From Micavibrio sp. (lineage in GTDB: Bacteria; Pseudomonadota; Alphaproteobacteria; Micavibrionales; Micavibrionaceae): DNA of 35,663 bases. The DNA is taken from assembly GCA_002708415.1 (NCBI GenBank), contig PANS01000043.1:1-35663 (forward strand), in the 5' to 3' direction. Both the position numbers and the translations under genes were made by a program. Shown piece by piece: positions 1-35,663 of the stretch; the stretch's first letter is position 1; the number at the start of each line of letters is the position of its first letter. The notes beneath the pieces were generated by a model. It did not search any database. It had not been told where the DNA came from and saw only the letters and a program-made list of their open reading frames with translations.

Positions 1-127
1 TGGTGATAACTGTGAAATGACAGTTCAGCTGATCGCTCCTATTGCGATGGATGAAGGTCTACGTTTTGCTATCCGTGAGGGTGGCCGTACAGTGGGTGCT
101 GGTGTCGTTTCAAAGATCGTTGAGTAA
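1..127 (+). CDS. tuf: Elongation factor Tu, C-terminal fragment (5' end outside window)
   Basis: Only the last 41 codons are present, read in frame from base 2 to the TAA at 125-127. They encode the end of EF-Tu domain 3, including the motifs LIAPIAM and [15 protein letters not shown], which are almost invariant in bacterial EF-Tu. EF-Tu delivers aminoacyl-tRNA to the ribosome as a GTP complex. Its place directly before rpsJ, with only a 39-bp gap and no visible terminator, is the usual tuf-rpsJ order, so rpsJ is probably co-transcribed with it. The GTPase domain lies to the left of the window and cannot be judged. Confidence 0.97.
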
Positions 128-166
128 TAAAAAGTTATAACGTTTTAGTTAGAAAGCAGTAAAACA

Positions 167-490
167 ATGAATGCACAAACAATTAGAATTCGCTTGCAAG
201 CTTTTGATCATCGTATTCTCGATACATCAACTGGCGAGATTGTAAATACAGCAAAACGTACTGGCGCAGGCGTTCGTGGACCCGTTCCGCTTCCAACGCA
301 AAAGTCACGTTATACTGTTCTACAGTCACCGCACGTGAATAAAAACTCTATGGAGCATTTTGAAATGAGAACGCACAAGCGTCTTATTGATATTGTTGAT
401 CCAACACCACAAACAGTAGATGCGCTTATGAAGCTCGATCTTGCTGCTGGTGTTGATGTTGAAATTAAAATTGGTCAAGTGGCCGCGTAA
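167..490 (+). CDS. rpsJ: 30S ribosomal protein S10
   Basis: This encodes a 107-residue protein, close to the family's usual 102-105. S10 sits in the 30S head; in many bacteria it also partners NusB in antitermination. Family signatures are visible: [14 protein letters not shown] near the N-terminus, GPVPLPT around residues 39-45, and the loop segment HKRLIDI around 70-76. It opens the S10 operon behind tuf. No S10-type leader is obvious in the 39-bp tuf-rpsJ gap, so L4 autoregulation of the E. coli kind cannot be claimed here. Confidence 0.98.
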
Positions 491-522
491 CTAAATTAAA
501 ATTGATCTTCTGCATGGTGCGG

Positions 523-556
523 GAGGGCTACGGTAGCGCAATAAGGTGTTACCCTC
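523..556 (+). promoter_or_regulatory. Possible structured leader between rpsJ and rplC
   Basis: GAGGG at 523-527 can pair with CCCTC at 552-556, closing a loop. Inside it GCTA (527-530) can pair with TAGC (534-537), and GGTA (532-535) with TACC (550-553), as competing alternatives. The element ends 17 nt before the rplC start and just precedes its Shine-Dalgarno GGAAA. Bases 502-573 also extend the rplC reading frame, but the translation of that stretch does not resemble L3, so it is better read as an untranslated leader. A regulatory role is inference. Confidence 0.35.
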
Positions 557-573
557 TGGAAAGGAAAAGAAAA

Positions 574-1335
574 ATGAGAACTGGTGTAATTGCACGTAAA
601 GAAGGAATGACACGTATCTTCACTGAAGATGGTGCACAGATTCCTGTGACAGTGCTTAAAATTGATAACTGCCAAGTTGTGGGTCATCGTACAGAAGAGA
701 AGAATGGATACACATCTGTTCAACTTGGTGCGGGTACTGCAAAAATCAACCGTACTTCTAAAGCGATGCGTGGTGTTTATGCGCAGGCTAAAGTTGAGCC
801 AAAGAAGAAAGTTATCGAATTTCGTGTGAATGCAGATAATCTTCCAGAAGTTGGCGCAGAGATTTGCGCAAGCCACTTTATCTCTGGTCAAAAAGTTGAT
901 GTTTGTGCAACGTCTAAAGGTAAAGGTTTTCAAGGGGGAATGAAGCGTCACAATTTTGGTGGTATGCGCGCGACACACGGTGTGTCTGTTTCTCACCGTG
1001 CTTTGGGTTCTACTGGTCAATGTCAAGATCCAGGTAAAGTTTTCAAGGGTAAAAAAATGGCTGGTCAAATGGGTAATGAGCGTGTAACAACGCAGAGCCT
1101 TGAAATCGCAGCTGTGGATGTTGATCATAATCTCGTTCTGGTTAAAGGATCGGTTCCTGGACCAAGATCTGGTTGGGTTGCAATTACAGATGCGGTTAAA
1201 TTTCCATTTCCTGAAGGCGCTCCGTTACCTGCTGGTTTGAAGCAAGCAGCGAATGCTGATGCTCCTAAAGAAGTGTCTGAGGTACAAGAAACAACAGAAG
1301 TTGAAGCAGAAGCTCCTGCTGAAGCTCAAGAATAA
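574..1335 (+). CDS. rplC: 50S ribosomal protein L3
   Basis: The protein has 253 residues when started at the ATG at 574, where L3 homology begins ([16 protein letters not shown]). An open frame continues upstream to 502 but encodes nothing L3-like. L3 binds 23S rRNA near the peptidyl-transferase centre; its central loop is recognisable from [15 protein letters not shown] through [19 protein letters not shown]. Gln149 in that loop matches the glutamine methylated by PrmB in E. coli (family knowledge). The E. coli protein has 209 residues; much of the extra length is an acidic Ala/Glu-rich tail from about residue 228. The ribosome binding site is AAGGAAAAG just upstream. Confidence 0.97.
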
Positions 1336-1360
1336 GTAAAGTTCGTTAAGGAATAGAACA

Positions 1361-1984
1361 ATGAAAATTGCTGTTAAAACAATTGAAAATAAAGATGCTG
1401 GTGAGATTACTTTAGATAAAGAGATCTTTGGTGCGGACGTTCGTACAGACATCATGCATCTTGCTGTCGTATATCAACAAGATAAGCGTCAAACAGGTAA
1501 CCACAAAGCAAAAGAACGCTCTGAGATAAGCGGTACTGGTAAAAAGCCTTTTAAACAAAAAGGTACTGGTAATGCTCGTCGTGGTGATAACAAGCGTAAC
1601 ATTGACCGCGGTGGGGGTGTTGTTCACGGGCCACGCGTTCGTTCACACGCAACGGATCTTCCGAAGAAAGTACGTAAGGCAGCGCTAATTTCAGCTCTTT
1701 CTGCAAAAGCACAGGAAAACAAGCTGATTATCCTTGACGATGCGGCTTCAAAAGACCATAAGACTAAGCCGATGGCGGCAAATATTGCTAAATTCGGCAT
1801 CGAATCTGCATTAATCGTTGGTGGTAAAGAGATTGACGCAAACTTTGCGCGTGCAACATCTAATTTGCCTAAGATTGATGTTCTTCCATCGCAAGGTGCA
1901 AATGTTTATGACATCGTTCGTCGTGACACATTGGTATTGACTAAAGCCGCTGTAAGCGAGCTGACTGAAAGATTGAAAGGGTAG
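1361..1984 (+). CDS. rplD: 50S ribosomal protein L4
   Basis: This is a 207-residue protein, the typical L4 length. The long extended loop that lines the peptide exit tunnel is recognisable by [14 protein letters not shown] around residues 62-75, followed by GGGVVHGPR. In E. coli L4 also autoregulates the S10 operon and inhibits RNase E; whether that holds here is not visible. The start is preceded by AAGGAATAGAACA, a ribosome binding site form repeated before several genes of this cluster. The stop is 4 nt before the rplW start, so the two are likely translationally coupled. Confidence 0.97.
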
Positions 1985-1988
1985 TAAA

Positions 1989-2312
1989 ATGGCTGCTGCA
2001 AAGAAAAAAGAAAAAGTAGAGATCGCAGAATGGATGTATGAAATCATTCGTGAGCCTGTTGTAACTGAGAAATCAACAATGGGATCTGCTAATGGTCAGG
2101 TTACTTTCAAGGTTCCTTTAAGTGCGTCTAAGCCAAAAATTAAAACGGCTGTTGAGACACTATTTAAAGTAGATGTAACAAAAGTGAATACATTGATTCA
2201 AAAAGGTAAAGTGAAACGCTTTAAGGCTTCTATGGGTAAAAGAAGCGATGTTAAAAAAGCGATCGTAACGTTAGGCGAAGGCCAAACAATCGATGTAGGC
2301 GCGGGACTATAA
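1989..2312 (+). CDS. rplW: 50S ribosomal protein L23
   Basis: The protein has 107 residues with a basic N-terminal extension ([12 protein letters not shown]) before the conserved core, which begins [15 protein letters not shown]23 lies at the exit of the peptide tunnel and docks signal recognition particle and trigger factor. The core is recognisable by [20 protein letters not shown] and [21 protein letters not shown]. It follows rplD after only 4 nt and its ribosome binding site (GAAAGGG) lies inside the end of rplD. Confidence 0.97.
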
Positions 2313-2364
2313 TATTTAAAGTCTATTGAGAATAAAGATTATTTAAGAAATTAGGATTAGAGCA

Positions 2365-3192
2365 ATGGCACTAAAAAAGTTTAAACCAAATACACCAGGC
2401 ACACGTCAGTTAGTGGTCGTGGATAGAAGCGGTTTGCATAAAGGCGCTCCTGAGAAGACTCTTCTTGAAGGTAAGAAGAAAACTGGTGGCCGTAACAATA
2501 CAGGTCGTATTACTTGTCGTCACATTGGTGGCGGTCACAAGCAAAAGTACCGTGTTATTGATTGGAAACGCCGTAAATTCGATGTAGAAGCTACTGTTCT
2601 TCGTCTTGAGTATGATCCCAACCGTACAGCGTTTATCGCATTGGTTGAGTACACAGACGGCGAAAAGGCATACATCATTGCGCCACAACGTTTACAAGCT
2701 GGTGATAAAATTATTGCTTCTGCAAAAGCAGATATTAAGCCAGGTAATGCAATGCCGCTTAAAGGTATGCCAGTTGGAACAATTATTCACAATATTGAGA
2801 TGAAGCCTGGTAAAGGCGGTCAAATGTGTCGTTCAGCGGGTACATATGCCCAATTGGTTGGTCGTGATCAGGGCTATGCGCAAGTGAAATTGGCTTCTGG
2901 TGAGCTTCGTAAAGTTCGTCAAGAATGTATCGCTTCTATTGGCGCGGTATCGAACCCTGACCACATGAATACAAATATGGGTAAAGCCGGTCGTAAGCGT
3001 TGGATGGGCGTTCGTCCAACAGTTCGCGGTGTGGTTATGAACCCAGTTGATCACCCACATGGTGGTGGTGAAGGTCGTACTTCTGGTGGTCGTCACCCTG
3101 TATCTTTCTCAGGTGTGCCAACTAAAGGATATAAGACACGTAGTAACAAAGAGACTGATAAGTACATTATCCGTCGCCGTAAGAAGAAATAA
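2365..3192 (+). CDS. rplB: 50S ribosomal protein L2
   Basis: This 275-residue protein (E. coli 273) is one of the most conserved ribosomal proteins, binding 23S rRNA next to the peptidyl-transferase centre. The N-terminal RNA-binding OB fold covers [18 protein letters not shown] and the C-terminal SH3-like part ends in the hallmark [12 protein letters not shown], which holds the histidine important for peptidyl transfer. The tail [20 protein letters not shown] is standard. A ribosome binding site TTAGGATTAGAGCA lies just upstream; the 52-bp gap after rplW holds no other recognisable element. Confidence 0.98.
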
Positions 3193-3216
3193 GTAGTTAA
3201 GGAATAGGATAAGAAT

Positions 3217-3492
3217 ATGTCACGTAGTGTTTGGAAAGGCCCATTTGTTGATCGTCATCTTTTGAAAAAAGTTGAACAGTTCCGCGCGGGTAGCATTAAA
3301 GGTGTAGTAAAAACTTGGTCACGTCGTTCAACGATCTTGCCACAAATGGTTGGTATTACATTTGGTGTACATAACGGGAATAAATTTATTCCAGTTTTGG
3401 TTACTGACAACATGATCGGTCACAAATTAGGTGAGTTTTCACCAACAAGAACATATTTCGGCCACGGTGCTGATAAAAAAGGTAGAAAATAA
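3217..3492 (+). CDS. rpsS: 30S ribosomal protein S19
   Basis: The protein has 91 residues, the normal length. S19 lies in the 30S head, forms a complex with S13 and contacts the A-site finger of 23S rRNA. Signatures include SVWKGPFVD at residues 4-12, [15 protein letters not shown] and [13 protein letters not shown]. It follows rplB after 24 bp and begins with a ribosome binding site AAGGAATAGG. Confidence 0.98.
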
Positions 3493-3519
3493 TTAAGTTT
3501 ATTTAAGTAGGAAAAGACA

Positions 3520-4107
3520 ATGGGACAAAAAGCAAACGAAAGACGCGTAGGTCAGAATGAAGCCATGGCAATGGTTAAAAATCTGAAAACGTCACCACAA
3601 AAGTTAAATCTTGTGGCGCAAACAATTCGCGGTAAAGATGCAGGCACAGCGCTTGTTGATCTTGAGTTTAATCACCGTCGTATTTCAGAAGATGTGCGTA
3701 AGTGCTTACAATCTGCTGTAGCGAATGCTGAAAACAACCACGGTTTGGATGTAGATAAATTGTATGTTGCTGAAGCTTATGTAGGTAAGTCTCTTACAAT
3801 GAAGCGTTGGAGAGCGCGTGCACGTGGTCGTGCTGCAAAAATTCTTAAGCCTTTTAGCCGTATTACTATTGTTGTGCGTGAGCGCGATGCTGAAGGTAAG
3901 GCAACTGTTTCACAGAAAGCTTCCCCTAAAAAAGCGGCAAAGCCAGAGAAAAAAGTTGATGTGACTAAATCTGCTCCTAAAAAAGCAGCAGCAAAGAAGA
4001 CAACTGCTAAGAAGGCTCCTGCTAAAAAAGCAGCAGCTAAAAAGACAACCGCCAAAAAAGCACCCGTTAAAGGGGCGCAAGCGGCACCAAAGAAAGATAC
4101 GAAGTAA
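3520..4107 (+). CDS. rplV: 50S ribosomal protein L22 with lysine/alanine-rich C-terminal tail
   Basis: The first roughly 122 residues form a normal L22, which reaches into the peptide exit tunnel through a beta hairpin (signatures [43 protein letters not shown]). After residue 125 the protein continues for about 70 residues of low-complexity K/A/T/P sequence built on units such as [14 protein letters not shown], giving 195 residues against about 110 in E. coli. The tail has no folded-domain features and resembles histone H1 C-terminal tails. It stays in frame up to the TAA, 14 nt before rpsC, so it is a genuine part of the gene rather than readthrough. Confidence 0.95.
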
Positions 4108-4121
4108 GGAGTATTTGAAAA

Positions 4122-4808
4122 ATGGGTCAGAAGGTTAATCCAATCGGCATTCGCGTAGGTATCAATCGTACTTGGGATTCAAGATGGTTTGATGACAGCA
4201 ACTATGCGGATAAGCTTATTCAAGATCTTGAACTTCGTAAGTATGTTCATGAGAAGCTTAAAGCAGCTGGTATTAGTAAAGTTATTATTGAACGCGCAGC
4301 GAAGAACACTCGCGTGACAGTTTATACTGCTCGCCCAGGTGTGATCATCGGTAAGAAAGGTGCGGACATTGAGGTTCTACGTAAAGAGCTATCAAAGCGT
4401 GCTGGTAGCGATGTTGCTTTGAATATTGTTGAAATTCGTAAGCCTGAAATGGATGCTCAATTGGTTGCAGAAGGTGTTTGCCAGCAACTTGAACGTCGTG
4501 TTTCTTTCCGTCGTGCAATGAAACGTGCGGTTCAAGGAACTTTACGTATGGGTGCTGGCGGTATTCGTATTAACGTGGCTGGTCGTTTAGGCGGCGCAGA
4601 TATCGCACGTACTGAATGGTATCGTGAAGGTCGTGTTCCATTACACACATTACGAGCTGATTTGGATTACGGTTTTGCAGAAGCTTTGACAACTTACGGT
4701 ATTATTGGCGTAAAAGTTTGGATTTATAAAGGCGATGTAATGGTTCAAGACCCGATGGCACGTGATAAGCGTATGAGCGAGCAGGGTGGAGCACCACAAA
4801 GAAGTTAA
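4122..4808 (+). CDS. rpsC: 30S ribosomal protein S3
   Basis: This 228-residue protein matches the usual size of S3. The KH RNA-binding domain shows its GXXG loop in [20 protein letters not shown], around residues 68-87. The C-terminal domain carries [20 protein letters not shown] and the end [11 protein letters not shown]3 forms part of the mRNA entry channel of the 30S subunit and contributes to mRNA unwinding. It follows rplV after 14 nt with AAGGAG as ribosome binding site. Confidence 0.98.
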
Positions 4809-4860
4809 TTACTTAATTAACATAACACTGGAAATTATAAGATAAATACGGTATAAGACG

Positions 4861-5274
4861 ATGTTACAACCAAAGAAGACAAAATTTAGAAAAGCACATA
4901 AAGGTCGTATTCATGGGAATGCGAAAGGCGGAACAACGCTTAACTTTGGTGCATATGGTTTAAAGGCAATGAGCCCGAACCGTATCACAGCGCGCCAAAT
5001 TGAAGCGGCTCGTCGTGCAATTACACGTCACATCAGACGTCAGGGAAAAGTTTTTATTCGTATTTTCCCAGATGTTCCTGTGACAAAAAAGCCTTTGGAA
5101 GTACGTCAAGGTAAAGGTAAGGGTTCTGTTGAATTCTGGGCTTGCCGTGTGAAGCCAGGTCGTATCATGTTTGAACTTGATGGTGTTCCACGTGATTTGG
5201 CTGAAGAGGCATTTGATTTGGCAGCGATGAAGCTTCCTATTAAAACAAAATTTGTTGCCCGTACTGGCGAATAA
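4861..5274 (+). CDS. rplP: 50S ribosomal protein L16
   Basis: The protein has 137 residues, the standard length. L16 organises the A-site region of 23S rRNA next to the peptidyl-transferase centre. Conserved segments are [16 protein letters not shown] at the start, [19 protein letters not shown]-like helix residues around 39-58 (here preceded by SPN), and the C-terminal [12 protein letters not shown]. The 52-bp gap after rpsC is unusually A+T-rich and the bases before the ATG offer only a weak Shine-Dalgarno match, but the start is fixed by the conserved N-terminus. Confidence 0.97.
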
Positions 5275-5298
5275 TAAGAATTAAGTTGGAGAGAAGCT

Positions 5299-5493
5299 AT
5301 GAAAGCGGAAGAACTAAAAGGTAAAACATCTGACGAGCTAAAGAAAATGCTTGTTGATATGCGTAAAGAGCAATTTAATCTGCGCTTCCAGAAATCTGGT
5401 GGTCAATTAGAGGGTACAGCTCAATTGCGTAAAGTGCGCCGTGATATTGCGCGCGTAAAAACATTTTTAACACAGCAGCAAGACGCTGCTTAA
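5299..5493 (+). CDS. rpmC: 50S ribosomal protein L29
   Basis: This is a 64-residue protein of normal length. L29 is a small two-helix protein next to L23 at the tunnel exit. The family pattern is clear in KGKTSDELKKMLVDMRKEQF followed by NLRFQKSGGQLEGTAQLRK and VRRDIARVKTFL. A ribosome binding site TTGGAGAGAAG precedes it. It lies between rplP and rpsQ as in nearly all S10 operons. Confidence 0.97.
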   Translation: MKAEELKGKTSDELKKMLVDMRKEQFNLRFQKSGGQLEGTAQLRKVRRDIARVKTFLTQQQDAA

Positions 5494-5519
5494 AGAATAC
5501 TAAGTAGGAGAAAGATAAC

Positions 5520-5948
5520 ATGCCACGCCGCGTCCTAGAAGGAACAGTCGTAAGCGATAAAATGGACAAGACTATTACAGTTCTTGTTGAGCGTCGCTTT
5601 ATGCATCCTAAATATAAGAAATACCTGAAACGTAGCACAAAATATGCTGCGCATGATGAGAATAATAACTTTAAAGAAGGTGATAACGTTCAGATTATTG
5701 AATGTGCTCCAATCTCTAAGCGTAAAAGCTGGACAGTGATTGAGGGTGATGCACCTGCTAAAGGGGCACAAGAGCCTGCGGCAAAAGCTGCGCCTAAGAA
5801 AGAAGAAGCTGAAAAAGCTCCTGCTAAAAAGGCACCAGCTAAAAAAGCGGCAACAAAGAAAACAGCGGCTAAAAAGGCGCCTGCCAAAAAGGCGCCAGCT
5901 AAAAAAGCAGCTGCAAAGAAAACAACTGCGAAAAAAGAAGATAAGTAG
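5520..5948 (+). CDS. rpsQ: 30S ribosomal protein S17 with lysine/alanine-rich C-terminal tail
   Basis: Residues 1 to about 77 are a normal S17, an OB-fold protein binding 16S rRNA (signatures [44 protein letters not shown]). The gene then continues for about 65 residues of K/A/P/T repeats with units such as KKAPAKK and [10 protein letters not shown], making 142 residues against 84 in E. coli. The tail closely resembles that of L22 in this cluster at the protein level. It ends 9 nt before rplN, so the tail is an ordinary part of the coding sequence. Confidence 0.95.
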
Positions 5949-5957
5949 GATAACGCT

Positions 5958-6326
5958 ATGATTCAAATGCAATCAAATATGGAAGTAGCTGATAACTCTG
6001 GTGCACGTCGTGTTGAATGTATCAAAGTTTTAGGTGGCTCTCATCGTCGTACAGCTAATATTGGTGATGTTGTTGTTGTTTCTGTTAAAGAAGCAATTCC
6101 ACGTGGTCGCGTTAAAAAAGGTACTGTGCATAAGGCAGTAATCGTGCGTTCAAGACATGGTTTAAACCGCAACAGCGGTGAAAAAATTCGTTTTGATACA
6201 AACGCATGTGTTTTAATTAATACGAATGGTGAGCCAGTGGGAACACGTATTTTTGGACCTGTTACGCGTGAATTACGCGGTAAAGGCTACATGAAGATTA
6301 TTTCGCTTGCAGGCGAAGTTCTATAG
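5958..6326 (+). CDS. rplN: 50S ribosomal protein L14
   Basis: The protein has 122 residues, the standard size. L14 contributes to bridges with the 30S subunit and is the binding site of the silencing factor RsfS (family knowledge). The sequence shows [20 protein letters not shown] at the start, [20 protein letters not shown] in the middle and [19 protein letters not shown] at the end, all typical. A ribosome binding site TAGGATAACGCT sits in the 9-bp gap after rpsQ. Confidence 0.98.
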
Positions 6327-6343
6327 ATAAGGGAACTAGTAAA

Positions 6344-6667
6344 ATGACTGCTACAAAAATGAAAATTAAAAAAGGCGATTCTGTTGTTGTTCTTACAGGT
6401 AAGGATAAGGGCAAAAAAGGTGAAGTTCTTAAAGCGATTCCTGAAAAATCACGTGTGATTGTTCAAGGTGTTAACGTTGTTAAGAAGCACCAAAAGCCAA
6501 CGCAATTTGCGGCTGGCGGAATTGTTGAAAAAGAATTATCAATTCACGTTTCTAACGTTGCTGTTGCTGATCCTAAAGAAGGAAAGCCAACACGTGTTGG
6601 ATACACAACTCTAAAGAGCGGCAAAAAAGTACGTGTTGCGAGACGCTCAGGCGAGACAATAGAATAA
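6344..6667 (+). CDS. rplX: 50S ribosomal protein L24
   Basis: This 107-residue protein carries the KOW motif at its N-terminus ([20 protein letters not shown], about residues 9-28). L24 is an early assembly initiator of the 50S subunit and sits near the tunnel exit. Further family segments are [10 protein letters not shown] and [16 protein letters not shown]. The reading frame starts 17 nt after rplN behind AAGGGAACTAGTAAA. Confidence 0.97.
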
Positions 6668-6679
6668 GGAATTTTAACC

Positions 6680-6692
6680 AGATCGGCGATCT
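6680..6692 (+). promoter_or_regulatory. Short perfect inverted repeat between rplX and rplE
   Basis: AGATC and GATCT at 6680-6692 flank GGC, giving a five-pair hairpin with a three-base loop; as DNA it reads as 6-base arms around a single G. It is 26 nt before the rplE start, in a 51-bp gap with no obvious T-run, so it is not a classical terminator. It could be a processing or translational element, or chance. Confidence 0.25.
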
Positions 6693-6718
6693 TTTAATTA
6701 GAGATAAGTCTTTCAAAA

Positions 6719-7300
6719 ATGGAACCAAAGAAAATGACTAAAGAAGCAAAAACATATACACCGCGTTTTAAGGCGCGTTATGAGAACGAGCTTAAAAAAG
6801 CTCTTCAAGAAAAATTCGGTTTTAAAAACGTTCTTGAAGTGCCTAAGCTTGATAAAATTGTAATTAGTATGAGCCCAGGCCGTGATGCAGTTGTTGACCG
6901 TAAAGCGGTTGAGAATACAGCGAATGATCTGGCTCTTATTTCAGGTCAAAAGCCTGTTATTACAAAGGCAAAGAAATCTAACGCGTCGTTTAAAGTGCGT
7001 GAAGGTATGGATATGGGCTGTAAAGTGACTTTACGGGGTGAGCGTATGTACGAATTCCTAGATCGTTTCGTTACAATCGCATTGCCACGTGTTCGTGATT
7101 TTCGCGGTATTAACGGGAAAAGCTTTGATGGTCGTGGTAACTATGCCATGGGCATTAAAGAACAGATCGTATTCCCTGAAATTGAATATGATAAAGTGGA
7201 TAAAATCCGTGGTATGGACATTATTATTTGTACAACAGCATCTAATGATGAACAGGCAAAAGAATTACTTCGTGGGTTTGAAATGCCCTTTAAAAATTAA
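6719..7300 (+). CDS. rplE: 50S ribosomal protein L5
   Basis: The protein is 193 residues (E. coli 179) and carries the L5 hallmarks [43 protein letters not shown] and the end GFEMPF. L5 binds 5S rRNA and the P-site tRNA. The start is uncertain: the ATG at 6719 and an in-frame ATG at 6734 (residue 6) both lack a strong Shine-Dalgarno, and homology only becomes firm at about residue 14 ([12 protein letters not shown]). The longer form is given here. Confidence 0.96.
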
Positions 7301-7336
7301 GAAGCAGAATTAAGGTTAATTAGGAGCTAAAGAAAA

Positions 7337-7642
7337 ATGGCAAAAGCAAGTGCAGTACAAAGAGACCTAAAACGTCGCAAAATGAATAAATCATTAGCGA
7401 ATAAGCGTGTAGCGCTTAAAAAGGTCATTATGGACAAAGAGGCAAGTGTAGAAGAGCGTTTTGCCGCTACATTGCAACTAGCAGAATTACCACGTAACTC
7501 TGCTAAAAATAGACAGCGTAACCGTTGTGCACTAACTGGTCGTCCACGTGCGCATCACCGTAAGTTCCGTTTGTCTCGTATCGCAATTCGTGATCTGGCT
7601 TCCCGTGGGGAACTTCCAGGTGTAACAAAATCAAGCTGGTAG
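7337..7642 (+). CDS. rpsN: 30S ribosomal protein S14 (zinc-free type)
   Basis: This 101-residue protein is the long form of S14 that lacks the CXXC zinc pairs. It shows [20 protein letters not shown] and [20 protein letters not shown] with the terminal KSSW, all typical. S14 joins the 30S head late in assembly. The ribosome binding site TTAGGAGCTAAAG upstream is strong. It lies in the usual place between rplE and rpsH. Confidence 0.98.
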
Positions 7643-7693
7643 TAAGACGCCAGTTATAGAAGAAATAAGTTTTTTAGAAGAGGATAAAAAGCA

Positions 7694-8092
7694 ATGTCAA
7701 TGAGTGATCCTTTAGGAGATATGCTAGCCCGTATTAAAAACGGTCAGCACGCTAACAAAGTAGCGATTGAATGTCCGCATTCAAATCTTCGTGAGTCTGT
7801 TTGTAAAGTTCTTGAGGATGAAGGTTTTATCCGTGGCTTTAAAACAGAAGAGCAAGACAACAATAAGAAAAATCTTATTATTGAATTGAAATATGATGAA
7901 GGTCAGCCAGTGATCCGCGAACTTAAACGGGTTTCTAAGCCGGGTCGTCGTGTTTATTCAAAAATTAAAGATCTACAACCATACCATAATGGTCTTGGTG
8001 TTTCAGTTATCTCAACACCAAAAGGTGTGATGACAGATCACAGTGCTCGTAATGAAAACATTGGTGGAGAGGTTCTTTGTCAAATCTTCTAA
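7694..8092 (+). CDS. rpsH: 30S ribosomal protein S8
   Basis: The protein has 132 residues (E. coli 130). S8 binds helix 21 of 16S rRNA; in E. coli it also represses the spc operon by binding near rplE. Signatures are DPLGDMLARIKNGQ at the N-terminus, SKPGRRVYSKIKDL in the middle and GVMTDHSARNENIGGEVLC at the end. A second ATG two codons in (7700) could be used; the upstream GAAGAGGATAAAAAGCA favours the first. Confidence 0.97.
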   Translation: MSMSDPLGDMLARIKNGQHANKVAIECPHSNLRESVCKVLEDEGFIRGFKTEEQDNNKKNLIIELKYDEGQPVIRELKRVSKPGRRVYSKIKDLQPYHNGLGVSVISTPKGVMTDHSARNENIGGEVLCQIF

Positions 8093-8123
8093 AGGTTTGA
8101 TGAATTAAATTAAGGAAAAGAAA

Positions 8124-8657
8124 ATGTCTCGTATTGGAAATAAACCAGTTGCTGTACCTGAAGGTGTAACTCTTGATGTTGCAGGACAGGATGTAAAAGT
8201 AAAAGGCGCAAAAGGTGAATTAAGCGTTCGCATCCATGATGATGTGTCTGTGAAGTTAGAAGATGGTCAAGTTACTCTTGAACCACGCTCTAACTCTTTG
8301 TTTGCTCAAAAGATTTACCCAACAATGCGCACACTTGTTTACAACATGGTTGTCGGTGTGACTGAAGGTTATTCTAAAAAACTTGAAATTCACGGGGTTG
8401 GTCTTCGTGGAAACATGCAAGGTAACACGCTTGTTATGCAACTTGGTTATTCACACGAAGTGCGTTATGACGTGCCTGAAGGTGTAAAAGTTGAAGTTGA
8501 AGATCAAACTAAAATTACTATCAGTGGTATTGATAAGCAAAAAGTTGGTCAAGCAGCTGCAAACATTCGTGAATTCAAAAAACCTGAACCTTATAAAGGT
8601 AAAGGTATTCGTTATGCAGATGAGTACATCTTGCGTAAAGAAGGTAAGAAAAAATAA
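8124..8657 (+). CDS. rplF: 50S ribosomal protein L6
   Basis: This 177-residue protein has the standard length and the two repeated alpha/beta domains of L6. It begins MSRIGNKPVAVPEGV and carries LEIHGVGLRGNMQGNTLVMQ in the middle and EPYKGKGIRYADEYILRKEG near the end. L6 lies near the factor-binding site of the 50S subunit and is needed for late assembly. Its ribosome binding site is TTAAGGAAAAGAAA. Confidence 0.98.
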   Translation: MSRIGNKPVAVPEGVTLDVAGQDVKVKGAKGELSVRIHDDVSVKLEDGQVTLEPRSNSLFAQKIYPTMRTLVYNMVVGVTEGYSKKLEIHGVGLRGNMQGNTLVMQLGYSHEVRYDVPEGVKVEVEDQTKITISGIDKQKVGQAAANIREFKKPEPYKGKGIRYADEYILRKEGKKK

Positions 8658-8686
8658 TTAAGTATTAGAAAAGCAAGGATAAAGCT

Positions 8687-9064
8687 ATGACTAAAAGATT
8701 GAAACGAGCTGAGCGTCGTAAGTTCGGTACGCGCCGCAAGCTTCGCCAGGTCAACATTAATCACAATCCGAACCGTGAAGTTCGTCTGCGTTTGTCTGTA
8801 CACAGAACAAACAAAGCGACCTATGCGCAGATTATTGACGATGTGCAAGGTGTTACATTGGTTGCGGCTTCTACTATGGATAAAGATTTAGCGCTTAAAA
8901 ATGGCGGTAATGTTGAAGCAGCTGAAAAGGTTGGAAAATTAATTGCTGAGCGCGCTAAAAAAGCGGGTGTATCGAAAGTACAGTTTGATCGTGGTGAGTT
9001 TATCTATCACGGCCGTGTTAAAGCTGTTGCAGAAGGCGCACGTTCAGGTGGATTAGACTTTTAA
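8687..9064 (+). CDS. rplR: 50S ribosomal protein L18
   Basis: The protein has 125 residues (E. coli 117). L18 binds 5S rRNA together with L5. The family pattern appears in [42 protein letters not shown] and the end [20 protein letters not shown]. It lies between rplF and rpsE as usual and is preceded by a good ribosome binding site (CAAGGATAAAGCT). Confidence 0.97.
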
Positions 9065-9108
9065 GAGAATATAAGTAAAGAATTAAAGATATTTAGGAGC
9101 ATTTTATA

Positions 9109-9702
9109 ATGGCAAAGCCAGATAACAAAGGAAAAGAAAGACAGTTCGATCGCGAAGAACCAGAATTGGTTGAAAAGCTCGTTGCTGTTAACCGTGTGGC
9201 TAAAGTTGTAAAGGGTGGTCGTCGTTTCGGCTTTGCTGCTCTTGTGGTTGTTGGCGATGGTAAAGGTCGCGTTGGTACTGGTCATGGTAAGGCGAAAGAA
9301 GTGCCTGAAGCAATCCGTAAAGCAACAGAACAAGCTAAACGCAATATGATCCGTGTTCCTCTTCGTGAGGGTCGTACATTACACCACGATGTAAGTGGAC
9401 GTTACGGCGCAGGACGTGTTCATCTTCGTACAGCTCCTTCAGGTACAGGGGTTATTGCTGGTGGTCCACTTCGTGCGATCTTTGATTGTGTTGGTGTTCA
9501 AGATATCGTTGCTAAGTCTATCGGATCTTCAAACCCGTACAACATGGTAAATGCAACATTTGAAGCGTTGAAAGCAATGCAGTCTCCACGTCAAGTTGCT
9601 GGTCGTCGTGGCCGTAAAGTGAGTGATATTGTAGCGCAGCGTGAAACATCACGTGGTGGTTCAACAAATGCTTCTGCAGAGGCGAAAAAAGTAGCTGAGT
9701 AA
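9109..9702 (+). CDS. rpsE: 30S ribosomal protein S5
   Basis: This 197-residue protein is S5, which helps set translational accuracy and shapes the mRNA entry channel. The double-stranded-RNA-binding-like N-terminal domain shows [16 protein letters not shown] and [20 protein letters not shown]. The C-terminal domain shows [20 protein letters not shown] and [20 protein letters not shown] strong ribosome binding site TTAGGAGC lies upstream in a 44-bp gap. The 20-30 residues before the first motif and the Ala/Ser-rich end are the variable parts seen in many alphaproteobacteria. Confidence 0.97.
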
Positions 9703-9738
9703 GCGTAGAAATTTAAGATAAAGCTTGGGAATAGAACA

Positions 9739-9996
9739 ATGGCTGAAGAAAAGAAAACAACTAAAAAAGCGCCTGCTAAAAAGGCACAAGCACCAGCGAA
9801 AAAAGTAAAAGCTGTTGCAAATGTTACAGTGACACAAACAGGGTCGCCAATTGGTCGTAAAGCGTACCAACGTGCAACTTTGATTGGTTTGGGTCTAAAC
9901 AAAATTGGCCGTACTAAAACATTGGAAGATACTCCGAGTGTTCGCGGTATGATTCGTAAAGTAGCCCACTTGATTAAGGTCGAAGACGCGGCGTAA
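9739..9996 (+). CDS. rpmD: 50S ribosomal protein L30 with lysine/alanine-rich N-terminal extension
   Basis: The L30 core starts near residue 28 ([20 protein letters not shown]) and runs through [20 protein letters not shown] to VAHLIKVE. It is preceded by about 27 residues of K/A/P sequence ([20 protein letters not shown]) not found in the roughly 60-residue E. coli protein. The start at 9739 is well supported: GGGAATAGAACA immediately precedes it and no better start exists downstream in frame. This is the third protein of the cluster with a K/A tail, here at the N-terminus. Confidence 0.95.
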
Positions 9997-10030
9997 GCGT
10001 TTAGATAGATATTTTTAAAGGAATAGAGCA

Positions 10031-10537
10031 ATGAAACTCAATGAATTACAACCAAATGACGGTGCTGTTACAGATCGTAAGCGCGTAGGGCGCGGTATCG
10101 GTTCAGGTAAAGGTAAAACTTGTGGTGTTGGTCAAAAAGGTCAAAAAGCACGTTCAGGTGTTGCTATCAATGGCTATGAAGGTGGTCAAATGCCTTTGTA
10201 CAAACGTTTACCCAAACGTGGATTTAGCAATTATGGAGCGAAAAAAACTGTTGAACTGTCTTTGGGTCGTTTACAAGAAGCTTTAGACAAGAAAATGATT
10301 GATGCTAAGGGCACAATCGATGAAGCAGCCCTTGTTGCTGGTAAAGTTATTAAAAATGCAAAAGATGGCGTTCGTTTGCTTGCTAATGGTGAGTTAACAA
10401 CGAAAGTTGATCTTAAGCTTTCAGGTGCCTCGAAAGGTGCAATTGCTGCTGTTGAAAAAGCAGGCGGTAAAGTGGAAGTTGTTAAAAAAGAGAGCAAAGC
10501 ACCTCTACCAAAACGTGGTGGTCCAGACGCCCAGTAG
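10031..10537 (+). CDS. rplO: 50S ribosomal protein L15
   Basis: This 168-residue protein (E. coli 144) is L15, a late-assembling 50S protein. The conserved basic N-terminal arm is clear: KRVGRGIGSGKGKTCGVGQK and KARSGVAINGYEGGQMPLYK, then LPKRGFSN. The C-terminal globular part ends GKVEVVKKESKAPLPKRGG. The ribosome binding site is AAAGGAATAGAGCA. It is the last gene before the strong terminator that separates the ribosomal genes from secY. Confidence 0.97.
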   Translation: MKLNELQPNDGAVTDRKRVGRGIGSGKGKTCGVGQKGQKARSGVAINGYEGGQMPLYKRLPKRGFSNYGAKKTVELSLGRLQEALDKKMIDAKGTIDEAALVAGKVIKNAKDGVRLLANGELTTKVDLKLSGASKGAIAAVEKAGGKVEVVKKESKAPLPKRGGPDAQ

Positions 10538-10595
10538 TTTTGTTTGGAAATTGCTGAAAAAGTGATCTTTTTCTGTATTTATTATTGATTATTTC

Positions 10596-10630
10596 AGAGG
10601 GTCATCTTGTCAGATGGCCTTCTTTCTTTT
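10596..10630 (+). terminator. Intrinsic terminator between rplO and secY
   Basis: A 12-pair stem is formed by 10596-10607 (AGAGGGTCATCT) and 10612-10623 (AGATGGCCTTCT), including two G-U pairs, around the four-base loop TGTC. It is followed by TTCTTTT. This looks like a Rho-independent terminator 58 nt after the rplO stop. secY starts 46 nt later, so either readthrough is partial or secY has its own promoter; I see no convincing -35/-10 pair in between. Confidence 0.8.
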
Positions 10631-10676
10631 AAAGATAGTACTTACCAAAATATTAGGATTATAGAGGATATTTATT

Positions 10677-12032
10677 ATGGCATCAGCCGTCGAGCAACTC
10701 GCCAAAAACGCTAACTGGGGCGCTTTTTCAAAAGCGACAGAATTAAAACAGCGCATTATGTTTGTGTTGGGAGCGCTTCTTGTTTACCGCCTAGGAACGT
10801 ATATTCCTGTGCCGGGTATTGATCCGATCGTTTGGAAAGAGATTTACTCTCAAAAAGGTGGCGGCATCTTGGATATGTTTAATATGTTCTCAGGTGGTGC
10901 GCTTCAGCGTATGACGATTTTTGCGTTGAACATCATGCCTTATATCTCGGCATCTATTATTATGCAGCTTGCAACTTCTATGTCTCCGAAAATGGAAGCA
11001 TTGAAGAAAGAGGGTGAGTTTGGCCGTATGAAAATCAACCAATACACGCGTTATTTAACGGTTCTCCTTGCTTCTGTTCAAGCGTATGGTCTGGCTGTTG
11101 GTTTGGAAAGCTTACAAGGGGCGAGTGGTTCGGCCGTTCTGGATCCAGGTTTATTCTTCCGCGCTTCAACGGTTATTACTATTGTTGGCGGTACAATCTT
11201 TATCATGTGGCTTGGCGAACAAATTACACAACGTGGTATCGGTAATGGTATTTCACTTATTATCTTTGCTGGTATTGTCGCGGAATTGCCGCGCGCCGTT
11301 GTATCTACGCTTGAGCTAAGTCGTGAAGGGGGAATGAACCCATTGGCGCTCTTATTCTTACTTGCATTAGTTGTTGGTGTGATTGTTTTAATCGTATTTT
11401 TTGAGCGCGCTCAACGCCGTGTAACGGTTCAATACCCAAAACGTCAACAGGGCAACCAAATGTCTATGGGGGCGCAAAACCATATTCCTTTGAAGCTTAA
11501 TACTGCGGGTGTTATTCCACCAATCTTTGCTTCATCTCTTTTATTGTTGCCTTTGACTATTGTTGGTTTTACAGGCGCAGATGGTGGTGATTTCACAGCA
11601 ACAATTTCTAGATGGCTTCAGCATGGTCAGCCAGCTTACATGGCACTTTATGGTGGTTTGATCTTATTCTTTGCATTTTTCTATACGGCGATTGTGTTCA
11701 ATCCAGAAGAAAATGCGGATATGCTACGTAAACACGGCGGTTTCATTCCGGGGATTCGTCCGGGTAAAAGCACGGCAGATTATCTTGATTACGTTTTGAC
11801 ACGTATTACCGTTATTGGTGGTTTGTATCTTGTCTTTATCTGTTTATTACCAGAATTTATGATTTCTAAATTTAGTTTGCCATTTTACTTTGGTGGAACA
11901 TCTCTTTTGATTGTGGTGACCGTGACAATGGATACAGTGGCACAGGTTCACTCTCATTTGATTGCGCATCAATATGAAGGATTGATCAAGAAAACAAAAT
12001 TACGCGGTTCAGGCCGTCAGCGTCGCCGTTAA
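10677..12032 (+). CDS. secY: Protein translocase subunit SecY
   Basis: This 451-residue polytopic protein is the channel of the Sec translocon, working with SecE, SecG and SecA, or with the ribosome. It shows the family landmarks: LKQRIMFVLGALLVYRLGTY for the first membrane helix, GGALQRMTIFALNIMPYISA (plug and helix 2), LGEQITQRGIGNGISLIIFA, and the loop GFIPGIRPGKSTADYLD near the SecA/ribosome-binding side. The expected ten hydrophobic helices are present. GAGGATATTTATT precedes the ATG. It is separated from the ribosomal genes by a terminator but is followed by adk after 28 bp. Confidence 0.98.
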   Translation: MASAVEQLAKNANWGAFSKATELKQRIMFVLGALLVYRLGTYIPVPGIDPIVWKEIYSQKGGGILDMFNMFSGGALQRMTIFALNIMPYISASIIMQLATSMSPKMEALKKEGEFGRMKINQYTRYLTVLLASVQAYGLAVGLESLQGASGSAVLDPGLFFRASTVITIVGGTIFIMWLGEQITQRGIGNGISLIIFAGIVAELPRAVVSTLELSREGGMNPLALLFLLALVVGVIVLIVFFERAQRRVTVQYPKRQQGNQMSMGAQNHIPLKLNTAGVIPPIFASSLLLLPLTIVGFTGADGGDFTATISRWLQHGQPAYMALYGGLILFFAFFYTAIVFNPEENADMLRKHGGFIPGIRPGKSTADYLDYVLTRITVIGGLYLVFICLLPEFMISKFSLPFYFGGTSLLIVVTVTMDTVAQVHSHLIAHQYEGLIKKTKLRGSGRQRRR

Positions 12033-12060
12033 TATTCTATAAAAGTAAGGAGACTTATTC

Positions 12061-12636
12061 ATGAATATCATCTTTTTTGGCCCTCCAGGTGCAGGAAAAG
12101 GCACACAAGCAAAGATCATTGAGGATAAATATGGTCTAAAGCAGCTTTCAACCGGCGATATGCTGCGCGCTGAAGTTTCTCAAGGAACAGATCTTGGCAA
12201 TCAAGCAAAAGCGATTATGGATCGTGGAGAACTTGTTTCCGATGAGATCGTTATTGGAATGATTGCGGCGCGTGTGGACTCTAAGAGCTGCAAAAAAGGT
12301 GTGATTTTTGATGGTTTTCCAAGAACTGAGGCGCAAGCCGTTGCTTTAGATGCGATGTTAAAAGAGCGTGGCAAAAAAATTGACTTGGTTTTAGAGCTTC
12401 AGGTTGATGATAATGCGCTTGTTGAGCGTATTGAGAAACGTGCTCAAGAAGAAGGGCGTAGTGACGATAACGTTGAAGCACTTAAAAATCGCCTTGCCCA
12501 GTATCGTAGCTATTCAGCAGAAGTATTGCCGTATTATAAGGCGCAAGGTGATGTACCGCCAGTTGATGGTATGCGTCCTATTGATGAGGTTACAATGCAA
12601 ATTGAAGCGATTTTAGACACGGACGAAGAAGCATAG
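12061..12636 (+). CDS. adk: Adenylate kinase (short-LID type)
   Basis: The enzyme interconverts ATP plus AMP with two ADP. The 191-residue protein begins with the P-loop GPPGAGKGT (residues 7-15), followed by the AMP-binding segment LSTGDMLRAEV and the FDGFPRTEAQA motif. The lid between EKRAQEEGR and DDNVEALKNRL is very short and has no zinc-binding cysteines, which marks the short form, as against about 214 residues in E. coli. secY-adk adjacency is usual in alphaproteobacteria. The ribosome binding site is TAAGGAGAC. Confidence 0.97.
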   Translation: MNIIFFGPPGAGKGTQAKIIEDKYGLKQLSTGDMLRAEVSQGTDLGNQAKAIMDRGELVSDEIVIGMIAARVDSKSCKKGVIFDGFPRTEAQAVALDAMLKERGKKIDLVLELQVDDNALVERIEKRAQEEGRSDDNVEALKNRLAQYRSYSAEVLPYYKAQGDVPPVDGMRPIDEVTMQIEAILDTDEEA

Positions 12637-12677
12637 TATTATTGCGTAAATAGTGCTAAAAACCTTAAAATTAGCAG

Positions 12678-12705
12678 TTGACGCGCCGCTTTTTATGCCT
12701 ATAAT
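12678..12705 (+). promoter_or_regulatory. Sigma-70-type promoter for the rpsM-rpsK-rpoA-rplQ operon
   Basis: TTGACG at 12678-12683 and a consensus TATAAT at 12700-12705 are separated by 16 bp. This is the best promoter match in the window. It lies 140 bp before rpsM, so a start near 12712 would give a leader of about 130 nt that ends in a structured region. It implies that the alpha operon can be transcribed independently of secY-adk. Confidence 0.8.
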
Positions 12706-12782
12706 GCGGCAAATCTAGAGACTTGTTTAGGGCTTTTTTCCTTGGAAATTCGCAGAAATGCAGGACTTTTGATAAGTGTAGG

Positions 12783-12815
12783 AACCGGCCATTTTAGAGA
12801 TAAAATTTTACGGTT
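12783..12815 (+). promoter_or_regulatory. Nested hairpin in the rpsM leader
   Basis: AACCG (12783-12787) pairs with CGGTT (12811-12815), enclosing a perfect ATTTTA/TAAAAT hairpin (12791-12796 with 12801-12806) capped by the GNRA tetraloop GAGA. The element ends about 20 nt before the AAAGGAG ribosome binding site of rpsM. In E. coli the alpha operon leader binds S4; no rpsD is present in this operon, so the regulator, if any, is unknown. Confidence 0.4.
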
Positions 12816-12845
12816 TCGTTAGAGATTAATCATAAAGGAGCAGAC

Positions 12846-13226
12846 ATGGCCCGTATTGCAGGTATAAATATTCCTGATCGTAAGCGCGTAACAATCGCGT
12901 TAACTTATATTCACGGTATCGGACGCACAAAAGCGCGTGAGATTTGTGAAGTAACAGGTATCGATAAAACTCGTCGTATGAATGAGTTGAGTGAAGATGA
13001 ATTAAACCAACTTCGTGCAGAAATTGATACAGACAAGTACCTTATTGAAGGTGATCTTCGTCGTGAAGTTTCAATGAACATTAAACGTTTGATGGACATG
13101 GCATGTAACCGTGGTTTACGTCACCGTAAACACCTACCTGTTCGTGGTCAAAGAACACGCACAAATGCCAGAACACGTAAAGGTCCGGCTAAACCGATTG
13201 CTGGTAAGAAGCCAGTCGGTAAATAA
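12846..13226 (+). CDS. rpsM: 30S ribosomal protein S13
   Basis: The 126-residue protein starts [15 protein letters not shown] and continues with the helix-two-turn-helix segment [16 protein letters not shown]. It ends with the basic tail [20 protein letters not shown], which contacts tRNA and the 50S bridge. S13 forms a head complex with S19. It has a strong ribosome binding site (AAAGGAGCAGAC) and is the first gene after the promoter at 12678-12705. infA and rpmJ, found here in many other bacteria, are absent. Confidence 0.98.
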
Positions 13227-13251
13227 GCAACAGGATTGAAGGAATAGAAAA

Positions 13252-13641
13252 ATGGCTAAAGCAGCAGTTAAAACAAAGAAAAAAACAAAAAAGAATATTA
13301 CGGCCGGTCAGGCACACGTGAATTCATCTTTTAATAATACGCTTATTACAATCACAGATGCACAAGGAAACGCTGTTTCATGGTCATCTGCAGGTATGAT
13401 GGGTTTTAGAGGATCTCGTAAATCTACACCATATGCAGCGCAGATTGCAGCAGAAGATGCGGGTAAGAAAGCACAAGAACACGGTATGAAAGAACTTGAT
13501 GTTCTTGTTCGTGGTCCTGGTTCAGGTCGTGAGTCAGCTCTTCGTGCGTTGAGTTCAATTGGATTTACAATTAAATCTATTAAAGATATCACGCCGATCC
13601 CACATAACGGATGTCGTCCACCAAAACGTCGCCGCGTGTAA
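13252..13641 (+). CDS. rpsK: 30S ribosomal protein S11
   Basis: This 129-residue protein is S11, part of the 30S platform near the mRNA exit and the E site. Conserved segments are [40 protein letters not shown] and the C-terminal [17 protein letters not shown]. The N-terminal 15 residues are lysine-rich as in the family. The ribosome binding site GAAGGAATAGAAAA belongs to the recurrent type in this cluster. Confidence 0.98.
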
Positions 13642-13649
13642 TGAATTAC

Positions 13650-13679
13650 TGAGAGCATCCGTGTTAATGGGTGCTTTCA
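13650..13679 (+). promoter_or_regulatory. Stable hairpin between rpsK and rpoA
   Basis: An 11-pair stem is formed by TGAGAGCATCC (13650-13660) and GGGTGCTTTCA (13669-13679), with two G-U pairs and an eight-base loop. The following bases (TTATAATTAAAAC) are A+T-rich but lack a clean T-run. It could be a partial terminator or an RNA processing/stability element that sets the level of rpoA relative to rpsM-rpsK. Confidence 0.55.
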
Positions 13680-13740
13680 TTATAATTAAAACAGTAACAA
13701 GAGGCCGGTTAAGACCCGGATGAAGTGAAAAGGAAAAAAA

Positions 13741-14763
13741 ATGATACATAAAAATTGGCAAGAATTGATTAAACCTTCAAAAGTTGATATTGACCACGGT
13801 GCAAACCCACAAGTAACAGGTAAAGTTGTTGCAGAGCCTTTAGAGCGTGGTTTTGGCTTAACGCTTGGTAATGCGCTTCGTCGTATTCTTCTATCATCTC
13901 TACAAGGTGCTGCCGTTACTGCGATCCAAATTGACGGTGTTTTACATGAGTTCTCTTCTATCGAAGGTGTTCGTGAAGATGTGACTGATATCGTGCTTAA
14001 TGTTAAGGCGATTGCTGTTCGTATGCATGTTGAAGGGCCTAAGAAAATGCGTTTACAAGCAGAGGGGCCTTGTGAAGTGACTGCTGGTCTTATCGAAGCT
14101 GGCGCAGATATCGAAATCATGAATCCAGATCTAGTTATTTGTACACTTGATAAGGGTGCAAAACTGAACATGGAAATGACAGTGAATACTGGTAAGGGTT
14201 ACCGTCCAGCGGCGCAAAACCGTCCAGCGGAATGCCCTGTTGGCTTAATTCCAGTGGATAGCGTGTTTTCACCAGTGCGTAAGGTTACTTATGAAGTTGA
14301 AGATACTCGTGTTGGTCAGATCACTAATTATGATAAGTTGACACTTCAAATTGAAACTAATGGTGTTATCACACCTGAAGATGCTGTGGCATTTGCTGGT
14401 CGTATTCTTCAAGATCAGCTTCAGGTATTTATTAACTTTGATGAACCAGAAGCGCAAAAAGAAAAAGAAGAAGAGGAAGAATTACCATTCAACCGTAACC
14501 TTCTTCGTAAAGTGGATGAGCTTGAACTTTCTGTTCGTTCTGCAAATTGCCTTAAAAATGATAACATCGTTTACATTGGCGATCTTGTTCAGAAATCAGA
14601 GAGCGATATGCTTCGTACACCAAACTTTGGTCGTAAGTCATTGAACGAGATTAAAGAAGTTCTAACTAACATGGAAATTCATCTCGGTATGCAGGTCGAA
14701 GGTTGGCCACCAGAAAATATTGAAGAGTTGGCTAAGAAATTAGACGATCCTTTTAGTGCTTAA
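13741..14763 (+). CDS. rpoA: DNA-directed RNA polymerase subunit alpha
   Basis: This 340-residue protein is the alpha subunit, whose dimer nucleates polymerase assembly. The N-terminal domain (about 1-235) shows [20 protein letters not shown] and [20 protein letters not shown] Glu-rich linker ([12 protein letters not shown]) leads to the C-terminal domain (about 250-335), which binds UP elements and activators: [20 protein letters not shown] and [19 protein letters not shown]. The ribosome binding site is AAAAGGAAAAAAA. It lies between rpsK and rplQ as is standard. Confidence 0.98.
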
Positions 14764-14808
14764 TTAAGAGCGCGCGTAAGTAATAATTTAAATTAAGGAA
14801 GATATGTC

Positions 14809-15252
14809 ATGAAACACGGCATCAAGCAAAGAAAACTAAATAGAACGTCACAGCACCGTAAGGCGATGTTGGCGAACATGGCAGCGGCTCTTGTGAAGCA
14901 TGAGCAAATCACAACAACTTTGCCAAAAGCAAAAGAGCTTCGTCCATTCGTGGAGAAACTTGTGACTTTCGGTAAAAAAGGAAAATTGTCTGATCGTCGT
15001 CTTGCAATGTCAAAAATGCGTGATGAAGATCAGGTATCAAAACTGTTCGGTGAATTAGCTGAGCGTTATAAAGATCGCCAAGGTGGTTACCTTCGTATCA
15101 TGAAAGCGGGCTTCCGTTATGGTGATAATGCGCCGATGGCAGTGATTGAATTTGTTGATCGTGATGAATCAGCAAAAGGTCAAGACAGCGGCCCAGTATT
15201 CGATGATGTAGCAGAAGAGGCTCCTGAAGAGAAAATGGCAGCAACAGCTTAA
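14809..15252 (+). CDS. rplQ: 50S ribosomal protein L17
   Basis: The protein has 147 residues (E. coli 127). The L17 core is clear in [39 protein letters not shown] and [21 protein letters not shown]17 sits near the tunnel exit. After residue 119 comes a roughly 28-residue acidic tail ([11 protein letters not shown]) beyond the core. It closes the alpha operon, 28 nt before the terminator stem. Confidence 0.97.
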
Positions 15253-15280
15253 GTTCTATTTTAGACAAAAGAATAAAATT

Positions 15281-15306
15281 AAAGCGGCTTTGATGGCCGC
15301 TTTTTT
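15281..15306 (+). terminator. Intrinsic terminator after rplQ
   Basis: AAAGCGGC (15281-15288) and GCCGCTTT (15296-15303) form a perfect eight-pair stem around TTTGATG, followed by a T-run to 15306. It ends the alpha operon. The flanking A-rich bases would also give a moderate T-run on the other strand, so it may serve the converging panB as well. Confidence 0.9.
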
Positions 15307-15334
15307 ATTGTTTGAATTTTGATGTGTTTAAATA

Positions 15335-16141
15335 TTAGGCCGCATTCTTATTTTTGTAAGTATTTTCTTCTGCAGGAAATGATCGTTCCTGAACATCTTT
15401 GGCATACTGCGACAATGCATTATCAATATTCTTGTTTAAATCGGCATAAGCCTTTACAAACTTTGGTTTGCGTCCTACTGATAGTCCAAGCATATCTTCG
15501 GTCACTAATATTTGCCCATCGCATGCAGCAGATGCGCCAATGCCAATGGCTGGAATGCTAACGCTTGCGGTAATAACGGCGGCAAGTGGTTCTGGTACGG
15601 CTTCGATAACAAATGAGAACGCGCCAGCTTGCTCAACGGCTTTTGCATCTTTCATAAGTTGTTCAGCTTGATCCTGTTCTCTTCCCTGTACTTTAAACCC
15701 ATCAGGAGAGTTTACCGATTGTGGAAGAAGGCCAATATGTCCCATTACAGGAATATCACTATTAGTTAGCAGTTTTATTGTGTCTTTTATATTTTCTCCA
15801 CCTTCAAGTTTGACGGCGCAAGCTCCAGTTTCATTTATAATTGTTTGGGCATTCTTTAAGGCCTCTTCTGGACTGTTCTCATAAGAACCAAAAGGCATAT
15901 CAACAACGATTACAGCATTCTTGCTAGATTTTATGACGGCACGTCCGTGACGAACCATCATCTCTATGTTTGCATTTTGTGTGCTATTTTCACCATATAA
16001 AACCATGGAAAGACTATCGCCGACTAGAATTAAATCACAATGTTGATCTGCAATATTAGCCATAGGAGCGGTATACGCTGTTAAACAGACAAGAGGCGTC
16101 TTATTTTTTGCGCTTTTTATATTTTGAACAGTTTTTCTCAT
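15335..16141 (-). CDS. panB: 3-methyl-2-oxobutanoate hydroxymethyltransferase (ketopantoate hydroxymethyltransferase)
   Basis: PanB transfers a hydroxymethyl group from methylenetetrahydrofolate to alpha-ketoisovalerate to make ketopantoate, the first committed step to pantothenate and coenzyme A. The 268-residue protein has the expected TIM-barrel length. Metal- and substrate-binding residues are in place: LVGDSL (Asp42), VDMPFGSY (Asp81), VKLEGG (Lys111, Glu113) and the catalytic Glu180 in VIEAVPEPLA; MGHIGLLPQ is also conserved. It stands alone on the minus strand, converging on rplQ and diverging from the protease gene, without panC or panD nearby. The ribosome binding site is weak. Confidence 0.95.
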   Translation of the reverse strand: MRKTVQNIKSAKNKTPLVCLTAYTAPMANIADQHCDLILVGDSLSMVLYGENSTQNANIEMMVRHGRAVIKSSKNAVIVVDMPFGSYENSPEEALKNAQTIINETGACAVKLEGGENIKDTIKLLTNSDIPVMGHIGLLPQSVNSPDGFKVQGREQDQAEQLMKDAKAVEQAGAFSFVIEAVPEPLAAVITASVSIPAIGIGASAACDGQILVTEDMLGLSVGRKPKFVKAYADLNKNIDNALSQYAKDVQERSFPAEENTYKNKNAA

Positions 16142-16167
16142 ATTTTACAGATATAGGGATAACGAAG

Positions 16168-17637
16168 ATGAATCAAACCATTTTTACGCCATATTTTCTC
16201 TTTAAAAACAGTTCTATGATTAGAAAACTTCTTTATATTTTTTCAATTGGGTTGATAGGGATAGGCGCTAGCGCTTTTGCGCAAGAGCGTATAACACCGA
16301 ACAGTAGAGATCAACTCGTTCTTTCTTACTCTTCTGTTGTGAAGAAAGTATCTCCCGCTGTTGTGAATATTTATACAAAGCGTGTAGTGACGCGTAGTTA
16401 TAGTCCATTTGGCGGCGATCCATTCTTTGAACAGTTCTTTGGTAATAGTTTTGGTATGGGCGGCCTTAATCGCCAGCAAGTTGAAAGTTCTTTAGGGTCG
16501 GGTGTTATTGTTGATGCGGGCGGCGTTGTTGTAACGAATGCGCATGTTATTAAAGGGGCGCAAGAAATTTCTGTCGTTCTTAATGATGGCCGAGAGTTTG
16601 ATGCAGAACTCGCTATTAAGGATGATCGCTCTGATCTGGCCGTTCTTCGTATGAAAACCAAGGGAGAAGATTTGCCTTTTGCAACATTAAAACCCAGTGA
16701 AAACCTAGAAGTCGGTGATATTGTTATTGCGGTTGGTAATCCTTTTGGTGTGGGGCAAACAGTGACGAGCGGTATTATCTCGGCGCTTGCGCGTTCTTCG
16801 TTGAATATCAATGATTTTAACTTTTTCATTCAAACTGACGCAGCAATTAATCCAGGTAACTCTGGTGGTCCTTTGGTCTCAATGGATGGCGGTGTTATTG
16901 GTATTAATACGGCGATTTATTCACGTTCAGGTGGATCATTAGGGATAGGTTTTGCCATTCCATCAGAAATGGTGCAAACCGTTATTGCCGCAGAAAAAAC
17001 AGGACAAAGAAATATTAGTGTGGCACGTCCTTGGATTGGTGCTTCTGGGCAGGCGGTTACCTCGGATATTGCAGATTCTTTGGATTTAAAGACAACGAAG
17101 GGCGTTCTTATTTCTCAGTTGCATTCGAAAAGTCCAGCTAAGAAATCAGGGCTTAAAGTCGGTGATGTGGTAATTTCTATCAATGGTAAACTGATCAATG
17201 ATCCTGCTGAAATGCGTTTTCGCCTTGCTACAGTTCCTTTGGGACAAAAAGCGTCAATAGAAGTAATGCGCAAAGGTAAAAAGGAGAGTTTTTCTGTTAT
17301 GGCTATCGCACCACCAGAAGATCCTCCACGTGAAGAAACAACGCTTGAGGGGGCTCATCCGCTAAATGGCGCAATTGTTGGGTATCTTAACCCGCGTGTG
17401 AGTGTTGAGCTTGGTTTGGAAAATGATGATCGTGAAGGCGTTGTTGTTCTTGGTTTCTCTAGACGTACTCGGGTTAGTCAAATTGTTGCGCCAGGTGATA
17501 TTATTCTTTTAATAAATGATGATGAAATTGAAGATATTAAAGACTTGAAACGAGGGTTGGATCAGGCAGCACGCCGTGGTACATTTAACCTCGTTACAGA
17601 GCGCAAGGGGCGTCGTAATCATATTGTCATTCGTTAG
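16168..17637 (+). CDS. Do/HtrA-family periplasmic serine endoprotease (DegP/DegQ-like)
   Basis: This is a 489-residue secreted protease that degrades or refolds damaged envelope proteins. A hydrophobic signal peptide ends at ASAFAQE (residue 39/40). The trypsin-like domain has the complete triad: His126 in TNAHVIKGA, Asp156 in DRSDLAVL and Ser232 in NPGNSGGPLV. Two PDZ domains follow (about 285-375 and 395-485). The start at 16168 has an AGGGATAACGA ribosome binding site but gives a long n-region; an in-frame ATG at 16216 gives a more ordinary signal peptide with no Shine-Dalgarno. The gene diverges from panB. DegP, DegQ and MucD cannot be told apart by eye. Confidence 0.93.
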   Translation: MNQTIFTPYFLFKNSSMIRKLLYIFSIGLIGIGASAFAQERITPNSRDQLVLSYSSVVKKVSPAVVNIYTKRVVTRSYSPFGGDPFFEQFFGNSFGMGGLNRQQVESSLGSGVIVDAGGVVVTNAHVIKGAQEISVVLNDGREFDAELAIKDDRSDLAVLRMKTKGEDLPFATLKPSENLEVGDIVIAVGNPFGVGQTVTSGIISALARSSLNINDFNFFIQTDAAINPGNSGGPLVSMDGGVIGINTAIYSRSGGSLGIGFAIPSEMVQTVIAAEKTGQRNISVARPWIGASGQAVTSDIADSLDLKTTKGVLISQLHSKSPAKKSGLKVGDVVISINGKLINDPAEMRFRLATVPLGQKASIEVMRKGKKESFSVMAIAPPEDPPREETTLEGAHPLNGAIVGYLNPRVSVELGLENDDREGVVVLGFSRRTRVSQIVAPGDIILLINDDEIEDIKDLKRGLDQAARRGTFNLVTERKGRRNHIVIR

Positions 17638-17711
17638 AAGATTTTTTTATGTCGTTATTTTCCGTTTCTAATTCAACTGATAACACTTATAAGGATGCCC
17701 AAAGGCAATAA

Positions 17712-17837
17712 ATGGTTTCTTGCTTGGACAACCCTCTTTTTGCCAGAAATGCTGAAAGTGAAGAGCTTTTCTTATTCTATTTTGTGTTTTTATACCTTCT
17801 TTTGATGAAAAAGCGTCTCGTTTCTGCTAAGAAATAG
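17712..17837 (+). CDS. Possible small membrane protein upstream of rarA
   Basis: A 41-codon frame starts at ATG 17712 behind AAAGG six bases upstream and stops 2 nt before the rarA start. The product has a polar N-terminal half (MVSCLDNPLFARNAESEE), a continuous hydrophobic stretch (LFLFYFVFLYLLLM) and a basic end (KKRLVSAKK), the layout of a one-helix membrane protein. A 20-codon frame (17649-17711) in the same phase ends in TAA directly before the ATG. I recognise no family; it may be a real coupled leader ORF, a decayed gene or chance. Confidence 0.3.
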   Translation: MVSCLDNPLFARNAESEELFLFYFVFLYLLLMKKRLVSAKK

Positions 17838-17839
17838 GG

Positions 17840-19159
17840 ATGAATAATCCTCAAAGTCTTTTTGAAACTGCTGGATTAGAGAAGGATACGCCGCGTCCTT
17901 TGGCTGATCTTTTGCGACCACAAAGTTTTGATGGTGTTGTTGGTCAAGATCACTTGTTAGGGGATGATGGCGTACTTACACGCATGCTTAGCGGTGGGTA
18001 TTTATCTTCACTTGTTTTTTGGGGACCGCCTGGTGTGGGAAAAACCACAATGGCGCGTATTTTGGCGGGGCATAGCAATAATCATTTTGAACAAATATCG
18101 GCAATATTCTCTGGTGTTGCTGATTTAAAGAAGCTGTTTGAAGGGGCGAAGATGCGCCGTCAAGCGGGACAGGGCACGTTACTGTTTGTAGATGAGATAC
18201 ATCGTTTTAATAAATCACAACAAGACGCTTTCTTGCCCGTCATGGAAGATGGTACAATTACACTCATTGGTGCAACGACAGAAAATCCGTCTTTTGAATT
18301 GAATGCGGCGCTTCTTTCAAGATGTCAGGTTCTTGTTCTCAAACGTTTAGATGATAAGGCGCTTGATAACCTTTTAGTCAATGCAAAAGAACGTCTTGGT
18401 GGATCACTTGGTTTAACTGATGAAGCAAAAGAAACTTTAAAGGCACTTGCCGATGGGGATGGACGTTATTTTCTATCATTGATTGAACAAATTCATGCGC
18501 AAGTTAAAGATCAATCAGATGATCTTGATACTGAAGGACTTCTGAAAATCATTCAAAAGCGCGCACCTGTTTATGATAAGGGAGATGATAGTCATTATAA
18601 TCTCATTAGTGCGCTTCATAAATCTGTGCGTGGATCGGATGTTGATGCGGCGCTTTATTGGTATGCACGCATGCTTGCAGGCGGTGAAGACCCACGTTAC
18701 TTGGCGCGCCGTATAGTGCGCATGGCGGTTGAGGATATTGGCCTTGCTGATCCGCAAGCCTTTCAACAAACTATGCTGGCATGGGAGGCTTATGAACGCC
18801 TTGGTTCGCCTGAAGGAGAACTGGCCATTGTGCAGGCGCTCATTTATTTGGCAACTGCGCCAAAATCTAATGCGGGTTATGTTGCTTATAATAAGGCGAT
18901 GAAGGCGGCAAAAGAGACAGGCTCTTTAATGCCTCCAGCTCATATTTTAAATGCACCAACGGCGTTGATGAAAGATATTGGCTATGGCGATGGATATAAG
19001 TATGATCCTGACCAAGAAGACGGATTTTCTGGGCAGAATTACTTTCCTGATGATATGTCCAGAGCGCAATTTTATGATCCACCAGAGCGTGGATTTGAAC
19101 GTGAAATTAAGAAACGCCTCGATTATTGGCAGAAATTGAGAGATAAGAAGAACGCATGA
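17840..19159 (+). CDS. rarA: Replication-associated recombination protein A (RarA/MgsA, AAA+ ATPase)
   Basis: RarA is a clamp-loader-like AAA+ ATPase that acts at stalled replication forks with SSB. The 439-residue protein has the normal family length. Visible motifs are PLADLLRPQSFDGVVGQDHL at the N-terminus, Walker A GPPGVGKTT (62-70), Walker B LLFVDEIHRFN (114-124) and sensor 1 IGATTENPSF (143-152). The C-terminal oligomerisation half carries DVDAALYWYARMLAGGEDPR, ARRIVRMAVEDIGLADP and PKSNAGYVAY. AAATAGGG precedes the ATG. Its TGA overlaps the crcB ATG, so it opens a coupled operon. Confidence 0.97.
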   Translation: MNNPQSLFETAGLEKDTPRPLADLLRPQSFDGVVGQDHLLGDDGVLTRMLSGGYLSSLVFWGPPGVGKTTMARILAGHSNNHFEQISAIFSGVADLKKLFEGAKMRRQAGQGTLLFVDEIHRFNKSQQDAFLPVMEDGTITLIGATTENPSFELNAALLSRCQVLVLKRLDDKALDNLLVNAKERLGGSLGLTDEAKETLKALADGDGRYFLSLIEQIHAQVKDQSDDLDTEGLLKIIQKRAPVYDKGDDSHYNLISALHKSVRGSDVDAALYWYARMLAGGEDPRYLARRIVRMAVEDIGLADPQAFQQTMLAWEAYERLGSPEGELAIVQALIYLATAPKSNAGYVAYNKAMKAAKETGSLMPPAHILNAPTALMKDIGYGDGYKYDPDQEDGFSGQNYFPDDMSRAQFYDPPERGFEREIKKRLDYWQKLRDKKNA

Positions 19160-19536
19160 ATATTATTTTATCAATTGCCGCAGGAGGCGCTTTGGGTGCT
19201 GTATGTCGATATGGGGTTAATATGGGCGCCGTATTAGTATTTGGGCATGGCTTTCCGTGGGGAACATTGATAGTTAATATAGTAGGTTCATTCTTGATGG
19301 GCGCTTTAGTTGCCTTATTTGCACATTTGGGTAATCCATCACAAGAAGCGCGTGCATTTTTAACTGTGGGACTGTTGGGGGCAATGACAACATTTTCGAC
19401 GTTCTCTTTGGATACGGTTACGCTCTTTGAACGTGGTGATTACATGATAACAGCCGTTTATACAGGAGCGTCAGTTTTCTTTTCAATAGCCGCATTGTTT
19501 GCGGGATTATTTGTAGTTAGGCAGTTAGTAGCATGA
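19156..19536 (+). CDS. crcB: Fluoride ion channel CrcB/Fluc
   Basis: This 126-residue, four-helix membrane protein belongs to the CrcB/Fluc family, which forms dual-topology dimers that expel fluoride. Typical motifs are present: GGALGAVCRYG in helix 1, GTLIVNIVGSFLMGAL in helix 2, and GLLGAMTTFSTFSLDT, containing the conserved Thr/Phe residues of the ion path. Its start overlaps the rarA stop by 4 nt (ATGA) and its stop overlaps the rluC start the same way. No fluoride riboswitch is visible upstream, so expression is probably constitutive with the operon. Confidence 0.96.
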   Translation: MNIILSIAAGGALGAVCRYGVNMGAVLVFGHGFPWGTLIVNIVGSFLMGALVALFAHLGNPSQEARAFLTVGLLGAMTTFSTFSLDTVTLFERGDYMITAVYTGASVFFSIAALFAGLFVVRQLVA

Positions 19537-20576
19537 GCGGTGTAAAACTTATCGAAGTAGAACAAGATGATGACGGTCAGCGTATTGATCGCTGGCTAAC
19601 AAAGAAACTCCCTGGTGTCCCTTTTAGCCTGATCCAAAAAGTGATGCGTAAAGGCCAAGTTCGTGTTGATGGCGGACGTGTGAAAACAGACACACGTTTA
19701 AAGGTTGGGCAGATTGTTCGTGTGCCGCCCGTCCAACATCGTGAGGCGGGTGAGAGGAAACTATCATCAACTGATGCTAATTACATGCGTTCACTCGTTA
19801 TTTATGATGATGGTGATATTATTGCGATTAACAAGCCTTCTGGCTTGGCAACACAAGGCGGTACGAATGTTACGCGCCATGTTGATGGAATGCTTGAGGC
19901 GCTCAATAACCAAGATGGTGTAAAGCCGCGTCTTGTTCATCGTCTTGATAAAGATACTTCGGGTGTTTTATTGCTCGCACGTTCTGCAAACATTGCACGT
20001 GATCTTGGAAAGGTTTTTAAGGGCCGTGATATCCAAAAAATATACTGGGCTTTGGTTTCTCCCGCGCCACTCATGAATAATGGTGAAATACGTGCGCCTA
20101 TTCATAAGGCTGGTAGCTCGCAAAATGAAAAAATGGTTGTTGATGTAGAAGAAGGGTTGGCTGCGACGACTTTATTTGATGTTATGGATCGGGCGCATAA
20201 ACAGGCTGCTTTTGTCGCTTTTTGGCCTAGAACGGGTCGTACGCATCAAATTCGTGTCCATGCAGAGCATTTAGGCTGTCCGATTATCGGGGATCGAAAA
20301 TACAATAGACGCGAGATTGAACATGAGCATGAAGAGATTACTCTTGATGATCAGAAGTTGCATAAACGTCTTCATTTGCATGCACGTGAAATTACGTTTA
20401 AGCATCCAAAATCAAAAAAAATTACAACTATCACCGCAGATCTTCCAAAAGATTTGAATGATAGTTGGCAGGCCTTGGGCTTTGATCCTTCAACGAAAAC
20501 AAAACCATTTCAGGATATTGATTTCAGGTTTGGTAAAAAAGAAATTAAAAAAACAAAGGCAAAGAAGAAAAAATGA
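19533..20576 (+). CDS. rluC: Ribosomal large subunit pseudouridine synthase, RluA/RluC family
   Basis: This 347-residue enzyme converts specific uridines of 23S rRNA to pseudouridine (955, 2504 and 2580 for E. coli RluC). An N-terminal S4 RNA-binding domain (about 14-65, with GQRIDRWLTKKLPGVPFSLI) precedes the catalytic domain. That carries IAINKPSGLATQGG, the signature HRLDKDTSG (136-144, catalytic Asp141) and TGRTHQIRVHAEHLGCPIIG. The last 15 residues are very lysine-rich (KKEIKKTKAKKKK). Overlaps of 4 nt with crcB and with the next gene indicate translational coupling. RluC is favoured over RluD by gene context and the S4 domain, but site specificity is not visible. Confidence 0.92.
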   Translation: MSGVKLIEVEQDDDGQRIDRWLTKKLPGVPFSLIQKVMRKGQVRVDGGRVKTDTRLKVGQIVRVPPVQHREAGERKLSSTDANYMRSLVIYDDGDIIAINKPSGLATQGGTNVTRHVDGMLEALNNQDGVKPRLVHRLDKDTSGVLLLARSANIARDLGKVFKGRDIQKIYWALVSPAPLMNNGEIRAPIHKAGSSQNEKMVVDVEEGLAATTLFDVMDRAHKQAAFVAFWPRTGRTHQIRVHAEHLGCPIIGDRKYNRREIEHEHEEITLDDQKLHKRLHLHAREITFKHPKSKKITTITADLPKDLNDSWQALGFDPSTKTKPFQDIDFRFGKKEIKKTKAKKKK

Positions 20577-21376
20577 GTAAAAAAAAGAAACAAAAAAAAT
20601 CATTCCTAGTATCTTTTTTGAAGAAGGTGCCTTGGGTTATTGGATTTGCTATTATTTTTATGATTTTGAGTTTAAAGGCTGTTGAACGGTTTCCTCAGCC
20701 ATTAAAAGAGGGCATTCAAGGTTACTTAGAAATCGTTTTAGGGCAGAGAACGTCTATTACAAAATTGGAAAAAATTACCTTTTTTCCAGATATCTATATT
20801 CAAATGAAGGATTTAGTTTTTAGTGATTCTACAAATGTAGCGCTTACCAATATGACTATAGGAGAGGTTAAGGCACATATTCCTTTTTTAAATACATTTA
20901 CCGCTAAGCGTAATATATATGATTTTGAAATTCATAAACTAGATGCTCTTGCCGGCGTTATCACACCTCATAAAATTATAATTGATGTACTGGATATTGT
21001 TCCGCTGTCAGAAGACGATGAAAAAGGAAAGCTGTTTGCTATTGGAAAATATGCTGAACAACCCCTTTCTATGAATGTACGTGTAGATCATAAAAAAACA
21101 TTGTTTGGTAAAACTGCTTATCGTGTTCCCAAACATACTAAGTTTTCATTAACTGTTGGTGATGTAACGTTGAATACTGATCTGATTAACGATGGTAAGG
21201 ATGTTTGGTTCAGAAATGGTACCCTTGAAGCTAATGGTATTACCCAGCCTATAAAAGACAGCTCTTTAATAAGGGATAAAGCTATGTATGATACAAATAT
21301 TGTCGCTTGTTTATTAGAGCATGATTATAAAAATACCGCTAAGATATGCGATAATTATATGTATAAAGAAGAATAG
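20573..21376 (+). CDS. AsmA-like single-pass membrane protein, function unknown
   Basis: The 267-residue product starts with a strongly basic segment (MSKKKKQKK), then one membrane helix (about residues 18-36), then a large domain predicted to be periplasmic. Residues 48-135 have the cadence of the N-terminus of AsmA/DUF748-type proteins: GYLEIVLGQRTSITKLEKIT, FFPDIYIQMKDLVFSD and a following beta-rich stretch. The rest matches no family I know. Its ATG overlaps the rluC stop and it is followed by the ATP12 gene after 13 nt. In other alphaproteobacteria I would expect a HAD-family phosphatase in this slot. The AsmA link is inference from pattern only. Confidence 0.6.
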   Translation: MSKKKKQKKSFLVSFLKKVPWVIGFAIIFMILSLKAVERFPQPLKEGIQGYLEIVLGQRTSITKLEKITFFPDIYIQMKDLVFSDSTNVALTNMTIGEVKAHIPFLNTFTAKRNIYDFEIHKLDALAGVITPHKIIIDVLDIVPLSEDDEKGKLFAIGKYAEQPLSMNVRVDHKKTLFGKTAYRVPKHTKFSLTVGDVTLNTDLINDGKDVWFRNGTLEANGITQPIKDSSLIRDKAMYDTNIVACLLEHDYKNTAKICDNYMYKEE

Positions 21377-21389
21377 TGAGATATTAACC

Positions 21390-22100
21390 ATGAAAAAATT
21401 CTATAGCTTGGTTTCAAGCACTAAAAATGATGAAGGTTACGTGATACAGCTGGATGGAAAGCCTGTACAAACTCCGTTAAAACAAGATTTGGTGGCGCCT
21501 AGTCAAGCTTTAGCCGATGCTATTATAGCGGAGTGGAGCGCGCAAGGTGAAACTATTAATCCAGACACAATGCCATTGACGCAGACACTAATTACAGCGA
21601 TTGATAAAATTCGTGATCGTGAGGCGATTACAGTAGGGGTAATGAAGTATCTAGATACCGATCTTGTTTGTTATTGGGCGAAGAAACCTCCTGAGCTAGC
21701 GGCAAAGCATAAGGAAGTGTATGGCCGTTGGGCCAAGTGGTTTGATGAACATTTTGAAGTGCCTCTTTATACAACCAAGAAAATAGAAGCTTTAAAACAA
21801 GATGAAGAAGCGCATAAACGTGCTTGGAATTATATTGAAGCACTTGATGATTATTATTTTACTGTTCTTCATATTCTAACTTCTTTAACGGGCTCTATTA
21901 TTGTTTCTTTGGCTTTTTGTGAAGGTGATATTACACCAGAAGAAACATTTGAAGTTGTTAAACTAGATGAATTATTTAAATCAGAAATCTATAATGAAGA
22001 TGTTCATGGTGCCGCTCCTCAAGAAGAAGCTGAACGTGAGCATCTTAAGAAAGAACTTGCTGCGGCGCAGCAATTCCTCGATCTTGTGAATGCGGAATAG
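21390..22100 (+). CDS. ATP12-family F1-ATPase assembly chaperone
   Basis: This 236-residue protein belongs to the ATP12 family, known from mitochondria as the chaperone of the F1 alpha subunit and widespread in alphaproteobacteria. Family features include YVIQLDGKPVQTPLKQDL at the N-terminus, IAEWSAQGETINPDTMPLTQ, DTDLVCYWAKKPPELAAK and the late motif SLTGSIIVSLAF. The start chosen at 21390 begins MKKFYS; the longer open frame back to 21321 overlaps the preceding gene and adds unrelated sequence. It lies 13 nt after the AsmA-like gene and 5 nt before tag. Confidence 0.9.
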   Translation: MKKFYSLVSSTKNDEGYVIQLDGKPVQTPLKQDLVAPSQALADAIIAEWSAQGETINPDTMPLTQTLITAIDKIRDREAITVGVMKYLDTDLVCYWAKKPPELAAKHKEVYGRWAKWFDEHFEVPLYTTKKIEALKQDEEAHKRAWNYIEALDDYYFTVLHILTSLTGSIIVSLAFCEGDITPEETFEVVKLDELFKSEIYNEDVHGAAPQEEAEREHLKKELAAAQQFLDLVNAE

Positions 22101-22105
22101 TCTCC

Positions 22106-22738
22106 ATGTCTTTTAATGGTTTGATTGCGGGTGATGATGGCATTCAACGTTGTTGGTGGCCTAGTGATGATCTTGAATATATTCGCTACCATGATGAAGA
22201 GTGGGGACCTCCCGTTGATGACGATAAGCGTTTATTTGAAAAAATATGTTTAGAAGGGTTTCAGGCTGGATTGAGCTGGCTTACTATTTTAAGAAAACGA
22301 GATAATTTTAGAAAAGCATTTGATAATTTTGATTTCTATAAAGTAGCCAAATATGCAAATGATGATGTAGAACGTTTAGTGAAAGACGCTGGTATTATAC
22401 GCCACCGAGGAAAAATTACTTCAACGATCAATAATGCTAATCGTGTTCAGGAACTTATAAAAGAGTTTGGATCATTTGCTGCTTATATTTGGCGGTTTGA
22501 ACAGCCTGAAAACACACGCCCTTTAAAATGTGATTATGATTCTTTGTCTAAAATCACGATGAGTGATGAGTCAAAAGCGCTATCCAAAGACCTTAAAAAG
22601 CGCGGTTGGTCTTTTGTTGGCCCTACAACTTGCTACGCTTTTATGCAGTCTATGGGCATGGTGAATGACCATGTTGAAGGCTGTCATTGCCGCGATAAAA
22701 TAGATCAGGCGCGCAAGAATTTTAAACGGCCTGTTTAA
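22106..22738 (+). CDS. tag: DNA-3-methyladenine glycosylase I
   Basis: Tag removes 3-methyladenine from alkylated DNA to start base excision repair. The 210-residue protein aligns with E. coli Tag throughout. Zinc ligands are Cys16 (RCWW), His29 (RYHDEEWG), His189 and Cys193 (NDHVEGCHC). The base-recognition residues Glu50 and Trp58 sit in ICLEGFQAGLSWLTIL. AGIIRHRGKI and KKRGWSFVGPTTCYAFMQ are also conserved. It begins 5 nt after the ATP12-family gene and ends the plus-strand run; no clear terminator follows directly. Confidence 0.96.
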   Translation: MSFNGLIAGDDGIQRCWWPSDDLEYIRYHDEEWGPPVDDDKRLFEKICLEGFQAGLSWLTILRKRDNFRKAFDNFDFYKVAKYANDDVERLVKDAGIIRHRGKITSTINNANRVQELIKEFGSFAAYIWRFEQPENTRPLKCDYDSLSKITMSDESKALSKDLKKRGWSFVGPTTCYAFMQSMGMVNDHVEGCHCRDKIDQARKNFKRPV

Positions 22739-22808
22739 GGTATTTAAATTTTTTCTTGCTATCAGCTACCATCTTGTGAGAAGCTATCTTTGGTTTAAGG
22801 AAATAAAA

Positions 22809-22898
22809 ATGATTTTTACATTTAAAAATACATATAAAAAATTAGGGCGATCCGCCTCTAAATCATTCGTCTATCCGCTTGTTCAATCAATGCGGTAA
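22809..22898 (+). CDS. Possible 29-codon leader ORF before the ABC transporter
   Basis: ATG at 22809 is preceded by AAGGAAATAAAA, one of the better ribosome binding sites in the window. The frame runs 29 codons to TAA at 22896-22898. The product would be a short basic peptide beginning MIFTFKNTYKK, with no membrane helix and no family I recognise. Hairpin 22842-22861 lies inside it and hairpin 22906-22933 starts 7 nt after its stop, the arrangement of a leader peptide. Translation is unproven. Confidence 0.3.
   Translation: MIFTFKNTYKKLGRSASKSFVYPLVQSMR
22842..22861. repeat. Bulged hairpin, first of a pair
   Basis: TTAGGGCG (22842-22849) pairs with CGCC plus CTAA (22853-22856 and 22858-22861) around the loop ATC, leaving T22857 as a single bulge. 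It is a G+C-rich island in otherwise A+T-rich non-coding DNA. The second hairpin 45 bp downstream has the same loop and the same one-base bulge on the 3' arm. Confidence 0.45.
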
Positions 22899-22905
22899 CT
22901 GCGAT

Positions 22906-22933
22906 GGCCTAGAGCGCATCGCGCTTTCAGGCC
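22906..22933. repeat. Bulged hairpin, second of a pair
   Basis: GGCCTAGAGCGC (22906-22917) pairs with GCGCTTT and AGGCC (22921-22927, 22929-22933) around the loop ATC, with C22928 bulged and one G-U pair, making 12 pairs. No T-run follows, so it is not a standard terminator. Its left arm competes with an alternative pairing of GCGATG (22901-22906) with CATCGC (22917-22922). The rest of the 22739-23024 stretch is A+T-rich and shows no tRNA or other RNA gene that I recognise. Confidence 0.5.
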
Positions 22934-23024
22934 AACAAAGAACTCCTTAATATATCCATTATATATCTTGTTTTCTTCTCGGTCTGGCCACTTAAACGCC
23001 AAAATTAAAACTGAAAGTAAAACA

Positions 23025-24821
23025 ATGAAAAAAAAGATAACTTATAAAGATATAACGCGTTTTTCACTCCACTATTGGATGAAATCACCTGTTCGTTTTT
23101 TTGCGACAGCAATTATGATATCTCTGGCAGCCGTTATTGACTCTATCTTTCCAATTGTTACTGGCCGTCTTGTGAATGCAATGACGAGCACGGATTTGAG
23201 TAGGGTGGGAGTGGAATTCATTTCATTTTTACCAAAAGCTGTTGTTATGGCTTTATTGCTATTGGTTATTGTTGAGTTTTTATATCATGGCGTTCGCAAT
23301 ATTGCTTACGGGTTATGGAATCGTGTGGCTGTTGATATATTGCAAAGTATAACGCAAGATTTATTTTATAAAGTTCAACGTTTCTCAACGGACTGGCATG
23401 CAAATAGTTTTGCTGGCGGAACTGTTCGTAAAATCACGCGTGCTATGTGGTCTTTTGATACTTTTGAAGATATTTTTATTATGTATCTTCTGCCAACTGG
23501 AATTGTGATGATTAGTATCATTGTCAGTATGACGCTGCATTGGCCTATTATGGGATTTGTTACATTCATATCTGTAGTTGTTTATGTTGCTATTAGTGTT
23601 TGGACAGTGCTTTGTATTAACGCAAAGAATTTTAAACGAGCTGCAAAAGCAGATACAGAAGTGGGAGCAGCCATTGCGGATGCTGTTACCTCAAATCATA
23701 CGGTTAAGTCTTTTGGTGCCGAGATCAAAGAAGATGTTATTCTAAGTGGTGTAACAGGATGTTGGAGACGTTTAGCTTTAACAAGTTGGCAAATTGCCAA
23801 TGGTACAGATTTATTGAGACGTTATGTTAGTGTGCTCATGATGCTGTTGATGGTTGGAACATCTCTGTGGCTTTGGTCTCAGGAGCGCGCTGACACTGGT
23901 GATATTGTTTACGTTTTTACAAGTTTTATCGTTCTTTCTGCTTACTTACGCCATATCGGTGAACAAGTTGCCAATATGCAACGTGCTGTCAGTGAAATGG
24001 AAGATGGTGTTTCATACTGGCTTCGTGAAGATGATGTTGTCGATAAAGAGGGAGCAAAAGATTTTATTCCTGAGGAAGGGCGTATTACTTTCGATAAAGT
24101 GTCATTCTCTTATGATGAAGACCAAACATCGATTTACGAAGATTTTTCTATTGAAATTAAAGCAGGAGAAAAAATAGCTTTAGTTGGATATTCAGGTTCA
24201 GGAAAATCAACGTTCGTGAAGCTCTTGCAACGTTTTTATGACGTGCAAGGTGGAGAAATACGTATTGATGGGCAAGATATTTCTAGTGTTACGCAAAGCT
24301 CTTTACGTCGTGCGATTTCACTTGTGCCGCAAGATCCGATTTTATTTCATCGTAGTTTGATGGATAATATTGCTTATGGCTGCCCTGATGCAACCAAAGA
24401 AGATGTTATTGAGGCGGCGAAACAGGCTTATGCCCATGATTTTATTGAAACGTTGCCAGAAGGATATAATACACTTGTTGGTGAACGTGGTATTAAGCTT
24501 TCTGGCGGTGAACGTCAGCGTGTAGCGCTTGCTCGGGCAATTTTAACCAATGCCAATATCTTGGTTATGGATGAGGCAACGTCTTCTCTTGATTCTGTTT
24601 CTGAGCATTATATTCAAAAAGCGCTTAAGAATTTAGAGCAGGATAGAACAACTATTACGATTGCTCATCGTCTTTCAACGATTAAAGATGCAGAGCGTAT
24701 TTTAGTGTTTGATAACGGAAAAATTATTGAGCAAGGAACGCACGCAGAATTGGTTGCTCAAGAAGGATCTCACTATAAACATTTATATGAGATGCAGGTT
24801 CTAGATTTAATTGGTGATTAA
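23025..24821 (+). CDS. ABC transporter, fused permease-ATPase half-transporter (exporter type)
   Basis: The 598-residue protein has an N-terminal six-helix exporter domain (about 20-320) and a C-terminal ATPase (about 353-590), the MsbA/HlyB-like layout of a homodimer-forming exporter. The ATPase is intact: Walker A GYSGSGKS (388-395), Q-loop Gln436, signature LSGGERQR (492-499), Walker B ILVMDE (512-517) and His548. The start at 23025 (MKKKITYKD) has a weak GAAAG; an upstream in-frame TTG at 22968 is possible but adds non-homologous sequence. It ends 4 nt from the converging purN. The substrate cannot be read from sequence; lipid, peptide or drug export are all possible. Confidence 0.93.
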   Translation: MKKKITYKDITRFSLHYWMKSPVRFFATAIMISLAAVIDSIFPIVTGRLVNAMTSTDLSRVGVEFISFLPKAVVMALLLLVIVEFLYHGVRNIAYGLWNRVAVDILQSITQDLFYKVQRFSTDWHANSFAGGTVRKITRAMWSFDTFEDIFIMYLLPTGIVMISIIVSMTLHWPIMGFVTFISVVVYVAISVWTVLCINAKNFKRAAKADTEVGAAIADAVTSNHTVKSFGAEIKEDVILSGVTGCWRRLALTSWQIANGTDLLRRYVSVLMMLLMVGTSLWLWSQERADTGDIVYVFTSFIVLSAYLRHIGEQVANMQRAVSEMEDGVSYWLREDDVVDKEGAKDFIPEEGRITFDKVSFSYDEDQTSIYEDFSIEIKAGEKIALVGYSGSGKSTFVKLLQRFYDVQGGEIRIDGQDISSVTQSSLRRAISLVPQDPILFHRSLMDNIAYGCPDATKEDVIEAAKQAYAHDFIETLPEGYNTLVGERGIKLSGGERQRVALARAILTNANILVMDEATSSLDSVSEHYIQKALKNLEQDRTTITIAHRLSTIKDAERILVFDNGKIIEQGTHAELVAQEGSHYKHLYEMQVLDLIGD

Positions 24822-24825
24822 CAAA

Positions 24826-25416
24826 TTAAAGAACAATGTCGCCGGATAGAATTTTTTTAATCGTTTCGATATAAAAATCTGGTTCGGCGGCCTTGACTTT
24901 ATTTTCTATGTCATCAACGGAGTCAGTCGGTAAGACGGAAATTTCTTTTTGTGCGACGATTGCGCCTTTATCATACTCACTATTAACTATATGAATAGTG
25001 ATTCCTGTTTTACTGTCGCTATTTGCTTTTACTGCTTCGTGAATATGACGTCCATACATGCCTTGTCCGCCATGATTGGGAAGGAGCGCAGGGTGAACGT
25101 TTAAGATAGCGTTAGGAAAAGAGCTGATTGTTTTAGGACCTATGAGTTTCATATAGCCAGAACAAATAACCAATTTAATTTTTTCATCTTGTAGTCTTTG
25201 CGCAATGGCTGTGTCTAAATCTTCGACATTAGGATGCGTTTTACTATTAAGACAAGCTGTCTTTAAGCCTTTATCGTCAGCCCATTCTAATGCAGTGCTT
25301 CCTGAATTGTTGCTAATCATAAGAGTTGGTGATGCCCGTAGTTCTCCTTCAAAGCACGCATCTGTGATGGCTTTAGCGGATGATCCATTGTAAGAGGCGA
25401 GAAAGGCTATATTCAT
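24826..25416 (-). CDS. purN: Phosphoribosylglycinamide formyltransferase, PurN-like (atypical subtype)
   Basis: PurN transfers a formyl group from 10-formyltetrahydrofolate to GAR in purine synthesis. The 196-residue protein keeps the catalytic trio: Asn106 and His108 in NVHPALLP, and Asp149 in EYDKGAIVAQ. The loop GGQGMYGRHIHEAV differs from the KGLHTHR-type loop of proteobacterial PurN and looks like the variant I associate with Bacteroidetes. The N-terminal phosphate loop is also divergent (LASYNGSSAKAI). Its ATG overlaps the stop of the upstream membrane-protein gene (TAATG). purM is not adjacent. Formyl transfer to a different substrate cannot be excluded. Confidence 0.85.
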   Translation of the reverse strand: MNIAFLASYNGSSAKAITDACFEGELRASPTLMISNNSGSTALEWADDKGLKTACLNSKTHPNVEDLDTAIAQRLQDEKIKLVICSGYMKLIGPKTISSFPNAILNVHPALLPNHGGQGMYGRHIHEAVKANSDSKTGITIHIVNSEYDKGAIVAQKEISVLPTDSVDDIENKVKAAEPDFYIETIKKILSGDIVL

Positions 25417-25964
25417 TAAATAATCCAGCTTTTTGGTTTGTTGATTTCTTTTCCTTTCATGGCGAGCACTGTTCCTTTTCCAAATCTATAAAGGAGATAG
25501 ATTAGGATAGGGAGAATCGCTATAAGGCCAGAAATGGCAAGAGTTTGACCATTAGTACGCATAAATTCAGGCATACACGGGGCGATAAAACCATAAAGCT
25601 CTTGCATATCCGTACTTTCTGGATTTGCAAGAATATGTTCGTAGAGAGGACTTGCACACACTGTCATCGCGTTTGGATCATAATTAGGAAGAAGATAAAT
25701 AATTGCGGTAGTTAAAGTCAACGCGGGAAGTATGAATATTCCAAACCATATTGAACGGATGATATATGTTGCGTGATTATTGCTAAAGCTTAATGCTTCA
25801 GACTTTGATCGTAAAATATATGCTGCAATAAGAAGGAAAATAAATAATATCGTTGCGACAAGGGTAAAAGAAATAGAAGGGATGAAGGCCATTATAATTG
25901 ACGCCCATATTGCTCCATAAAGGTAAATGATATTCTTTTGTTCTTTTTCTGTAATTTTTCTCAT
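25416..25964 (-). CDS. Four-helix integral membrane protein, unknown function
   Basis: The 182-residue product has hydrophobic segments at about residues 12-30, 32-51, 70-92 and 141-159. The loop between helices 3 and 4 contains Cys103 and Cys130, which could form a disulfide if exposed to the periplasm. The piece HATYIIRSIWFGIF is reminiscent of DUF4870-type small membrane proteins, but the match is loose and I do not assign a family. GGAGG inside the end of mutL gives it a clear ribosome binding site, with 6 nt between the genes. Its stop overlaps the purN start, so it is coupled to both neighbours. Confidence 0.75.
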   Translation of the reverse strand: MRKITEKEQKNIIYLYGAIWASIIMAFIPSISFTLVATILFIFLLIAAYILRSKSEALSFSNNHATYIIRSIWFGIFILPALTLTTAIIYLLPNYDPNAMTVCASPLYEHILANPESTDMQELYGFIAPCMPEFMRTNGQTLAISGLIAILPILIYLLYRFGKGTVLAMKGKEINKPKSWII

Positions 25965-25970
25965 GGGTTT

Positions 25971-27818
25971 TTACCTCCGGTCAAATATCTTTTCAATGTC
26001 TTTTAAATCTAGTGTGATGTAGGTTGGTCTGCCATGATTGCAGTGACCTGAATTTTCTGTTTTTTCCATCTCACGTAAGAGAGCATTCATTTCTTCTGCG
26101 TTCATGCGTCTGCCAGATCTAACGGATCCATGGCATGCCATGGTGGACAATATCTCGTGCAATTTTTTTTCTAAAATTGTCGAGCTATCTTGATCCTCAA
26201 GTTCGTCCAAAATATCAGGTAAAAGTTTTTTGATGTTTGCGCGCGTGCCTAATAAAGCAGGGATTGAGCGTACGGCAATTGATCCTGCGCCAAAATTATC
26301 TATTTCTAGCCCTAGTTTTTGCAAGGCTTCTTTATGCTCTAATAAATGTGCGACTTTATCTTCATCTAAGTCAATTATTTCAGGGACGAGAAGCCCTTGA
26401 GAAATAACACCCTCGTTCTCGAGTTGGTGTTTAAACTTCTCATAAACAAGGCGTTCGTGTGCGGCGTGCTGATCGACGATAACAAGGCCTTCACTGCTTT
26501 GTGCAATGATATAGTTTTCATGAATTTGTGTGCGTGCTGCGCCAAGGGGGAAAGTGTTTTCCTCTTGTATAAAATCTTGCGGTACTTCTGCACGGGCAGC
26601 GGGTTCAAATTGTCCTAATTCACCTGATTGAAAATTTTGTGTTTCTAATGGGGAATAGAGTTCTTGATGTTTTTCGGCTAGATTTCCGTATCCATTATTT
26701 TGATGTGCGTAATATGATGGAACGGCAGAGGTACTTCCTCTGTTCATTGGTAATGAAGAGAATGATCCTGCCTGCGCTTTACCGAGAGCTGCGGTTGATA
26801 TTGTGGACGATGTTGTCATGCCCGCCTCTAACAGCGCGTGTTTGAGTGCTGTAATTATAAGGCCGCGCACATGGCCGGTATCTTGAAAACGAACTTCAGC
26901 TTTTGCTGGGTGAACGTTTACATCAACGGCGGCAGGCGGTAGATCAATATACAGCGCAACAATAGGGTGACGACCACTGTGAAGAACATCCATATAGGCG
27001 GCGCGAATACAGCCTAATAGAAGGCGGTCTTTAACGGGACGGCCATTAACAAATAAAAATTGTTGCATAGTGTTGGAACGGCTTAAAGTAGGTAGACCAG
27101 CGTGTCCTGTAACAGATAGCTCCTCCCGTATCGCTTTAACGGGAACAGAGTTCTCGCCAAATTCTTTACCTAATACTGCGGACAAGCGTTCACGGCGCTG
27201 GTCAAGAAGATTACCCTGTTCAGGCGCTAGGTGCAGAGAGGTTTTATCATTATGGGTGAGCTTAAAGCCAATGGCCGGAAAGGCCATGGCTATACGTGAG
27301 ATTGTATCTTTGATAGCGGTAAACTCGGCGCGATCAGATTTTAAAAATTTAAGACGTGCTGGTGTGGCATAAAAGAGATCGCGCACTTCAACAGTTGTCC
27401 CTTGAGGATGTGAGGCTGGCGTTAGGCCTTTATCATTTCCGCCATGAACTTTTATTTCCCAAGCTTCTCTTTCGGTATCTGATTTTGATTTAATGGAGAG
27501 ACGACTAATTGCACCAATAGAAGGGAGCGCCTCACCGCGAAAACCAAGGTGATTGATGTTTACGAGATCATCATCTGGAAGTTTAGATGTAGCGTGGCGA
27601 CATAACGCCGCTTCTAATTCCTTTTTGCTCATGCCAAAGCCGTTATCGCGTATGGAAATTAGAGTTTTTCCGCCTTCACGGACATCAATATCAATTTGTG
27701 ATGAACCCGCATCAATTGCATTTTCGACAAGTTCTTTAATGGCGGCTGCAGGTCTTTCAATAACCTCACCAGCAGCAATCTGATTAACCAGATAATCGGG
27801 TAAATGTCGTATACGCAT
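25971..27818 (-). CDS. mutL: DNA mismatch repair protein MutL with endonuclease motifs
   Basis: MutL links mismatch recognition by MutS to strand removal. The 615-residue form starts at ATG 27818 (MRIRHLP), where homology starts; an in-frame TTG at 27854 is an alternative, and neither has a clear Shine-Dalgarno. The GHKL ATPase is intact: ELVENAIDAG, DNGFGM and GFRGEALPSI. The C-terminal domain keeps the nicking-endonuclease motifs DQHAAHERLVYE (from residue 449), ACH near 561, CNHGRP near 593 and a terminal F-D-R. These are the metal-site motifs of MutL proteins in bacteria lacking MutH. A Ser/Asn/Gly-rich linker (about 335-425) joins the domains. Confidence 0.96.
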   Translation of the reverse strand: MRIRHLPDYLVNQIAAGEVIERPAAAIKELVENAIDAGSSQIDIDVREGGKTLISIRDNGFGMSKKELEAALCRHATSKLPDDDLVNINHLGFRGEALPSIGAISRLSIKSKSDTEREAWEIKVHGGNDKGLTPASHPQGTTVEVRDLFYATPARLKFLKSDRAEFTAIKDTISRIAMAFPAIGFKLTHNDKTSLHLAPEQGNLLDQRRERLSAVLGKEFGENSVPVKAIREELSVTGHAGLPTLSRSNTMQQFLFVNGRPVKDRLLLGCIRAAYMDVLHSGRHPIVALYIDLPPAAVDVNVHPAKAEVRFQDTGHVRGLIITALKHALLEAGMTTSSTISTAALGKAQAGSFSSLPMNRGSTSAVPSYYAHQNNGYGNLAEKHQELYSPLETQNFQSGELGQFEPAARAEVPQDFIQEENTFPLGAARTQIHENYIIAQSSEGLVIVDQHAAHERLVYEKFKHQLENEGVISQGLLVPEIIDLDEDKVAHLLEHKEALQKLGLEIDNFGAGSIAVRSIPALLGTRANIKKLLPDILDELEDQDSSTILEKKLHEILSTMACHGSVRSGRRMNAEEMNALLREMEKTENSGHCNHGRPTYITLDLKDIEKIFDRR

Positions 27819-27850
27819 AGGGGTAGAATAGAGGGGTTTGGGGGAAGATA

Positions 27851-29161
27851 TCAATCAATTATTGCATCATCTGTGCGGGCTGCGGATAAGTCGACACCGT
27901 CTAGAATGGCGCCTGTAAGGTCAGCTTTTCTTAAATCGCAATCTTCAAGATTTGCGCCTGTTAAATCCACACCCATTAGAATAGAATCGCGTAAATCTGT
28001 TCCTGATAGATCTGTATAACGCATAACAGCACCACTAAGGTTCGTGCGCTGGATACGAACACCTGTGCCATCTGGGCTATCGAATTTTAGACCGCTTAGA
28101 TTAGCACCGCTTAGATTAGCGCGAGAAAAAACACAATTTTGTAAAGATGAGCCGCGTAAATCGGCACTCATCATACGACAATCACGAAAGCTGGATTCAT
28201 TTAATGTGGCACTTTGCATTTTGATCTCATTGAGATCCATATCAATGAAATTTGCTTTAATTGCTTTAATTGCTGTAAGAGGATACGTTTTTAAGTGCAT
28301 AACATGTCTTAAATCAACGCCGCTTAAATCCATTTGAGCGCCTTTTTGTCCGGCTGAAGAAACCCATGCTTTGTGTTTGCTTAGAAGATCTTCTAAATCC
28401 TCTCCGCGCTCTTCTAGTGTGATTCCCATTGATTGATCGTCCATAATGCCATCAAGTTGTGCGCCTTGTAGCTCTACTTGTTCCATGACTGTACCACTCA
28501 TGATGGAATCTTGCAGGTTTGCATTTGTCATGTTTGATCCAGTAAAGTTTGCATCGGTAAGATTGGCGCCACTGAATTTAACGCCTGTTAAGTCGGCTTC
28601 ATTGATGGTTACGCCAGTCATATCGGCATCAGAAAAATCTGCTGATATTGCTTTTACACCTGTTAAATTTGTTTCTGTAAGCTGCGCGCCAGTAAAGATA
28701 GCGTTCCATGAGGATCTTTCATCATTAGTATTATCTCCAGCACGCTGACGATTTTGTAAAGTTCCATCAGAGCTCTGCTCCATGATTTTTCCTTCACGTA
28801 AATCTGCAGAATCTAAATCAGCACCTGTAAGATTGGCACCAGCAACATATGCGCCACGAAAGTCAGCGCGTTTAAAATCAGCATTTTCTAAGTTTGCATT
28901 ACGAAGATCGCAGGCATAAAAACATGAGGCAATAAATATTCCATTAGACATGTCAGCATTTTTAAGTATTGATCCAGTGAAATCTGCTTGTGATAAATCA
29001 GCACTACGAAAATTTAAATCTGTAAGATCTAGAAATTTTAAGGATGCTCTTGCACCACCCTTTTTACCAATAGTGAATCTTTGGTGAAGGTTAATGACTT
29101 CATCAAGTTCTCTTTGAGAAAACCTGACAAGATTGTCTGGGCTGGGTGCTTTCTTATTCAT
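27851..29161 (-). CDS. Pentapeptide-repeat protein with two repeated modules
   Basis: The 436-residue protein is built largely of five-residue A(D/N)LXX units, such as DLTGANLEDCDLRKADLTGA, which form a right-handed quadrilateral beta helix. Two blocks are visible. Each is introduced by a related cap: HQRFTIGKKGGARASLKF from His26 and HKAWVSSAGQKGAQMDLSGV from His263. The second cap is typical of alphaproteobacterial pentapeptide proteins. A polar Gln/Asn/Asp-rich insert (about 127-152) breaks the first block. There is no signal peptide or membrane helix, so it is probably cytoplasmic. It lies 45 nt after pgi and ends 32 nt before mutL. Its molecular role is unknown. Confidence 0.9.
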   Translation of the reverse strand: MNKKAPSPDNLVRFSQRELDEVINLHQRFTIGKKGGARASLKFLDLTDLNFRSADLSQADFTGSILKNADMSNGIFIASCFYACDLRNANLENADFKRADFRGAYVAGANLTGADLDSADLREGKIMEQSSDGTLQNRQRAGDNTNDERSSWNAIFTGAQLTETNLTGVKAISADFSDADMTGVTINEADLTGVKFSGANLTDANFTGSNMTNANLQDSIMSGTVMEQVELQGAQLDGIMDDQSMGITLEERGEDLEDLLSKHKAWVSSAGQKGAQMDLSGVDLRHVMHLKTYPLTAIKAIKANFIDMDLNEIKMQSATLNESSFRDCRMMSADLRGSSLQNCVFSRANLSGANLSGLKFDSPDGTGVRIQRTNLSGAVMRYTDLSGTDLRDSILMGVDLTGANLEDCDLRKADLTGAILDGVDLSAARTDDAIID

Positions 29162-29206
29162 ACTTAAATCATTAGCAATTTCATAGGGTTAAGGAAAGTA
29201 AGAAAT

Positions 29207-30730
29207 TTATTTATCGTCTTTTATGAGAGAAAATAATGCTTTAGTTGATGGATCCGCGGCATTTAACTCGTTATTTTCTATTTTATGAGCCATTTCTTTT
29301 CCAAGCTCTACACCAAATTGATCAAAAGCGTTAATATTCCAAATGATGCTTTGTACAAATACTTTATGCTCATAAAGAGCGATGAGCGTGCCCAAATGAT
29401 AGCTATCCATTTTATCTAGAATAATGCTAGAGCAAGGGCGATCACCAAGGAATTGTTTGTGTGGGCTGTCTGATTTTTTCCCCTGCATCAAAGCCTGTGG
29501 CTGAGCCAAGAAATTATTTAAGAGCTTATCATGATGATCTTTTAAGTCATGATTGGGTGTTTTTACTCCAATAAAATCACAAGGGATGATGTCTGTCCCT
29601 TGGTGGAGAAGTTGAAAAAAACTGTGCTGACTTGTTGTTCCAACACCACCAAAAATAATAGGTGATGTTTTATAAGCAATGATATTGCCATCTAAATCGA
29701 TGTTCTTGCCATTTGATTCCATTTCTAATTGCTGCAAGTAGTCAGGGAATGCTTTTAATTCTTGCGCGTAAGGTAATATTACTTTGGCTTGATAGCCGCA
29801 GAAATTTCTATGCCAAATATCTATGAGTGCCATAATAACAGGGATATTTGTTTCTAACGCCTCCATTTCAAAGTGCTTATCCATATCGTGCGCACCATTT
29901 AAAAGATCTTTGAAGTTTTTTATTCCAAATGCAATAGAGGTTGTTAAACTAACCGCAGACCATAGACTGAAACGACCGCCCACACCTTCATCAAAGGCAA
30001 CGACGTTGTTGTTATCAATACCATAGGCTTGGGCTTTTTCTGGATTTGCTGTGATAGCAATAAAGTGCTTCGAAATGAAAGTATCAGTGTTTAGTGATTT
30101 TTTAAGCCATTCTCGTGCTGTATCTGAATTTACGCGTGTTTCTTGCGTGGTGAAACTTTTTGAGACAACAATGAAAAGCGTTGTCTCAGGTTCACATGAT
30201 GCTAACGCTCTTGTTAAATTTGTTCCATCAATGTTGGTAACGAAATGAAAATTTATATCAGATGTTTTTTGTTCTAAAAAGGCGTCATAGATAAGTTCAG
30301 GGCCTAAGCCAGATCCGCCTAACCCAATATGAACAATATTTTTTATCGGTTTTCCTGTTGCGCCCAACCATTTTTTATTGCGAATATCTTCGCTTATTTT
30401 TGTAAGTTGGATTAAATCTGCCGTACCATCACGCTGGTTTGTATGAAGGGCAGAACGATTTTCAGTTTTATTAACTATGTCACCATTAAAAAGTTTCTGT
30501 TTTTCCTCTTTTAAATTTTGTTCTTTAGCAAGGCCTAATAAGAGAGCGAGCGCCCCTAATGTTATTTTGTTTTTTGAAATGTCGTAATGGAGACCTTTTA
30601 TAGAAAAGGATAAGCTGTTAAATCGGTCACTATCTTCTTGAAATAAATCAACGATTGAAGAGTTTTCTATCACTTTATGAAGTTTCTCTAGACTCTTCCA
30701 ATATTGGCTTTGAGTAGGATTATTGGACAT
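29207..30730 (-). CDS. pgi: Glucose-6-phosphate isomerase
   Basis: Pgi interconverts glucose 6-phosphate and fructose 6-phosphate. The 507-residue protein is somewhat shorter than the 549 residues of E. coli. Family signatures are ENRSALHTNQR, HIGLGGSGLGPEL, the phosphate-binding VVSKSFTTQET, the catalytic glutamate in LEMESNGK, the catalytic histidine in GTTSQHSFFQLLHQG and the catalytic lysine in FDQFGVELGKEMA. All active-site residues I can check are present. Its first 11 bp overlap the end of the upstream M16 gene, so translation is probably coupled; the neighbours otherwise have no link to sugar metabolism. Confidence 0.97.
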   Translation of the reverse strand: MSNNPTQSQYWKSLEKLHKVIENSSIVDLFQEDSDRFNSLSFSIKGLHYDISKNKITLGALALLLGLAKEQNLKEEKQKLFNGDIVNKTENRSALHTNQRDGTADLIQLTKISEDIRNKKWLGATGKPIKNIVHIGLGGSGLGPELIYDAFLEQKTSDINFHFVTNIDGTNLTRALASCEPETTLFIVVSKSFTTQETRVNSDTAREWLKKSLNTDTFISKHFIAITANPEKAQAYGIDNNNVVAFDEGVGGRFSLWSAVSLTTSIAFGIKNFKDLLNGAHDMDKHFEMEALETNIPVIMALIDIWHRNFCGYQAKVILPYAQELKAFPDYLQQLEMESNGKNIDLDGNIIAYKTSPIIFGGVGTTSQHSFFQLLHQGTDIIPCDFIGVKTPNHDLKDHHDKLLNNFLAQPQALMQGKKSDSPHKQFLGDRPCSSIILDKMDSYHLGTLIALYEHKVFVQSIIWNINAFDQFGVELGKEMAHKIENNELNAADPSTKALFSLIKDDK

Positions 30731-32069
30731 TAGGTAACTCTTTCAATATTGTGATATTGTTCTTTTGTGATGATTTTCCAACGAGGACAGTATTTATTTT
30801 TTCTTCTTTTAATATTCTTTGGGCAACACGTAAGACATCTTCTTTGGTGATGCTGTTGATGTTGTTTTTATATTGATCAAGATAATTAAGCGGGCGCTCA
30901 TTTTTTTGTAAACTGATAAGCAATTTTGCAATTTTATTGGTGGATGTTAGTGAAAGGGGGAGGGATCCAGTGATGTAATCTTTAGCATTTTGTAATTCTT
31001 TATCGGTAATACCTTCTGTTTTAATACGTTTGATTTCTTGGTCAATAATTTCTAACATGCGTGGCACAGTGTCGTTTTTTGTAGATGTTGAAATATAGAG
31101 TTTTTGTGCATTGTCTAAAAAATCTAATGATGAGTATATGCCGTAAGTCATGCCTTCTTTTTCACGCGCCTGTTCCATAAGCCTTGAGCCAAAACCGCCG
31201 CCGCCCAATATATAATTAAAAACTTGCGCGGCGTAATAATCAGGATCTTTTCTATCAAAGGCCGGAAAGCTAATGTTTATAACTGTTTGCGGAATATTTT
31301 TTTGATAAAAATAAACGCCATTTTTATGTTCTGGCGCGGGCATTTCTTGTATATTTTTTTGTTTGTCGGGCAGATCACCAAAGATTCTATCTAATTGTGT
31401 TTGTAGTTCTTCTTTTGTGATATCACCCATAACGCCGATGATAAGCCGATCTTTTGTTAAGTAATTATCTTTGAATTCTCTTAGGTCATCCGCAGTTAAA
31501 TTTTGCAAACTAGATATTGTGCCACCACTATTTAATGCATAGGGGTGGCCTTTATAGATAAGGTCGTTTTGAATGCGTGCCGCAATCCATTTTGGATTAG
31601 TGAGAGACGAACGGATACGGCTTATATTGGCTTGCTTCATGCGTTCAATAGGTTCTTTGTCAAATTTTGGTTTTGTAAGAGCGAGATTAAGAAGGTTAAA
31701 AGCTTCCTCTTTATATCGCGTGAGTGTTTTTAGATGACCGTTAAAATGGTCGCGACTATTACTAAATCCGAGCGCTATTGAGTTATCTCTGAGTTTTTTT
31801 TGAAAGTTTTGAGAATCTATATTTCCTGCGCCTTCATCAAGAGTGTTTGAAAGGAGTTTGCTACGCCCCTGTTTTTCTGCAGGGTCATTGATTGACCCTG
31901 ATCCCTTAAAGGAGAATTGCATAGCAATGATGGGTAAAGAGTGATCTTCGACGAGCCAAGCTGTTAAACCATTTTTACTTTTAACTTCTTGAATATCAAG
32001 GAATCGTTCGTTTGCACGCACTGGTAGAGAAATTAGTATGAATATAAGAGTGTAATAAATGATGTGCAT
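30720..32069 (-). CDS. M16-family protein lacking the zinc motif (non-catalytic partner subunit)
   Basis: The 449-residue protein begins with a signal peptide (MHIIYYTLIFILISLPVRA) at the ATG that overlaps the stop of the previous gene (TAATG). It has two M16 domains. Where the catalytic paralogue upstream has HXXEH, this one reads GRSKLLSNTLDEG, so the three metal/catalytic positions are Lys71, Ser74 and Asn75. The C-terminal half keeps the Arg/Tyr substrate-binding segment REKEGMTYGIYS. This is the classical arrangement of a two-gene M16B peptidase, where one subunit brings zinc and the other substrate contacts. The longer upstream frame (to 32210) lies inside the other gene and is rejected. 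Confidence 0.92.
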   Translation of the reverse strand: MHIIYYTLIFILISLPVRANERFLDIQEVKSKNGLTAWLVEDHSLPIIAMQFSFKGSGSINDPAEKQGRSKLLSNTLDEGAGNIDSQNFQKKLRDNSIALGFSNSRDHFNGHLKTLTRYKEEAFNLLNLALTKPKFDKEPIERMKQANISRIRSSLTNPKWIAARIQNDLIYKGHPYALNSGGTISSLQNLTADDLREFKDNYLTKDRLIIGVMGDITKEELQTQLDRIFGDLPDKQKNIQEMPAPEHKNGVYFYQKNIPQTVINISFPAFDRKDPDYYAAQVFNYILGGGGFGSRLMEQAREKEGMTYGIYSSLDFLDNAQKLYISTSTKNDTVPRMLEIIDQEIKRIKTEGITDKELQNAKDYITGSLPLSLTSTNKIAKLLISLQKNERPLNYLDQYKNNINSITKEDVLRVAQRILKEEKINTVLVGKSSQKNNITILKELPNVQ

Positions 32070-33466
32070 TATTTTGTTTCTCCTTCGAGTATTTTCGGAG
32101 AGATAAATCCAGAGATAGGGGCTCTTATCCATGGGGAATGAGAATTTAAATATTTTTGAGCGGCATTTTGAACATCTTGCACGGTTATAGCCGCAATATC
32201 TTCGGGCCAATTTTCAATGCTATCTAAATTTTGTCCTGTGGTAAGGCCACGACCAATAATCATGGCGGGTCCAGCTAAGCTATCACGGTTATAAACTGCA
32301 GAATCTTGAACGCGGCGAATAGCATCGAAAACTTCTTGTTCAGTTACGCCGTTATCTATTACTTTTTGTATCTCAATCATAAGTGCATTTTTCACATCAG
32401 TAAGCGTTTTATATTTAGTAGGTTTGCCGTAAATCCATAGTGATCCATAATCGAGACCATCTGATGAGTAAGAGAGGCCTGCAGAAATAGCAATTTTCTG
32501 TTCAATAACGAGTGATTTATAAAGGCGTGCTGTAGGGCCGCCGCTTAAAATTTCCTGTAAAATATCAAGGGCAAGAGCATCTTTTCTATTTGTCGCATAA
32601 CTTGGGACAAGATAGCTGCGTTGGAAAGAAGCTTGATGAATAGAGCTATGTTCCATGTGTAGCTCTGTTTCGGCAATAGAAGGCGGTAAAACAGGACGGT
32701 TGCGTTTTGGAATATCTTTACGTGGTAATGTACCATAAGTTTTTTCAGCAAGTTTTTTAACTTGGCCTACGGTTACTGCGCCACTAATTACAAGTACGGC
32801 ATTGTTAGGTGCATACCATTTATCATAGAATTCTTTCACGTCTTTCCATTCATAAGTTTTAATTTCATCCATCCAACCAATAATGGGGGTGCCGTAGGGA
32901 TGATTAACAAATAACATAGAGCGCATTTGTTCATTGAAAAGCGCGCGGGGGTCGTTTTCTGTATTTTGACGGCGCTCTTCTAAAACAACATTCTTTTCAG
33001 ACGTGTAATGTGTTGCTGGAGGTTTTGCATTCATCATGCGGTCAGCTTCCATTTCCATCATTTTTTCTAAATGATCATTAGAAATACTTTGGAAGTAGGC
33101 CGTGTAATCGTAGGATGTGAAAGCGTTATCATTGCCGCCATTTTGTTTAACGATCTTTGAGAAATCTCCAGAAGCAACTTTTTCTGTGCCTTTAAACAGG
33201 AGGTGTTCAAGGTAATGCGCCATGCCTGAAAAGCCTGCGATTTCATCTGCTGCGCCAACTTTATACCAAATCATATGTGTAATAACGGGGGCACGGTCAT
33301 TTTCAACAACAACGACTTCAAGACCATTATCTAAAGTGAAAGTTTTTGCATTAAAAACCTTTGCTTGTACTGCGGGTGTTATAAGGAGGCAGAATAGAAA
33401 AAGCGTTACGAGGTTTACTGTAACGCTTTTTAAGATAGTTTTTTTTGTCATGGTTTGTGTGACCAT
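32069..33466 (-). CDS. M16-family zinc metallopeptidase (catalytic subunit)
   Basis: This 465-residue protein is the active member of the M16 pair. A signal peptide ends at PAVQA (about residue 35). The inverted zinc motif HYLEH gives His84, Glu87 and His88, and the third ligand is Glu164 in NVVLEERRQ, 76 residues on as usual. The second M16 domain contains LSGGPTARLYKSLV. It should act in the periplasm on short or unfolded peptides. ATG 33466 follows the lipoprotein stop by 1 nt; ATG 33451 (MTKKTILKS) is an alternative giving a more compact signal peptide. Neither has a clear Shine-Dalgarno, suggesting coupling. Confidence 0.95.
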   Translation of the reverse strand: MVTQTMTKKTILKSVTVNLVTLFLFCLLITPAVQAKVFNAKTFTLDNGLEVVVVENDRAPVITHMIWYKVGAADEIAGFSGMAHYLEHLLFKGTEKVASGDFSKIVKQNGGNDNAFTSYDYTAYFQSISNDHLEKMMEMEADRMMNAKPPATHYTSEKNVVLEERRQNTENDPRALFNEQMRSMLFVNHPYGTPIIGWMDEIKTYEWKDVKEFYDKWYAPNNAVLVISGAVTVGQVKKLAEKTYGTLPRKDIPKRNRPVLPPSIAETELHMEHSSIHQASFQRSYLVPSYATNRKDALALDILQEILSGGPTARLYKSLVIEQKIAISAGLSYSSDGLDYGSLWIYGKPTKYKTLTDVKNALMIEIQKVIDNGVTEQEVFDAIRRVQDSAVYNRDSLAGPAMIIGRGLTTGQNLDSIENWPEDIAAITVQDVQNAAQKYLNSHSPWIRAPISGFISPKILEGETK

Positions 33467-33467
33467 T

Positions 33468-34016
33468 TTATTTCGTAACTGTTGGTGTTGCGCCATCGCT
33501 TACGGATTTTCCTTGCTCAATGTTTGTTTGAATGCGCTCAGATTCTTCTTTTGCATTGACGACTTCGGCAGGTGCTTCATATTTCTTTCCTGTAACACCG
33601 CCTAGAATTCTATCAATAGTCGGTTTTTCTTCATCATTCATTGCGCGTGTTTCCGCGTCAATAACATCACGAATGTCAGGCGCCGTTAAATCAATACCTG
33701 TTTTTTGTAAGAGAATAGATTCGCCTTGAGACATAGGCTCTTTTTTACCTTTACTGGCACCAGTTAATGTTTCTGGTCCAAAGACAGCTTGCTTTGCTTC
33801 ATCAATGGCCGTGTCTTCTTGAGGGCGTGCCTGACCAGGGCGTGGTGGACGTATATTGTAATCAGGCGGCATTTCAAGGGGCGCGCGTTTTATAACGGCA
33901 AACTCATCAGGTGCTTTTTTTGAAAAATCAAACTGTTCTTTGGTCTTTGAACAGGCCGTTAAGGCTACTGTTCCTAAGAGGCAAGATAAAAGTAGTGTTT
34001 TGTGTTGCATAATCAT
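33468..34016 (-). CDS. DUF3035 lipoprotein, BamF-like outer-membrane assembly component
   Basis: The 182-residue product has a lipoprotein signal peptide with lipobox LTAC (Cys22) and no downstream membrane helix, so the mature protein should be lipid-anchored in the envelope. The segment PDEFAVIKRAPLEMPPDYN, followed by IRPPRPGQARPQ, is the DUF3035 hallmark. This alphaproteobacterial family has been described as BamF, an accessory of the BAM outer-membrane protein assembly complex (family knowledge). The rest is polar and probably largely disordered. It sits 3 nt after lspA, whose product cleaves its signal peptide, and 1 nt before the M16 peptidase. Confidence 0.85.
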   Translation of the reverse strand: MIMQHKTLLLSCLLGTVALTACSKTKEQFDFSKKAPDEFAVIKRAPLEMPPDYNIRPPRPGQARPQEDTAIDEAKQAVFGPETLTGASKGKKEPMSQGESILLQKTGIDLTAPDIRDVIDAETRAMNDEEKPTIDRILGGVTGKKYEAPAEVVNAKEESERIQTNIEQGKSVSDGATPTVTK

Positions 34017-34019
34017 ACT

Positions 34020-34601
34020 CTAGTTCTTTGTTTTAACAGTGTTGCGTTTTGGCTCTAAGAATACGCTATCAAAGAGTAAAATGGCAATCCCTATCGTAAT
34101 AAAGCTGTCTGCCATGTTAAATGCAGGATAATGCCATCCGTTGATATGGAAATCTAAAAAATCGGCTACAGCGCCAAAATGGAGGCGGTCAATGACATTG
34201 CCTATTGCACCGCCAATAACCATCGCTAAGGCAATAGCTTGTGTCCAGCCAGTGGCCTTCCATAGCCAAGCTGAAAATATACAAGATATTAAGATAGCAA
34301 GACCAATGAGCGCGTAGGGCGTATCATTTTGAAAAAGGCCAAAGCTAATGCCGTGATTCCAAACCATTGTGAGGCTAAAGAATGAGGTAATATCGGTTGA
34401 GGCAACACCAATGCGTTCAGAACTAGAGAACCATTCAAATATTCCAAGCGGTTGCGCACCAAAATCCCATTTGGGACGCATAACATGTTCTAAGATATAC
34501 CATTTTGACAATTGATCTATAATGATAAAGTCAATGATCGCACCAAATCCTAATATGGCTTTGAGTTTTTGTTTTGTAATGGGTGTTTGTTCTGTGTTCA
34601 C
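34020..34601 (-). CDS. lspA: Lipoprotein signal peptidase (signal peptidase II)
   Basis: LspA cleaves the signal peptide of prolipoproteins at the lipid-modified cysteine. The 193-residue form starts at GTG 34601, 1 nt after the ileS stop, behind AAAAGGCGGCC. Longer ATG frames run back into ileS and add unrelated residues. Four membrane helices are apparent. The catalytic-aspartate motifs are GGAIGNVIDRLHFGAVADF and FNMADSFITIGI, with the earlier conserved DQLSKW. WNHGISFGLF matches the family's N-X-G-X-(S/A)-F segment. Placement next to ileS is widespread in bacteria. Confidence 0.95.
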   Translation of the reverse strand: MNTEQTPITKQKLKAILGFGAIIDFIIIDQLSKWYILEHVMRPKWDFGAQPLGIFEWFSSSERIGVASTDITSFFSLTMVWNHGISFGLFQNDTPYALIGLAILISCIFSAWLWKATGWTQAIALAMVIGGAIGNVIDRLHFGAVADFLDFHINGWHYPAFNMADSFITIGIAILLFDSVFLEPKRNTVKTKN

Positions 34602-34602
34602 G

Positions 34603-35663
34603 TTAGGCCGCCTTTTGTTTGGCGTTTGTAACGGCATCGTCACAACGTTTACAGATATGATCGGCATGTTCAGCCACCTCCGGAAGCACTTTCCAGCAAC
34701 GGACGCATTTTTCGCCTTCTGCTTTTTCGATTGTCACGCCACATGCATCACCGTCTTTGATTTCAACCTGAGAGGTGATGCAGATATCGGCCATATTAAC
34801 TGATTTTAATAAGGCTTTATTTTCTGGTTTTGAAACGCTTAAGACAGGCTTGGCTTCTAATGACGATCCCAGTTCCTTACTTGCACGCATTGGTTCAATG
34901 GCCTCCTGTACTGCTTTACGCACCATGATGATGCCACTCCATTTATCTTCCAGAGCTTCATTCGACCAAGTGTCAGGAACTTTTGGAAACTCACGTAAGT
35001 GAACACTTTCAGCATCTTCAAAAACACCCGCCGGACGATGGCTCCATGCTTCTTCTGTCGTGAAAGACAAGATAGGAGCAAGCCACGCAGTGAGGTTATT
35101 GAATAATACGGCCATTATTATACGTGTTGCACGACGTTCAAATGAAGCGTGGTCATCACAGTAGAGGCGATCTTTACGAATATCAAAATAGAACGAGCTT
35201 AAATCGTCATTACAGAAATCGTAAATCGTTTTAGCAAGTTTTCCGAACTCATAATTCTCAACATAGCTACGAAGTGTTTTATCCATTTCAGAGATACGGT
35301 GCAGCATAAGCTGTTCTAACTCAGGGAGTTGTTCAATATCGCTTTTGCTCTCAATAGGAACGGCTTCAGATAAAGTATAACCATCGATAGCGCCTAGGAT
35401 AAAGCGAAGCGTATTACGCAAGCGACGATATAGATCCGATGTGTTCTTCATCGTGTCTTTGCCAATACGGATATCCTCTGCGTAATCGGATGTCATTGTC
35501 CAAAGGCGAAGAATATCAGCGCCTGATTGATCCATCAGTTTTAATGGATCGACTACATTGCCCAAAGATTTGGACATCTTATAGCCTTTTTCATCGAGCA
35601 CGAACCCATGCGTTAGAACATTTTTATAAGGTGCGCGACCTTTTGTTCCGCAAGATTCAAGAA
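34603..35663 (-). CDS. ileS: Isoleucine--tRNA ligase, C-terminal part (5' end outside window)
   Basis: The frame is open from the window edge at 35663 to the TAA at 34603-34605. The visible 352 or so residues begin ESCGTKGRAPYKNVLTHGF, contain the class I signature KMSKS (in GYKMSKSLGNVVDP), the tRNA anticodon-binding helices and a C-terminal zinc finger (CVRCWKVLPEV ... CKRC). IleRS charges tRNA-Ile and edits mischarged valine; the HIGH motif and editing domain lie outside. Internal GTG and ATG codons in this stretch are not starts. It is the first visible gene of the long minus-strand run. Confidence 0.97.
   Translation of the reverse strand, partial: LESCGTKGRAPYKNVLTHGFVLDEKGYKMSKSLGNVVDPLKLMDQSGADILRLWTMTSDYAEDIRIGKDTMKNTSDLYRRLRNTLRFILGAIDGYTLSEAVPIESKSDIEQLPELEQLMLHRISEMDKTLRSYVENYEFGKLAKTIYDFCNDDLSSFYFDIRKDRLYCDDHASFERRATRIIMAVLFNNLTAWLAPILSFTTEEAWSHRPAGVFEDAESVHLREFPKVPDTWSNEALEDKWSGIIMVRKAVQEAIEPMRASKELGSSLEAKPVLSVSKPENKALLKSVNMADICITSQVEIKDGDACGVTIEKAEGEKCVRCWKVLPEVAEHADHICKRCDDAVTNAKQKAA

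Follow-up and report, generated by a model that had tools for sequence, protein, structure and literature searches.

In 35,663 nt of a Micavibrio sp. contig (the whole stretch analyzed, hereafter the window), the 286-nt gap upstream of an ABC-exporter gene is probably the 5' leader of the exporter mRNA, where a short upstream ORF (uORF) would serve as a cis-acting, translation-sensing switch (attenuator). The layout of the leader, its recurrence, the covariation of two pairings outside the genus of the window (P1 and P2, see below), and the presence of a single copy have been computed. The initial annotation of the gap, which suggested a leader-peptide switch, thus described a real feature and guessed its kind correctly, and our comparison appears to support that reading in part: a uORF and alternating arms are found in front of orthologous exporter genes, but these pairings could not be shown for the genus of the window, and the peptide is not conserved across genera.

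Organization of the gap

The gap (22739–23024) separates the stop codon of a glycosylase gene, ending at 22738, from the exporter ATG at 23025; its G+C content is 35%, compared to 41% for the window. The gap, the flanking genes and the predicted elements are as follows.

22106–22738: 3-methyladenine DNA glycosylase gene (Pfam PF03352)
22756–22782, plus strand: promoter-like site, TTGC (22756–22759), 15 nt, TGTGAGAA (22775–22782)
22797–22801, plus strand: Shine-Dalgarno (SD) box AAGGA of the uORF, from sequence
22809–22898, plus strand: uORF of 29 codons and TAA, MIFTFKNTYKKLGRSASKSFVYPLVQSMR, from sequence, with counterparts in relatives
22842–22861, plus strand: hairpin 1 within the uORF, TTAGGGCG-ATC-CGCC(T)CTAA, with an ATC loop and one bulged T on the 3' arm
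22901–22922, plus strand: alternative hairpin X, GCGATG (22901–22906) with CATCGC (22917–22922)
22906–22933, plus strand: hairpin 2, or P3 (arm 2 with arm 3), GGCCTAGAGCGC-ATC-GCGCTTT(C)AGGCC, with an ATC loop and one bulged C on the 3' arm
22922–22931, plus strand: 3' arm of P3, CGCTTTCAGG, complementary to the exporter SD region
22969–23024, plus strand: hairpin closing over the exporter SD (TGTTTT...AAAACA), from folding against shuffles
23010–23019, plus strand: exporter SD region, ACTGAAAGTA, from sequence
23025–24821, plus strand: half-size ABC-exporter gene (598 aa, Pfam ABC_membrane and ABC_tran), presumably the regulated gene

The 286-bp gap described originally, with its SD-led 29-codon ORF, the hairpin inside this ORF and the second hairpin 7 nt past the stop codon, is confirmed, as are the ATC loop and the single bulged base on the 3' arm of both hairpins. 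The plus strand of the gap folds with z –4.0 (0/200 shuffles as good), the minus strand, with z –2.2 (2/200). Among the individual elements, each folded as a stretch shifted rightwards by one base, hairpin 2 is clearly non-random (z –4.8, 0/200), hairpin 1 is borderline against shuffles (z –2.1, 8/200), and the alternative GCGATG/CATCGC pairing is by itself unremarkable (z –1.2, 23/200). The stretch 22967–23030, holding the hairpin over the exporter SD, yields z –2.8 (1/200), and the mean unpaired probability of the exporter SD in the leader ensemble is 0.12.

The score of the promoter-like box of the window is equaled in 4/200 shuffles, and such boxes score at ≤10/200 in 17/41 leaders, for a motif (TTGC-N15-TATGACAT) that was read off the very leaders it was then scored on and is not independent of them; a generic sigma-70 scan of the gap did not pick up the TTGC box. 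An ORF with an SD of equal quality occurs in 15/500 shuffles of the 300 bases preceding the exporter, so that in the window alone the statistic for the uORF is suggestive only, and its support comes from recurrence in relatives.

Elsewhere in the window, the glycosylase gene is preceded by an ATP12-chaperone-like gene (PF07542; 21321–22097, plus strand). In several relatives, the exporter leader directly follows a gene whose ending resembles that of the ATP12-like gene by eye, and the glycosylase gene is absent. A 436-aa protein consisting mostly of pentapeptide repeats (27851–29161, minus strand) adjoins mutL.

Recurrence of the leader in relatives

As no full-length DNA homology of the gap was found in 57 relatives, the comparison was run via neighboring proteins. 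The exporter product (598 aa) has one membrane and one ATPase domain. Its best NCBIfam model is MsbA (380.5 bits, under the 602 cut-off), and its relatives in PDB include ABCB1/ABCB4, Atm1 and MsbA; these matches imply no substrate. The exporter is found in 55 out of 142 genomes of the order Micavibrionales (E ≤ 1e-45, query residues 1–337), in 35 out of 104 genomes of the family (E ≤ 1e-50), and in three out of ten genomes of the genus, including the host (G000, G007, G008), the other seven having no match at E ≤ 1e-50. Gaps of approximately 250–370 bases are frequent upstream of it. Beyond the order, named genomes were scanned with the membrane domain of the exporter, yielding at least 593 pattern matches, 585 of them confirmed; the best 80 were kept, and many of these loci come from Bradyrhizobium, Devosia, Achromobacter, Burkholderia, Paraburkholderia and relatives.

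An SD-led uORF was assigned by eye at the equivalent place for 42 of the 55 exporter genes of the order, with the arms described below in view, which may flatter the result. Four of these leaders (G118–G120, with uORFs of 48–54 codons, and G125) are doubtful, lack P1 and P2, and may not belong to the set. One more gene, cut by a contig end (G035), was later found to have a uORF leader, beyond the 42; the remaining 12 exporter genes either lie close behind another gene or have no assignable ORF. Automatic counting by a fixed rule identified uORFs in 30/53 loci of the order, compared to 5.3 expected from shuffled sequence. Outside the order, 32 out of 50 loci have a strong-SD uORF, compared to 1.0 expected from shuffles; these 50 were chosen from the best 80 matches by title and by sufficient upstream sequence, and many represent the same genus (Bradyrhizobium, Devosia, Achromobacter), hence repeated counting. 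The rule there required an ATG uORF of 10–30 codons with a strong SD, ending 100–230 nt before the exporter; the SD thresholds of the automatic count, –5 in the order and –7 outside it, were set after a first look at the outside-order ORFs. In L160–L212, from Burkholderiales and rhizobia, strong-SD short ORFs are observed 100–330 nt upstream of the exporter, several of them with similar endings (SRP, ARP, RRH), possibly a further form of the leader, rich in GC and with its last residues conserved.

In the relatives, the leader can be described as a chain in which each arm would be able to pair with the next one: the uORF SD, arm 1, arm 2, arm 3 and, in some species, arm 4. The 3' part of the uORF in many relatives contains a string such as TTTCCGGG (arm 1). 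The first half of arm 1 is complementary to the SD of the uORF itself (P1), e.g., GGAAACGA/TCGTTTCC in genus g3, GGAAATGAA/TTCATTTCC in family f3, GGAAATAACA/TGTTATTTCC in G019, GGAAGCG/CGCTTCC in G078 and GGGAGT/ACTCCC in G046. The complement of the second half of arm 1 is arm 2, located past the stop codon (P2), as in CCGGGTC/GACCCGG, CCGTGCCA/TGGCACGG and CCGAGCC/GGCTCGG, all within g3. Arm 2 also forms a local hairpin with arm 3 (P3).

When the SD is compared to the whole leader, the best partner found for it starts, in 31 of the 42 leaders, 15 to 60 nt ahead of the uORF stop. Tests on single leaders are weak: the best SD partner reaches ≤5/100 individually in only 14/42 leaders, and P2 reaches ≤10/200 in 27/42. 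Our main test is the permutation of partners between leaders. When each of 20 genera is represented by a single leader, with the window and doubtful leaders included, permuted partners reach the energy of the cognate P1 in 0/20000 permutations and that of the cognate P2 in 1/20000; the counts are again 0 and 1 when the doubtful leaders are omitted, and 0 and 0 for all 42 leaders. An earlier permutation used 32 leaders, with near-duplicates and doubtful ones among the 42 left out, and also gave 0 for both; its "one per lineage" subset, which held several leaders from a single genus but none from that of the window, was replaced by the 20-genus permutation. In all permutation tests, G066 was assigned an internal GTG start, which, like the late choice of SD thresholds and the arm 3 strings picked by eye, may favor the outcome.

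Covariation agrees with this in part. In a structure-free alignment of 29 of the 42 leaders, 81.3% of the P1 and P2 cells are paired. Changes on both sides affect 52 cells, compared to 20.0 in shuffles (0/500), and a shift of the partner by 1–3 columns lowers the paired fraction to 16–62%. The number of covarying pairs (89/500) and further pair types (104/500) are not above shuffles. For P2 alone in genus g3, 12 cells are changed on both sides compared to 3.7 (0/500), two other measures being unremarkable (67/500 and 420/500). Hence, in both the g3 and the 29-leader runs, two of the five measures do not exceed shuffles.

A covariance model, R1, built from the 29 aligned leaders, is a test of modest, limited power. 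It recovers three of the 12 assigned leaders left out of it (G066, G019 and G116, E-values 2.7e-4 to 1.7e-3) and also matches G035 (2.8e-4), which is equaled by a chance match in a cytochrome-like gene of G007 (2.1e-4); four of its own builders (G017, G018, G040, G046) are missed. The 25 matches at E ≤ 1e-4 are all located at exporter leaders, and, as 24 of them are the builders of the model and the remaining one (G130) is near-identical to a builder, they prove little as evidence that only exporters have this leader. Out of 22 weaker matches, eight were inspected, of which one is the exporter leader of G035 and seven have no exporter start in the sequence inspected.

Outside the order, in 24 chosen loci, the cognate pairing of P2 type is favored (17/20000), P1 does not covary (6739/20000), and R1 has no match in 47 loci. 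Judging by these comparisons, the uORF layout appears widespread, and the variant that seals the SD is supported only inside the order.

The reading frame over arm 1 varies: V-S-G in g3, S-F-P-G in most of f3, and H-F-R-A-F in G131. The frames differ between species, so what is kept is the string of nucleotides and not the peptide, and a leader peptide conserved across genera is rejected. Within g3 (L104, L106, L107, L103, L108, L105, L101, L102, L098), the uORF mostly ends with VS-x-x-x-GL-x-F, an ending that might act as an arrest peptide in addition to the RNA switch. Hairpin 1, located inside the ORF and noted initially, has no counterpart in the relatives inspected.

Direction of control and the window's own copy

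From the layout and from known systems, we infer a single transcript, translation of the uORF, the signal and the direction of control. When the uORF is translated normally, its SD and arm 1 would be kept open, arm 2 would pair with arm 3, and expression of the exporter would be low, P3 in some species being an intrinsic terminator that keeps it so. When translation of the uORF fails, e.g., because of a ribosome-targeting drug or a shortage of ribosomes, the SD and arm 1 would seal each other (P1), arm 1 would then capture arm 2 (P2), P3 would be prevented, and the exporter would be made. In the window, the 3' arm of P3 could instead pair with the exporter SD.

This direction is favored by two observations: P3 is terminator-like in seven leaders, compared to a later helix with a T-tract in two, and P1 makes the untranslated state self-sealing. 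P3 with a T-rich tail was identified in 7/42 leaders (G059, G017, G066, G008, G019, G116, G046), compared to 1.1 expected, by our own scan, which covered only 85 nt after the uORF stop; generic scans allow for loops of 3–8 only and miss P3 in L086, L087 and L234. In G035, a T-run follows P3 (by eye). Arm 4 is complementary to arm 3 at ≤10/200 in 17/41 leaders, the arm 3 strings having been picked by eye, and a T-tract, noted by eye rather than by a systematic scan, follows the arm 3:arm 4 helix in G007 and G058. In the window (2/100) and in G007 (0/100), the exporter SD finds its best complementary partner in arm 3; this is not so in G008 (75/100), and none of the other leaders among the 42 pairs arm 3 with the exporter SD at ≤5/100. 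Sequestering of the exporter SD as a general feature is unsupported: 5/42 leaders have a partner for it at ≤5/100, only the window and G007 at P3, in a scan where the exporter start of G086 was misplaced.

The same leader might operate in the opposite direction: a ribosome stalled on the uORF or finishing it would allow arm 2 to pair with arm 3, and no repressor helix of arm 3 with arm 4, or with the exporter SD, would form, leaving the exporter on. In erm and trp-type leaders, translation of the leader ORF or arrest on it switches the downstream gene on. The arm 4 complementarity and the two T-tracts agree with such a scheme, as does the complementarity of arm 3 to the exporter ribosome-binding site in the window and G007, where P3 would free this site; induction via bmrB needs translation, according to the text of PMC4191407. 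It is opposed by the terminator-like P3 itself, by arm 3 not being the partner of the exporter SD at ≤5/100 outside these two genomes, and by P1, which seals the uORF SD and favors "untranslated" as a meaningful state. We consider the opposite direction unlikely for the leader in general, and possible particularly in the genus of the window.

The window's own copy is divergent. Its P1 scores 37/100 (rank 28 of 31), with the best SD partner outside the uORF, and its P2, 116/200 (rank 13 of 31); for the congener G007, the values are 90/100 and 142/200. Within the three sequences of the genus, the cognate P1 is weaker than non-cognate ones, P2 yields 689/2000, and R1 does not match the window. 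Covariation of P1 and P2 thus holds across the 20 genera but not in the window's genus. The window copy keeps the promoter-like box, the SD and the uORF, and P3; its P3 has no T-tract. The alternative pairing noted initially as competing with hairpin 2 is present in the sequence, and comparison of the three sequences, aligned by eye, shows both 6-mers of hairpin X to be letter-identical in G007 and replaced in G008 by GCGGTG/CACTGC (one compensatory change and one G-U), where they form a terminator-like hairpin with a T-rich tail, although the pairing alone does not stand out from shuffles. For a pairing between the uORF and the 5' half of hairpin X, the values are 226/500 in the window, 268/500 in G007 and 26/500 in G008.

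The copy in the window may therefore have lost the function: it would descend from a switch, its hairpin being a relic or an mRNA stabilizer, with the exporter expressed constitutively. Such degeneration is given more weight because the whole genus, and not just the window, has no support for P1 and P2; the missing R1 match and the lack of a terminator point the same way. Still, the uORF, the SD, the promoter box and the hairpin with z –4.8 persist, as do the identical 6-mers of hairpin X in G007, and we regard a functionless relic as doubtful. By sequence, the window copy appears to be a divergent member of the recurrent leader, possibly rewired to act on translation of the exporter, or decayed; of the possible levels of control in it, exporter translation is the more likely one.

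Two further explanations leave the uORF out of account. A ligand riboswitch or a protein-bound leader with an incidental short ORF would fit a long structured leader preceding a transporter, and unexplained ABC-leaders are reported by Naville and Gautheret (2010), according to the text of PMC2965389. This explanation is improbable, as no conserved aptamer-like block is seen in the alignments, the covariation falls on pairings made by the SD of the uORF and by its 3' part, and uORFs exceed chance both in the order and outside it; moreover, Rfam 15 has no match in the gap at the gathering score, a relaxed search of the gap yields four chance-level matches only, all on the other strand, and in 20 related loci no match falls in the leader, the single one being RNase P in L191, away from it. 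The one Rfam match elsewhere in the window is RF00140, the alpha-operon ribosome binding site (12803–12878, plus strand, 41.6 bits at a 38-bit threshold), which overlaps the start of the ORF 12846–13226. A REP-like mobile palindrome or a free-standing small RNA, both proposed initially, might be suggested by the gap holding two similarly shaped hairpins, and is the least credible explanation, very improbable in our estimate: a blastn search with the gap as query finds, in the host assembly (1.37 Mb, 77% complete), the gap itself and 17 short matches, the 28-base hairpin 2 occurs there once even with up to three mismatches allowed, and the terminator scan identifies no terminator-like site in the gap; the lack of an Rfam match likewise gives no support to a small RNA.

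Known leaders and implications

The translation-sensing switch proposed here is of an already known kind, the uORF attenuators; its arm arrangement in the relatives is of interest. Among attenuators of this kind in front of drug exporters, those of Firmicutes have received most study. Searches of open-licence PMC text (titles and abstracts, without supplements) identified no paper on a leader of this exporter subfamily.

One of the closest parallels is the duf1127_1 uORF of the alphaproteobacterium Sinorhizobium meliloti, where, according to the text of PMC12218461, tetracycline raises expression of the downstream gene, blocking translation of the uORF relieves attenuation, and C-rich codons of the uORF are the proposed partner of its ribosome-binding site. 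Both systems have an SD-led short uORF, a proposed pairing of its ribosome-binding site with the uORF when untranslated, and, as suggested here, the same direction of control. The pairing there involves codons 3–10, at the start of the uORF, whereas in our relatives it involves the 3' part, and in the window no pairing of the SD with its own uORF was found; the gene controlled is a DUF1127 gene rather than an ABC exporter, and termination is thought to be Rho-dependent (PMC12218461). We claim no homology.

The leader also resembles bmrB of the Bacillus subtilis bmrCD operon, as presented in the text of PMC4191407: a leader ORF with alternative stem-loops precedes a multidrug ABC exporter, blocking translation of bmrB lowers expression, and named drugs are shown to induce it. 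It differs in having a two-gene exporter, in its Firmicute host and in the stem-loops being located within bmrB. Compared to it, the window has the short SD-led ORF upstream of an exporter, which is also recurrent; mutually exclusive helices between the ORF and the hairpin are supported by comparison in the relatives and not detected in the window's genus, and the gap has no intrinsic terminator. In the toiL uORF of Escherichia coli topAI, as the text of PMC12121999 describes it, occupancy of the uORF alters the structure at the downstream ribosome-binding site, which may be compared to the pairing of arm 3 with the exporter SD in the window; that system belongs to a toxin-antitoxin operon, has one hairpin between the uORF and the topAI ribosome-binding site, and is terminated in a Rho-dependent manner inside topAI. 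The ABC-leaders of Naville and Gautheret (2010) are likewise predicted attenuators preceding ABC-transporter operons; the five shown in the text of PMC2965389 differ by belonging to Pasteurellaceae, lactobacilli, enterococci and bacilli, and the full list of 205 candidates may overlap with the leaders described here.

As a tentative generalization, for which the chances are somewhat below even, these leaders might constitute an undescribed and widespread class of translation-sensing leaders in Alpha- and Betaproteobacteria, tied to one ABC-exporter subfamily. In Micavibrionales, the uORF SD would then be the first arm of the switch, so that an untranslated leader would seal itself and turn the exporter on, and the peptide would be free to drift.

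Taken together, the comparison suggests a recurrent uORF attenuator across Micavibrionales-like bacteria, rhizobia and Burkholderiales, in front of an exporter with no known substrate. If true, it would provide an example of RNA structure preserved across coding sequence while the encoded peptide drifts, and a fusion of the leader with GFP would be a general reporter of translation stress in such bacteria. It would also hint that the exporter removes something harmful to ribosomes.
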